Of a DNA stretch of 64,000 bases, positions 1 to 64,000 are shown in pieces (the first letter of the stretch is position 1; every line of letters begins with the position of its first letter). Below the pieces are notes generated by a model. It was not told the origin of the DNA. It ran no database searches and saw only the letters and a program-made list of their open reading frames with translations. The translations under genes and the position numbers were made by a program. This stretch comes from Hyperoplus lanceolatus (lineage: Eukaryota; Chordata; Actinopteri; Uranoscopiformes; Ammodytidae): assembly GCA_026929865.2 (NCBI GenBank), contig CM049408.1, forward strand, positions 62,001 through 126,000. Direction: 5' to 3'.

Positions 1-544
1 ATGCAGTAAGATAATGACCCAGAACACAACAAAGGAGTTAATCAGGGGCAATAAGTGGAAGGTTATAGACTGGCCAAGTCAATCTCCAGACTTAAACCCT
101 ATAGAGCATGCATTTTACCTGCCAAAGAGGAGACTTACGAGAGTAACCCCTTAACACAAACAACAACTGAAAGAGGCTGCGTTGAAAGCCTGGAAAAGCA
201 TCACAAAAGAAGAATGCAAAAGTTTGGTGATGTCAATGGGTCACAGGCTTGATGTTATTGCAAGCAAAGGATTTGCGACAAAATATTACGTTTTATTTAC
301 TTTAATTTATTTAAAGTCTATCTGTTCCAATACTTCTGCTCGCCTAAAAATGTGGTGTTCCTTTACAAAAAAATGCTATCTTCTAAGTTGTGTATCGGGT
401 CCAGATGTTAATACCTGGAAATTAAAGCTGAAATGTTGATCTATTGTCTCATATTCATCTTTTGGTGTCAAACCCAAATGTTTCCAGTCTACAGCAGAAA
501 TAAAGGAATTGGCCTCACCGTTCCAATACTATTGGAGGGGACTG
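1..544 (+). mobile_element. Tc1-like transposon, 3' end only
   Basis: Remnant of a Tc1/mariner transposon whose left part lies outside the window. Broken frames at about 13-280 keep transposase C-terminal signatures: a second-aspartate motif (NDPEHN-like), then SPDLNPIEHAF carrying the third catalytic residue, and the usual GFATKY-like carboxyl end. Stops and frameshifts interrupt it. The right terminal repeat ends in GGAGGGGACTG at 544, followed by the TA target dinucleotide. The remaining left part up to 640 shows no gene. Confidence 0.75.
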
Positions 545-886
545 TATAAGTCTATTAGAACTAAAATTGTGTAAACCATTCATACATTATTTAGTCTCTT
601 TTACTCATAGTTGTATATGGAATTTTCACAATTATAGTTACAGTATCTGACAAAAGTGAGTACACCCCTCACATTTCTTCAAATATTTCATTATATCTTT
701 TCATGGGACAACACTGAAGAAATGACACTTTGATACAATGTGAAGTAGTCAGTGTGTACAGCTTGTATAACAGTGTAAATTTACTGTCCCCTCAAAATGA
801 CTCGACACAGCCATTAATGTCTAAAGTGCTGGCAACAAAAGTGAGTACACCCCTAAGTGAAAATTGTCCAAATTGGGCCCAAAGTG

Positions 887-1174
887 TCAATATTTTGTGT
901 TGCCACCATTATTTTCCAGCACTGCCTTAACCCTCTTGGGCATGGAGTTCACCAGAGCTTCACAGGTTGCCACTGGAATCCTCTTCCACTCATTCATGAT
1001 GACATCAAGAAGCTGGTGGATATTGGAGACCTTGCGCTCCTCCATCTCCCGATGCCCCAAAGATGCTAAATAGGGTTTAGGTCTGGAGACATGTTTGGCC
1101 AGTCCATCAACTTTACCCTCAGCTTCTGTAGCAAGGCAGTGGTCATTTGGAGGTGTGTTTGGGGTTGTTATCAT
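887..1174 (-). pseudogene. Tc1 transposase C-terminal fragment (copy A, left arm)
   Basis: C-terminal part of a Tc1-type DDE transposase. Visible pieces include a degraded SPDLNPIEHLWG region, the NIHQLLDVIMNEWKRIP helix, and the end motif CEALVNSMPKRVKAVLENN. The segment bearing the third catalytic residue is damaged. Compared with copy C, the frame is broken at about 1075-1140. It reads outward into the left terminal repeat, so it is part of the inverted arm rather than an independent gene. Confidence 0.8.
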
Positions 1175-1248
1175 GTTGCAGAACTGCCCTGCGGCCCAGT
1201 TCTTTAAGGGAAGGGATCATGCTCTGCTTCAATATGTCACAGTACATG

Positions 1249-1480
1249 TGTTGCAACTTATAATGTAATAAAGACTCATAATGTAATAACGGCTCATAAT
1301 GTAATAATTTCAATGTAATAAAAGTTCATAATGTAATAATCGTCACATAATGTAATACAATCACGGACGCGTAACGTAATAAGGGCTTTGCGCATAATGT
1401 AATAACTTATTACATTAAGAACCTTATTGATACCGCTCATAATGTTATAACAGCTCATAATGTAATAATAGCACATATAG
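1249..1480. repeat. Left terminal inverted repeat with ATAATGTAATAA array
   Basis: The left terminal repeat contains about ten copies of ATAATGTAATAA or close variants. Starts are near 1260, 1278, 1296, 1310, 1328, 1347, 1371, 1394, 1439 and 1457, so the common spacing is about 18 bp. One inverted TTATTACATTA sits at about 1407-1417. Such arrays in transposon ends usually act as transposase-binding sites; that role is inferred here. Confidence 0.85.
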
Positions 1481-2573
1481 TGAGAAAAGTGTTGCATTAT
1501 CATAATGTTTACTTCTGCCATCCCTGCAGGAGTGGAAGGAAATGCTTTCACCTCTGTCTGTCTCTCAGCAAGATCACAAATTTCTGCAAACATGCTGGAA
1601 CATTAGCCAACTTAGATGCCATATACTGAACCTCGCTCCCAATAAGTGGCAGGCCTCATAAAATGGAAAAGAAGCCTTATTATCATCATCCTCCATGGGT
1701 CAAATCCATGGTATAAAGGCAACAACTGTATACTGACAACTAATGCACTTTTGGGCAAAGGTTTGTTTTTGAGTTTGACTATGATTTGTACATAGGTTGC
1801 GCTACAGTAACCAACTCAAAAGCTGTCAGGAGAAGAGGTTGGATTAGGGAAGAAGGAGGGGGACTGTAGTTCATGTAGTTTAATGTTCTTTGCTACAATA
1901 ACTAATAACTCCTGCAATGAAAACACATTTAAAATTGGACTTTTCAAAAAAGTCAGTGAACACTCTTTCCTTCCATACAACCTTAAAAAAAAAAAAATGG
2001 AGCAGTTTTTTTTGTTGGTCTTTAATCCCAATTTAATAAAGGCTTTTAAACATTTTCCTACTACTTACGTGAAATACATGATACAAGCAGCATAACATGT
2101 TAATTCAAACTTCTTTTATTTTGGAACTTTTGAACAATAACAAAGAAGTCATCAAAAACGTTGGAGATCTGAACATCAAATTAGTCTCACAATATCTACC
2201 AGCTATAAACAGTATGTGAGTCTAGAACAGACATAGGGATGTCATAGAAAACATGAACCAGCTCAAAGGCTCTTTAAATGTAAACACAGCCTGTGATAAA
2301 TTTAACTAAACAATATGCCTATAAACATGATCATAAATTATAGTTGCCAACAAAAACTAGAACTGCAAGCAGTTATTAGGGGGCCAAGCCTTCCGGCGCA
2401 ACTCGGGACCCGGGCGTCGCAGACCGCGGCGCCAACCGCTCACTTCACGGAATCCGGGAATGTAAAGTTTTTGAATGTGGGATGTTCGGTTTGGGAGTTA
2501 TAGACCAAAAAGCAAAGAAATAGCATAGAAATAGGCTACAGTGGATGAGGAGATATATACTTTTTGTGTTTTT

Positions 2574-3468
2574 GGCGCCCCCTTATGGCGACATTTTCCA
2601 ATTTTTTTGATGAACGCTAATAAGGGTAGCACCAACGTACGTCTAAAATTTGGACCTGATATGATGTACAGTTTTGGATTTATGAATACTTATAATAATA
2701 TATATAAGGAAGTAACAGTTAGCTAATTTTTAAATATTCAAAGTGCTCCCGTTTCATCATCGAAGGTCGTATCAAATTTCTTTCGAACAAGTTTTTTCCG
2801 TGTGGGTCAGAAGATGTTCTGTGCGAAGTTTGGTGTCAATTGTGCAAAAATTGTGGGAGGAGTAGCAAAAAGTCAGTTTTTGCGAAAAATCTATATATAC
2901 GCAAATGTTTTAGACTGTGGGATGTTCGGTGTGGGAGTTATGAGCAAAAAGAGATTGTCAACCTCTCCACTGTAAGAAATTGGAGAAGCTGTCATTCTCT
3001 CCACTGTAAGAAGGAACAAAAAAAAATCTAATTTTATTAATAAGTCCCGCCCACATTACTATTTCTTGGCCATATTTTTTATATAGACTCGGGTATGCCC
3101 CTTGATGGTTTCCCTTGAGTTTTAAGAAAATTCCTTTGGCCAATTAGGAGATATAAAAATTCCTCGTTTATGGCGCCCCCTTATGGAGAAATTTTCCGAT
3201 TTTTTTATTGAACGCAATTAAGGGTAGCACCAACATATGTCTAAAATTTGGACTTGATCCGACTTATACTTTTGGATTTATGAATATTTACGTACAAGGA
3301 AGTAACAGTTAGCTAATTTTCAAATATTCAAAGCACTACGGTTTCGTCATCGAAGGTAGTATCAAAATTCTTTTACATGATTTTTTTCCGTATGGGTCGG
3401 TAGATGTTCTGTGCAAAGTTGGGTGTCAATTGTCCAAAAATTGTGGGAGGAGTAGCGAAAAATAAGTT
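2574..3468 (+). repeat. Two direct copies of an AT-rich block, ~598 bp apart
   Basis: Blocks beginning GGCGCCCCCTTATGG at 2574 and 3172 share long stretches, including AGGAAGTAACAGTTAGCTAA and TTGTGGGAGGAGTAGC. They are internal duplications of the nested non-coding element, diverged by scattered substitutions. Confidence 0.8.
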
Positions 3469-3770
3469 TTTCAGTTTTTGCGATTTTGCGAAGAAATTAT
3501 ACGCAAATGGGCGTGGCCTATGCCAAAAGATGCAGCTGACTCCAGTGAATCTGTGTATATAAAGTTTTTGATTGTGGGAGTTTCGGTGCGGGAGTTATGG
3601 CCCCAAACGCGTTTTCTTTGGTGTAGCGCCACCTAGTGGCTGGCATGTCTGATTTTTTTTGTCTGCGTAGTCCGGACGGACCTGGATCTAGTCATGCAAT
3701 TGGCATGTCTGCACCCTTTACGGTTTGGGCTGTGCACACAGTTTTAGGGAGGTACAAATAATAATAATAA

Positions 3771-4089
3771 TCCTTACTAAAACAATAGGGTTCCCTGCCC
3801 AGCAGGGCTTGGGAACCGCATTGCTCTGCATAACGCGGTCCCAGCTCCTGCTCGGGCTTGGCCCCCTAATAATCCTTACTAAAACAATAGGGTTCCCTGC
3901 CCAGCAGGGCTTGGGAACCGCGTTGCTCTGCATAACGCGGTCCCAGCTCCTGCTCGGGCTTGGCCCCCTAACAATAATAATAATAAAAATAATCCTTACA
4001 AAAACAATAGGGTTCCCTGCCCAGCAGGGCTTGGGAACCGCGTTGCTCTGCAAAACGCGGTCCCAGCTCCTGCTCGGGCTTGGCCCCCT
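3771..4089 (+). repeat. Triplicated 97-bp terminal unit
   Basis: Three copies of one 97-bp unit lie at 3771-3867, 3873-3969 and 3993-4089, separated by short AATAAT-rich spacers. The unit begins TCCTTACTAAAACAATAGGG and ends TTGGCCCCCT, and it includes the short palindrome CCCTGCCCAGCAGGG. Only a few substitutions separate the copies, so the triplication is young or homogenised. Confidence 0.9.
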
Positions 4090-4144
4090 AATAAAGTCAA
4101 GGGGGCTCCATTTCTCAGTGGTCAGTGACTGTGCCAGTGATCAC

Positions 4145-4447
4145 TCAAATCACTTTATTTCTTCCAATGAATGTCTTTAATATGGAACCATCCAAAGGAA
4201 TCACGATCCATGCTGTAAACCACCTGGCATTTTGGCTGAAGAGCTGCCTGATGTTGGATGCAAGGCCACTATTACATCCAGCTGCTTTATATAACCTACA
4301 AATACCAATGCTACAGTCTTCATCCGTCACAATATTTAAACATTCCACCAAAGAATCACGTATACATTTTTTTGGTAGGAATGGCAGGGTTAGCTCTCTG
4401 AACAAGTTGGAAACTCTGTTGAAGGCGTCATATCCATCAAAAGGCAA
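4145..4447 (-). pseudogene. Frameshifted C-terminal tail of the OTU-domain protein
   Basis: A 100-codon open stretch beginning MPFDGYDAFNRV overlaps the end of the upstream reading frame near 4390-4450. The upstream frame ends in a parallel but shifted reading of the same bases, so this looks like the authentic tail reached through a frameshift. It has several cysteines and ends GRNKVI. No family recognised. It may instead be a separate small gene of the transposon. Confidence 0.5.
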
Positions 4448-5838
4448 TACTGGATAATGGTTGACAGTCCAATCAAAGGCAAATTAGGGCTAGCAATGAA
4501 GTCAGGGTCAGCAGGGAAGATATGTTTTGGCACTGTAGGACATGCAGAAGGAACAGTATCAGGGTCAGTGTAACGGACAGTTTGGAGGTCACCATGTAGG
4601 ACATCATTGGGATCACCATAAGGAACATCACATGAGTCACCATGTAAGACATCACTGGAATCTCCAGGAGGGTAATTGGTGGGGTCAGAGTGATGGTCAG
4701 AGTCAGGGTTTGAATGGTGGTCAGAGTCAGGGACAGGATCAGAGCCAGTATTATAAAGAAGCACCCTCTGCTTCTCTGCTCTCTGAATTCTTTGAATGAA
4801 TGGTCTGACTGGTTCATCAAGACTAACATAATGGTCACCACAACCTTCAGAAAAATGGCCTAGAATCAGCAATGGCAGACTTTCATCGTAGTGACCATGT
4901 GGGGATACTATTGTTGTTGCATCAACTCCAAGCGTTGACACAATCATAACCTGTACATTGAATATGGTGGATGTTCTTTGTAGAGTCAAATGATCACCAT
5001 ATGTACCACTGTGCTGCATGCTTTGCACATAGTCATCCCATTGCCCTTCCACAAAATTAGAAAGATTTATTCCATTCATGGCATGTGGGTGAAGCATTAG
5101 GTCTGATACAATTTCTTGCCTTAAAGATGTTGCAGACCGAAAAATTCCAAGTGAGGCAAGTTGGTCAACCATGGCAGCAAACTGGCAGCTGCCATCTGAA
5201 TTAGGGTCCAAACGAGTCCTGAAACCTAGTGATCCAAAGGATTCTAACCTCATTCCATGGGTGATGGGCTGTAACAACTGTATGCGTTGATGTTTTCTGG
5301 CCTTGTGCTCAGAACGCTGCTTCTCCCGCTCCCTTGAGACACTTGTCACATCACATACTGCAAACCATTTGATATGTTGATGGCCTGGGTTGCCTAGCAT
5401 TCGGAACTTGACTTTGTATTTCGACAGATCTGCATTTCTTTTGACAACTATACCTGGTATCAGAGCGTATCGTTTTGAAAATCTGGGACCTGTGCTGACC
5501 CTCACCAACACTTTGTCCTGTAAGTTGTAAACTGATGGTGGTGGATTTCCCCTTGATTTAATCGTACGTTTCATGCAACGCTCCGTATCCTTTAAAGCCC
5601 TCCTTCGTATCTTCCTGCGGTTTTTCTCAAACTTACTCATATTCTGTTCCAAGTCTTCAGGAACTGCATCAGAAACTGAGCCGGGGCTAGCATCACCTGT
5701 ATTGATGGATAAGTGAAGAGTCCTGATATTATTCTTCCGCCCATAATACACTTCAAATGGAGACATCCAGTTGAGAACCTCTTTTTTGTCCAGATTCATA
5801 ACTCTTGCATAATTTGGCATGTGCTGCCCAGTTAACAC
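4390..5838 (-). pseudogene. Integrase C-terminal region fused to an OTU cysteine-protease domain
   Basis: A 482-codon open segment. Residues about 7-35 (PNYARVMN...SPFEVYYGR) match the region after the catalytic core of Gypsy-type integrases. Residues about 100-145 look like the following SH3-like, GPY/F-type module (VLVRVS...VVKRNADLSKYKVKF). Residues about 205-342 form an OTU-like protease: DGSC at 215-218 supplies the Asp and the nucleophile Cys, and DHYVSL near 335-340 supplies the catalytic His. Residues about 360-430 are a degenerate Asp/His/Pro-rich repeat (SDHHSDP, DVLHGD units). OTU proteins cleave ubiquitin or ubiquitin-like conjugates; the role in a transposon is unknown. The natural start is lost: the segment continues in another frame into the integrase core upstream. 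Confidence 0.75.
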
Positions 5839-6304
5839 CTCCTCGTTTGAAATTCATACATGATTTTTCGACGTAGCACCTGGTGTGTTCTCTCAACTTT
5901 ACCTTGGCTCTGGGGTGGTATGGAGAGCTCTGAATGACTTTGACCTGATATGATTCCATCAGCTTCTGGACTGCACCTTTGAATTCTTTGCCCTGATCAT
6001 GCTGCAAAATGTTGGGTGGGCCATGTTCAGTGTAGATTTCAATGAGATGTTTAGCAATCTCTTTGCTCTCTTTGCTCTTCAGAGGGTGTAGCCATATGTA
6101 TCTGCTACACACATCAAGGATGGTTAGAATGTACCTATATCTAACGTTTCTATGCTTGACAGCCCATCTCCCCATGTCGCGAAGGTCGATTTGATGACGC
6201 TCTTGAACTTTTTTTAGCCCTGATCGGCTTGGGAATGGCCTTGTTTTGAAAAGTAGCTCTGCGAAGTTGATAGCGCCTGGACCTGTCCAATACCTTTTGC
6301 ACAT
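5753..6304 (-). pseudogene. rve-type integrase catalytic core, frameshifted
   Basis: An open stretch covering the DDE integrase core. HQIDL (residues 37-41) carries the first Asp, ILDVCSRYIWLHPL follows, and QHDQGKEF (101-108) carries the second Asp where SDNG is more usual. The HPRA/GKVER region with the third acidic residue is reached only after a small frameshift near 5905-5915. A second shift near 5830 leads into the OTU segment, and a third near 6200 leads to the N-terminal part. This copy therefore cannot make a continuous recombinase. The core would catalyse strand transfer of the element ends; its resemblance is to Gypsy-type integrases, as in Ginger transposons. Confidence 0.8.
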
Positions 6305-6677
6305 TTTGTGTACTGAAGCCAGAATACTTATCCTTTAGGTATTCGTTAAGTTTTCTGGCACCACAGCCCTTGGTCTCTTCAAGCCCTGTCTTCACAATGC
6401 CTTTGAAGCTTGCCTTTTTTGCCACCAATTTCCCATCGTATATCAACGTCTTGCCGTCTTCCAATAGCCTAAACAAGTGCTTATTCCTCCAGAGGCGAAC
6501 AAGGGCAGCGTGTTGGACCCTTGTCCTTTCTTTAACAGGAATGCCAAATTCTCCTCTCAGTGCTTTAACAATGACATCATATGTCTCATCATCCATTTCT
6601 CGACTTCCATGGCCTTGAATGTCACTAACCAAAAGGGCCAGTGTGAATAGGACCAAGATTGTCATGCCCAGTTTCAT
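6150..6677 (-). pseudogene. N-terminal part of the integrase
   Basis: Residues about 28-150 are basic (KALRGEFGIP, VRLWRNKHLF, KLNEYLKDKYSGFSTQNVQK) and lead directly into the integrase core in another frame, so this is the likely N-terminal DNA- or zinc-binding region. The first 22 residues are hydrophobic, like a signal peptide. That may be a true start, or an accident of using this ATG at 6677. Function beyond integrase N-terminus is not recognised. A poorly conserved promoter region, 6678-6860, precedes it. Confidence 0.55.
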
Positions 6678-6879
6678 TGTTCCTTTTCTGTGAATAAAAC
6701 AAAATTCAGTGAATCAGTAGACATTGAGGTGGGGTATGCAGAAACTCTTTATATTCAGCATCACTAGATTAATGTAAATATTTATTTTTAACAAATCATT
6801 TATGTAAATACATTTTAGGATGGTGTGTACCCCTACAAATAATTTGATAACAAAACTTCTTCTCAAACGCCAGTCCACA

Positions 6880-6966
6880 TCATACTTTTATGGTCCAAGT
6901 GGGACTTGAATCGGCAACCTTTAAGTCCCCTAGCCAAGTCCCTACGGACTGAGCTATTGCCGCCCC
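6880..6966 (-). repeat. tRNA-derived SINE head
   Basis: On the minus strand this reads like a degenerate tRNA: an A-box-like TAGCTCAGTCCGTAGGGAC and a B-box-like GGTTGCCGATTCAAGTCC about 30 nt later. Fish genomes carry SINEs with such heads. It lacks a clean acceptor stem and is not annotated as a functional tRNA. Confidence 0.6.
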
Positions 6967-6990
6967 AGCTAAAACATACAACACTATTAA

Positions 6991-7115
6991 AACAAACATC
7001 TTAATACACAAGAAATAGCTGCTAGCTAAAACACAAGAAATAGCTGCTAGCAGTGCTAGCTAAAACACAATAAATAGCTGCTAGCTGAAACACAAAAAAT
7101 AGCTGCTAGCTTAAA
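6991..7115 (+). repeat. Short tandem repeat of GCTAGCTRAAACACAA units
   Basis: Four or five degenerate units containing AAATAGCTGCTAGC and TAAAACACAA lie side by side. AT-rich sequence follows to the right terminal repeat. No gene is seen from 6970 to 7440. Confidence 0.7.
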
Positions 7116-7439
7116 CATACACATTATTCTACAAACATCTTATTAATACACATAATTTAAACAGATAAGGTGTATGGCTTGGTTTAACAAATATATATAT
7201 TGAACTTTAAAAGGTCACAACTAGGGCTGCTTACCTGCAAAAGTCACAGTAGAAGTGAGCACGGCGTTCTCAGAATCCCAATTAGTGGCTCAACTGTTAT
7301 TTCACATCAATAAAATGTGAGAGTGCAATTATTATTAATTAATAGTACTTGGTTTCACAAATTTAGTTTACTAATGCACTGAAGCCCATGCCTTTTGCTT
7401 TTACTTGCAGCTTTGTTTGAGAGGTTAAATTATTATTAT

Positions 7440-7667
7440 TAATCACTATATGTGCTATTATTACATTATGAGCTGTTATAATATTATGAGCGGTATCATT
7501 AAGGTTCTTAATGTAATAAGTTATTACAGTATTACATTATGCGCAAAGCCCTTATTACGTTACACGTCCGTGATTTTATTACATTATGAGACGATTATTA
7601 CATTATGAACTTTTATTACATTGAAATTATTACATTATGAGCCGTTATTACATTATAAGTTGCAACA
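7440..7667. repeat. Right terminal inverted repeat with TTATTACATTAT array
   Basis: Mirror image of the left repeat, ending GTTGCAACA. The same motif recurs with nearly the same order and spacing, with one short insertion (about 7526-7534). The palindrome between the two ends is near-perfect apart from small indels. Confidence 0.85.
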
Positions 7668-7673
7668 TACATG

Positions 7674-8112
7674 TTAGCATTCAATGAACTGTAGATCCCC
7701 AGTGCTGGCGGCACTCATGCAGCCCCAGACCATGACACTCCCACCACAATGCTTGACAATAGGCAAGACACACTTGTCTCTAGACTCCTCACCTGGTTGC
7801 CGCCCCATAATCTTAACACCATCTGAACCAGATAAATTAATCTTGGTCTCATCAGACCACAGGACATGGTTGCAGTAATCCATGTCCGTAGTCTGCTTGT
7901 CTTCAGCAAAATTTTTGTGGGGTTTCTTGTGCATCATCTTTAGAATAGGCTACCTTCTGGGACAACAGCCATGCAGACCAGTATGATGCAGTGTGTGGCG
8001 TATGGTCTGAGCACTGACCCACCCCTTCAGGCCCTTCAGCAATGCTGGCAGTATTCATATGTCTATTTTCCAAAGCCAACCTCTGGATATGATGCTGAGC
8101 ATGTGCAATCAA
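7674..8112 (-). pseudogene. Tc1 transposase central domain (copy A)
   Basis: The minus strand holds the transposase segment from the second HTH part (QRLALENRHMNTASIAEG) through the first catalytic Asp motif (LWSDETKI) to MVWGCMSAASTG. Frames shift at about 7935 and 8000. The N-terminal HTH that should come first is absent: immediately beyond 8112 the sequence is the inverted C-terminal arm. It continues leftward, past the integrase/OTU insertion, into 641-1248. Confidence 0.8.
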
Positions 8113-8183
8113 CCTTCGTAAACTGGGCTACAGGGCACTATTCCAACATGATAACGACCCCAAACACCCCTCCAAGACGACCA

Positions 8184-8907
8184 CTATATTTTACTGTCCC
8201 CACGATGTGCCGGTTGATCTCGCGATGCGCTGAGTCCAACATCTCTGGGACTGTTAACCAAACTGACAAAAATCACTCCGCTGCTCACTGCTTCACCTCT
8301 GTGTCTGTCTGTGTGTGTGTGTGTGTGTCTGACAGGTTTGCTGTGAGCGAGTCTCTTTGTAAGGGCAGCGATCTGCCAATCAGACACATACACAGTGTGT
8401 GAGGTCACGTTACTGTAGACAGAAATAAAGTGTGGATATACGCTCAGACTTAGGATAATAATAGCGGTGGCGATCTGGTCGCAGCCTAGCTTAGCCTAGC
8501 CTAGCTTTCCCATTGTACAACTTCCCCTGGGCAGAAATAGACTCATCCACTCTGCAAAATGAAGCGTGGGGGTACGCCATTCCTTTAATTTGGTGATTTT
8601 TACTGGACATCAGGCCCCCGTGGTTAATGTTAAACACACGTCCTTCAACTGCTAACATGGTTGCATGTTTAGAACGTAGGCTATGGAACGTCAAACGCCC
8701 CCTGTTCCGCAACAACAAGCTGGCCGCATTTAAACAGAGAGGCGGAACTGATTGTGTTGGTTATCTTACTACCCCCCGAGGTAGTAAAATTCCCATAACA
8801 ATCTCTCGCACCTTTCCTCCCTCCTTCCGCAACGGTCGCATTTATACAGCAGGGCGGAGGGCCGAAATTCCAGCATATTCCTGGCTTTCACTGGCTGTGT
8901 AAAAGGG
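8184..8907. other. Unidentified 724-bp segment replacing part of a Tc1 right arm
   Basis: The Tc1 sequence stops near 8183 and resumes at 8908 (TATTGACACTTTGGG). About 240 bp of expected coding sequence is missing and this segment stands in its place. It contains a short (GT)n at about 8308-8329, CTAGC-rich repeats (8488-8505) and a GC-richer part with AGGGCGGAGGG. No convincing gene or terminal repeats are seen. Confidence 0.5.
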
Positions 8908-9108
8908 GCTATTGACACTTTGGGTCCAATTTGGACATTTTCACTTAGGGGTGTACTCACTTTTGTTGCCAGCACTTTAGACATTAATGGCTGTGTGTCG
9001 AGTTATTTTGAGGGGACAGTAAATTTACACTGTTATACAAGCTGTAGACTGACTAGTTAACATTGTATCAAATAGTAATTTATTCAGTGTTGTCCCATGG
9101 AAAGATAT

Positions 9109-10255
9109 AAATGTATGCAGATGACACGGTCATCCTCGCACATGGAAAGAACAGATGTAAGGTGGCCGCCAAATTAACAGAAGCAATGGCCAAAATTTCT
9201 GATTGGCTCTCAAAGTCCTACCTGACACTCAACATCAGTAAAACAGCATGCATGTACTTTTATAATAGGAAAAATGGAAATCAGCCTGATATCATTGTTA
9301 ATGGAGAAAGGATCCAGACTGTTTCACATTTTAAATATTTAGGAATAACTGTGGACTCACAGCTCTTATTTAAGAAACATGTGAAGCAGGTGTGTAATAG
9401 AGTCAAATTCAATTTAAGGAATTTTAGGTACATCAGGAACCAGCTCCCTCTAGATGCAGCAAAACTTTACATGCACTCCATGATCTTTTCACACATCTCA
9501 TACTGTATTACAAGCTGGTCACAAACTGGAAAAACAACACTTGCTCCACTGCAAACACTTTACAAACAAACACTCAAGGTACTGGACAAAAAGCCATTAC
9601 GATATCACCACTGTAACATAATTCAAAGACATAATCTCATGACTTTTGATAGTTTTGTGTTTCTTGCGGATGTATGTTTAGTTTATAAAATAATGAATGA
9701 TTTGGCCGCTCCTCCATTAAATGAGTTTGTGTCACTGCGCTCAGACAATGGAAGGAGAACTAGAACGTCTAATAGAGGGGACTGTGTAGTACAGCACAGA
9801 TCCACTGAGTTTGGCATGTCTGCATTTTCAGTTAGAGCCACCAAGTCTTGGAACTCAGTACCAAGCGAGATAAGAGAGTGGAACACCTTTGCTGGTCTTA
9901 AATGTAAGATGAAGTCATGGCTGAAATCAACCCAAGCATGTACCCATCATGCATAGATTGTTTTCTTAATGTTGTGATGTTCTGTTTTCTTGGTGTCTTA
10001 CTGTTGTGATGTTGTTGTTGTTGTGGTGTCCTAAATGTTGTGATTTTATTGTTCGTATTGTGTTGTTGTGTTTTACTGTTGTGAAATTGTATGTTATTGT
10101 TTTTATACTTCAGTGTGAGGTTTCCCATCTTGACAGAGATGTAATACTCTGTTTCCTGCCCAGGGACTGCAGATGAAAATTAGCTTATAGCTAAATCTGG
10201 TACTGCTTATGTGCTGTACATTGTCCCTGTTCAATAAACAAATAAATAAATAAAT
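9109..10255 (+). mobile_element. 5'-truncated non-LTR retrotransposon in a Tc1 terminal repeat
   Basis: A LINE 3' fragment interrupts the right terminal repeat of Tc1 copy A between 9108 and 10256. It begins inside the reverse transcriptase at the catalytic box and ends in a short AATAAATAA tail. Both junctions carry ATATAA-like sequence, consistent with target-primed insertion. Clade not assigned. Confidence 0.8.
9111..9956 (+). pseudogene. Reverse transcriptase C-terminal part
   Basis: 281 open codons starting exactly at the RT catalytic box (YADDTVIL at residues 2-9). WLSKSYLTLNISKT, FKYLGITVD and the typical LINE C-terminal 'thumb' region follow, ending in a KSWNSVP motif. Everything upstream of the YADD box is missing, so it cannot make active RT. 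The frame is uninterrupted, which suggests a fairly recent insertion. No endonuclease or RNase H region is present. Confidence 0.85.
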
Positions 10256-10358
10256 ATAATGAAATATTTGAAGAAATGTGAGGGGTGTACTCACTTTTGT
10301 GAGATACTGTAATTAAATTAAATTTGAGTTACAGAAAAATAGGTCATACAGGTCATAC

Positions 10359-10430
10359 CATCATTCCTGTACGCATTGTACAGTAGCTTCTTTCTCTTCC
10401 TCTTGTTCTTCTTTGCACACCACAGCTTCC
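10359..10430 (-). CDS. pals1: pals1 exon: HOOK region
   Basis: A 72-nt exon encoding [19 protein letters not shown] and a few more residues, matching the polybasic HOOK segment between SH3 and guanylate-kinase-like domains of PALS1/MPP5. Acceptor TTTTTTACAG precedes 10430; donor GTATGA follows 10359. Both junctions split a glycine- or aspartate-type codon after its first base (phase 1), agreeing with the upstream exon. This is the most downstream exon in the window; the guanylate-kinase-like exons lie beyond the left edge. A Tc1 terminus sits about 50 bp downstream of the donor. Confidence 0.93.
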
Positions 10431-10637
10431 CTGTAAAAAAGCAGACAACTTTTACATTTTCATGCTAAGTGATCACTTGTGGATAGCTGTTTAAAAGCTA
10501 AGTTATTTTATATGGGTGGGTTTTGTGTAACACACCTTTGAATTAAGAGGCTAAGAGCACTAACTGTAAAGGAACAATTGCTTATATAATAATATACAAT
10601 ATTATACTCGGGTTATTGTGAGAGTAGAATAACTGAC

Positions 10638-10709
10638 CAGACTTCTCAGGTTCCTTGTCTTCTTCTATGGTCTGTTTCATGGCCTCTCTCTGCTGCTGGA
10701 AACTCTTCC
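10638..10709 (-). CDS. pals1: pals1 exon: SH3-HOOK linker
   Basis: A 72-nt exon encoding [20 protein letters not shown] plus EKS, nearly identical to the known vertebrate PALS1 segment directly after the SH3 domain. Acceptor TATCCACAG precedes 10709; donor GTCAGT follows 10638. Phase 1 at both ends. The charged, glutamine-rich stretch begins the HOOK region, which links SH3 to the guanylate-kinase-like domain and is thought to regulate their intramolecular contact. Strong conservation argues that the gene is functional in this genome. Confidence 0.95.
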
Positions 10710-10841
10710 CTGTGGATAGAAATATAAGAATATTAAGAGGAGTCATATCCTGCAATACAGAGTGTCATACAAGTTTATACAACCATTTTGGCTTACACAC
10801 TCACAAGAGTTTAAATAGGCAGTCTTCAAATGGCGCTCTCA

Positions 10842-11123
<282 letters not shown>

Positions 11124-11228
11124 TCATGAGACTATCTTGGGCTGAGAGGTATTTTTAAACCTCAAATATTTTTAATTATTTCAAATACATTTTGCTAACT
11201 GTTATCCTGATCACAAATCAAAACTTAC

Positions 11229-11306
11229 CACATTCTCTTTGACAGGAGGTGGTTTGTAATTAGTGCATGGAATAAGCACAAAAGTCAAGAGGCCGTGCAT
11301 GTCAGC
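11229..11306 (-). CDS. pals1: pals1 exon: end of PDZ and PDZ-SH3 linker
   Basis: A 78-nt, phase-0 exon encoding ADMHGLLTFVLIPCTNYK and then PPPVKENV. ADMHG and LTFVLIP are the last strand of the PDZ domain; the proline-rich end is the linker to SH3. Acceptor TTTGTGGCAG precedes 11306; donor GTAAGT follows 11229. The linker residues differ from the human version, as expected for a surface loop. The next intron upstream (11307-17089) contains a 5.4 kb hAT transposon and its passengers. Confidence 0.95.
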
Positions 11307-11885
11307 CTGCCACAAACAAACACAAAGGAACAAAGAGATACAAAGAGAAAAGTACTTCTTAATTATCAGGTTGCTTTCATCATATCATGCAGTTACTATT
11401 CTTTAAAATGAGCTTTTCACTATATTGTCCTGTAGTGCTATACATTTAAACACAAACCATTGACATTTTGTAAACTACTTTGCCATATTTTAAAAATATC
11501 ATAACACTTCCGATATAAATACTAAGATTGAAATATTAAATGACTGGAGTAATCACTCAGTGACCATCTAGGCCAGGGATGGGCAGCTGATAAAAGGGAG
11601 GGCCATACAAATTTTCACCTCACTACCAGAGGGCCACGTACAGTATCTCACAAAAGTGAGTACACCCCTCACATTTCTTCACATTTTTCTTTATATCTTT
11701 CCATGGGACAACACTGAAGAAATGACACTTTGATACAATGTAAAGTAGTCAGTGTACAGCTTGTATAACAGTGTAAATTTACTGTCCCCTCAAAATAACT
11801 CGACACACAGCCATTAATGTCTAAACTGCTGGCAACAAAAGTGAGTACACCCCTTAGAAAAATTTTACAAATTGGGCCCAAAGTG

Positions 11886-12194
11886 TCAATATTTTGCTTT
11901 GCCATCATTATTTTCTAGCACTGCCTTAACCCTCTTGGGCATGTAGTTCACTAGAGCTTCACAGGTTGCAACTGGAACCCTCTTCCACCCATTTATGACA
12001 GCATCACAGAGCTGGTGGATATTAAAGACCTTGCGCTCCTCCACCTTCTGTTTGAGGATGCCCCAAAGATGCTCAATAGGGTTTAGGTCTGGAGACATGC
12101 TTGGCCAGGCCATAACCTTTACCCTCAGCTTTTTTAGCAAGCCACTGGTCGTCTTGGAGGTGTGTTTGGGGTCGTTATCATGTTGCAATACCAC
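11886..12194 (-). pseudogene. Tc1 transposase C-terminus, left arm (copy C)
   Basis: A 102-codon frame with LQHDNDPKHTSKT (second catalytic Asp), SMSPDLNPIEHLWGILK (third catalytic Glu) and a YMPKRVKAVLENNDG ending. The frame is clean, unlike the corresponding right arm, which has stops. Upstream of it the sequence changes strand at the foldback junction near 12221, so it has no HTH or first catalytic Asp. It cannot encode an active enzyme by itself. Confidence 0.85.
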
Positions 12195-12221
12195 CCTGCG
12201 GCCCAGTTTACGAAGGTTGAG

Positions 12222-13034
12222 TGCACGTGGTCAGCGTCGTACACAGAGGTTGGCTTTGGAAAATAGACGTATGAGTGCTGCCAGCATTGCTGAAGGGCTT
12301 GAAGGGGTGGGGGGTCAACCTGTCAGTGCTCAGACCATACGCCGCACTCTGCATCATACTGGTCTACATGGCTGTCATCCCAGAAGGAAGCCTATTCTAA
12401 AGATGATGCACAAGAAACCCCACAAAAAGTTTGCTGAAGACAAACAGACTACGGACATGGATTACTGCAACCATGTCCTGTGGTCTGATGAGACCAAGAT
12501 ACATTTATTTGGTTCAGATGGTGTTAAGAGTGTGGAGCGGCAACCAGGTGAGGAGTACAAAGACAAGTGTGTCTTGCCTAGAGTCAAGCATGGTGGTTGG
12601 AATGTCATGGTCTGGGGCTGCATGAGTGCTGCCAGCACTGGGGATCTACAGTTCATTGAATTCTAACATGTACTGTGACATACTGAAGCAGAGCATGATC
12701 CCCTCCCTTCATAAACTGGGCCGCAGGGCAGTACTGCAACATGATAACGACCCCAAACACACCTCCGAACGACCACTGGCTTGCTAAAGAAGCTGAGGGT
12801 AAAGGTTATGGACTGGCCAAGCATGTCTCCAGTCTTAAACCCTATTGAGCATCTTTGGGGCATCCTCAAACGGGAGATGGAGGAGCGCAAGGACTCTAAT
12901 ATCCACCAGCTCCTTGATGTCGTCATGAATGGGTAGAAGAGGGTTCCAGTGGCAACCTGTGAAGCTCTAGTGAACTACATGCCCAAGAGGGTTAAGGCAG
13001 TGCTAGAAAATAATGATGGCAAAGCAAAATATTG
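12222..13034 (+). pseudogene. Tc1 transposase, central and C-terminal parts (copy C)
   Basis: Open from 12222 to about 12663: QRLALENRRMSAASIAEG (second HTH subdomain), LWSDETKIHLFG (first catalytic Asp) and MVWGCMSAASTGDLQFIEF, then a stop. Further stops and a frameshift follow (12664-12780). SMSPVLNPIEHLWG shows the DL pair changed to VL. One more stop lies near 12931. The first ~60-100 residues expected of a Tc1 transposase are missing at the inverted-arm junction. Confidence 0.85.
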
Positions 13035-13805
13035 ACACTTTGGGCCCAATTTGTAAAATTTTTCTAAGGGGTGTACTCACTTTTGTTGCCAGCAGTTTAG
13101 ACATTAATGGCTGTGTGTCGAGTTATTTTGAGGGGACAGTAAATTTACACTGTTATACAAGCTGTACACTGACTACTTTACATTGTATCAAAGTGTCATT
13201 TCTTCAGTGTTGTCCCATGGAAAGATATAAAGAAAAATGTGAAGAAATGTGAGGGGTGTACTCACTTTTGTGAGATACTGTATATCAATATGCACTTTCA
13301 CCATTACAACCTTGTCACTTAATTGGCCTACTATAGCTAACTAATTTAATAAATAGAACAAAATATACTGGCAATCAAAGTTTATTATAACAATTTTCAA
13401 ACATCACAGACAATTTGGCTCTTTCAGTCAAGAACACATTACCCAAACAAGGCTCACTAGTGGGCCAACATTTTGAACATTTCTATTTTTCATTAGAAAG
13501 ATCAAAATGTTACCATTTACATATTTATTTTTCAAGAACAATCCATATTCCAACAATACAATTTCTATTTTCATAAGAAAAATCAAAATTTCAACATGGC
13601 ATGGGTGAGTTGTGAACTTTACACATAAACAAACATCCACATTCCTGAGTCATTATTTCAGTGCAATGGGGTCTCAAACAATTATTTAATATTGCTACAA
13701 AAACCAAAACATATCTCTTATAGTGCAATTCTTCTCTGCTCTTACATTACATAACATTTTTCTAATTATATTTCTCAAAATGTTATCCTCTGTAAAATCC
13801 TGTCT

Positions 13806-14695
13806 TAATGTGGCCTCTCCTGCTGGCACACAATATTGGTGCATCCAATCTGCATGAGCTGGAAAAGTGTCTCATCGGTCAGTCGGTTTCTTTCTTTGGA
13901 CTTGATGTGCTTCATCATTGAGAAGTTGCTCTCGCAGATGTAAGTGCTCCCAAACATGCTGGCCATTGAAAGTGCAAAATCCCTGAGGATTGGAAATCGG
14001 GACTCTGGTAGCAGTCTCCAGAAGGAGATTCCCCTCTCGTTGTGGTTTGCTTGAACAAAAGGGTCTGCCTGTAGTTCGCACAGTTCAAGCTGCAGCTCAG
14101 GGGGCTGCTCGCTGACAGCAGCAGAGAGCGGGTCAGTGAACAACGCGATGCGTGGCTGCATTGTGCAGAAATCTTGGAAGCGGCTCTTAAACTGCAGCTG
14201 CAGTTTTTCGATTTCTGCTTTGTACTTGAGCATGGTTTCTTCGCATTCGGGAGCATCTTTGCTCATCTCTTCACATGAGGGGAAGTGTGCCAAATTCGGA
14301 CGGTCGGATTGGAAGCCTTCTTTAAACAGGACTAGTTTAGAATTAAACGCGTTCATGTGTGCGTATAGATCCGACACACAAGGAAGGCCATGTCACAGAG
14401 AGAAAATCCGTGTTCCTGAGTTGACTGCAGTACGCACAGGTGTCACATCGCAAGCTCTCAAGAAACACAGCGATTTCAGAGCGCAGCGCCAAAAACCTCT
14501 CCAAGCACTTCCCGCGGCTCATCCACCTTATCTCCGTGTGCATCTGTAAATCCCCGTACGCGGTGCTCACTTCATCCAAAAAGGCTACAAACTTCCGATG
14601 ATTAAGAGACCTTTTCCTCCTCGAATGAGATTGGTAACTTTCGTTAGTAAATCCATGACATGGCTGAAGTTCATAGACTTGGCACAGAGGGCCTC
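13806..14695 (-). pseudogene. hAT transposase exon 2 (C-terminal half)
   Basis: Begins after TATATTCCAG with EALCAKSMNFSHVMDLL, shifts frame near 14580-14610, then continues DEVSTAYGDLQMHTEIRWMS (the usual hAT tryptophan region). It shifts again near 14370 and ends with the hATC dimerisation segment SMASMFGSTYICESNFSMMK and LTDETLFQLMQIG. The order and motifs match GTF2IRD2/ZBED5-like hAT proteins. At least two frameshifts disable it. Family role: hAT transposases excise and reinsert the element and dimerise through hATC. Confidence 0.85.
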
Positions 14696-14779
14696 CTGGA
14701 ATATAAAATAAATTGGATTCAGCAACATTGTAGTCATTATTTATTTTTAAATCTCACTAAGAAAAAACACATTGATAAC

Positions 14780-15918
14780 CAGGGCTGCCTCATAGGCGAA
14801 CAAACGTTAGTCGACCAGAAAGGACGAGAAGAGAACGTGGAAACTGTCTCAGATTAAAATCGTGACTTTTAAAGGACCAAATGACTTGCTTTAACAAATT
14901 TTGTTAGTTTATAATTTTATGAATTGTAAAATATAATTTCCATGAGGCTGTTCAGTCAGAAAATGATGGATCATTAGTAAAAGCGTTTGCCCGGCCGCTC
15001 TGTGCCTGCCACCGCCGCCACACACTCTGTCTGACAGCACCGCGAACCATTCGTCGATAACCGGAATAAAGTGACAACGACTAGGAAAGTTCTTAGGGCC
15101 CGTGTCCACCTACCGCCTTTTTCCCACCGCAAACGCCTTTTTTCAATTGAGTCCCAATGAGAAGCGGCCGCCTCGGGAAAAGGCGGCCGCTCGGAGAAAA
15201 GGCGCAGCGCCCAACGTTTTTTTCTCAAGCGTTTTTGCCTTTTTGTGCGGCCGCTTCAAGATTTGCAAGTTGAAAAAAGTTCAACTTTTCAGAAAGGCGG
15301 TGGGGACGGCACCGCCGCTTTTTTCAAAGGGCCAATCAGATAGTAGATCGTCGGGACTCGTCGCCTTGGCAACAAAGAAGACGGAAGAGAAACTGCTTTT
15401 TCCGTATCTGTTTACCCGAAACTGTACGAAAATAGTGACTTAAAATGACCAGAACAGAGGGAGGAGAGCCCGTTTGTGGGAGCAGATTAGGGAAACTCTT
15501 GATTCGCTGTATTTTTTATCTCCTACGGATCGTTTCATGCACACACGTCAGCCTACAACTTGCTCCGTGTGTGTTTGCAGGAGCCGCGATAACTCCTCAT
15601 CCAAACAGAGGATGGTGGAAAGTATTCTCTGTTTCATAAGACTACTCATATTAAAATGTAACGATTTAAATAGAAAACAGCAAGACTAAAGAGTTAAACC
15701 AGTGTTGATAGGTCTGGATCAGGTGACGATCAGCATTTTCTCTCCCCCGATCACAGCACTCTCTCCCCCAGCTCATAAAACGCTTGAAAAAAGCGGTCGA
15801 AAAAAGCTGTCGAAAAAAATGCTCAGTAGACACACTCCCGAGCGCACTGCCAGCGTTTAACGCTGGAAAAAGGACACAGGCGTTAGGTGGACACGGGCCC
15901 TTAGTTGGGGGCAGCCCT
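14780..15918. mobile_element. AGGGCTGCC-ended MITE inside the hAT transposase intron
   Basis: Left end AGGGCTGCCTC at 14781 and inverted right end GGGGGCAGCCCT finishing at 15918. Non-coding. It lies entirely within the intron (14696-15959) of the host hAT transposase gene. No exact target duplication could be read. End sequences of the (C)AGGG type suggest a hAT-derived MITE. Confidence 0.6.
15096..15900. mobile_element. PIF/Harbinger-type MITE, TTA-flanked
   Basis: Inverted ends GGGCCCGTGTCCACCTA at 15096 and GGTGGACACGGGCCC at 15900. A 3-bp TTA duplication lies on each side (15093-15095 and 15901-15903). 805 bp, non-coding, rich in internal GCGGCCGC/AAAAAGCG palindromes. It is nested within the 14780-15918 MITE. 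Confidence 0.8.
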
Positions 15919-15959
15919 ATTTATCACCGATAATAATAGCTGAAAATAACGTTACCCAC

Positions 15960-16786
15960 CTGATGTATGATGCAGTGCAGTATTGGACAGTCAACGCCAC
16001 TCGGTCTGAGAAGCCCGGCGAATCCAGTGCATCTTCCTTGCATTGATGGTGCACCGTCAGCAACAACAGCTGATAGCTTGTCAAAGCCTCCGTGCTCACT
16101 TAAAACACTTTCAACATTGTTGAAAATGTCCTGTCCCTCGGTAGTGTTATGCAAAGACACCAGTTTCAATAACTCCTCATGCACTTCAAATGAACAACTA
16201 CAACTGCTCGTGTGTAGATGAGGAGCTGGCTTACATCCATCACATCTGTACTCTCATGTTTCTCAGGAAAAGTACTTGCAGTCAAGTCGTTCATGATTTC
16301 TTTGAGCTTTCCCTCGACATGATTTTGAATATCAAAGATTGTTCGTGTCACTGTGCGTCGGGACAGAGACACCGTTTCAAAGTTCTTAGCCATGCTGTCG
16401 ACTCCAAAAGCTTTCGCCATCTCTACAGCACATCGCTTTACCATTTCACCATCAGACATGGGCTTCTTTGTTTTAGCAAGCTCAAGGGAAATCATATGAC
16501 ACCTTCAGTGACGATTCCTGTGTAGTCGTGACTTTGGTAAAAGAGCTTTTCTGACGATGTATTTTTCGCTTGAGATCAGCAACGATAGTGGCTCTGGCAG
16601 CTCCGGTGTACATGTCAAACTTTTCTTTCTGCGTCGTGTTGTAGTGGCGGCTTAAGTTAAAATCCTTCATTGCCGATTTTGTTTCCAAGCACACATGGGT
16701 TTTCCTTTACAATCTGTAAAATCTGTTTTCCATCTTGTCTGGAAAATGCAGTTCTCTTCGTCCAGCTTTCTTTTTTGGGCGCTCAT
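15960..16786 (-). pseudogene. hAT transposase exon 1 (N-terminal half)
   Basis: Starts at an ATG ending at 16786 (MSAQKRKLDEENCIF). The following BED-like zinc-finger region (TDCKGKPMCL, FNLSRHYNT) is broken by a frameshift near 16690. Further pieces are MISLELAKTKKPMSDGEMVK and NFETVSLSRRTVTR; AVVADGAPSMQG is a hAT catalytic Asp region; CIIHQ stands directly before donor GTGGGT at 15959. Phase-0 splicing joins CIIHQ to EALCAK of exon 2, as in other GTF2IRD2-like proteins. Frameshifts also near 16490 and 16190. Confidence 0.85.
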
Positions 16787-17089
16787 GTTTGTAAATGTTT
16801 TATTTTTTTGTAAATCCTGCAAGAAGAGGAGTTGAGGTTGACCTGGTTACATTTTCGGGGAGCGCCCTTTAGCGGCTGACATAATTAATTACAGCTGGGG
16901 TCCGGTTCAAATTACATACTTTTTTTCCGACGACTGTGAAAACAATAATATATACATTTTTATAAATGAACTCGCGGGCTGCATGCGGCCCGTGGGCTGC
17001 CAGATGCCCATCCCTGATCTAGGCCTAGGGGCAGCATTTATCACTAAACTAAAGAACTGTGTTAACTATGTGCATCTGGATATACTTAC

Positions 17090-17251
17090 AAGAATATCAA
17101 AGACTTGATTGACATCTTTTCCTCGGATTTCTATTCCATTTATTTCCAATATTTCATCTCCTTCTGATAAAAGTCCACTCCTTTCAGCTGCTCCACCTCG
17201 AACAATACGACTGATCACTACACTCTCCATCTCATTACGAACAGTTGCCCC
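17090..17251 (-). CDS. pals1: pals1 exon: PDZ domain
   Basis: A 162-nt, phase-0 exon encoding most of the PDZ domain: [20 protein letters not shown], then [19 protein letters not shown] and [15 protein letters not shown]. The carboxylate-binding loop begins in the preceding exon (DIPLGATV). Acceptor TTACATAG precedes 17251; donor GTAAGT follows 17090. In PALS1 this domain binds the C-terminal ERLI motif of Crumbs proteins. Conservation is very high, so it was surely under purifying selection. A hAT element begins 66 bp downstream in the intron. Confidence 0.97.
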
Positions 17252-17506
17252 CTATGTAACACACACAGGAAAGCACCAAAATATAAAAATTAATAAATGA
17301 AAATATAATGAAATGTTTTCATGACAGTATGTTTTGTTATTTACATTGAATCATTCAAGGTACATTTGCCACAGATAAGAAAAAGTCAGTTGTTACTAAT
17401 AATATAAATCATACTGCACATAAAGTATGCTTAAGAAAAAATGTTAATGTTTGCGGAGTGATGTAAGCAGAGACTGAGTAATTGACTGCTGCTCATAATT
17501 TGTCTT

Positions 17507-17508
17507 GC
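17507..17508 (-). other. pals1: GC splice donor (GC-AG intron) of pals1
   Basis: The exon ends CCACTG and the intron starts GCAAGA. Joining CCACTG to GGGGCAACTG of the next exon gives IPLGATV, which is the conserved PALS1 sequence. No GT donor nearby preserves frame and sequence. GC-AG introns are a minor but known class handled by the major spliceosome. Confidence 0.85.
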
Positions 17509-17649
17509 CAGTGGTATGTCCTGTGCCTTCTCTATGCGAACTAGCTTGACATTATCTCCTCCCCACTGCGTCAGCGTTTCCCCTTGGGTGGGTAGTGGCT
17601 CAGGCTGCATTTCCCTCTCTGCTATGCTGTCATGGGCCAGGAGCAATGC
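17509..17649 (-). CDS. pals1: pals1 exon: end of L27C to start of PDZ
   Basis: A 141-nt, phase-0 exon encoding 47 residues: ALLLAHDSIAEREMQPEPLP, a variable linker, then GGDNVKLVRIEKAQDIPL. The first part finishes the second L27 domain; the last begins the PDZ domain. The acceptor is TTGCAG preceded directly by a 168-bp (GT)n tract, so no ordinary polypyrimidine tract exists. The donor is GC. Both ends of this exon are therefore unusual, yet the reading frame and neighbours fit exactly. Confidence 0.95.
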
Positions 17650-17653
17650 CTGC

Positions 17654-17824
<171 letters not shown>

Positions 17825-17883
17825 CAAGTAGATTATTGGATCAGCCTTAATACAGCTTTTTACGTTTGTTTGTGTGTCTGTAC

Positions 17884-17961
17884 CTGTATGTGTGTCTCTG
17901 ACAGCAGGCTATAGAGTTCAAGTCCCTCTTTGTTTTGGCTCGTCTGGATGAGATTCCTGAC
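17884..17961 (-). CDS. pals1: pals1 exon: L27C domain
   Basis: A 78-nt, phase-0 exon encoding VRNLIQTSQNKEGLELYSLL then SETHIQ. It aligns with the second L27 domain of PALS1 (human VQTVLKP...HIQ, from memory); KEGLEL and HIQ are shared. Acceptor TTTCAG precedes 17961; donor GTACAG follows 17884. L27C of PALS1 pairs with the L27 domain of PATJ. This part of the protein is clearly more diverged than the PDZ/SH3 exons. Confidence 0.92.
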
Positions 17962-17969
17962 CTGAAACC

Positions 17970-19640
17970 ATGGCAACATAAAACATAATTGCATAAACGA
18001 GTTATTGAGTTATCTCTATTATCACAGTTGCAACTGCAGAGAATTTAAAACATAACAGTAATTTCGCAATTTCTCATAATAACAGCTCTGAAACAAAATT
18101 CCCACAAAATATCTACTGGCTTGTTGAAAGCTAGACTTGACAAATAAAGTGCCTCGGGTTTTGTTTTGTCTTTATAAACCAGGTTATCTGTGCATTTTTG
18201 AAATACAAATTGAATTACATAAGACCTTTTTAAGAACTCTAAAAGGGAAAAATACAAATACCACGGCAACATAAATCATCAAACTGCGCTACAGTATATA
18301 CTATATAAGAGTTGTATTAAGTTTGAATATTCAATGCACTTTAGTCAACAAATGTTGTCTTATCACAGAAAATAAAAATGTTTGGCAGCCCAAATGAAGA
18401 CAATGTCCCCCTGCAATCCACCATCAAATAAACTCAAGGGATCACAGAGTGTATTTGATTCTGCAAACCAGACAATCCATTCATTACAACCTATTAAGCT
18501 CTAATAAAGCTGTATCCATTGGTTTATATTATCTGAAAAATCCAGAAACAAGAACAACAGAATTATCAATAATGAAAATATGCGTTAGTTGCATCTGTTG
18601 GGAATTCATAAAGAGAAGATTTGGTCAAAGTCAAGAATATTATTAATTTCAAGAAAATTATAATATTAAGAAACATTCTTAATTAATGATCAATTAAATT
18701 AGTTTAGCTAATCAAAAGTTGGTTACAATGTACATTAAAGATAATAAAGGAGTAAATATTCGAGCATGGACCTTATTTACCAGCAATTAGTTAAATACAA
18801 GACACAAATATCACAGACACTGCTTCTTAAAATCAAAAAGGGAAGGGTTAATTCACATAGGCAAGTTGATTAAAACAATACACATAAGTCAATAACCATT
18901 TTACTTAAAATTAAGAAAGCAAAACAGCACAACAATAACAGTTTAGATTATAAAACCCATGTATTTAAATCTATGTGTATGTGTGTGTTTGTGTGAGTGT
19001 GACAAAGGAATGTCACTAGGATTTAAGATGGCGAACTACAAAGATAGCGGATGTTCTGGTGGGATATAACCGCCACGCGATAGTTTGAGGTGGCTATTAC
19101 GCCACGGGGTAGATAAATTGCTTTGAGCAATGTGATGGACAACTTCTGAAAGTTGAATATTCTACCTTTATTATACTACTTTTTTGGTCTGAATTTCTCA
19201 TTAATGACTCCTATAGAGCAACCTGACACGAATCACAGCACAAAAAACCATGTAGATTTTTGGGAAGCTCTTCCTCTCATCTCAGCGATTTCAGCATTCT
19301 CTGTCCACACTCAGCTTTGTGCTTCTCCGCCCCCCTCCATTGGTTACCTTCCGGAACACTTTCAGTGGCGCACAGGCAGATTTGAGCAGGCAGGTGGGGG
19401 CGTAACGAATCCCGGAAATTGAAAAAATTGAAAGTGAATCGCGACCGGCTGCCATAGAGTTTAGAACTCTGCACAGCCACCCCAGACGGTCAGCAGGGAA
19501 TACGTATAAATGCATGTAAGTCATTACTTGACACTTTAGCATGGTTAAACATGACTATAAATCATTATAACAACGTTTATAGGCCATAAAAGGTGAAAAA
19601 GCATAATAGGGCCTCTTAAAACAGAAGTACCATGCAAAGC
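17970..19640. other. pals1 intron: dispersed repeat, otherwise nothing recognised
   Basis: Contains a diverged copy of a repeat at about 18240-18620, also present at 47690-48020 inside a CAGGG-ended transposon. Shared landmarks are GGCAACATAAATCA, AAGTTTGAATAT, AATGCACTTTAG and GACAATGTCCCCC. From 19000 to 19640 there is a GC-richer patch (19310-19460) and no identifiable element or exon. Confidence 0.6.
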
Positions 19641-19779
19641 ATGTCCGTAACCTACTGCTTCAATCAAACACAAGAATCATAAAGGATGATGCGAGAAGAC
19701 TTTGGTTTCGTCTTAACACGATCTTAACTTTAAAATTACAGAAACTCAACACTCATGTATTCATTAACTCTCTGAGCCC

Positions 19780-20265
19780 CAGAGCTATTTTGGGCATTTT
19801 GCATACTTTTGATTAATCCATACTAAACTACAGTAAGAATAGTTTATCTTGCCAAAGTTTGGTATATTTCTGTTCAGCACACCCTAACCTATATTACCTG
19901 ATAGTTATCTTTTTTTAATTTTAACATAATAAATTATCATATTGGACCCAAAATCAGATGATAAATGTAAATACGTATTTAATTTTTTATTTATTTCTAC
20001 TATGGGTAACTCAAACATTCATACTGAATTTTTTTGAAAGCTGAAAATAAATACATGGGATGTTATTATGGTAATTTAAAAGTTTGATTGAGGTGGCATC
20101 AACCTAAATACACATTTTATGAACAAATAGCAGGTGAATCCATACCCAAATTCCACAAAGTTCTTTCAATCATGATACAGAGGGCACATACAAAAATGTT
20201 AAGCTTGCTGTGTTTGGTATATTTTGTTTCAGTAAAACTTCACCTACAATTCCTGCAAGTTTTAA
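19780..20265 (+). repeat. Dispersed repeat, forward copy (inverted partner at 31670-32060)
   Basis: Shares segments with the complement of 31670-32060: TGGTAATTTAAAAGTTTGAT, GGTGGCATCAACCTAAAT, and a stretch reading AGTAAAACTTCAC. Also similar are the CATACTTTTGATT and GTTTGGTAT landmarks. Non-coding. Family unknown. Confidence 0.7.
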
Positions 20266-21300
20266 TTTAACTTTTTTTTTTTTTTTTACTTTTATTTTAG
20301 TGGTTTTACAAGTTTTTTTTCCACAGACGGACAAAAAACAAAATAAGTAGACACATACAATACTTACACAACCCCCACCCCCTCTCTCACATAAACAGAC
20401 AAGAAAGACAAAAAATAAAAATAGAAATAAATAAATAAGACAGAATGATTAAGAAAAAAAGCTATAAATACAGAAAAAAAAGCAAAAAAAAAAGCTGGGG
20501 CAAATTTAACATGTTCATTGTGATAGTCTCTACACTGCGGGACCCAGGAGGGGCACCCGACAGGGCAAGTGGCACCAAGGGGGCAGACATTTTAGACCCT
20601 GATGTGCTGCAGCACTGGGCTCCATATGCCGGACAGTTCATACCTCAGCCTCTCTACATGCAAAGATGCCCATTTGTTCCCTCAGCCAAGTGTCACACTG
20701 AGGGGCTAATTCAGATTTCCACAGTTTCAAAATACATCTTTTAGCAATTACCATGCCATAGACCATGATTGTGCGACCATTATGGTCCAGCTTGAAGTAG
20801 TGGAATCGGACAATGAATACTCTCGGTCTGGACCCCCCGCCCTTCTCAGCCGAGCACGCTTGGCCGATGCGGTGAGCTCTATCCAGAACCGGTGGGGATG
20901 AAAAGAAGGTAGTCATGAACTTTACTGGGTCTGCTCCCTCTGTCTTCTCTGGGATTCCAATCACGTGTAGATTATTGCAACGCGACCGTGATTCCAAATC
21001 TTAGCCATCAGCTGTATATTTTCAGACTGCAAACGAGCACATTTCTCCTCAAGGGCAGTGATCCGGTCGCTGTGGTCAGACATGGCTGTCTCCATGGCGG
21101 TTATCTTCAGGGTGAGTGAGTCGGTGCTCGACTTGACGGCATCTAAGGCAGCGGAAATGGGCCTCAAGGCTTCACTCACTACCATTTTCATGGTTGTAGT
21201 AAGGGTTGTTGTTAGGTCGGATAGCAGCACAGCACGGAGCTTGTCAAGATCAGGCGGCAGGGAGTCGACTCCGCCATGACAGTGCGACATCGTGGCTGCC
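20266..21300 (-). mobile_element. L1-type LINE, internally deleted, with poly(A)
   Basis: On the minus strand: L1 ORF1 start near 21290, then a jump directly to the ORF2 C-terminus, a 3' untranslated region and a poly(A) (plus-strand T run at 20268-20287). The 3' untranslated region resembles that of the L1 copy at 57046-57345, including TTGTATGTGTCTACTTATT-type sequence. The bulk of ORF2 (endonuclease and RT) is missing. Confidence 0.85.
20638..21290 (-). pseudogene. L1 ORF1 fragment fused to ORF2 C-terminus
   Basis: Starts MSHCHGGVDSLPPDLDKLRA, then a coiled-coil-like part (ITALEEKCARLQSENIQLMA) typical of fish L1 ORF1. One frameshift occurs near 20990, followed by the conserved ORF1 core (NNLHVIGIPEKTEGADPVKF, DRAHRIG, RPRVFIVRFHYF). 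At about 20793 it passes in frame into KLDHNGRTIMVYGMVIAKRC, which is the ORF2 C-terminal sequence seen at 53080-53240. ORF1 normally binds RNA; this chimera has no RT. Confidence 0.8.
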
Positions 21301-22388
21301 TATTTTTCCGGCAAATTCTGCCCTTTCTCTTTCTGCCTGCTGCGACCCATCAACGCCAAACAGTCAGTGGTCGCAATAACCAAGCAAAAAAAAAAACGTA
21401 TTTTAAGTAGTGTGTGGTGCTAAAATATGTCAAATAATAGTGAACGCTTGGGAGCCCCCGTCCTTCTCCTCCACATGCCAACACGGAGGTCTCTTTAATT
21501 TCACTTTAACATAAAATGTGAACATTATGGACCCAAACCACAAAAAAAAAAAAAATCATATTTTTTTTATATAGCCTATGTCTTTTTATGAAAAATGCTA
21601 GGCCTAGGTAGACCGATATAATAAAACATATACAGTATATGGATATATATATATATGACATTTATATATAAAGTACAGATTATTAGGCTACTGTATCTGT
21701 AGGCTACACGTTATGAAGGCTGGCTGCTGTGTGTGTTCTCAGTGCTTCAGTCAGACAACAATGGCTTTATGTAGTCACTCTTTGACTCTAAGGATGAACT
21801 GTCCTCCTCCTTCATGTCAAAGAACAAGCTGATAGCTTGACTCACGTTCACAGTTTTCTTCAATATGACTAAAACATTCTCAGTAGTCTATCTTCAAAAC
21901 TCTCAGTACCTCTCAATCTTCCTCCGTGTGTCTGTCACTTTTGTTTGCTAGCAGGTAGCCTCATCTCTCTCGCATAGAGGGACTCCCGCCCTGCTCCCAC
22001 CCCGTCACTCTTCTTCTTCATCTCTTTTCGTGTAGCTCCGTCACTCCGCCAACCCCTCCCCCTCCTTCTCCCCTCCCTGGTAAATGCAGCCTGTTGAGCA
22101 GGAACTAGTTTCCAGCATCATTTTCTGATCGTAAAATAACAAAATAATGGCCGCGACCATCGAATTCTCATACTTTTGAGCCCGCGAAAATAAAATTGTT
22201 TTGTATCAACTTTAAACCATTGTATCTCCGGTTATACTGGGTCTATTTGGATGAAACAAAGACTGGCAGATAGTTTCAAATCAGTACTTTCAACATACGC
22301 CGCCGAAGTTGTCCGCGCTGTGGTTTTTATGCTGTGTAGGCTCGAACGTTATAATGCACAAATGCGTGACTGGGGTTCTAAGAGTTAA
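21301..22388. other. pals1 intron sequence, no feature recognised
   Basis: AT-rich with A/T runs (21540-21660) and a pyrimidine-rich patch (21960-22080). No exon, terminal repeat or coding similarity was recognised on either strand. Confidence 0.5.
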
Positions 22389-22624
22389 CAGGGTTTTTCC
22401 TGGCTCAGAATGGGCCTTTGGGAGGTCAGTACGCGACCAACCTTTTTTGGAGTCTCGACTATGTGCAACAGTAAAGGCAAACGGTTTATATATTTTAAGA
22501 GTGTGTGGGATTGGGAGAGGGGAGTTTCTGTCCAGCTCAAGAGCATTTCAGTCGGCCTGTCAATCACTGCGTAACCATGGAGCTCACTGACACTTATGAA
22601 ATCACAACAAACAACCTGTAAATA

Positions 22625-23491
22625 TACTCAACAAAAATATAAACGCAACACTTTTGTTTTTGCTCCCATTTTTCATGAGATGGACTTAAAGATCTAAAAT
22701 TCATTCCAGATACACAATTGTACCATTTCTCTCAAACATTGTTCACAAATCTGTCTAAATGTGTGATAGTGAGCACTTCTGCTTTGCTGAGATAATCCAT
22801 CCCACCTCACAGGTGTGCCACATCAAGATGCTGATCTGACATCATGATTAGTGCACAGGTGTGCCTTAGACAATAAAATAATAAAAGGCCACCCTGAAAT
22901 GTGCAGTTTTGTCTCACAGCAAAATGCCACAGATGCCACAAGCATTGAGGGAGCGTGCAATTGGCATGCTGACATCAGGAATGTCAACCAGATCTGTTGC
23001 TCGTGCATTGAATGTTCATTTCTCCACCATAAGCCGTCTCCAGCAACTTCGCACAGCCATTGAAGAGGAGTGGAACAACATTCCACAGGCCACAATTGAC
23101 AATCTGATAAACTCTATGCAAAGAAGATGTGTTGCACTGCATGAGGCAAATGGTGGTCACACCAAATACTGACTGGTTCTGAGTCCCCAGACCCCCAATA
23201 AAGCAAAAAAATGCACATTTCAGAGTGGCCTTTTATTGTGGACAGTCTAAGGCACACCTGTGCACTAATCATGATGTCAGATCAGCATCTTGATGTGGCA
23301 CACCTGTGAGGTGGGATGGATTATCTCAGCAAAGCAGAAGTGCTCACTATCACACATTTAGACAGATTTGTGAACAATGTTTGAGAGAAATGGTACAATT
23401 GTGTATCTGGAATGAATTTTAGATCTTTAAGTCCATCTCATGAAAAATGGGAGCAAAAACAAAAGTGTTGCGTTTATATTTTTGTTGAGTG
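22625..23491 (+). mobile_element. Internally deleted Tc1/mariner element with ~285-bp inverted repeats
   Basis: TA dinucleotides flank the element. The terminal repeats (22625-22909 and about 23205-23491) mirror each other almost completely and begin (T/C)ACTCAACAAAAATATAAAC. Only about 300 bp lie between them. They hold one short open frame joining both ends of the transposase. This is a non-autonomous derivative that still has all end sequences needed for mobilisation in trans (inference). Confidence 0.92.
22924..23172 (+). pseudogene. Deleted Tc1 transposase: HTH joined in frame to C-terminus
   Basis: An 82-codon ORF from ATG at 22924. Residues about 8-35 (RERAIGMLTSGMSTRSVARA, NVHFSTISRL) form the first helix-turn-helix that binds terminal repeats. 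It then jumps to the normal C-terminus (IEEEWNNIPQATIDNLINSM, HEANGGHTKY). All three catalytic residues are deleted, but no stop or frameshift was introduced. If expressed it would be a DNA-binding peptide; whether it acts as a repressor is speculative. Confidence 0.85.
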
Positions 23492-23681
23492 TATGAAGTC
23501 AAAATACTAATAATGACTAGGCCTACCTATTTAATACTTTAATTGTTTCTAATTGATCTAAACCATGGAAATTGCAAGAAGAAAGAAACAATCATAATCA
23601 TGATTATTTTGAGTAATCACATTGTGTTATCATGATTATTAAAGACAGTTAATCATTGATTTAAGAACATTATGCATTTGG

Positions 23682-23875
23682 GGGCGCCTTTAGTTCAGTT
23701 GGTAAGGCGTCCCCCTCCCGGGCCGGGCCCAGCAGCAGACCCGGGTTCGATTCCCACCCGCGGTCGTTCTCTGCATGTCACTCCCCTCTCTGCCCCATTT
23801 CACCTCTGTCTCTCTGCACTATCAAATAAAGCATAAAAAAATGCCCAAAAAAAAAAACATATATAAAAAAAAAAC
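23682..23875 (+). repeat. tRNA-derived SINE
   Basis: Begins GGGGGCGCCTTTAGTTCAGT with an A-box-like TAGTTCAGTTGGTAAGGCG. It has a B-box GGGTTCGATTCCC, a pyrimidine-rich body and an AATAAAGCATAAAAAAATG tail, then an A-rich run. This is the head-body-tail order of a Pol III SINE. The GC-rich stretch between the boxes is longer than a tRNA would have, so it is not a working tRNA gene. Confidence 0.85.
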
Positions 23876-24289
23876 ATTATGCATTTATTTTACTTTTAAC
23901 AAGGTTTTTTTCTAATAACACCATGACTTTGGACTTTAAACAAAGGCCTAATTGAACTGAAAATAGGGAGAATAGAAACAGGGTAAATAAGTGAAACATA
24001 TTTTTAATAATTGAATAAAATAAATATTTCAAAATAAAAATAACCCGTTATAAATGGTGTTGATAGGGCATGTCTTTTGATAGCATTAAATGTAAGGGCA
24101 TGATTTATTTATGTCAAGGCAGTTGCATTGTAGTGTTGCACATTATTTTAGTTTGTTGTGAGTCTGAAGTGTTTTCAGACAACACAATTAGTTTTACCTT
24201 TATTCTCGTCATCTAGAAGTTTTTCAAAACACCATGCAATGCGCAACATCTCCCTCCTACTCTCTGGACCAGCCGATAGCTAAATTATC

Positions 24290-24427
24290 AGGTGAGGGAG
24301 GGGCCGAGCAAGCGCACCGCTCGGCTGAAAGGGTTCGCTGCATTTAACAGCGTGCATGCCCCGGCGTGCGGAACCATGATAGTTTAATAACGATTATTTT
24401 GTTTTCATGATTGAGGGAAGCCCTAAT
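24290..24427. mobile_element. hAT-like end related to the element at 63382
   Basis: The complement reads TAGGGCTTCCCTCAATCATG, then ATGAAAACAAAATAATCG and CCGCACGCCGGGGCATG. It shares order and wording with the left end of the hAT-like element at 63382 onward. Its other end was not located with certainty in 23500-24290. Confidence 0.5.
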
Positions 24428-24623
24428 AGTAATTGAAAATGAAATTCAAGTTGTTGCCCAACCCCTCAAGAAGGATGACTTCAATTGGGCTGAATTTGGA
24501 GAGGTTTTAAATAGCTATATTTATTTTCAATCTTTATCATTTTGGCGCTCCTGATTTTCCTTTGGCGCTGGATAAATCCGCTTTGGCGGGCGCTAACTTT
24601 TTCTCTATGCAGGAAAAACCCTG

Positions 24624-25193
<570 letters not shown>

Positions 25194-25276
25194 CAACTTC
25201 TTTTGGATGAACATGATACTTCAAGAATTGTAAAGGAATAAAAACAAATTAAGAAAAAAAAAAACTGGTTTGGTAC

Positions 25277-25384
25277 CTCCATTGCCAGCTGAAGCGCCTG
25301 ATGTGTGAGTGGGTAAGGAGGAGATGGTTGGTGCATGCTGGTGGCCACTGCATTATGGATCTTCAGAGATGACTGGAAGTCAGA
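25277..25384 (-). CDS. pals1: pals1 exon: end of L27N to start of L27C
   Basis: A 108-nt, phase-0 exon encoding SDFQSSLKIHNAVATSMHQP then SPPYPLTHQALQLAME. It matches the PALS1 region DFQ..FKIHNAI....SPPFPL, which ends L27N and begins L27C. Acceptor CTCTTTAG precedes 25384; donor GTACCA follows 25277. L27N of PALS1 binds MPP7/LIN7-type L27 partners. Divergence is moderate, mostly in the loop between the two domains. Confidence 0.93.
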
Positions 25385-26007
25385 CTAAAGAGGGAAAAAA
25401 ATGCATCAGAATGTTCAGTCAGATTCCATGCAACCAGACCTCAGTCATTTAGTCTGTGCATATCCTTTTCCACCACTAAACGATTGTCAATGAAGCCAAA
25501 GTTCAACTAAAATACAATTATTTTGTTACCGTGTATCACTTAAGTTTCAGTTTATAACTTACTCATGAAAGCTTTTCCATAACAAAAACTACCAGGTAAA
25601 TTTCAGATTAGTATTTTATTTACAGTTATTTAAAAAAAATGCAGACCGCATTTTGTAGGTTCCTAGCAACAGCTTCCAAATGCAAATGCCACTCCTGGAA
25701 TCAAATCAAGACCTTTTACCTGCCTAATTGATGATGAAATAATGAAGGAATAGCACACACCTGTCCATGAAACAGCTTTTGAGTCAATTGTCATACTACT
25801 TTTGGTCCCTTGAAAAACAGGGGGTTACATATTAAAGAGCTGTAATTCCTTAACCCTTCCTCTAATTTGGATGTGAATACCCTTAAATTTAAGATGAAAG
25901 TCTGCACGTTACGCCCATATTTGTTGTATAACTGTGACAAGATGGTTGAGTAAACGGGTAAAATAACAAAACTTGTGTCAGTGTCCAAACATATATGGAC
26001 CTAACTG
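25385..26007 (-). mobile_element. Intron with a Tc1 terminal-repeat remnant (25775-26007)
   Basis: From about 25775 the sequence resembles the end of a fish Tc1 family: ACTTTTGGTCCCTTGAAAAA, then AGCTGTAATTCCTTAACCC, AGTCTGCACGTTACGCCCAT, and finally TATGGACCTAACTG before TA at 26008-26009. Only one end is present. Nothing is recognised in 25385-25774. Confidence 0.65.
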
Positions 26008-26008
26008 T

Positions 26009-26198
26009 AGTTATTTTTTTGTGTTACCTACTACATGTTTTTTTTGTGTTACCTACCACATCAGTTTTTTTTGTGTGCTACCTACTACGTAATTATTTTT
26101 GTGCTACCTACTGCATACGTTTTTTTTGTATGTTACATACCACAGAAGTTTTTTTTTTGTGCTACCTACTACAGTTATTTTTTTGTTGTTCCACCAAC
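26009..26198 (+). repeat. T-rich minisatellite, about seven 26-29-bp units
   Basis: Units read roughly AGTTATTTTTTTGTGTTACC then TACTAC, repeated seven times with variable T-run length and scattered changes. The array starts exactly at the TA that ends the adjoining Tc1 remnant. Not a CRISPR array: there are no distinct spacers. Confidence 0.85.
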
Positions 26199-26479
26199 TA
26201 ATTTTTCGTGTACACGTTAAGCCGTTTCATATGGGGGTGCATAATTTTTTTTGTCTGAGTGCGCAGTGGAGAGAGAGACAGGCAGACAGATAGAGAAGAG
26301 AGGCACAGAGATCTTTATTGAATGATTTAGCTTTTTGACTTCTAAGTTATCAGCTGACTTCAGACAGAGTCCGCTGTCCCGAGCCGAAACAGCTGAGCGG
26401 GTCAGCTGTTTGACAAGAAGATGAAAAACGAAAGTGAAACTGAAGGTGGAGCACAGTAGCTCAGACCTGCCCTCCTTAA
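26199..26479. other. Intron, nothing recognised
   Basis: Purine-rich patch near 26265-26305; no gene or terminal repeat recognised before the TTAA at 26476-26479. Confidence 0.4.
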
Positions 26480-29119
26480 CCCATTGATGCCGGCTGTTGC
26501 GCGACGCAACATTGTATCTCCTGCCAGCTGCTGCGTAGCGCAGCATTGTTGCTTTATCTAATTTTCATGGCACATGCAGCATAGAATGCACTGGTTCAAA
26601 TACACGAGGTGGGTTTTGTTGATTTTTTAAGACCACGTGACCACCCAAATGTTGTGTGGTTTGCCGAAAATCACGTAAATAAAAAACAATTAAATAAATA
26701 AATAATTAAAAAAAAAATATTGTATTACAGAACAGTTAGTGGCGTTCGGAGCGCAGAATCTAGGTCTACTATAGGCTACTGACGAAAATCACACAACACA
26801 TTGCATTAGGGGTGTACGGTATAAACGGTACAGAAGGTAAACCGGTATGAAGCTGCTATGATATGGATTTTGACGCTACCTTGTCACCGGTATAGCAGTT
26901 ATAAAGCAGTGATGAGCGCTGCCACACAATGAATGCAGGCGGCCGCTGCGTCGCACGTGCACAACACATCCATGACAATGCTGCTAGATCCCGTGTCATT
27001 CACAAAAATAAATTGTAGTAGAGGAACCTGGTGGATGTAGGCTATGTTACAGTGCTGATCCGCTAATATCACTTGTTTTACTTCAGAAGTGTCGGCCAAA
27101 ACACAGCCAATACACCGCACAAAATGTCAGAATATGAAGCATGAGACGATGAGATGAGGAGTAAGGATGTATCCGCCGTTTATTTCCTTCTTTAACATGC
27201 ACAGCAGCATTACAGATCCCGGGAAAAGAACATTATAGCAATACGCTTGTGATGAGACATTAAACAGCTGCTGCGAACGGCGAATCGCGACCGTTTAATA
27301 ACGTGCATAAATTATAACTTTATACAGCGATCGGGAAACCCCATGCACTTACTCAAACAGGTGATGCAAAACAAACTCAGGGGAAGCACGTTTCAACCGT
27401 GGAATGATAGTTTACTGCGCCAACTTGCACGCGAGGGGAGAAGGGAGGGAGAAGGAAAAGGAAACTTCACCTAACAGACGCTCCGGCTGACTAACGTCAC
27501 GGCCACTGACTGACAGCTATAATGTCATCCGCACTGAACAACTCACATCTTAAAACACTATACAAAAATAACAAACACTGTGACCTATAAAGAGCGATCA
27601 GTTTTTCATACTGCGACCATGAGCGTGTTGAACACTGGTTTACGCGCGCCTCAAGACGGTCGGGCTCGTTCTCGTCACTCACAGCCCGCTGAGAAATGCT
27701 CTTCGCGGTGTACAAAGAATTGCATCCGCGAGAGGAAAAGCTTCATCCAGTCATGACATAAAGAGCGACCAGTCTGACAAACTACAAACGTAAGCGAGTG
27801 TTGAACAACACTTGCGCGCGCCTAGAGACGGCCAGGCTGCGCTCCTCACTCACAGCCCGGTGAGAAATGCTCCTCGCGATGAAGCTTGTCCACTCGCGGA
27901 AACTGTTCTGTGCGCGCGTGGATTTCGTGTCAGTTTTTATAAAAAATAAGCACCACACAAGGAGTTTAAACTGAAATGAAAGTTAAGAGATGATAGAACC
28001 ATAAACCGATTGTAAAAGAAAAGGCAGCCACCAGAGCATCAGCAGCATCCCCAGTTAGTCATAGTCAAATCAAACTTACTATATAGAGTCATTTTCATAC
28101 ACAAAAAGTCAGCATAGAGTGCTTTACATATGAAAACACATATTGACCCCCTCCTATACCCATCCACAGAGCAGAACATTGCAGATTGCACAATTAATGT
28201 TGTTTAAATCCCTCTGTATGGGAGAGCGGGGGCAAGTGTAACACTTGTTTTTTGATTAGTCAAAAACATCTTGAACAATTTGGATAACTTATTCTGTGTT
28301 GTGTTACTGTGCTCTACTAGTTAATACAAATTGTGTTTATTTTATAAGCAATAGATGTCCTATAAATACAAGAGTATAGGCCTATAGTAATAGCAAGTAT
28401 TTTACCTCTTCACAAGCATTCATTTAAAGATAAATGAAAATACCGTGATACAATACCGTTACCGTCTATGCTTCAAATTATACCGTGATATACATTTTAG
28501 GCCATACCGTACAGCCCTACATTGCATCTATTTATTAACAATTTTTAAGAATTTAGGCTATATTTTGCTGCTCCAACTCAAATTCAGCCCAGCCAGGCGA
28601 TAGTTAAGTTTCAGTTTTGTTTTCATCTATGTGGTATAGGCTACAGCCGTTTGGACCCGCTGATCGGCTCCCAACAGCGGGAGTAAGTCTGCGTTCCAGT
28701 TGTACTGGGAAGTCGGATTTATGGTGCCAGTGATAACTGAACTAAATTATTAAATAAAGCTATCTCTTCCTCCCTCTATCTGTCTATATTTATCCCTCCA
28801 CTGCACACTCAGTCACTACTATCCATGCTTAAAGGAAGCAGGATTATAACCTCATTTAGCACATTATTTTTAAATATTTGATATTATTTATAATTATTTT
28901 CCTCCCCCATCTAATTTTGACGATTTTTAGAAAAATGTGTTGGTTTATAAGCGCTAAGGGAGCATGTTTAAATAAAACCTGTGAACCTTACCTTTTAAAT
29001 TTATTTTATTTCATGTTTCTATGTGCAACACAGGCTTAGATATTAAGGTTTTGGTAGACGTTCAGAAAATCCTCAGGCATTAAGGACATGCATCCTAGAT
29101 TGCCATAGTCATCAATGGG
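26480..29119. mobile_element. piggyBac-like non-autonomous element, copy 1 (split by a hAT element)
   Basis: TTAA at 26476-26479 and 29120-29123 flank CCCATTGATG(C/A) inverted ends. This combination of TTAA and CCC ends is typical of piggyBac elements. Removing the nested hAT and one target copy leaves about 919 bp, collinear with copy 2 at 41311-42264. No transposase is encoded. Confidence 0.85.
26807..28519. mobile_element. hAT-type element nested in piggyBac-like copy 1
   Basis: Ends TAGGGGTGTACGGTAT at 26807 and the inverted ATACCGTACAGCCCTA finishing at 28519. A perfect 8-bp duplication CATTGCAT lies at 26799-26806 and 28520-28527. The uninterrupted copy 2 contains a single CATTGCAT (41657-41664 region), which confirms the insertion site. 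1713 bp; no intact coding frame seen. Confidence 0.93.
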
Positions 29120-29123
29120 TTAA

Positions 29124-31058
29124 GGGGTCTAGAGGTATTTTCTCAGATTTTACATACTACTATAAATATCTATTTTAAATATGCAAGAAGATCAATTTAA
29201 CCAAAGTGTTTGATATAGAAATGTTATTCTTGAGGGAAAAGTAGCATTTGTCCATCATTTACGATTAATTTAACGTCGAAGTGGCTATGGGGCTATGGTT
29301 GGGTTGTGTTGGATTTGAGCCTATAGGCAAATTTTCCTCCTTAAAAAGATGAATGTGAGTCTCAAGTGTCAGACTGTGCACATAAATCATTCTACACAGT
29401 GAAGTAACAATAAGCAAAACACATTTAGTGAGGGCTGAAACTATCGATTATTTTCTTATCAATTAATCTATCGATAATTTTTTTGATTAATCTATTTTTT
29501 TTTCTTTATTAATTTACCTATTATTTTTATAGAATGAATTTAGGTTCCTTTAGACTAGAGGAACAAGTCATCTAGTGCTTTGTCTGCTCCTGAGAAACAG
29601 ACACATAGAGCTTATGGGAATAAAGATAAGTTACATATTTTAAAAATGTATTTAATTTCTTTATCACTGCTGTTTTATATAAAAATACATACACAAATGA
29701 AATAAGTCACTGTATATAAAGGCAACCTGAACTAGAGAATAATTTTTTTTTACTTCAAATTTAAATGGCTGTGACACAAATTAATTCACAGACTGTAACA
29801 ATAGCCTGCAATGTTAGTTTAAGCCATTTTATTTCATAAACGTGGCTGATGAAGTAAAGAGCAAATGTAAACTAGAAAATCCCGCTGCGATTTTGAAAGT
29901 ACGGGCCACCCTGCGCCGGCCGCCAGCCCCACATCGGTGGCGCCCCACCCGTCGGCCGGGCTCGAACACTTCTACGAACCGCCTCTGCGCGCTTTCCGAA
30001 CTCGAGTCCCGAGTTGTGGCCGATTGAAGGTCGCAATCGTGGCAAATCTGCAGAAAAACGGCCGCTCTCACGAAGACGTTTTCGTTAAGGGCGGCCATGT
30101 TTTTTGAGTTATCTGGCTAAAACTTTATACACGTGTGTATGTCGGTCCCCTGATGCTGTGTACACAATTCGGTGATGATAGGTTGCAAATCCACGAAGTA
30201 GATGTCACTTGACTGTATTTCAGGTCATGCAAATTTGGGATGCGAAAAAAAAATCATGGCTGACCCCTATGGTCTAAGAGGCTTTATTGTAGAGCACCAT
30301 GAGCTGTACAAGTGTAAGAAATTTCAAGTCAATCAGAGTCAGGGGGCGAGGGGCGTGGCTTGTCAAACATTGCATTTTGTAATCATGTTTTTTCGCATTT
30401 GTGGCGCCCCCTATGGGTTAATCTAAACAAACTTTTCGGGATATGCTACCACATGTATTTTACACATTTCCAGCAAGTTTGATGATGATAGGACCTATGG
30501 TCAAAGAGTTATGGCCAATTTGCTGATAAGCCTCGCCCCTGCGTAAACGTTTTGGTCAATGGCGGCCATGTTTTTCAAGCAATCCCACTAATACTTTTCG
30601 GATACGTGTGTCATAGTCCCCCGAGGTTTCGTGAGAGGTTTGGTGTAAATACAGTGAAATTTGAGGAAGTTCTGGTTAAAGCCCTGTTTTTCAGTTTATG
30701 CTAATTCGAGGAAAATATTCCCAAGCGGACTTTTATGGTCCCAGAGGCTTTTTTGTAGAGCACCCTAGCATACACCTGTGAGAGAAATTTCAAGTGAATC
30801 AGACTTACGGTGTGCGGGGCGTGGCCTCTTAAACTTTTTTCAGTCAGGGCTTAATAACAGCGCCCCTTTGTGGAAATCAAAAAAAACTGTATAATAGCAC
30901 ACCCCGTGGGGTAGGGACGCACGTTCTGTGAAATGTTTGCATGTCTGCGTGTAACGGTGTGGGAGGAGTAGAACCTAGAAAAATGTCATGGAAGAATAAG
31001 AACCACCACCACTCAGAATAAGTATGGTGGATAACAATAATTACTTAATTATTCACAT
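29124..31058. repeat. Intronic repeats: hAT-like end and a duplicated GGCGGCCATGTTTTT block
   Basis: At 29430-29500 lies an AGGGCTGAAACTATCGATTA hAT-like end with no partner found. From about 29880 to 30960 there are two diverged direct copies about 475 bp apart. Each has GGCGGCCATGTTTTT (30089 and 30564), ATACGTGTGT-type and AGAGCACC...AAATTTCAAGT blocks, and GGCG(T)GGC(C/T) sites. No gene is seen. This type of non-coding repeat resembles the block in 2574-3468 only in style. Confidence 0.55.
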
Positions 31059-31621
31059 GAGGGCCGCTGCTAAGCTTTTGGGTGCCCTAAGCTTAAATTG
31101 TCAGTGGTCAACGTCTCTGTGGACGTTGACCACAGAAAAATTGGTGATGGGTGAATTTGGAGGTGGGCTTGCCCGTGCCCACCTAATCAGAAGCTAGGAA
31201 TGGTCCTGGTAAAGTAAATAGACATATTTTAATTGGCTGAAAAAATATTTTCTTCACTTTTGATTGGGTGGGCAGGCCCACCCTTGCCCCTTGGCTGCCG
31301 CCGGCCCCGCTTGCCATTATGAATTGCCATTCAAAAACAGCTTGATAAAGCTGGGTAGGCTATAATTGTGGGAAACATCTAATTTGCCCAAATTGAGTGA
31401 TACACAATTAAGAAAAAAACAACCATGTTCATAACTAATTTATATATTTTTTGGAATGTAATGATTATCATGAAATTGTTTAGGAAACCTACATTTTGGG
31501 GGGGCCCCCGGATAATTTATTTTTCCTTTGTAATAAAAAAAAAAAAATATAAAAAAAGGTACCCAGGTACTTGGTGCCCTACACGCTCTGCGTACCCTGT
31601 GTATAGGGAGCGGCGGCCCTG
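31059..31621. mobile_element. hAT-type MITE with 8-bp target duplication
   Basis: Ends (G)AGGGCCGCTGCT and the inverted AGCGGCGGCCCTG. ATTCACAT at 31051-31058 is repeated at 31622-31629. Non-coding, 563 bp. Confidence 0.8.
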
Positions 31622-31669
31622 ATTCACATACTATGACAAAGTGAAAAAAGAAACTGTTAGGTAATGTAC

Positions 31670-32060
31670 GTGAAGTTTTACTGAAACAAAAGATACCAAA
31701 AACTGGCATGCTTAACATTTTTAATAAGCCCTCTGTCTCATGGTTGACAGAACTTTGGGGAATTTGGGGAAAACGTCTATGGATTCATCTGCTATGTGTT
31801 TATAACAGTATTTAGGTTGATGCCACCGCAATCAAACTTTTACATTACCATAATGACATTATTATCATTTTCAGCTTTCAAATTTGTTAGGAATGTTTGT
31901 GTTACTACCCATAGTAATCAGGTAATATAGGTGAGGTTGTGCTGGACAAAAAGATACCAAACATTGGATGTTTGCATAATAAACATTTCTTAATGTAGTG
32001 TAGTAAGGAATGGATAAATCAAAAGTATGCATAAACGTTCAAAATAGCCGAGGACCTCAA
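31670..32060 (-). repeat. Dispersed repeat, inverted partner of 19780-20265
   Basis: Read on the minus strand it follows the 19780-20265 copy from CATACTTTTGATTTATCC to AGTAAAACTTCAC, with indels. The pair lies in opposite orientation on either side of two pals1 exons. Confidence 0.7.
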
Positions 32061-32240
32061 GGTTACATTTAAAACAGGCAACAAAAAGTGTGCAAGAGGT
32101 AGTTTTGCAGGCGCACCAGAAAGAATCTGATAAGCATGAGATACAGTACTTTCCTTGTTTTTTTTTGCCCATGTCACTTTAGGGGCTCTGTACTGTAAGT
32201 GTTGAAAATACAATTCAAGATCTAAATATCTTCATATTAC

Positions 32241-32341
32241 CTTGTTTAGGAGTGCAAGAACCAACTCTATGTCATTCTGACTCTGTTGATCAGAGAGACA
32301 GCTCCTGACCTGCTTCAGTGACAACAGCAACTCCTCCAACT
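32241..32341 (-). CDS. pals1: pals1 exon: L27N domain
   Basis: A 101-nt exon encoding LEELLLSLKQVRSCLSDQQ, then SQNDIELVLALLNK. This is the first L27 domain of PALS1 (human ...LEIEDLFSSLKH...SQEDISLLLQLVQNK, from memory). Acceptor TTTTTTGCAG precedes 32341; donor GTAATA follows 32241. Its first two bases (AG) complete a GAG codon with the last G of the upstream exon, so the phase agrees. The next exon begins in phase 0. Confidence 0.93.
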
Positions 32342-32684
32342 CTGCAAAAAACAACAAAAAAACACACACCGGCAGTTACATAAATAACCTTTGACTTGCA
32401 TATCAACCTTCATAAGAGAAACAAGGCTCACAATTAGAGCTCTACTTTACCATCTACTTCTTTACTAGATGAAGGCAGATGACAGCCTGCTCGTCCTGGC
32501 TGCATCCCATTTCCTAGTCAAGACTTATTTTTTTCTTGTTTGTGTGTGTCTTCGTCACCACTCCAAACAAAGTCTTAATTAAATCCTAACAAGAGTGTCC
32601 TTTGTGCCTTCCTGAGGAATTCACGCCCAGCTTACCAACAAACTCTCGCTCAATCTCTTTCCTTTCAACCGCTTTAGACTACTA

Positions 32685-32895
32685 CTTGTGGCTGTGGCAA
32701 AGCGGGTATGGCGGTCGTCCACTAGATAGCAAGTTTGGAGATTCGATCCTCGCCGCCACATGTAGAAGTCTACCTGGTTGAGTCAGCGCGTTGCATGGCA
32801 GCTACTGCCATCGGTGTATGACTGCGTGGTGAATAGATGTAGTAAGCAATGAAAATTGCTTTGGGGCTGAGAAAATCAGCTAATCAGCATTATAT
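32685..32895 (+). repeat. tRNA-derived SINE candidate
   Basis: GTGGCTGTGGCAAAGCGGGT then a B-box-like GGAGATTCGATCCTCG give a tRNA-like head of about 75 nt. A body follows with AAGCAATGAAAATTGCTTTG. No clear A-rich tail. Annotated as a SINE rather than a tRNA gene. Confidence 0.6.
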
Positions 32896-33114
32896 ACTTT
32901 AAGTCCATTTACCATTTTGAGTCCATTTAGACTTAAGACTCCTGGCGCCGTCCTGGGCTGCTGCATGGTAGAGTCGCTCTTTGTTTTGTTGTCTCTTACC
33001 TACTGATCACTCTGACTGATTTTTTTCCAACAACACAAAGTTGGTTCTAGTTCTGCCTGGTGCTAATGCCGCTTCGCAGCTGGTTAAACTTGGGAACCAT
33101 ATAAGACTGTATAA

Positions 33115-33368
33115 GGGTGTATTCACACTGGGAAAGTTCGCTAGTTCACTTGCTTTGGTCCAGACCAAATAGAGTTTAGATTTTTTTTTGTTGGTGTGGT
33201 CCACCTTCATATTGCCCCTTTTGTAAGTGAACCAGCATTAAGAAGTAAAACCACACGTGATCTGAGGTCATTCATTCATTGGACAGACATTCTGGGGTGG
33301 AGAGAAGCAGGAAGCACAAAGTGAAAACTGCGAAAAATATAACTGATACGATATGGGGTTAAAAATAA

Positions 33369-33403
<35 letters not shown>

Positions 33404-34156
33404 ATAGGCCAACATCTAGCCTATAAATAAAACAAAAAAACATAAAATTATTGTTGTTTCATATGGTTATAATATGTAGGCCTGTGTGTAGCTTGTAGCC
33501 TACGATGTGAAACATAATATTTACTGTATTTTTGCTGCTGGACGCGCGGCTCGCGAGGAATAGGCTCAAGCTCACACACAGCTGATTTAGCCGTGTGGCA
33601 GCTGGGTGTGAGTCCGGCGCGGCTCAGCTCCAAACTGACACGCGGATAGTATTGACGGTCCCGTACATAGGAAGCAAAATAAAAACACGCACTTCATACA
33701 AAGCTCAGCGTGAACCTGTTGTCACTGTGCGGAAACGCTCCCCTCTCCTTCATCTGATCGCTGAACACATCAGCATGTTTACGCGTCCTGTCTATCAAAT
33801 GCAATATATTCGCTCGGGGCTCCCGGTCAAACCACAAATAATCTTCCCAACAACGACGACAACAACACTTTCCCATAATGTGAAGCTGACGGCGATTTAT
33901 TAAAAAAGAAAAGGCACAGTGCTTCCTGCAATTGGGTCGGATCGAGTCCGGACAAATTCACACCACAAACGAACTGCAGCAGAGTGGTATGGAAGCGCAT
34001 CGAGACCACCTCTTCAGCTAGGTCTCGGAGCGTTTGTTTGGTCCGCCCCCGAGTGCGATTGCTGTATTCACACATGTCTGAAAGATGCGCACCGAAGGCG
34101 GAAGTGCATCTGAGTTCGTTTCAACCAAACTAAACACGGCATGTGTGAATACACCC
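33115..34156. mobile_element. PIF/Harbinger-type MITE, TAA-flanked
   Basis: Ends GGGTGTATTCACAC at 33115 and GTGTGAATACACCC finishing at 34156, with TAA on both sides (33112-33114 and 34157-34159). A 3-bp TWA-type duplication is characteristic of PIF/Harbinger. Inside is an (AAAT)n run at 33362-33405. No transposase is encoded. Confidence 0.82.
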
Positions 34157-34900
34157 TAAGTCTCTGTACGTTGCCGCTATCCCACCTAACACTTGTGCTC
34201 ATTTTAAGCACAACAACTAAAGAGGCAGATATGTCGTATTCTGACAGATTTTGTCTCTGGCCTTGTTTTGTCAGCGAAACACGGCTTATCCAGCATGTTT
34301 GCATTACCTGTCAACTGCCCTCTCCCTGGCCCTGCACCGTCATCCCACCTTCCCTCCTCAACGACTTTCTTTGTCCTTGCCTATTCACCTCAGCCATCCT
34401 GCCCCCCTCTACCAACTTGGCCTTCTAACAACTCAATCACCATCCTAGTGAAGGATGTGAGAAGACAGTTCAATCAAAACCCTCGCAGTTAGGGTGCAGC
34501 AAGAAGATGAACAGATGCAAAGCGGAGTGGACGGGCAGGGGTGTAAGGTTTGACCTTGCCCTGGATGTAAACTGGGCCTGATCCATTCACAGAACAGAAT
34601 GGAAGTTCTAGTATCTTGAAGCGGATGCCGGAAATACTGGAAGCCAGAGAAGGGAACGCAGAAGCGGTGTAGTGTGGGATAAATTGGGTAAGTTGAAGCC
34701 CACTCGAGCTGCTACATTCTGGGTGAGATCGCACTTGCAGGCAGACCAGCCAGGAGGTAGTTGCAGTAGTCTAGGCATGAATTGACAAGTGCCTGGACCA
34801 GAACCTGTCCCGCCTTCTAGGTTAGACAGGTACAGATACTTCTGATGTTGCACAGTCTGTATCTGCACGATTGGATTGTTGCAGCAATGTTAGTATAGAG
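34157..34900 (-). pseudogene. LINE reverse-transcriptase C-terminal fragment (about 34490-34880)
   Basis: Minus-strand frames read CKCDLTQNVAARVGFNLPNL then SHTTPLLRSLLWLPV, followed after a frameshift by VNGSGPVYIQGKVKPYTPAR. This is the common C-terminal signature of CR1/L2-type LINEs. Stops and shifts break it. Nothing is recognised in 34160-34480. Confidence 0.7.
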
Positions 34901-35839
34901 CAGGGGTCGGCACCCCTAGGCACTCGCAGCAAAATCATTGGCACACTGGCAATAAGCAGTACCCACTCAGCAGCATTTGCAATCAACTAAAAGACACAAG
35001 CTTTATATGTGTCGTGTGACTCTTGTTTAATTGGGTAGGTTACGTGCTCCAGCGCACATTTCCCACAGTGGATGCTGCACGCTTCGGCAGTGCCCACATG
35101 TCTTACCGCGCGCAGGGTTCATGTGCGCAAAGCCACTCCAGCACTGCCCGACTTAATGGTTCTCCCTGTGGGGAAAAGCTCCAGTGATGCCCAGCGCAGT
35201 CGCCCTCTCGGCCGAGCGAGTTATCTAGCATCATCTCAGATCCATATTTGTGATAAAACATGATAAAAACCATCAAAACAGACATTGGGAAGGATGTTTA
35301 CATGCTCCGCCATTGTAGGCGCATACACATCAGTGTTTCCCCCACATCCATATAGCAGCGGCGGCGGGCCGCCGGCGCAATATTTTCCCCGCCGCCGCTG
35401 TAAATCCTTTGCATATCAATTTTGGTTAAAATAAAAATGATTTCATTTTTATTTTATTTTTTTGCTGCATGTGAAGCCTGTGTCATATCCGCACGTCGCA
35501 CACGCTCCAAACGGTTAGGACACTCGTGCAGCTTACAGCTAAGAATGTCTGCTGAAAGTTCCACAGCTCCGGATCTTAAGCCATGAATTGATGAACTTGC
35601 ATATCAAAGAAAAGATGTTAGTTTTCTGAGGGCTGTAAATAAGCCAATCTATGTGGCTCAATAGCATGCTAATATTGATGATTGATTGTGTCAAGTGTCT
35701 CAGGATGACTGCTAACATTATCTGGTTATATATCCAACGTTAGCTAGCTACTGATAGCCTATCCCTTTTGTTTATAATGGTGACTTGGCATTTCATTACT
35801 AATGTAAAGTGTCATAAATAGTTATCATCGGTGCTGGGT
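34901..35839. mobile_element. Two single hAT-like ends
   Basis: CAGGGGTCGGCACCCC at 34901 and CAGTGTTTCCCCCACATCCA at 35331 both look like hAT terminal repeats of fish elements. Matching right ends were not found, so these are truncated copies. No coding sequence seen. Confidence 0.5.
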
Positions 35840-36008
35840 CATGATTGATAATTTTAGCTATAGTACCAAGCTGGATTCAACTCTTACGGTCCGGCAAAAT
35901 TTGTGTTGATCATGATATTGAAATTTCTCATATGATTCTTGAACATATAGTGTTATCATACATATTGACATTACTAATAATTATAACTAATAATAATTAC
36001 TAAATTAA

Positions 36009-37395
36009 AGCGGCAGTTGAGAGTTTTTTTACTGTAATATTTGGCAAAACTGTCATAATAGCCATTCAGCTATATGTAGGTGAAGTGGTCTGAAAATATT
36101 TTTTTATCACTTTGCTCCCCCCTGCCTCTGTGTGCTGCCCCCCAAAATTGCCACCGCTCATGTTAATTTTGACCAATCAGAGCGAGGTCAGATTCTCCGT
36201 TCTTATTGGCTGTGGGACCTTGGCAACGACGTTGATGCGTCAGTTGCGTGAGCGTTCACGACCCTAGCAGTCTGACACTAGCCTACTGCTACTACGGCGG
36301 ACAGCGAGTAGCAATGTCTTCACAAACGAACCCTCAATTTACCATTCCCAGGATACTAACAACTAACACCGCTAAGACAGCAAAAAAACGAGGAAAGACG
36401 AATGTTGAAAAGTTAACTGCTGAAAGGGAGACGGAGAGAGCTTGACAAAAAAGTACACCGGCCATGTCTTCTTGCCCCATCACATCAAGACCTCTCCGAC
36501 CGCGACCTCGTCCCCTTGCTCTGCCCCTAGGCTGCCTGCCGCTGGCGGCCAGCGGCTGGCCCCATATAGCCCTCGTCCTGTGATCAGTGTTGCCAACTCA
36601 AAGCGATTTTGTCACTATATTTAGTGACTTTTCAGCCCCCCTGGCGACTTTTTTTTTCAAAACAGCGACAAGCGACAAATCTAGCTTTTTTTTCTGGTGT
36701 AATTGGTGACTTTTTCGCCAAAGCAAGTATCATCTCTTCTCAACGAGCAGCGGGAGCACTGACACGCAGCCCGCTGCCGCGCGAGGATCGGGCCGTCTGT
36801 CAGTGCTCTGTGACGGGGGCCAGGAGGCTCCCGCTGCTCGTTCAGAAGCGTTAAAAGTGATATTTGCTTCGGCGAAAAAGTCACCAATTACACCAGAAAA
36901 AAAGCTAGATTTGTCGCTTGTCGCTGTTTTGAAAAAAAAGTCGCCAGGGGGGCCTGAAAAGTAGCTAAATATAGCGACAAAATCGCTAAGTTGGCAACAC
37001 TGCCCGAGCAGCCCCTCCCAGCTGCGGTCAGAACAGGAGCATAGATAGTAGGAGATAGGCCTACACACACACCTCTCCGCTCTGTTACAATTAGTTTGCT
37101 ATCTTGCCTGGCTGTTACAGCTACTTAGGCCTACCAGCACACTTACAATGATTTTAAGCTAACATACATGGTATGTCTGTGATTAAAATGTATGCTCAAT
37201 ATGTACGTAGGCTATGTAGTTATCATTACTAATTGTTTAATCACCTCGGAATCGGACATGGTGTTTGTCTCCTGTCAATGTAACTGAATTCACATGAACG
37301 CGCGTAGCTGTCGTTCAGAGGGAGGAGCTACAGCAGGTAGAGCGTTGGGAAAACAGCCGTTGGGATCCCAACGGCTACAATTATCAACTGCAGCT
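36009..37395. mobile_element. TTAA-flanked element inside a dispersed repeat
   Basis: TTAA at 36005-36008 and 37396-37399; inverted ends AGC(G/T)GCAGTTGA. The interrupted repeat (35840-36008 and 37396-37505, minus orientation) is uninterrupted at 43690-43730, where TAAATGAAGTGATTTATAAG spans the site. Inside near 36313-36444 a short frame starts MSSQTNPQFTIPRI and ends KLTAERETERA, which looks like the first exon of a lost transposon gene. TTAA use suggests piggyBac or another TTAA-targeting group. Confidence 0.75.
36585..37002. mobile_element. Nearly perfect palindromic hAT-type MITE
   Basis: CAGTGTTGCCAACT at both ends and an almost complete palindrome throughout 418 bp, centred near 36790. 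The right half matches 53815-54039 closely. No 8-bp target duplication can be read here, unlike the 53400 copy. Confidence 0.8.
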
Positions 37396-37524
37396 TTAAG
37401 TGATTTACAAGAACATAGATGAAACCAATTGGCGGCAAGTAATAATACTTGTTATTACCATTTAGTGATTTATAAGAGCAAAGATTCAGGATTAGCAACA
37501 TCATTGAAATGTGGCTACAATCTA

Positions 37525-38345
37525 CTTTCTCATCCCATTCTGTGGGAAGTCTGTGGGAAGGAAAAAGTGTGGCAGAAAACGCTGCAGAAGAGGTGACCGG
37601 AACCTGAGGAGGATTGTGGAGAAGGGCCGATTCCAGACCTTGGGGGACCTGCGGAAGCAGTGGACTGAGTCTGGAGTAGAAACATCCAGAGCCACCGTGC
37701 ATAGGCGTGTGCAGGAAATGGGCTACAGGTGCCGCATTCCCCAGGTCAAGCCACCTTTGAACCAGAAACAGCGGCAGAAGCGCCTGACCTGGGCTACAGA
37801 GAAGCAGCACTGGACTGTTGCTCAGCGGTCCAAAGTACTTTTTTCGGATGAAAGCAAATTTTGCATGTCATACGGAAATCAAGGTGCCAGAGTCTGGAGG
37901 AAGACTGGGGAGAAGGAAATGCCAAAATGCCTGAAGTCCAGTGTCAAGTACCCACAGTCAGTGATGGTCTGGGGTGCCATGTCAGCTGCTGGTGTTGGTC
38001 CACTGTGTTTTATCAAAGGCAGGGTCAATGCAGCTAGCTATCAGGAGATTTTGGAGCACTTCATGCTTCCATCTGCTGAAAAGCTTTATGGAGATGAAGA
38101 TTTCATTTTTCAACAAGACCTGGCACCTGCTCACAGTGCCAAAACCACTGGTAAATCTGAATCTGTGGGATATTTTGAAGAGGAAGTTGAGAGACACCAG
38201 ACCCAACACTGTGGATGAGCTTAAGGCCGCTATCGAAGCATCCTGGGCCTCCATAACACCTCAGCAGTGCCACAGGCTGATTGCCTCCATGCCACGCCGC
38301 ATTGAAGCAGTCATTTCTGCGAAAGGATTCCCGACCAAGTATTGA
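37525..38345 (+). pseudogene. Tc1 transposase lacking the third catalytic residue
   Basis: Reads NLRRIVEKGRFQTLGDLRKQ through VLFSDESKFCMSYG (first Asp), MVWGAMSAAGVGPLCF and FQQDLAPAHSAKTTGK (second Asp), all in one frame. Compared with the copy at 62448-63381, about 66 bp after AKTTGK are deleted, removing the SPDLNPIEN block with the third acidic residue. A frameshift follows, and the last part (RPNTVDELKAAIEASWAS to GFPTKY) is in another frame. It is therefore doubly inactivated. Confidence 0.9.
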
Positions 38346-38521
38346 GTGCATAACTGAACATAATTATTTGAAGGTTGACTTTTTTGTATTAAAAACACTT
38401 TTCTTGTATTGGTCGGATGAAATATGCAAATTTTTTGAGATAGGGATTTTTGGTTTTTCTTTACTTTTTTGCCAAAATATTGAACTTTATCACAATATGC
38501 TAATTATATGAGAAGGACCTG
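37525..38521 (+). mobile_element. Tc1 element, 5'-truncated
   Basis: Right terminus ends ATATGAGAAGGACCTG before TA (38522-38523). The left terminal repeat and HTH region are missing. Same family as the minus-strand copy at 62448-63381. The flanking unit to its left is a dispersed repeat (37400-37505). Confidence 0.85.
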
Positions 38522-38529
38522 TATTAAGT

Positions 38530-40400
38530 GAAGTGAACCGCAAGCTGGAGGACTTAATCGGAAAGTGGATGCGATCTGGGTGAGCGTTAACGGTCCGTAG
38601 GCACGGAAAACGGCCACTGGATTTGGAATATTTCGGATTTACTTAAACCAGTGACTTTAAGACGGGCTTCACATCCAGCGCCTAGTCTCTTCAAAACAAA
38701 TTGATTATCTCGATTCGGCTCCCCACACCGACCTTGGAGGTGTTATCTCTTCTCCGGGATGTTTATGCAGAAAGACGCTCTACCCCCACCGCTCCTGACC
38801 TAATCTCCTGTGAACTCTATCTCTGGCTGGGCCTTGAGGTTGTCTCCATGGATTCGCTACACCATCTGGCGCCTGAAGACTCCCGTTATGTCTGGACAGA
38901 TTTAGATAAACGGAACACACATACACACACACGTAGACACATAGCACACACGACCCCTGACCACCCAAGCCTTCTTGTCTCCGTACCCCTCTTCCTCTCT
39001 CGTTGCAGAAAGGATGCCGCGGGCGGGGCGCCTGCCGGCTGCGTACGCCCCCTGGTGCCTGGGCTGTGACACCTACCGTCCCATAATCCCCTAACCAGTA
39101 CCTTTGTGCTTATCAACGTGTTCTATTTGTCTGTGGCGTTATCATGTTGCTGATTATGCCAAGGTGGTTTTTGTACTAATCACACACTTTGCACCCATAA
39201 GGAGCGGAGTGTGAGAGTAGCATTTTTTTTAACCTGTCTTTCCCTGATGTTCTCTTTATCATTCCTACTTTAAGGGGCGCAGCGCACGCTAGACGACTCT
39301 TCAGTGTATCCCCCCTGTCTCCCATGTTTGGTTACTGTCACTCTATTGGCGCTTTTCCACCGCACATGTAGCTCGACTCGACTCAACTCGACTCGACTCG
39401 GTTTGGTAGCAGCGCGGGTCGTTTTCCACCGCAAATAGTACCTGCTGAACGTGGGCGGGGTCGTCGTAAGGGGCTGAAAGCCTACTCCGGAGCAAAGTAG
39501 CAAAGCAGAAATTACGAGCAGTTGTTGCACTATTAACTGAACCAACTGCCAAAAACACGGATGAAAAATGTTTAAGAAATACCCCCTTGTATCTGTTTGC
39601 TAAAAGAAGTAGAAGAATATTGCTACGGGCCATTAAAAGGGATGGTTGTTGTCCCACGTACATCCCTATGCACGTAAACACGGGCATGATAAAGTTGACT
39701 GTTTAGTGCTTGTTTCAGGATACGTGTTTTCAAATGCAAGCCGTGTCTCAGCCTGAATATTTTATTGAGGTAATCAGTTCAGTCCGAGGCTTGTAATGTA
39801 ATCGCTCGCTATCATGTCTGTCCCAGCTGGCTACTATTTAGCCTAGCTGCCCTACATGTCTCCTCTCGTATGTAAGTAACTTCCCCAACAACCAACACTG
39901 GGTGAGCTTAGCGAATATATGGAAAATAAAATCGGATCTGTGATGCAAATCAAATGAAAGAGAGCCAGAGAAGGCTGCACGCGGCGTAAATACACTCAAA
40001 AGTCCCGGAGAGTTGGGGAGAATAAACAACAGAATGAAGCCGGTAGTCTCTGGCCACTGATTGGCCAGACAATAGTCTCTGGCCAATCAGTGGCTGGCTG
40101 TCTGCCGACGTCACCTTTTAGCATTGTCTCAGCTCGCTTGGAACCTAGAGCGAGGCGATACCAAAAAAGCAGCCGCTACGTGGTACCAGGTACCATGAAA
40201 TTGCGGTGGAAAAGCCAAAAATGCGAGTCGAGTCGAGTCGAGCTGATACCATGCGGTGGAAAAGCGCCATATGTCTCTTGGCGGGGTATAACTGTAAACA
40301 GATCATCGTTGTTCTGAAACATGTACAATGACAAAATAAATCATCTTGAATCTTGAAGGCATAAGTCCTCATGAGAAGGCTGACAGTCGCATTATGGTTC
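38530..40400 (+). mobile_element. Probable LINE 3' region interrupted by a Harbinger MITE
   Basis: Sequence at 40272-40362 ends AATAAATCATCTTGAATCTT, a repeat-type tail seen on fish LINEs. The flanking stretch 38530-39343 is likely the upstream part of the same unit; no RT motif is readable in it. Assignment is tentative. Confidence 0.45.
39347..40269. mobile_element. PIF/Harbinger-type MITE, 3-bp TAT duplication
   Basis: Ends TGGCGCTTTTCCACCGCA and the inverted TGCGGTGGAAAAGCGCCA, with TAT on each side. Both ends have a GTCGAGTCGAGTCGAG-type subterminal repeat (39375-39400 and 40225-40243). 923 bp, non-coding. Confidence 0.78.
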
Positions 40401-41310
40401 ACGTGGCAGATACAGCAATGCTGTACAATACTATTCTAATCCAAGTACGAAAGCGATGTAGTAGTACTTTACATTTTTGTCATCGTCCAGCTGACCTAAT
40501 TTCTGTCAGTGCTGTAGGTTAGCATATAGAACTGGCATATTTCTTTGAATTATTGCACTGCATAATATATTTGCTGCAATAGGCTGTGAAAAAATCCTGA
40601 AAGTGCATTTTCAAAATTAATGAATCAGCTGCAACTCACTGAAGTTGGAGTTGCCACTTTCATGAGGAACGCCACACTATATGGACAATAATATTTGGAC
40701 ATCTACACATTAAGCTTTTATGACATTCCTTTCTAAATGAATAGGCATTAATATGGAGTTGGTCCACACTGTGCAGATCTAATAGCTTCCACTCTTCTTG
40801 GAAGGCTTTCTACAAGATTTTGGAGTGTGTTTGCCATAAATGTTGCCCATTAATCGAGAAAACATTTATTAGGGGTAAAAACTGGTGCGAGGCCAAGTTC
40901 CAGGTTTGAGCTGGGCTATAAAATGTGAACCGCCTACGTCAAGAGGCGGGGGAGGGATTGCCCTGACCAACCAGACCAACTCAAACCTCATGCCCGCCAT
41001 ATTTAAAAACACCGCTACTACGAGACGTAAACACAAACTTAATTACCAAACATAGCGATCAAATCGGCCGAAAAAATTATGCCGTATGGGTTAGCAAAGC
41101 AAAGCGAGAGGCAACACGTGTAAAAATAAGACTAATCCGCCACTGTTGTTGTGCTTATATCTAGCGCTAGAAAAACCAACCTGTTCGTAACTGGTATAAG
41201 GCAGTTTTGAACTGGCCCCAGCACCAGCCCGGAGCTGGCTCTTGTTAGTGTGAAAGGGGTAACTGAAAGGAAATTAGCTAAAAGGGACCATATCACTTAC
41301 TTTCCTTTAA

Positions 41311-42264
41311 CCCATTGATGACGGCTGCTGCGCAATGCCACATTGTATCTCCTGCCTGATGCTGGGTTGTGCAGCATTGTTACTTTATCTAATTTTCATG
41401 GCATGCGCAACATAGAATGCACCGTCATTGGTTCAAATACACATGAGGTGGGTTTTGTTGATTTTTTAAGACCACGTGAACATCCAAAAAATGTGTGGTT
41501 TGCCGAAAATCACGCCAATCAAAAAATTAATAAATAAATAATAATAACAAAAATACGCCAGCTGTGTCTGCGATAGTGTATTACAGAACAGTTAGTGGCG
41601 TTCGGAGCGCAGAATCAAGGTCTACTATAGGCTACTGACGAAAATCACACAACACATTGCATCTATTTATTAACAATATTTATGAATTTAGGCTATATTT
41701 TGCTGCTCCAACTCAAATTCAGCCCAGCCAGGCGATAGTTAAGTTTCAGTTTCGTTTTCATCTCCGTGGTATACAGCCGTTTGGACCAGCTGATCGGCTC
41801 CCGACAGCAGGAGTCAGTCTGCGTTCCAGTTGTACTGGGAAGTCGGATTTATGGTGCCAGTGATAACTGAAATAAATAATAAAATAAAGCTATCTTCTCC
41901 TTCCTATATCTGTCTATCTTTATCCCTCCACTGCACACTCACTACTATCCATGCTAAAAGGAAGCAGGATTATAACCTCGTTTAGCACATTATTTTTAAA
42001 TAGTTTATATTATTTATTAAATTTTTTCTCCCCCATCTAATTTTGACGATTTTTAGAAAAATGTGTTGGTTTGTAAGCGCTAAGGGAGCATGTTTAAATA
42101 AAACATGTGAACCTTAACCTTTAAATGTATTTTATTTCATGTTTCTATGTGCTACACAGGCTTAGATATTAAGGTTTTGGTAGACTTTACAATTCATACT
42201 ATTTTTTCAGAAAACCCTCAGGCATTAAGGACATGCATCCTAGATTGCCATAGTCATCAATGGG
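41311..42264. mobile_element. piggyBac-like non-autonomous element, copy 2 (uninterrupted)
   Basis: TTAA at 41307-41310 and 42265-42268, CCCATTGATGACGG left end and complementary GTCATCAATGGG right end. 954 bp. Non-coding and collinear with copy 1, including GTTAGTGGCGTTCGGAGCGC. It provides the empty site for the hAT insertion in copy 1. Confidence 0.88.
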
Positions 42265-42715
42265 TTAAAGCATCTTCTGAACAACTGTGCGGTAATAATG
42301 TAATTCATATGGATTGCATCTTGAATAATTTTGCAATTGAATCTTTGACGGTGAATCATAATCAAATGTATACACAAGGCCAGTATTCAAACCTCCAACA
42401 TTTGTTAGGTCAGACACTGATGTCGGAAGAGAGGGCCTGGAATATAATCTCCGTTCTTGCGCATCCCTAATGTGTTGGATGGGGTTCAAGGTCCCATGCG
42501 GGTGTGCCAGTCAGGTCCTTCCACACAAACGTATCCAATCATGCCATTATGGAGCTTGCTTTGTGCACTGGGGCACAGTCAAGATGGAACAGAAAAAGGT
42601 CAAATCCAAATTGTTCCCACAAAGTTGGATCCATTGAATTGTCCAAAATGTCTTGGTAAACTGAACCATTAAGATTTCCCTTCACGAAAACTGAGGGGCT
42701 TATGGGCTAACCCCA

Positions 42716-43198
42716 AGCCCCAACCACAGCGAGTTCTAACAGCATCCAATAAGGAAGTGACACAGTGCAGTACTTTCCGGTGGCCACTGGGGGTGGTACC
42801 AAGACTGAGCAATTTTTCTTTGACTCACTTGCCGTTTTCACAGTCTTATTGAACCTATTTACAGCCTGGTCCACAAAACCATTCTAGTCTGTATGTTTAG
42901 GTCATATCTCCATGACAACACTGAGGGGGGTGAATTTTTTTCTAGCAGGCTAGTTTTTATTCTTTTGGAGGTTAAAATGTATTGGCGCGATCTCTTGAGT
43001 GACAGCTCTCCGCCCGTTGTCCCTCACTTTGCCTCCGAGGTATACGTCAGCTAGATAGGCGTATCTCCCTCCCCCCAACGTGAAGCGGAGTAAAAATCTC
43101 ACAAGATGGCGATGCGCATAAACCAGGATTATTGGAAGCCGTGTGTGAATAACTGAGGTCAACACGGATGATACATCCATATTATATACTATCTATGG
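42716..43198. mobile_element. Unidentified insertion with GGCTAACCCC direct repeats
   Basis: GGCTAACCCC occurs at both edges (about 42713-42722 and 43197-43206), and Tc1 sequence resumes across it. The unit contains AAGATGGCGATGCGC and TATTATATACTATCTATGG. No coding sequence; class unknown. Confidence 0.5.
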
Positions 43199-43447
43199 CT
43201 AACCCCAGAAAAACAACCCATAGTGTAATCCCTCCTTCACCAAATCTGACCGAATAAACCCTTTGGCCTCAAACTCGGACTGCTCCATGAGACTGCCAGA
43301 TATAAATAAATTAATATATGTCCACTGTGGCGGTGTGCTTTGCACCACTCCATCCTTGGCATTGTGGTTGGTGATGGAAGGCTTGCATGCAGCTGCTTAT
43401 TCACTGATTTTTGGCATTGATTTTGACGCTTATAATGACCAAAAGTA

Positions 43448-44050
43448 AATTAGCATATTCTGGCAATTTTATCCAAAGTCGCCTTCACAAAACAATTTAA
43501 ATATTATTCAGAGGTTCTCTAAACAGTATTTATTTTAATCTATAACTTTGAAAAACTACAACAAGTCACCAAAAATTGGTTTGTATCACCAACAGGTTCA
43601 GACATAAGAGGGTTTTTAGGTGAAAGCGTCAGTTTGGCGGCCATTTTCCAAAATGGCCACCAATTGTTTGCTTCTATTTTCTTATAAATCACTTCATTTA
43701 GTAATTATTATTAGTTATAATTATTAGTAATGTCAATCTGTATGATAACACTATATATTTTCATCAAGAATCATATGAGAAATTTAAATATCATGATCAA
43801 CACAAATTTTGCCTATTCTCGCCACCGTAATCCAAAGTCGTCTTCATGAAACAATAAAAACATTATTCAAAGGGTCTCTAAACAGTGTTTACTTGAATCT
43901 ATGAACTGAAAAACCTACAACTAGACACAAAAAATAGGTTTCTATGACCATCAGACCCAGAGATATGAAGGTTATTAGGTAAAAGTGTGCGATTTGGCGG
44001 CCATTCGGACCGTAAGAGTCGAATCCAGCTTGGCACTATAGCTAAAATGC
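43448..44050 (+). repeat. Dispersed repeat, two tandem-like units
   Basis: Two units share TATCCAAAGTCG / AATCCAAAGTCG, CTCTAAACAGT, and ATTTGGCGGCCATT. The stretch 43690-43800 matches the complement of 35850-36008 plus 37396-37480. Non-coding. Confidence 0.7.
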
Positions 44051-44230
44051 CATATTCTAGCTGCATGCAAAGTTTCATGCTTTTATCGCAAAGTGCACAA
44101 TTTTTGTCACTATCCTCTGGACTAACTGGACTTTGAAATACTGGCCCACTCCTTCCAAATACTTTCAGTTGTAGGCTTCAAATTCAATATGTTTGCCTGG
44201 TTTTATTTTATGTGTATAAGCAATATACGA

Positions 44231-45960
44231 GAGACTTGGCAAGAACAAGGCAGCAGGTCCAGATGGCATCAGCCCCAGGGTCCTGAAAGCCTGCGCAGAT
44301 CAGCTATGTGGCATTCTACAGCATCTTTTCAACCTCAGCCTTAGCCAGGGGAGGGTGCCTGTGCTGTGGAAAACATCCTGCCTTGTTCCGGTCCCCAAGA
44401 AACCCTCGCCCTCTGCCCTCAACGACTACAGACCAATTGCCCTAACATCGCACATTATGAAGGTACTTGAGAGGCTGGTCTTGGTCCACCTGAGACCACA
44501 GGTGACCAGCTATCTGGACCCACTGCAGTTTGCATACTGCCCAAAGGTGGGGGTTGAGGACGCCATCATATACCTACTCCACAGAGCCCACTCTCACCTA
44601 GACAAGTCTGGTAGCACTGTAAGGATTATGTTTTTTGATTTTTCAAGTGCGTTTAACACCATACAGCCAGTACTGCTACGTGAGAAGCTGGAGCTGATGC
44701 AGGTAGACATTACAACAACATCATGGATCATGGATTACCTGACTGACAGACCACAGTTTGTGAGGCTGGGGAGGTCTGTGTCTGTACGGGCAGTCAGTGA
44801 CATAGGAGCGCCGCAGGGGACTGTGCTGTCTCCTTTCCTCTTCACACTATACACCTCAGACTTCCAGTACAACTCTAAGGCTTGTCACTTACAGAAGTTC
44901 TCAGACGACACTGCGGTTGTGGGGTGTATCAGTGGTGGAGAGGAGACAGAATACAGGCAGCTGGTGGATAACTTTGTAGCATGGAGTGGGAAGAACAACC
45001 TGGTTTTAAATGTCACAAAGACTAAGGAAATGGTGGTGGACTTTAGGAGGGCCAGTCCTGAGCTAAGCACCATCTCTATCCTTGGGGATAAGGTGCAGGT
45101 GGTGGAGTCCTATAAATACTTGGGGGTTCACATGAACAATAAACTGGACTGGAAGCAACACACAGAGGCTGTCTACAAAAAGGGCCAGAGTAGACTCTAC
45201 TTTTTGAGGAAGCTTAGGTCTTTTAATGTGTGTAACAAAATGTTGGCCATGTTTTATCAGTCTGTTGTGGCAAGTGCCATTTTCTTTGCGGCCATCTCCT
45301 GGGGCAGCGGCATCAGGGCTTGTGACTCTAAAAAGCTCAACAAGCTGATCAGGAGGGCTGGCTCTGTGCTGGGTACTGCTGTGGAGCCCCTGGAGGTGGT
45401 GATGGGGAGAAGGATGGTACAGAAGCTGCTGAACATTATGGACAATAACATGCATCCCTTACACAGTCTTGTGTGTAAACAGAGGAGTGTTTTTAGTGGG
45501 AGGCTACGGCGGCTAAGCTGCAAAAATAACAGATACAAAAGCACTTTTTTACCTACTGCAATTGCACTTTATAATGACTCCCCTTTCAGTAAGGACAGAG
45601 GACATTTGAACTTTTAAACTTTAGCCTGCGCTGCATATTTTGCATTTTTTGCACATGTATAATTGCACACTTGATTGCTTTTTCTTTTAGCATAATTTTT
45701 GTTTTTTTTATCATATCATATGCACTGGCAGAGCTAGTATTTGTGTACTGTTATATACGAGTAACAGCTACTTATGCACTTATGCACAGAGACTATCCAT
45801 ACCACTTTCTCATCTTGGCTATGTATGTATGCTCATGTTTGGGTGGGGATAGGCCTATATGTGCTGTGTTGTGTTCTGTGTATGCTGGCTGCTGTAGCAT
45901 CTGAATTTCCCTGCTGGGATGAATGAAGTATATCTTATCTTATCTTATCTTATATCAATA
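44231..45960 (+). mobile_element. L2/Rex1-type LINE, 5'-truncated
   Basis: Starts within the RT region and ends with AATTTCCCTGCTGGGATGAA, followed by a short (ATCTT)n tail at 45932-45955, as in fish CR1-superfamily LINEs. The frame is open from about 44237 to 45617. Confidence 0.88.
44355..45617 (+). CDS. LINE reverse transcriptase with intact catalytic motifs
   Basis: At least 420 codons without a stop; the same frame continues upstream to about 44237 (KNKAAGPDGISPRVLKACAD). RT motifs in order: FFDFSSAFNT with the first Asp (residue 95), GAPQGTVLSPFLF (151-163), and FSDD (182-185) in place of the common YADD. C-terminal parts include KYLGVHMNNKLDW and the usual LINE tail. The endonuclease domain is lost to 5' truncation, so it is not autonomous. 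No frameshift was seen, which points to a young insertion. It could be L2 or Rex1; I cannot separate them by eye. Confidence 0.85.
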   Translation: MPVLWKTSCLVPVPKKPSPSALNDYRPIALTSHIMKVLERLVLVHLRPQVTSYLDPLQFAYCPKVGVEDAIIYLLHRAHSHLDKSGSTVRIMFFDFSSAFNTIQPVLLREKLELMQVDITTTSWIMDYLTDRPQFVRLGRSVSVRAVSDIGAPQGTVLSPFLFTLYTSDFQYNSKACHLQKFSDDTAVVGCISGGEETEYRQLVDNFVAWSGKNNLVLNVTKTKEMVVDFRRASPELSTISILGDKVQVVESYKYLGVHMNNKLDWKQHTEAVYKKGQSRLYFLRKLRSFNVCNKMLAMFYQSVVASAIFFAAISWGSGIRACDSKKLNKLIRRAGSVLGTAVEPLEVVMGRRMVQKLLNIMDNNMHPLHSLVCKQRSVFSGRLRRLSCKNNRYKSTFLPTAIALYNDSPFSKDRGHLNF

Positions 45961-46121
45961 TTTCATATCATTAACTAAAAGAAAAATAACCAAATCTAAA
46001 GGGAATATCTAAACTGTATAATAATTGACACTAAATTATTAAGAAAAAAAAAACTGTGTGCAGGTCCAGTGAAAATATACAAGGGGCAAGTAAAACTCGG
46101 AAAAAAGTTATGTTAAACCCT

Positions 46122-46122
<1 letters not shown>

Positions 46123-46184
<62 letters not shown>
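46123..46184. repeat. (GT)31 microsatellite overlapping a pals1 donor
   Basis: On the gene strand the intron begins GTAACACACAC, so the CA repeat starts at about intron position +4. Length changes here begin directly at the splice donor. Confidence 0.97.
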
Positions 46185-46187
<3 letters not shown>

Positions 46188-46359
46188 CCAGCAATGTGTG
46201 CTGGCTGACCAGTGCTGGCTGCTGCGGTATGAATGTGTCTTGCAGGAATGTTGGGTTGTCAATGCCAATGTGGGGATGCTGGGAGAGTTTCCTGAGTCTG
46301 AGCGAGGCGTTCAGGTCCAGCTGCCGACCTTCCTCCTCTCTACGACGACGAAGATCCTC
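46188..46359 (-). CDS. pals1: pals1 exon: N-terminal region leading into L27N
   Basis: A 172-nt exon beginning [20 protein letters not shown], then [18 protein letters not shown], and finishing LVSQHTLL plus one base. It matches PALS1 [20 protein letters not shown]...LKKL..IGIDNPMF. Acceptor GTGTGTTAG precedes 46359; donor GTAACA follows 46188. It splits a GAG codon with the next exon, giving LLELEELL. The region between IDNPTF and LLELEE differs strongly from the human form. The upstream exon(s) with the start codon were not found up to 64000. Confidence 0.92.
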
Positions 46360-46584
46360 CTAACACACATTTGGATAAAGAAATGGACCATATTTATAAA
46401 TTAGGGCCGTCAAACGATTACACATTTTAATTTAATCAGATTAATGACAGGGTAGCAGTGGATTTATCACGATGAATTCTACCATTCGAAATATGCCTGA
46501 AAATATATTGTTGTAGTAACGGAAAGATAAATGACAGGTGGAAATATTGTATTATGCGTGCGTGGTAAATCAGCCCACGTTCTT

Positions 46585-47410
46585 GGAGACAGCTCATTTA
46601 AGGTGCTGGAGGAGTTCGGTCTTGGGGCCCCTTTTATTTCCTGGGTGCGTTTAATTTATGCCCATCCCACCTCCTCCATTCTAACAAACCAGGAAAGATC
46701 CACACCCTTTGCCCTTCAGAGGGGCACGCACCAGGGTTGCCCTCTCTCGCCGCTCCTCTTTGCGTTGGCCATCGAGCCCCTGGCTATTAGTATAAGAGGA
46801 CACGCACTTATAAAGCCAATAACATTAGGTGGGATGGACCATAAGATCTCTCGACCCCATGAATTCCATCCCTCACCTACTCCAGCTAATTAATTATTTT
46901 GGCGAAGTATCGGGTTACACTATAAACTAGCAAAAAAGTTAACTCTTGTCGTTAACAGCAGATCTGGACCCAACATTCCTAGCCAATACGCAGTTTAAAA
47001 CAAACCTGGTCAGTATAAAGTATCTGGGCATTAAATTATCTAAAAACCCAAAGACACTTTTTAAACTTTTTAAGTTAAATTTTACAGAAAGGTTGAACAA
47101 AGTAAAGGAGAACAGAGAAATGGAGAACATTACCGATCTCCCTCATTGGCCGTGTGAACGCAGATGGTCTCCCTGCCGAGATTCCTGTATCCATTTCAGA
47201 ATATGCCAATTTATATTTCTAAATCTTACTTTAAGTCAATTGATTCGATTATAATGCCTTTCATTTGGGGATATAAAGCACATAGGATCTCAAAAGCCCA
47301 CCTTCAGAAATCCAGGGAGCATGGCGGACTGGGGTTAATGTGTTTTTTACATTATTACTGGGCTGCCAATGCTAGAGTCATGGTGTATTGGCAATTTACA
47401 TATGAAAAAT
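46585..47410 (+). pseudogene. L1 ORF2 fragments: reverse transcriptase and following region
   Basis: FKVLEEFGLGAPFISWVRLI, TSSILTNQERSTPFALQRGT and HQGCPLSPLLFALAIEPLA are RT blocks of fish L1. The segment that should hold the YADD box is missing (about 46860-46950). Then FKTNLVSIKYLGIKLSKNPK and, in another frame, PRFLYPFQNMPIYISKSYFK and LQKSREHGGLGLMCFLHYYW follow. Interrupted at 47410 by a transposon; the protein continues at 51431. Confidence 0.85.
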
Positions 47411-49267
47411 ACGTTCAGGGTATCTGCAGGTTTCAGCATGTCAAATTTAAGACTTTTTAATACCACCTTGAATTAAATTTAAGACCTAAGACACAATACA
47501 TATAGGCGATAGTTGGGGGGTCCAGCTGTATTACAACCCAAGCATAGCTTGTGTCTCACTCAATGAGACTCATTCAAGTTTACTTTTTGTCTGTTTATTG
47601 AACATAAAGTGATACTCATTTATATCAGAAGCTAGGAAGAAAGTAGCCTCTCTCAGGGTATCTGCACATTTGAAGACCTCTAATGAACACCAATAACTTG
47701 GCAACATAAATCAACAAACTACACTACAGTATATGCCCTGTAGAGTTTTATTAAGTTTGAATATCAAATATTCAATGCACTTTAGCTAACAACTGCTGTC
47801 TAATTACAGAAAATAAAAAATGTTCAGCACTCTGAATGAAGACAATGTCCCCCCGCATTTACCATCAAATAAATATAAGATCACTGTAAAGGCAACGTGA
47901 AAACCCATCATTACCTTTTCAACCTATTATAGAGCTGTATCAATTGATTGACATTTTCTGATTAATCGAGTCACAAGAACAGTTTAATCAATAAAGAAAA
48001 TGTGTTAGCTGCAGCATGCAGTATTAGAATGAAATACAAAAATCTGGTAATTTATGGGGAAGAAAGACCTTCAAATTTTAATAAGCCTACTTATTCAATA
48101 AACAACAAACTTAGTCCATTAACTTTATTTTTCAGAACTTATGGCAGAAAATAATTAAAAATTGGTTCCACAGGTGAATGTTTTTGCACTTTCAAAATTG
48201 GGAAATAGGCCACTGTAAAGTAGGCATAGCATAGGCTACTGCATACAGGTTTGCGGTAATTTGCGAAATGTTTTATTTTCTTCACATTGTTACAGGCAGC
48301 CAGGTTAATAAACTGCGGGTATTAGGGTTGTACCGAATGGTGATGGAAATGTAGGCTACTGTCAAGATTGACGGGACGATCGGCAATAGTTCTTAACTAG
48401 CCATCAGAGAGCGAGGGCAGAGTGGAGAGAAAGAAAGCGACAGACAGAGAGAGAAGCAGAGACTCGCGTCTCACTCTGTGAGCTCACGGCAACGCGACCC
48501 GAATGACCGTCTGATGAGCAACTATTAATTAATAAATATAGATACATAAACATTTTTACTAAACACAATAAATCTGTTTGTTTCTGTGTGAGTTGCGTTT
48601 GGGTCAGTAGCCTACCTACATCGGCAGCGGGCGGGTGGTTGCACACCTACGGAGTAGCGGCAGTGTGTGGTCACGGGGTGAATAAAGCCATACCCGTCGC
48701 TATGGGCGGGCCATAGGGGGCCGGGCCCGCCCCCAGAAATGCTTGTGCCCCCCCACTTGGGACTTTCATTTTTATTTTATACTATCATAGTAGCTAATTT
48801 TGTGTTGATAAATACTAATGTTGCATTCTTTATAATCAAAACATTTAAAATATAAATAACCAATGGTGTGATTTTGTTTGATTGATGGGAGTCTATCTAC
48901 ACTGCAACAGCCTATCACGGCCTTACTGAAAAGAAAGTAAGGCTGCGTAGGCCTACGTAATACGTCAATGCAGCCGCTCAACAGTTACCGCGCATTTTTG
49001 AAAGTGAAGCTGGATGAGTTTTCGCCGGCATACTATTTTATTTCTAGTTCATCATAATCGATATTCGGTAACGGTTGAAAAGCCCACCAACAGTCTCCTC
49101 TGCCAAATCGGATCGTCAAACTGTTGTCACTTTTCGAGCCGCATGACAGACTACAATCCGAAATTATGGACTTGTTCAGCGCGGTGACACTTCTGTTTGC
49201 GTGAAGCCACAGTTTAGCACTGTGGGAACTCTGCGCTCCTCCAGCCACGGCCATCGAGGGCGAGGCT

Positions 49268-50597
49268 GTGCCGGAGACCGACCCCGGACCAAGCAAGAGA
49301 AGACGCACAATTTACAAGAACCTCCGCAGATTTGCAGTTGAGGAAACAGTTGGTCCGTCACAAAGTAGGGGAGAACGGGGTAATTTGTCACATGGGTTGG
49401 ATGTCACATTCGTTATATCTCGCCACCAGAGCGCGCTAGCTCTGAAATGTTGATATAAAAAAGGTCCAGAATTGGGATCAGAGGTCACATACATAGACTT
49501 CCTTGGAGGAAGACAGCTGCATTTCAGGTGAGAGGACGTTTTGTGTTTTTCATGTCAAATTCAAAATATTTTGCTTCTCAGTATTTTTCTTCTAGGCTTT
49601 TACACAATGGGTTTATAACAAAACACTTGTTACCCTCAGAAAGTGTGAAGGGTAAGCTATAGTTTAGATTGTTGTTAGCAAGCTAATTAGTTGTCAGATG
49701 GTTGTTGGCCTTGATGCTAGCAAGAAATTCAGGTTGGGGTCGGTCGTCAAATTTTTTGGGGGGTTGGTTGTCACATGTTATCTCAAGGCTGCAGCCAGAA
49801 AAGGAACCCAATAACGAAAGAAATTGTCAAGCTGTATCCTCACTGACACCCCAGAGAAGGAAAGAATAGAGCAGGAAAAGGCAGCTAGCAAGCAAAAGAA
49901 AAAAGGGCAACAAAATCAAAACAACCCAGTGCATCCCAAACTAGACCAGCTGCCAAGGCTACAGTAAGTTATGTAGGCCTATTTGTCAACTTGACAATGC
50001 AATTAAACTTTCAAATTTGGTTCTGCCTCATTGCCTTCTTTTTAAGATTTTTCCCATTAAGATAACATTGTGACAAACAACCCCATAGTGTGTGACAACC
50101 GACCCCTTGATGGGGTTGGTTGTCACAATGTGTCAGAGTGTCTTTGATGGTAAATTACTTCTTCATTACAATAAGTTGGAAAAAAAGAGAGACACATTTC
50201 AAGCCAACACCTTAAGCTTCAATTTAATGTAGGAATGGCTATTGACAGATGTTTTGGTGATGAGCAATTCTCACTAGAGTAAAAAGTGTGCCTACTTACC
50301 CCGTTCTCCCCTACTGTTTGCAACAATAGTCATGCCAATAAAGCTCATTGAATTGACATAGACGAAAAGACTGAGTTCAAGAGTATTTTACAGTGTTATT
50401 GATGCTGGGCAAGGAGAGATGGATGCGCGTTTTGGAGAGCGCAGTAGCGAGCTCATTGGCGCACTGGCTGCTTTGAACCCGGAGGCAGAAAGATATGTTG
50501 ATGATGAGGAGGTTGAGCTCGGAGAAATGCCGCCTCCCGCTGTACTGATAGAAGGGACTGGACAGGGCACAGCCCTGCCTCCACTCAAAGTAGGCTA

Positions 50598-50640
<43 letters not shown>
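49268..50640 (+). pseudogene. Pieces of a ZMYM1-like transposase-related gene
   Basis: Two coding-like pieces lie either side of a MITE. 49268-49363 reads MPETDPGPSKRRRTIYKNLR and on to VEETVGPSQ. About 50371-50600 reads SVIDAGQGEMDARFGERSSE, then LIGALAALNPEAERYVDDEE. The second resembles the region of ZMYM1-like hAT-derived proteins where a short acidic '(E)MD.RF....' helix occurs. The rest of the gene is lost or unrecognisable, and the last piece runs into a (GT)n tract (50600-50641). Assignment rests on pattern memory only. Confidence 0.4.
49364..50315. mobile_element. MITE with 20-bp perfect inverted ends and internal TTGTCACA motifs
   Basis: AGTAGGGGAGAACGGGGTAA at 49364 and its exact complement ending at 50315. 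Inside, GGTTGG(T/A)(T/C)GTCACA-like motifs recur in direct orientation (about 49380-49410, 49735-49748, 49764-49777, 50115-50130). Complementary TGTGACAAC / TGACAAACAACCCC copies lie at 50071-50105. No target duplication recognised. Non-coding. Confidence 0.78.
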
Positions 50641-50644
<4 letters not shown>

Positions 50645-51430
50645 GGCAATGCATATCCCTCCGTTGACTGCTTTAAAATGCAATGTTTGAGATATGCGTC
50701 TGGTGTTAGGCTACATCTAATAGCCTATGTTGAATAGTCAAGTGTTTTATGGATATTCATAACATTGCTTCTATGTAATGTATTGCTTTAAATTATGAAT
50801 TATGAGGACTGATGTTGTAGGCTATAGGCTACCGCTGTTGGTTAGTTTAACGTGGTGATTAAGTGCTGCGCGAATAGAGTATAGGACTATTAAAAATATA
50901 CATACTGTAGGCTAATAATAATTGTGCCCCCCTATGCATTTCATATGCCCCCTTAAGACTGAGGTCTGGCGACGGGTCTGAATAAAGCCAGCCATGATAT
51001 TTGTCGTCCACCTTCCACCTCTCACTGAATTTATAATAGTAGGGCATGCATTTCGCTGGGTCGTTCTCCCCTTTCTTGCTTTCACGCGACCGACTTCAAA
51101 TTCGGAGGCAGGGGACACACATTCTTCTTCTACGCTACGTTTATATGCGGATCACAGCCACACACGGCCGTACTGCCTCTAGTGTAGTGTCTGACTTTTA
51201 TATGAGCAGTTAGTTTAAAGTAGCCTCTCTACATCTCCATCTCGGAAAGTCGCGGAAGAAAAAAAATATATAACATTGAATAGTCTTGCCCCCCGACAAA
51301 TTTAAGACCTTTGAGTAATGGATTTAAGACCAGCATATCACATTTTTAATGAATTTAAGACTTTTTAATGCCTTAATTTGAGATATTTGAATTTAAGACT
51401 TTTTAAGACTTCCGTGGACACCCTGACGTT

Positions 51431-53273
51431 AGAACTGATCTGCCCCCCTGGTTGGCCATTGAAAAAAGCCTGGCCCGAAAAACTTCTCTTACTGCCCTCC
51501 TTTTCTCTTCTCCCAGACCGCCTGCCTCCTATAGAGGAGACCACTTTATCCTATCCAACGGTCAGAGAACTTGGAACCAAATTTGGAAGGCCTGTGAACT
51601 ACCGAACACGACCATACATGCCCCAATCTGGCATAATCATGCCTTCCCCCCCATCGTTCACAGATTCAGCATGAGATTGGAACCGGAAGGGTATAACAGT
51701 AGAGGACCTTTATATAAATGGTCACTTTGCTTCATTTGATCAGCTAGTATCAAAGTTTTCACTGTCGAAAGCCAATTCTTCAGGTATCTACAGGTGAGGA
51801 TTTATGTCAGACAGAATATACCAGTCCCTGCCAGCAGATGATTAATTGTCCAAAAACTTTGCTGGGCTCACCAGAAGCTAAAATCCTGATTTCATCTTTT
51901 GTGGGAATATTTCTAGACCGGCAGGACAAATCCACTTTAAAAATAAAGCAAGCCTGGGAAAAAGACTTAAACATTGGAATAGCTGACGATAGGGATGGGC
52001 AATATGACGATATCATATCGTGGACGATATGAAAGTGTCTACCGGGAGAGATTTGGCCATACCGTTTATACCGCGGAGAAAAATAGTTCATGTGGCAGGG
52101 GCTTAGCGGGAGGCAGCTGTACCTCCGAGTCCCTACAGTTACACTGCAGTTACACCACAGCGCCACACGGGGGCTCTGCAGCAGAGTTCTGGGCTGCAAT
52201 ACAGCTTCTGTACCCTCAACAGAAGAAGCCTCATCTGTTGCTCTAGCTTTTTAGCTCCGGTGCGCCATACAGTTAACAAACCAACTCCGTGTCACGATGG
52301 CAGAGCAGCTGGTATTAATGGTCAAAAATGTCATCGGGAAAAGGAAACTTGCTGCTGTGTGCGGCGCTTCAGCGTGCTGTTGCCGTGACGCAGAGTTGGC
52401 TTGTTTTAAGCCGCAAACTACATGGGTTAGCTCTCGTGAGCTAGCTGGCTAATAATGACATCTTTAGCCTACTCAGGGCTTCACCCCCGTGCTGTTATTG
52501 TTGGAGACAGCCAGCAAGGCTGGTTTTATGTAACTTTAAAACATGTCAAACTTGAAAATATTATTTGTGTTGAAGCTGGAGTGAAAGTATTACCAGACAT
52601 TTGCTCATTAGTTAATGTTGACAGCTTTTTTAAATGAAGATGAGCAAATACTGCAGGAAAATTCTTTCATTATTTTGATATAGGCTACTAACAATTGGAA
52701 AATGTAGGCTATTTGGTTGATGCTGTCATTTTTATTTTGCACTGACTGACTAAAGCCAGACTGATGTGGTATTTTGCACCAGTTTCTCTTTTGTATGGAA
52801 ATTTAAGTTCCAAGCAAAAGATGAAAATAATCTAATGTGATTAAAGTTCAGTATGGTTATTGTAATCCATTTAATTTAAAGGAAAAATACTATATTGTGA
52901 TATATATCCATATCGTGATATAAAATTACCTATATCGTGATATAAGATTTGGTCCATATCGCCCAGCCCTAGCTGACGATGTGTCTTGTATTTCAATGGT
53001 ATTCTAATGTCTTAAATGTTCCTTTAACTTCTGATCCGTAAACCGCTCTGTTTGGACATTCCGCAGCCTTTGAAAAACTGGACCATAATGCTCGCACAAT
53101 CATGGTCTATGGCATGGTAATTGCTAAGAGATGCATTCTGAAGCTGTGGAAATCGGACTTGGCCCCTCAGTTCGACACTTGGCTGAGGGAACTGGTGGGC
53201 ATTTTACATGTTGAGAGGCTGAGAAATGAGCTGTCCGGCAACGCTCACAGTTTCCTCGCCATATGGGGCCCAG
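51431..53273 (+). pseudogene. L1 ORF2 C-terminal parts (51431-51989 and 52980-53273)
   Basis: First part: PWLAIEKSLARKTSLTALLF, GQRTWNQIWKACELPNTTIH and HNHAFPPIVHRFSMRLEPEG, typical of the L1 ORF2 post-RT region. Second part: KLDHNARTIMVYGMVIAKRC then ILKLWKSDLAPQFDTWLREL, the extreme C-terminus. It is interrupted by a hAT MITE at 51990-52971 and has frameshifts. Confidence 0.82.
51990..52971. mobile_element. hAT-type MITE with 8-bp target duplication GCTGACGA
   Basis: Ends TAGGGATGGGCAATATG and the inverted TAGGGCTGGGCGATATG. GCTGACGA lies at 51982-51989 and 52972-52979. 982 bp with repeated ATATCGTGATAT motifs near the right end. No coding sequence. Confidence 0.92.
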
Positions 53274-53399
53274 GGGCCGGTTGCACCAACTGGTCTTAAC
53301 TAAGCCTGGTCGTAACTGCTAAGTAGGTCGTAGTTAAGACCAGTCTTTAGAATGGACCTTACGCCGGTTGCACCAACGGGACTTACGCCTGGTCTTAAC

Positions 53400-54039
53400 C
53401 AGTGTTGCCAACTCTTCAGTAAGGAAAGTAGCTATTGGCTGTCCAAAAAGTCGCTAGAAGTCGCCAGATGACGTCATCGCCTAATTTGCACATTTGTAGA
53501 TGACGTCATCGCCTAATTTGCATATTTGTAGACAGGGGTTTTATACAGTAATATTTGAATAGATGAGGTTCTAGTGTTATGAACGTGACAATCGCATAAA
53601 CAACCAACGTGGTAATGTTAAGTCTAGCAGTAATCATAGCCTACATGCTCATGGTTTAAAAAAGCACTGCATAACATTTTGAATTGCACTAGGCCTACTC
53701 GTAGACTGTAGAAGAGGTGGGAAAAGCTGCTAACTGCTAATAGTGATGCTAACGGATCACGAGCGGAGAGGTGTATCTCCTGCTCTGACCGCAGCTGGGA
53801 GGGGCTGCTGCGCGAGGACCGGGCCGTCTGTCAGTGCTCTGTGACGGGGGACGGGCCGGGAGGCTCCCGCTGCTCGTTGAGAAGCGTTAAAAGTGATATT
53901 TGCTTCGGCGAAAAAGTCACCAATTACACCAGAAAAAAAAAGCTAGATTTGTCGCTTGTCGCTTTTTGAAAAAGAAGTCGCCAGGGGGGGCTGAAAAGTA
54001 GCTAAATATAGCGACAAAATCGCTAAGTTGGCAACACTG
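53400..54039. mobile_element. hAT-type MITE with 8-bp target duplication GTCTTAAC
   Basis: CAGTGTTGCCAACT ends. GTCTTAAC lies at 53392-53399 and 54040-54047. The right ~225 bp match the right half of the palindromic MITE at 36585-37002; the left half is different. 640 bp, non-coding. Confidence 0.9.
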
Positions 54040-54153
54040 GTCTTAACTACGCCCGGTCTAAGCCATGCGCGGCCATGTGAATGTTCCATAGAATGCGCAC
54101 ATCACCGCGTTGCTAGGATACCACGCTATCATCTTAGCCTACTTACATCCGAA

Positions 54154-54565
54154 ATGATGGAGGAACACCGAAAGCGAAAGGGTAACTTTACCGACCTTGA
54201 AATTCGTAAAGTTATCGAACTTTACAGCGACCAGAAGGAGACATTAACGGCAAAGCAGTCTAATGTGGTGACCAACAAGAAAAAACAAGAGGCATGGCGT
54301 TTATTAACGGAGACAGTGAACGGCACCTCAGACTCCGGCTGTCACCGGACAGAGGCCGATATTTAAAAAAAATGGAAAGACCTCCTGTCCCGGGCCAAGA
54401 AGGACATATCCTCCACTTAACACCACCCTACCGGCGGTGGTCCTCCCCCGAAAACGTCACCTTATAGTGACATAATTGTCACTATTTTTGGGGAGGATTC
54501 ACCAGCCTTCATCGGGTTGGACGGGGTGGACAGCGGCAGTCCTCAACTGGAGCCGTTGGATGAAG
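54154..54565 (+). pseudogene. Harbinger Myb/SANT-like protein, exon 1
   Basis: Starts MMEEHRKRKGNFTDLEIRKV and continues LTAKQSNVVTNKKKQEAWRL, the Myb/SANT-like DNA-binding domain of PIF/Harbinger accessory proteins. In-frame stops lie at 54364-54366 (before KKWKDLLSRAKKD) and at 54418-54420. The same frame continues to a donor GTGTGT at 54566. The protein normally binds the element ends and helps import the nuclease. The two stops disable this copy. Confidence 0.8.
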
Positions 54566-54678
54566 GTGTGTAGCATAGCACATATTTATTGAGGATGATA
54601 TGTTAGTTGGATAAGCAGATGGATAAACTAGGGCTAGACTTATTGGCCAGAATTTAAAAGATTCACATGTTGTTTCAG

Positions 54679-54989
54679 ACTTGGCAAGTGTCACACCCCC
54701 ACCACCACCAGCAGCAGCAGCAGCAGCAGCAGCACCAGCGGCAAACCCCTGTCCGATGTCCTCCCCAGCCCCGGCAACGAAGCGGAGGAGACAGGACGAT
54801 TTACAACAAATCCTCATTGAAAAAGAGATAATCCGCGTTGAGAAAGAAACTATTAAATTAGAGACAGACACAAAAAAATTGGAATTGGAACAGACTAAAT
54901 TAAGGCTGCAAATACAGTTGCTCCAGCAGCAAATTCGGCCCCAACCAGTTACGTTTGAAAACGAACTCCTAACATATACGAACATTTAA
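54679..54989 (+). pseudogene. Harbinger Myb/SANT-like protein, exon 2
   Basis: Follows acceptor TTGTTTCAG at 54678. DLASVTPPPPPAAAAAAAA (a GCA/GCC repeat, 54713-54736) leads to a basic KRRRQDD motif. A long charged helix, IEKEIIRVEKETIKLETDTK, continues to LQIQLLQQQ, then TAA. A coiled coil is likely. The frame itself is intact, but the gene is dead because of exon 1. Confidence 0.7.
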
Positions 54990-55637
54990 AATAAAATAAT
55001 TCATTCATTCTTTCATTCATTCATTGTAAATGTTACGGCATCCTAGGGTACTAGCGATGCCTCATAAACTTGTGCACTCCAAAAACGCAGTAACCTATTT
55101 TTCAAACATTGGTTGATTAATTTAAGAAGAGTTTTCAAACTTGAATGTTAAAAGTTCTAAAATAACAAATATATTCCCAACTTAACGAAAGTACTAAAGC
55201 AATAGCAATACAAACGCATACAATGTGGTATAAATTGTTTTTCCACAGCGCCTTCACCTGATTGACATTGTAAATTTTGCGGAGCTCGGTCCAAGCCGAT
55301 GCCCCTTTATCTTAATAATGATTAAGGCAATTACAACAAGAAAGGCCTATGGCTAACAGTAAAACAATTGTGTTAATGTAGGCTCTAACAATAAAACACT
55401 GCAAACGAATGTAATTAAAATATGTATTTGTCTTGTTTACAACGAGCAGGCATTTAGACGGGAATGGTTATTTTTGACAGAAGCAATGCATTGAACATCA
55501 TCAAATGACAAGGAGCTAATTGAGGTGTTTTGAGACTGTAGGAGAGATCTGTTTAAATGTGTCTGCCTATATAGAAAATATATACATAAAAAAATATATA
55601 AATAATAATAAAACATATATACATAATAAAAAAATAT

Positions 55638-55857
55638 TTACAACTGATTAATAATTTGGGCACGGACTAATCGGCCAGCGATGTCCTCGATTCCTCTGGC
55701 TGGACGCACGTCTTCCTCGGGGACAGGTAGTGGCTGATGGTGTCTGGGGAGAGGGATTCTCTTGGAGATGCAGATGTTGTGCAGAACTGTGCACGCCGCA
55801 ATCACCGTACAGACCCGTTCTGGGTGCATCCGCATCTCCACATGAAGGCAGTAAAAC
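55638..55857 (-). pseudogene. HARBI1-like nuclease, exon 3
   Basis: After acceptor TTTGTTTAG. It encodes FYCLHVEMRMHPERVCTVIA then ACTVLHNICISKRIPLP, the conserved C-terminal part of HARBI1-like transposases, and ends in IINQL. The frame that matches the family is one that exon 2 no longer delivers, because of a 4-bp loss upstream. Confidence 0.85.
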
Positions 55858-55950
55858 CTAAACAAAATAAGAAAAATAATATTCATAGGCCTATGGCACG
55901 TGAATGTTTTTTTATTTTAAGGAACGCATATTAGGCTACTCATGATTTAC

Positions 55951-56105
55951 CTGCGTTTGAGAACCCCGATCTCTCAACAACTGACCTAGTTGCGGTGTGG
56001 ATGTTGTTATATCTCCGTTCTTGGTCAGTTGTTGGAGCCACCAGCGGGGTCATCAGCCACCGTTTCAGTGGGTATCCACTGTCCCCGAGGAGCAGCCCGT
56101 TGCAC
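55951..56105 (-). pseudogene. HARBI1-like nuclease, exon 2, with 4-bp deletion
   Basis: After acceptor TTTTCATAG: CNGLLLGDSGYPLKRWLMTP and TTDQERRYNNIHTATRSVVE, ending at donor GTAAAT. Immediately after VERS the family-typical IGVLKRRF-type region is out of frame; the sequence GAGATCGGGG looks like a lost 4-bp ATCG copy. The glutamate in VERS is the likely third catalytic residue. Confidence 0.82.
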
Positions 56106-56189
56106 CTATGAAAATAGACTTTAATCAGGTTGCTGTTCATTACGTTGCTGATCATAAAATCACTTAAAGTGAAGCTCAAAATAGCCTAC

Positions 56190-56863
56190 CTTCCTTCCTC
56201 GAAATCCTGGAGCAACGCACTCTCCCGGAGGATGCGGGAATCGTGGGTGGATCCAGGCCATCTCGCCACCAAATTAATGATCTTATAATTTGCGTCACAA
56301 GCTATCTGTACGTTAACCGAATGATAACCTTTACGGTTAACGTACAGATACTCGTTGTCAGATGGTGCCTGGATCTGCACATGGGTTCCGTCTATGCAGC
56401 CCACGATTCCATAAATACCGGACGCCTGGCGGAACTGTTGCTTCATCGCCGCCGCCTCGGCCTCGTTTGGGAGGTGGACATAACGAGCGAGACGGCGGCT
56501 CAACGCCAGGGAAACCCTCCGGATCACTCGACAGGCGGTCGATCGGTGGACACACACAACGCCCACCGTGTTTTGAAAAGCCCCGTTCGCATAAAACCGA
56601 AGGGCAATCAGCAGTTGCAGGGATGGTGGTAACGCTGCGTTGCGGTCCGACACAAACTCGAAGTCTGGTGTCAGCTCTTCGATTAATTCAAACAGATCTC
56701 TCCTACAGAATCGAAACCTCTCAATCAGCTCCTCGTCATTATAGAAGTCCAATGGATTGCTTCTGTCCCTAATTGCTCTTTCCCGTCTAAATGCCCGCTC
56801 GTTGTACAGCCTATGTATAATTCGTGCCATGGTTGCGCTGGATGGATTGGATGTAATTGCCAT
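56190..56863 (-). pseudogene. HARBI1-like nuclease, exon 1
   Basis: Starts MAITSNPSSATMARIIHRLY at 56863. It has the helical region LFELIEELTPDFEF, HRSTACRVIRRVSLAL, the first catalytic Asp in GIVGCIDGTHVQI (residue ~158) and the second region WPGSTHDSRILRESAL (~208). It ends at QDFEEG with donor GTAGGC. 225 codons without a stop. The enzyme would cut and rejoin the element ends together with the Myb-like partner. The gene is broken in exon 2. Confidence 0.88.
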
Positions 56864-57345
56864 AGAAACAGCCTAGAATTTTGACTCTACGCCTGCCCCT
56901 GACCAGGCGTAGGATTTACGTCTAGTCTTAGTGAAAAGAACGCTAAGCCCAGTTGGTGCAACCGGCGTAACGGTTAGGTCGGACTTAGAATGCCAAGTTA
57001 CGACCAGGCGCAGTTAAGACCAGGCTTACGCCCAGTTGGTGCAACCCAGCCCAGAGCTGGAGCACATCGGAGCCTGAAATGTCTGCCCCCTTGGCACCAC
57101 CTGCAGTGGACGTGAGAGGTTTGTCCCAGTTTTTTTTTTTTTTTTTGTGTGTATTTATAGATTATTTTCTTAATCATTTTGTCTTATTTGCTTATTTAAT
57201 TTTTTGTATTTCTTGTCTGTTTGTGTGAGGGAGGGGGAGTTGTGTGTGTATTGTATGTGTCTACTTATTCTGTCTTTTTGTCTGTATGAAAAAATTGATA
57301 AAACCTTTAAAATAAAAGTTAAAAAAAAAAAATCATGGAAAGAAC

Positions 57346-59172
57346 TATAACTGCACTTGGTCACCAATGTTTTTTTTTTTTTACCTTTTTCTTTTTACAA
57401 CAGCAATTCTTTAAAAAAAAATTCTGCAATACATTTTTTAAGGCCTACAACAATACGTTTTAAAAGTTTTTTATTTTAAATCTCAAAATGTAGCTTAGGA
57501 CAGTCTGTTTTGAACACTTTTCAGTAGCCTACTTTCAAGCTTTCACTGCCTCCTCAGCCATTGACACTAACGGTTGCCCGGGGCAAGTGAAAACAATTTT
57601 CGAGTTGAGATTGCTTTTTGGTTGCCCGGACGGGCAAGTGGATATTAGAGGTGTTGTCAGTAGTCTAGGCTATTTATTCATGTGTTTTAGAGTCCGCAAA
57701 AAAAAAAAAAATCCTGCAAACCCACACAAAATAGATATGCTTTATTTGCAATTGAGCAGCTGCGCATGGCAGCCAGCAGCATCACGCTCTCTCTCGCACT
57801 CTATCTCTATCTCTCACACACACAAAACAGCCTGTGTGCGCGCAGTTTCGCTGTCTACGTTCCGAAAAACCGGCTCTATTAGGCTATACGGAACTGGTTC
57901 CGCTATATTCAAAACCCATAAATCAATAGGCCTAACGTTTGAGCTTATTGATACCGCTATGAAGTCTAGTAGGTCACATGATGTAATTTTAAATATCGAG
58001 TAGAGTCGGGTCATCTTCAACTAAAGTAATGTTGTACCTTCGACTGTGTTGAAGAAACTCCTTCAACCCGCTTCCACTCCGTCTCAAAAAAAAAGAAAAA
58101 AGAAAAAGAGAAAAAAAAAACCCCCGTCCTCTGAGCCTCTGCCGCTCGGCACCGTCTCTTCATTCATTCAAGGCAGCGGTGATCAACAAACGAGAGACTG
58201 TTTAAGTCCCTAAATCCATATTAAAATCTGCAGGATAATAACTAGTCAGCTTAAAAAAAAATCCCAAACGGTTTAAATTTGATGTGCTCAGTAAAATGAT
58301 TATTAGGTAAGGGTCAATAAATGGACATCATGATGTGTTCAAGAATTTTTTTTTTTTAGCTTTATGCAAGAAGCTTGAATAATACAGTTTGGGTGTAAAA
58401 CTTGTTTTCCCAGCAATATTAAACAATTAGAAGGCCTAAATATGTAATTATGACCCGTTTAAAGTCCTATCCTTAGCTCTGCTAATCTTATAAGCAATCA
58501 AAGCAATAATACCAGTTCTGTTTTAACAAAATAATACAAAAAATAAAGATTTGGATTGTGGAGTCTTTATAATGTTATCAATATGAAAAGAAATTAATGA
58601 TCCCCCTCCTTACTTACAGTATAACCGGGCAATAGCTTTAACATGGTGGACTTTAATCATTGTATGGCAGACGATCACTTGTTGGCACAATGTGACCGTT
58701 TTAAATAAGTAAAATAAGTTAAATTTTTCTGAACACATTTGTGTGGAAGCTAGCATTCAGCTTGACTCTGAGCTAGACTGAGTTTTCTAAGACCCCCAAA
58801 ACCAGGCCAGGTGCATGGCAAAAAGAGGCCCTTTCACGAAGCTGCAGCGGGACCAAGCTCTTGGCTGTATGTGTGATGTCATGATATCTAGGCTTATATG
58901 AATTGTTGTTGGCTGTATTTGGTTAGGATGAGACAAGTAAGCAGTGTTTGCGTTTAAGAGATAAGGTTCGCTGAAATGTATATTTTAATAAGCATATATC
59001 ACTGTTTAACTTTTTTTTTTGTTTTCTTTGGGCAAGTCAACATGACATTCGGGCAAGTACAACATTACCTGTACTTGTCCTATGGGCAAGTGCTTTTGAA
59101 ACCTTAGTGTCAACCCCTACTCCTGGTGTGTGAAGTCAGACACCTCAGGTCTATTTATTGAGATATAGGCTA
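57346..59172. mobile_element. Probable MITE with TTGACACTAA ends and GGGCAAGT motifs
   Basis: TTGACACTAACGGTTGCCCG near 57561 and the inverted TTGACACTAAGGTTTCAAAA finishing near 59115 bound about 1.55 kb. GGGCAAGT recurs inside both ends (57580, 57632; 59032, 59052, 59089), once as complementary ACTTGTCC. CACTA-like termini hint at EnSpm/CACTA, but this is uncertain. 57346-57560 and the interior show A/T runs and no gene. Confidence 0.5.
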
Positions 59173-60061
59173 CGCTCACACCGGCCACTTTATTAGGTAC
59201 AGCGGTTCATTTTCTGGTTAACACATATAACTAATCAGCCAATCACATGGCAGAAACTCAATGCATTTAGGCATGTAGACCGGACGGGACAATTTATTGA
59301 AGTTAAAACCGAGCAACAGAATGGGGAAGAAAGGGGGTTTAAGTGACTTTGAACATGGCAATGTTGAAGTTGCCAGAAGGGCTGAGTATTTCAGTAACTG
59401 CTGATCTACTGTGATTTTCACTCTAAACCATCTGTAGGGCTTACAGAGAATGGCCCAAAAAAGCAGAAAAAATACCCAGTGAGCGGCATTTGTGTGGACG
59501 TAAAATGCCTTGTTGAAGTCAGAGGTCAGTGGAGGATGGACATACTGGTTCGAGATGATAGAAAGGCAACAGTAACTCAAATAACCACTCGTTACAACCA
59601 GGGTATGCAGAATACTATCTCTGAACGCAAAATACGACCAACCTTGAAGCAGATGGGCTACAGCAACAGAAGACCCCACCGGGTGCCACTCCTGTCAGCT
59701 GAAAACAGGAAACTGAGGCTACAATTCTCACAGCATCACCAATATTGGACAATAGAAGATTGAAAAATCATGCCTGGTCTGATGAGTCTCAATTTCAGTT
59801 GCGACATTCAGATGGCAGGTTCAGAATTTGACATAAACAACATGAAAGTATGGATCTATCCTGCACTATCAACCATGCCACGTTCAAAGTCACTTAAACC
59901 CCCTTTCTTCCACATTCTGATGCTCGGTTGGACTTCAGTACATTGTCTTGACCACGTCTAAATGCCTAAATGCATTAAATTGCTGCCATGTCACTGGCTG
60001 ATTAGCTTTTTGTTTTTATAAGCCATTGAACAGGTGTTCCTAATAAAGTGGCCGGTGAGTG
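59173..60061 (+). mobile_element. Tc1 element, internally deleted
   Basis: TA at both ends; ends CACCGGCCACTTTATTAGGT and its complement. The inverted repeats extend about 190 bp each (GGGGTTTAAGTGACTTTGAA near 59335 and the complement near 59880-59900). The interior, 59365-59870, has broken transposase frames. Confidence 0.88.
59320..59935 (+). pseudogene. Tc1 transposase fragments
   Basis: Frames read MGKKGGLSDFEHGNVEVARR, then DRKATVTQITTRYNQGMQNT and KQMGYSNRRPHRVPLLSAEN (HTH and linker region). A fragment around the first catalytic Asp follows (MSLNFSCDIQMAGSEFDINN, degenerate). The second and third catalytic blocks are deleted. Several stops. Confidence 0.75.
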
Positions 60062-60063
60062 TA

Positions 60064-60549
60064 CATGCAGGCTGTGAAGATGTTCCTCTGCTAACTGTTG
60101 CTGATGTTTGTGTTGACCTGCACATTAACTGGTAGTAGGCTACTAGCAGCAGAGCTAACGTTAGCATCCTCGCTACTACAAGGATTCACAGTGGGTGCAT
60201 TTAAAAAAATGCAGATATTTTCGCAGTTTTTCAGAAGGTTGGGGTCGACTAATTTACTCGTTGGCTTTTGGACTTTGTGTCACACCAACGTAACGCGTGT
60301 AGTTCTCTTCTCTATCTCTCTGACTGTGTGTGCGGCGCGCACAGGTGCTGTGCCGAGATATGCGCGTGTATCGGCAGTGGAGCCCCGTCCCCCTTCACAA
60401 AACGGAGCAGACACTACCATGCGCATATAAATTAGATAAATAACATAAGCGTTCATTTAATAATTAGCACCAGTTCCATATGAAAATAGACCGTAGATAG
60501 ATGACTTGTATTTGGCGCAATATAAAAATAAATAAATAAATATATATAT
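60064..60549. other. No feature recognised
   Basis: Between the Tc1 end and the next hAT end. GC-richer from 60280 to 60420; no coding similarity or terminal repeat recognised. Confidence 0.4.
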
Positions 60550-60694
60550 TAGTGCTGTCAAACGATTAAAATATTTAATCGCGATTAATTGAATTTTTAT
60601 TTATTCTAGCCTGAATGTCCCTTGATTTCTTTTTGTCCCATTATTTTTTCTCATTTTAATGCTCTTATCACACCCATTCTAATTATGATATGTA

Positions 60695-60754
60695 AGAAGA
60701 AATACACTGAATTACAATGATGTCTACACCATCGTAATTCAGTGTATTTCTTCT
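60695..60754. repeat. Perfect 21-bp hairpin
   Basis: AGAAGAAATACACTGAATTAC at 60695-60715 is exactly complementary to 60734-60754, with an 18-nt loop. It lies inside a hAT-type element. Confidence 0.95.
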
Positions 60755-61001
60755 AAAATATCATAATTTGCAATTCAGTGCCAATAACAATATAGACCCC
60801 CCACCCCCTGCATCCCACCCCTAGAACAGCATTAACAAACATATTGGAACTTCTTTTATTTAAAAACCAAACCATAAAACAACATATATATTAAACAAAT
60901 TAGTATTAAGGCTAAATTAAACTGGTTGTTGTAGGCCTAAATGTTTTGGGAGTCTTTCATCCATGGCTTATTTCAGACTGTGTGTGGAGTGGACACACCA
61001 T

Positions 61002-61949
61002 TAGGGCTGGCCCAAATTATTCGAATCTCCGAGTATTCGTTTGTTAAATTAGTATTCGGAGCTCAATTCAGTATTCGGGATATTCGTTTTTTTTTCTTCG
61101 TTTTTTAAAAAAAAAAACATTTTTACATTTTTTTTTGCAAAGGTAGCTCAAACTGCAGTATATTTTGTCAGCAAACAATATTTGGATACACAAGTTATAA
61201 AACAATTGTAAAATACAAATTAGACGTTAATTAAAAAAATTTTTTTTTTTAAATATTTAAAAAAAATTATTTGAACTTTGACCTAGCTGGCCGCTGCCTT
61301 TTGCGCAACCGGTGATGTAGTAGGCTACGTGATGTTACAAGAGTGAGGCAAACTAAAAGCGGCACCAAGCGCAGGAGGGAGAGAGAGATGGAGGAAGAAT
61401 AGATTGTGTTCCTAATAACTCAATAGGCTACCACAACATTAGATATCAGAAGGAAATGTAATGCTTATGCTTGGCGTAATGCTAACGTTAGCTTAGCTCA
61501 GCTGTTTGTTTACATCAGCCATCATCAACCGTGACTTGCTTGCATCATAGGCGGTCAATAATGGATATAATATTGACAAAAAAGACTATCAATATTGGAT
61601 CTTTGTATGGATTTATAAATCGCCGAAAAGATGCACGTTCCTGGATGAATTGATAAGCTCCTGTATGGGTTACGATGGCGCAGAGGACAGCTGATTTGGA
61701 ACGAAAAACAGTTGTTGCCTCCACGGGGAAAAAGTAAGGAACTCCAACTTTACTACCGTTCGAAAGTTATTAAAGCATCAACAAACTACGCAGCTTGCTG
61801 TCTCGGCTCACACACTCGGTTTCAGTGAATACATTGGCATTATTAATGTTGGTTTGATGGTGTGTTTTTCTGGAACGAATATCCGATTATTCGCTCAGAA
61901 AAACCAACGAATACTCGAAGCCTGAAAAATGGCATTCGGGCCAGCCCTA
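61002..61949. mobile_element. Nested hAT-type MITE (TAGGGCTGGCCC ends)
   Basis: TAGGGCTGGCCCAAATTATT at 61002 and the inverted TAGGGCTGGCCCGAATGCC ending at 61949. TATTCG-type motifs cluster near both ends. Flanking octamers CACACCAT and CACACTCT match at six of eight positions, a decayed duplication. Non-coding. Confidence 0.78.
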
Positions 61950-62447
61950 CACACTCTGCCTGCGTGCAGGTGGTTGCCATGGTGCTGCTGCAGCCGAGGC
62001 TTCGTAGCGAAAATCAAAGTGAAAATGAATGACTGGCGGCTGCCACTAACATTCATGGAGGTTTTGGTGTGCGCGCAGGGTTATAAGTAGGATTTTGCAA
62101 ATGACAGGCTTTCTTTTCTGTTCTTTTCCGCGTAGTCCCAGTCACAACACGGAAGACTAGTGAAGGTCGCGCAGCTGAGCTAGGAAGTGCTAGGTTCCGG
62201 ATTCTGCTTCAAAATAAAAGTCAGAAATGACTTGACGTTTTGCCAGTTAAAGGATTTTAATGTGAAATTACGCTGTAGGACATGTTCCGTTTGAATTGAC
62301 AGTAACTTAAATGCGAGCCATATGTATAGTTTGTGGTGTTTCAGTTGTTCTAACATTACTAGTTGATACAACAGCATGTGAAAAAACCACAACGTTTCCT
62401 AGGCCATGACGAGCGTTAATCGCGCGATAAAATTGGTTTGCGTTATA

Positions 62448-63381
62448 CAGGTCCTTCTCAAAAAATTTGCATATTGTGATAAAGTTCAATATTTTCTGTA
62501 ATGTACTGATAAACATTAGACTTTCATATATTTTAGATTCATTACACACAACTGAAGTAGATCAAGCCTTTTATTGTTTTAATATTGATGATTTTGGCAA
62601 AAAAGTAAAGAAAAACCAAAAATCCCTATCTCAAAATTAGCATATTTCATCCGACCAATAAAAGAAAAGTGTTTTTAATACAAAAAAGTCAACCTTCAAA
62701 TAATTATGTTCAGTTATGCACTCAATACTTGGTCGGGAATCCTTTCACAGAAATGACTGCTTCAATGCGGCGTGGCATGGAGGCAATCAGCCTGTGGCAC
62801 TGCTGAGGTGTTTTGAGGCCCAGGATGCTTCGATAGCGGCCTTAAGCTCATCCACAGTGTTAGGTCTGGTGTCTCTCAACTTCTTCACAATATCCCACAG
62901 ATTCTCTATGGGGTTCAGGTCAGGAGAGTTGGCAGGCCAATTGAGCACAGTAATACCATGGTCAGTAAACCATTTACCAGTGGTTTTGGCACTGTGAGCA
63001 GGTGCCAGGTCTTGTTGAAAAATGAAATCTTCATCTCCATAAAGCTTTTCAGCAGATGGAAGCATGAAGTGCTCCAAAATCTCCTGATAGCTAGCTGCAT
63101 TGACCCTGCCTTTGATAAAACACAGTGGACCAACACCAGCAGCTGACATGGCACCCCAGACCATCACTGACTGTGGGTACTTGACACTGGACTTCAGGCA
63201 TTTTGGCATTTCCTTCTCCCCAGTCTTCCTCCAGACTCTGGCACCTTGATTTCCGAATGACATGCAAAATTTGCTTTCATCCGAAAAAAGTACTTTGGAC
63301 CACTGAGCAACAGTCCAGTGCTGCTTCTCTGTAGCCCAGGTCAGGCGCTTCTGCCGCTGTTTCTGGTTAAAAAGTGGCTTT
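62448..63381 (-). mobile_element. Tc1 element, interrupted at its 5' side by a hAT end
   Basis: Begins CAGGTCCTTCTCAAAAAATT after TA (62446-62447). Transposase on the minus strand. The Tc1 sequence stops at 63381, where a TAGGGCTGGGCG hAT-like end starts. Same family as 37525-38521. Confidence 0.9.
62717..63381 (-). pseudogene. Tc1 transposase with all DDE blocks but frameshifts
   Basis: One main frame (62787-63263) runs MSFGNQGARVWRKTGEKEMP to FQQDLAPAHSAKTTGKWFTD (second Asp) and NWPANSPDLNPIENLWDIVK (third Glu), then DELKAAIEASWAS. The first catalytic Asp (VLFSDESKF) is just upstream and in frame; frames shift near 63375 and 62810, and the GFPTKY-like end is in another frame (about 62725). 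The N-terminal half lies beyond the hAT insertion. Confidence 0.88.
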
Positions 63382-64000
63382 TAGGGCTGGGCGATTAATT
63401 GAATTTCGATTTCGGTTACAATTTTGGCTTCCCTCGATCATGAAAACAAGATAATCGTAATATTGTGCGGCACGCCGGGTCATGTGAAGTAAATGCAGCG
63501 CACCCTTCTGTCTCCACCTGCGCTCCGCCCCGCCCCCGCCCAAATACTGTCGCTTTCAGCGATTCCAGTGCAATTGTTTATTCAGCATAAAGTTAAAACG
63601 CTCGTCCAGGATGTTACACCGAAACACAAAAGCCTTGCGTGATTGAAGCAGCGTTTCACTCGGTGAAACATGGTGTGAGTGAGACACTTTGATGGCGGTG
63701 GGTAAAGGCTGTTACATACTCCGCGAGAAGAAAGAAGAAAGAACAAAGTTCTCAGTGACAGAGCTGCGAGAAGAAGATGACGTAATTTTCTTCCCTCAGC
63801 TCTTGTTTAGCTGTTCTCGTAACTTGTTCTCGACACATGACCCGGTCCGAACTTTCTTCTCGCAGCTTGTCCGAGAACTATTGTGTGATTGGTCAGTCTG
63901 AAGTCAATGAGGAAAGCGAAGTGAAATCAGCTGGCGCTACTGATTCAATTACCATGGTAACAATGCGTCGCGGTGAGGAGTTCGGCAGTTGAGTTCTCGT
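63382..64000. mobile_element. hAT-like element, left end, runs off the window
   Basis: TAGGGCTGGGCGATTAATTG at 63382 with TTCGATTTCGGTT repeats. It shares GGCTTCCCTCGATCATGAAA and GCACGCCGGGTCATG-like sequence with the complement of 24290-24427. From 63715 onward, GAGAA/TTCTC motifs recur in both orientations (63722-63760 and 63850-63875), suggesting another palindromic unit. Confidence 0.6.

Follow-up and report, generated by a model that had tools for sequence, protein, structure and literature searches.

The transposon and its insertion site

The element occupies positions 1249-7667 (6,419 bp) of the window, the whole 64-kb stretch of DNA that was analysed, probably from a fish. Its termini, TGTTGCAAC at one end and GTTGCAACA at the other (TG..CA), belong to inverted repeats of approximately 225-235 bp. 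The outer arms (1249-1289 and 7627-7667) are 95% complementary and the longer arms (1274-1483 and 7443-7660) are identical in 204 of 218 aligned columns, which bears out the complete inverted ends described in the initial annotation. The motif CATAATGTAATAA is found 16 times in the two arms (allowing at most one mismatch) and nowhere else in the 64 kb, for a chance expectation of 0.25 in the whole window. The non-coding features are the following:

1243..1248, no strand: left target site duplication TACATG, a single copy at the paralogous empty site 12667-12672
1249..1483, plus: left terminal inverted repeat, whose repeated CATAATGTAATAA motifs are candidate sites for transposase binding
2373..4094, no strand: nested repeat bounded by TTATTAGGGGGCCAAGCC ends, which probably inserted later into the non-coding part of the element
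7443..7667, minus: right terminal inverted repeat
7668..7673, no strand: right target site duplication TACATG, matching the left one
12667..12672, no strand: empty target site, single TACATG, in the Tc1-like copy 12146-13282

The element is a later guest of an older Tc1-like element. The minus strand of the same window holds a Tc1-like paralogue that runs unbroken from 13282 to 12146 and has a single TACATG precisely at the junction; when the flanks of the element are joined via one TACATG, they match this paralogue at 914 of 994 positions. The boundaries and the duplication length, although read from one element copy, therefore do not depend on inspection alone, and the perfect 6-bp duplication first proposed is confirmed by both flanks and by the empty site. 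Relatives with DNA flanks were also sought: none of 48 pattern matches in viral contigs was confirmed, and the 43 matches in genome contigs gave one locus, on a bacterial contig where 66 residues of the query matched, which was left out. An Rfam scan (E up to 0.1) yielded one match, far under its cut-off and inside the nested repeat, and an ARAGORN scan yielded no match.

A multidomain transposase

The transposase ORF lies on the minus strand (6677-4158). Comparison with relatives by tblastn recovers it in five pieces separated by four frame changes, with zero in-frame stops, in agreement with the single broken polypeptide that had been annotated:

6688..7234, minus: candidate 5'-leader intron, identified by eye, with a CAG/GTAAG donor and a TTTTATTCACAG acceptor right before the ATG
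6612..6677, minus: signal-peptide-like leader MKLGMTILVLFTLALLVSDIQG, whose cleavage point is a guess
6213..6677, minus: ORF piece 1, leader and N-terminal domain without a detected zinc finger (tblastn with P0006; Pfam)
5819..6250, minus: ORF piece 2, integrase core, first D at 6185-6187 and second D at 5996-5998
4426..5826, minus: ORF piece 3, end of the core, SH3-like domain, OTU, linker and start of the F-box-like part
4370..4500, minus: approximate extent of the F-box-like part within the C-terminal module, interrupted near 4425 by a frame change
4199..4423, minus: ORF piece 4, remainder of the F-box-like part, then the C-terminal alpha/beta domain, which contains WxxAW (P0001, 90.7%)
4158..4199, minus: ORF piece 5, final 14 residues (P0001, 100%)

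Both annotated domains were recovered. The integrase core matches Pfam rve (E = 1.4e-11), and its third-acid block falls at the frame break after piece 2. The OTU domain (Pfam E = 2.8e-7; match at about 4882-5202, minus strand) has the fold and the Cys/His active site of OTU deubiquitinases, the reported catalytic motifs being located at 5185-5187 (Cys of DGSC) and 4831-4833 (His of DHYVSL).

The start of the C-terminal module is predicted to have an F-box fold, a well supported reading based on a structure model and weak Pfam matches; SKP1 binding is putative. When the model of its first ~50 residues was used, the 22 best-aligned PDB entries were all F-box proteins. A Foldseek search of the module against PDB gave nothing significant (best E = 1.7; the Skp2 F-box had E = 2.2 and a probability of 0.57), and a profile search of PDB sequences gave six matches, among them no F-box, the best one being a helicase (E = 0.029). 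Against viral models, none of 214 matches reached E = 0.001 (best E = 0.097); the best 50 of the 214 include many giant-virus F-box proteins, several of them at a probability of about 0.99.

Most family proteins begin with the leader; the architecture then comprises, in order, an N-terminal domain that lacks a zinc finger, the DDE core, an SH3-like domain, a basic stretch, the OTU cysteine protease, a variable linker, the F-box-like part and a small alpha/beta domain. The copy in the window is a defective member of this autonomous integrase-type (DDE) DNA transposon family. The initial annotation had overlooked the C-terminal F-box-like module, the leader and the explicit non-Ginger1 features (no H2C2, no GPY/F and no CCGG target). 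Several members bear other names in some databases, either KRAB-A domain-containing protein 2-like (P0086, P0114) or SCAN domain-containing protein 3-like (P0090, P0116, P0138). Pfam (E up to 1) detected no KRAB or SCAN domain in P0086 and P0138, the two that were scanned, and the names probably reflect the likeness of the integrase part.

A signal-peptide-like leader

DNA transposases are assumed to travel from the cytosol to the nucleus. A secretion-type leader is unexpected on a protein that must act in the nucleus, and it is the main surprise of this element. In the window, an in-frame stop sits 39 nt upstream of the ATG of the leader (48 if spliced). The leader is a conserved property of the family: of the 46 proteins in which 15 or more residues precede the first conserved block, 45 have such a leader, against 1 of 352 internal Met-started segments. 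A hydrophobic core of 11-23 uncharged residues (median 14) and an allowed -3/-1 pair are likewise present in 45 of the 46. These counts are anchored by an N-terminal HMM; its 12 seed proteins were chosen by a regex match close to the N-terminus, a choice that may bias it towards complete starts. That most proteins of an animal transposase family keep such a property while its letters vary was not anticipated.

Several scenarios may explain the leader. One, to which we give nearly even odds, is that it functions as a signal peptide or an anchor: the transposase would then enter the ER or its membrane and return to the cytosol and nucleus, and the OTU would shield it from ER-associated degradation. 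The conservation of the leader across the family speaks for this scenario, as does its presence with the OTU within a single ORF in 22 family proteins (HMM tally). Nevertheless, besides the catalytic cysteine just one other cysteine column, at 32/46, is present in at least half of the rows, and there is therefore little to suggest that the protein has adapted to oxidising conditions.

Alternatively, and with somewhat less than an even chance, the leader would not work as a signal peptide, being either a structural or DNA-contacting helix or a segment skipped by starting translation at a Met close to the conserved block. The cytosol and nucleus are the only places where the enzymatic parts would be of use. 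Moreover, eight family members begin at most 14 residues from the block, and the leader may therefore be absent in those. Of 29 leaders, 11 have a Met after the hydrophobic core, but the other 18 have none between core and block (this count covers the 29 of 45 leaders caught by a regex, which missed 16). A non-functional leader is also difficult to reconcile with the core and allowed -3/-1 pair of 45/46 proteins, with the low identity among leaders (median 0.29), which is itself signal-peptide-like, and with the GIN1 proteins, only 2 of 120 of which have a comparable hydrophobic N-terminal stretch.

A broader and rather doubtful extension of the signal-peptide scenario is that the transposase of a widespread lineage of animal transposons is produced as a protein of the secretory pathway. 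A working signal peptide would direct it to the ER, the OTU and F-box would help it to reach the cytosol again, or to be taken up by neighbouring cells, in intact form, and transposition could be gated by the secretory route or even carried between cells through it.

Possible mechanism of transposition

The most likely mechanism would be a cut-and-paste integration carried out by the DDE core, with the OTU and F-box parts editing ubiquitin. The transposase would bind the repeated CATAATGTAATAA motifs of the inverted repeats, cleave at the TG/CA ends and join them to the target DNA with a 6-bp stagger. The OTU might strip ubiquitin, perhaps from the transposase itself, and the F-box part might bring an SCF ligase to the repair site or to some host factor. 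An action of the OTU on ubiquitin in repair during transposition was already proposed in 2010 for Ginger1 (PMC2836005). By combining in one protein DNA insertion with ubiquitin removal and the putative recruitment of a ubiquitin ligase, the family would offer a concrete case for that proposed role.

Relationship to known transposons

Ginger1 transposons and their domesticated gene GIN1 resemble the element in their integrase with a C-terminal OTU (or Ulp1), their TIRs and their TGTNR end (PMC2836005), which reads TGTTG in the window; the TIR and element lengths are also inside the Ginger1 ranges. Ginger1 is described with H2C2, GPY/F and YPYY motifs and a 4-bp duplication of CCGG or CCGT/ACGG (PMC2836005). 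None of the 22 family proteins scanned contains Integrase_H2C2 (PF17921), whereas 4 of 4 Ginger1-derived GIN1 proteins used as a positive control do; of the 22, 12 hold the N-terminal block and the rest are cut or start later. Pfam does not detect it in the N-terminal ORF piece of the window either. The GPY/F motif, searched as GP[YFWC], occurs in 113 of 120 GIN1 rows but in none of the 46 family rows. Together with a duplication of 6 bp (TACATG, in one copy) that is neither CCGG nor CCGT, these absences speak against Ginger1 membership, which is rejected, and a Ginger1 transposon with an odd duplication is very improbable. The poor fit to Ginger that had been noted on duplication length is supported for Ginger1. 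Still less credible is that the element represents what is left of an LTR retroelement or integrating virus: the integrase fold is nearest to retroviral and Ty3 integrases, but the terminal repeats are inverted rather than direct, the empty site shows a 6-bp duplication, and Pfam detects no further retroelement or viral domain in the four ORF pieces scanned.

A tree of the core was reconstructed with 22 family rows (including the window piece), 6 GIN1, one IS30 and one other bacterial DDE protein. The GIN1 sequences form a single clade (support 100/99), the window piece pairs with P0006 (98/87), and 20 family rows including the window piece cluster together (84/92, drawn open). P0024 and P0102 (87 aa) lie outside, beside very long bacterial rows, and the family is therefore not one side of a branch. 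The tree is weak at its base, with long branches flagged, and does not bear on the choice between IS3EU and Ginger.

IS3EU shares with the element its usual 6-bp duplications, an integrase-like core and the lack of an HHCC motif (PMC10045372, PMC12730594). Before the core start, His columns reach at least half of the rows only twice (20/33 and 26/35) and Cys columns never do; with H2C2 unmatched, the family therefore has no HHCC upstream of the core, as in IS3EU and GingerRoot. The suggestion that 6 bp fits IS3EU holds for the duplication length and fails for the termini, since complete IS3EU families are described as always having TA..TA ends (PMC10045372), unlike the TG..CA found here; neither PMC10045372 nor PMC12730594 uses the term OTU in its main text. 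GingerRoot, of the same lineage as IS3EU and supposed to occur in animals, also has an integrase-related transposase without HHCC and a 6-bp duplication, with TA..TA ends or occasionally, as in the element, TG..CA ends (PMC10045372).

Provisionally, and by a comparison of descriptions, the element works like IS3EU/GingerRoot and is placed beside them, not in Ginger1. The integrase-type DNA transposon with an OTU and a 6-bp duplication initially annotated is supported, and the best explanation as a whole is a defective IS3EU/GingerRoot-like DDE transposon (probability of roughly 0.75, a figure from which the role of the leader is excluded). The proposal of a distinct lineage is supported by the leader, DDE, OTU and F-box-like architecture in animal homologues, which sets it apart from IS3EU by description rather than by a tree. 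Judging by titles and abstract starts, no DNA transposase with a signal peptide or F-box was apparent among the papers listed by searches of an open-access library. The available description of GingerRoot mentions no OTU, F-box or leader (PMC10045372) and that of Ginger1 mentions no F-box or leader (PMC2836005). The relatives of the element in other animals unite in one protein an enzyme that inserts DNA, an enzyme that removes ubiquitin and a likely adaptor for a ubiquitin ligase, in most cases preceded by the leader.

Target site and boundaries of the element

The two flanks of the transposon are parts of one Tc1-like element, of which a second, unoccupied copy is present in the same window (13282-12146, minus strand). 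In BLAST comparisons with this copy the left flank ends at 12667 and the right flank begins at 12672, so the flanks share exactly six bases on it, TACATG; when they are joined with a single TACATG, 914/994 positions are identical to the copy. This comparison establishes the perfect 6-bp target duplication proposed in the initial annotation and fixes both boundaries of the element, whose coordinates (1249-7667) prove exact to the base. Counting the unoccupied copy, two more Tc1-like stretches (12146-13282 and 11639-12208) show about 90% identity to the target element; their opposite orientations and overlapping ranges make them an inverted pair.

The element starts with TGTTGCAAC and ends with GTTGCAACA, and its inverted arms measure about 235 and 225 bp. 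Motifs of the CATAATGTAATAA type crowd both arms (16 copies with at most one mismatch, against an expectation of 0.25 across all 64 kb); at the same threshold none occurs elsewhere in the window. Some adjoining motifs are spaced by 18 bp. We infer that the motifs as a whole are candidate binding sites.

Features inside the element
2373-4094: nested repeat with ends TTATTAGGGGGCCAAGCC / GGCTTGGCCCCCTAATAA and internal duplicated stretches 82-87% alike, probably another non-autonomous element; its right end holds a 116-bp unit in three tandem copies
6677 to about 4158, minus strand: single transposase ORF, ATG at 6677
6878-6967: tRNA-like stretch, resembling box A and box B by eye
7002-7117: short repeats of about 50 bp (AGAAATAGCTGCTAGC...), close to the right inverted repeat

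Transposase gene

Comparison with relatives by tblastn bears out the single broken polypeptide described initially, in five pieces separated by four frame changes (near 6213-6250, 5820, 4425 and 4199). The lack of in-frame stops across these 2.5 kb suggests that the decay is fairly recent, yet the two arms differ at 14/218 columns. Close relatives exist, since the nearest proteins share 94% (P0001) and 92% (P0002) identity with the 487-residue query across 41% of its length; the nearest homologue carrying an organism name is P0005, from Epinephelus moara, which together with the Tc1-like surroundings points to a fish host. A good splice donor (7234) and acceptor (6688) suggest a 5' intron. The tRNA-like stretch lies within this candidate intron and may be a SINE; neither ARAGORN nor Rfam gave a match in it.

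A signal-peptide-like leader

The set comprises 141 proteins, namely the window copy and its 140 homologues. The conserved N-terminal block is present in 61, and in 46 of them, including the window copy, at least 15 residues lie ahead of it. An 11-residue stretch of mean hydropathy ≥2.0 is found in 45 of these 46 leaders (the sole exception is P0091), in 1/352 internal Met-started segments and in 17/4,125 internal segments of any kind from the same proteins. The 15 proteins left out begin 1-14 residues before the block (8) or at or inside it (7); the former (P0010, P0016, P0024, P0058, P0063, P0076, P0079, P0092) may have no leader, and the frequency over all proteins beginning ahead of the block is 45/54. 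The 46 leaders comprise 40 different sequences. Leaders have a median identity to one another of 0.29, versus 0.39 for the following 80 residues. The window copy has a stop codon in frame 39 nt before the leader ATG (48 if spliced), which indicates that the leader is not inside a longer protein. Leader, OTU and C-module (the C-terminal part) occur together in one ORF in 11 proteins, of which P0037-P0039 share one leader.

The uncharged hydrophobic run spans 11-23 residues (median 14) and reaches 20 or more in just 3 leaders, a length closer to that of a signal peptide than to that of a membrane span. A K or R residue stands ahead of it in 35/46 leaders, and a pair permitted by the loose -3/-1 rule follows it in 45/46. 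These hydropathy, run-length and residue counts lead us to read the leader as signal-peptide-like.

Possible mechanism

The anatomy implies that the DDE core would integrate the element with a 6-bp stagger. OTU and the modelled F-box bring opposing ubiquitin functions into one polypeptide: the F-box could steer an SCF ligase to a host factor or repair site, while OTU would spare the transposase. Between the SH3-like and OTU domains lies a basic stretch (consensus KKxHRxKY, by eye) that could serve as a nuclear signal. The leader is at odds with this scheme unless the protein comes back from the ER, or the leader is inefficient or skipped. A Met after the hydrophobic core, which could act as a second start, is present in 11/29 leaders examined and absent from 18/29. 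We consider it about as likely that the leader provides a functional ER route as that it is non-functional or bypassed.

Comparison with known transposons

OTU is combined with DUF4371 in the proteins P0029 and P0031; we take DUF4371 to be a domain of hAT-type transposases, which would make these a second transposon type bearing OTU. A hydrophobic stretch like that of the leaders lies within the first 40 residues in only 2/120 proteins of GIN1, the gene domesticated from Ginger1, versus 35/45 in the transposase family. OTU on an integrase transposase, with the ubiquitin idea, was already in print in 2010 for Ginger1 (PMC2836005); among papers listed by open-access literature searches, titles and abstract beginnings showed no F-box module or signal-peptide-like leader on such transposases. 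Ginger1 itself, as defined in PMC2836005, is rejected on H2C2, GPY/F and target duplication. The element resembles IS3EU in duplication length (6 bp) and in the absence of HHCC from its family, but lacks the TA..TA ends required there. GingerRoot, in PMC10045372, groups with IS3EU (bootstrap 99) and permits TG..CA ends, as in the element. Judged by duplication, ends and HHCC absence against these published descriptions, the element is provisionally placed as a variant beside the IS3EU/GingerRoot lineage.
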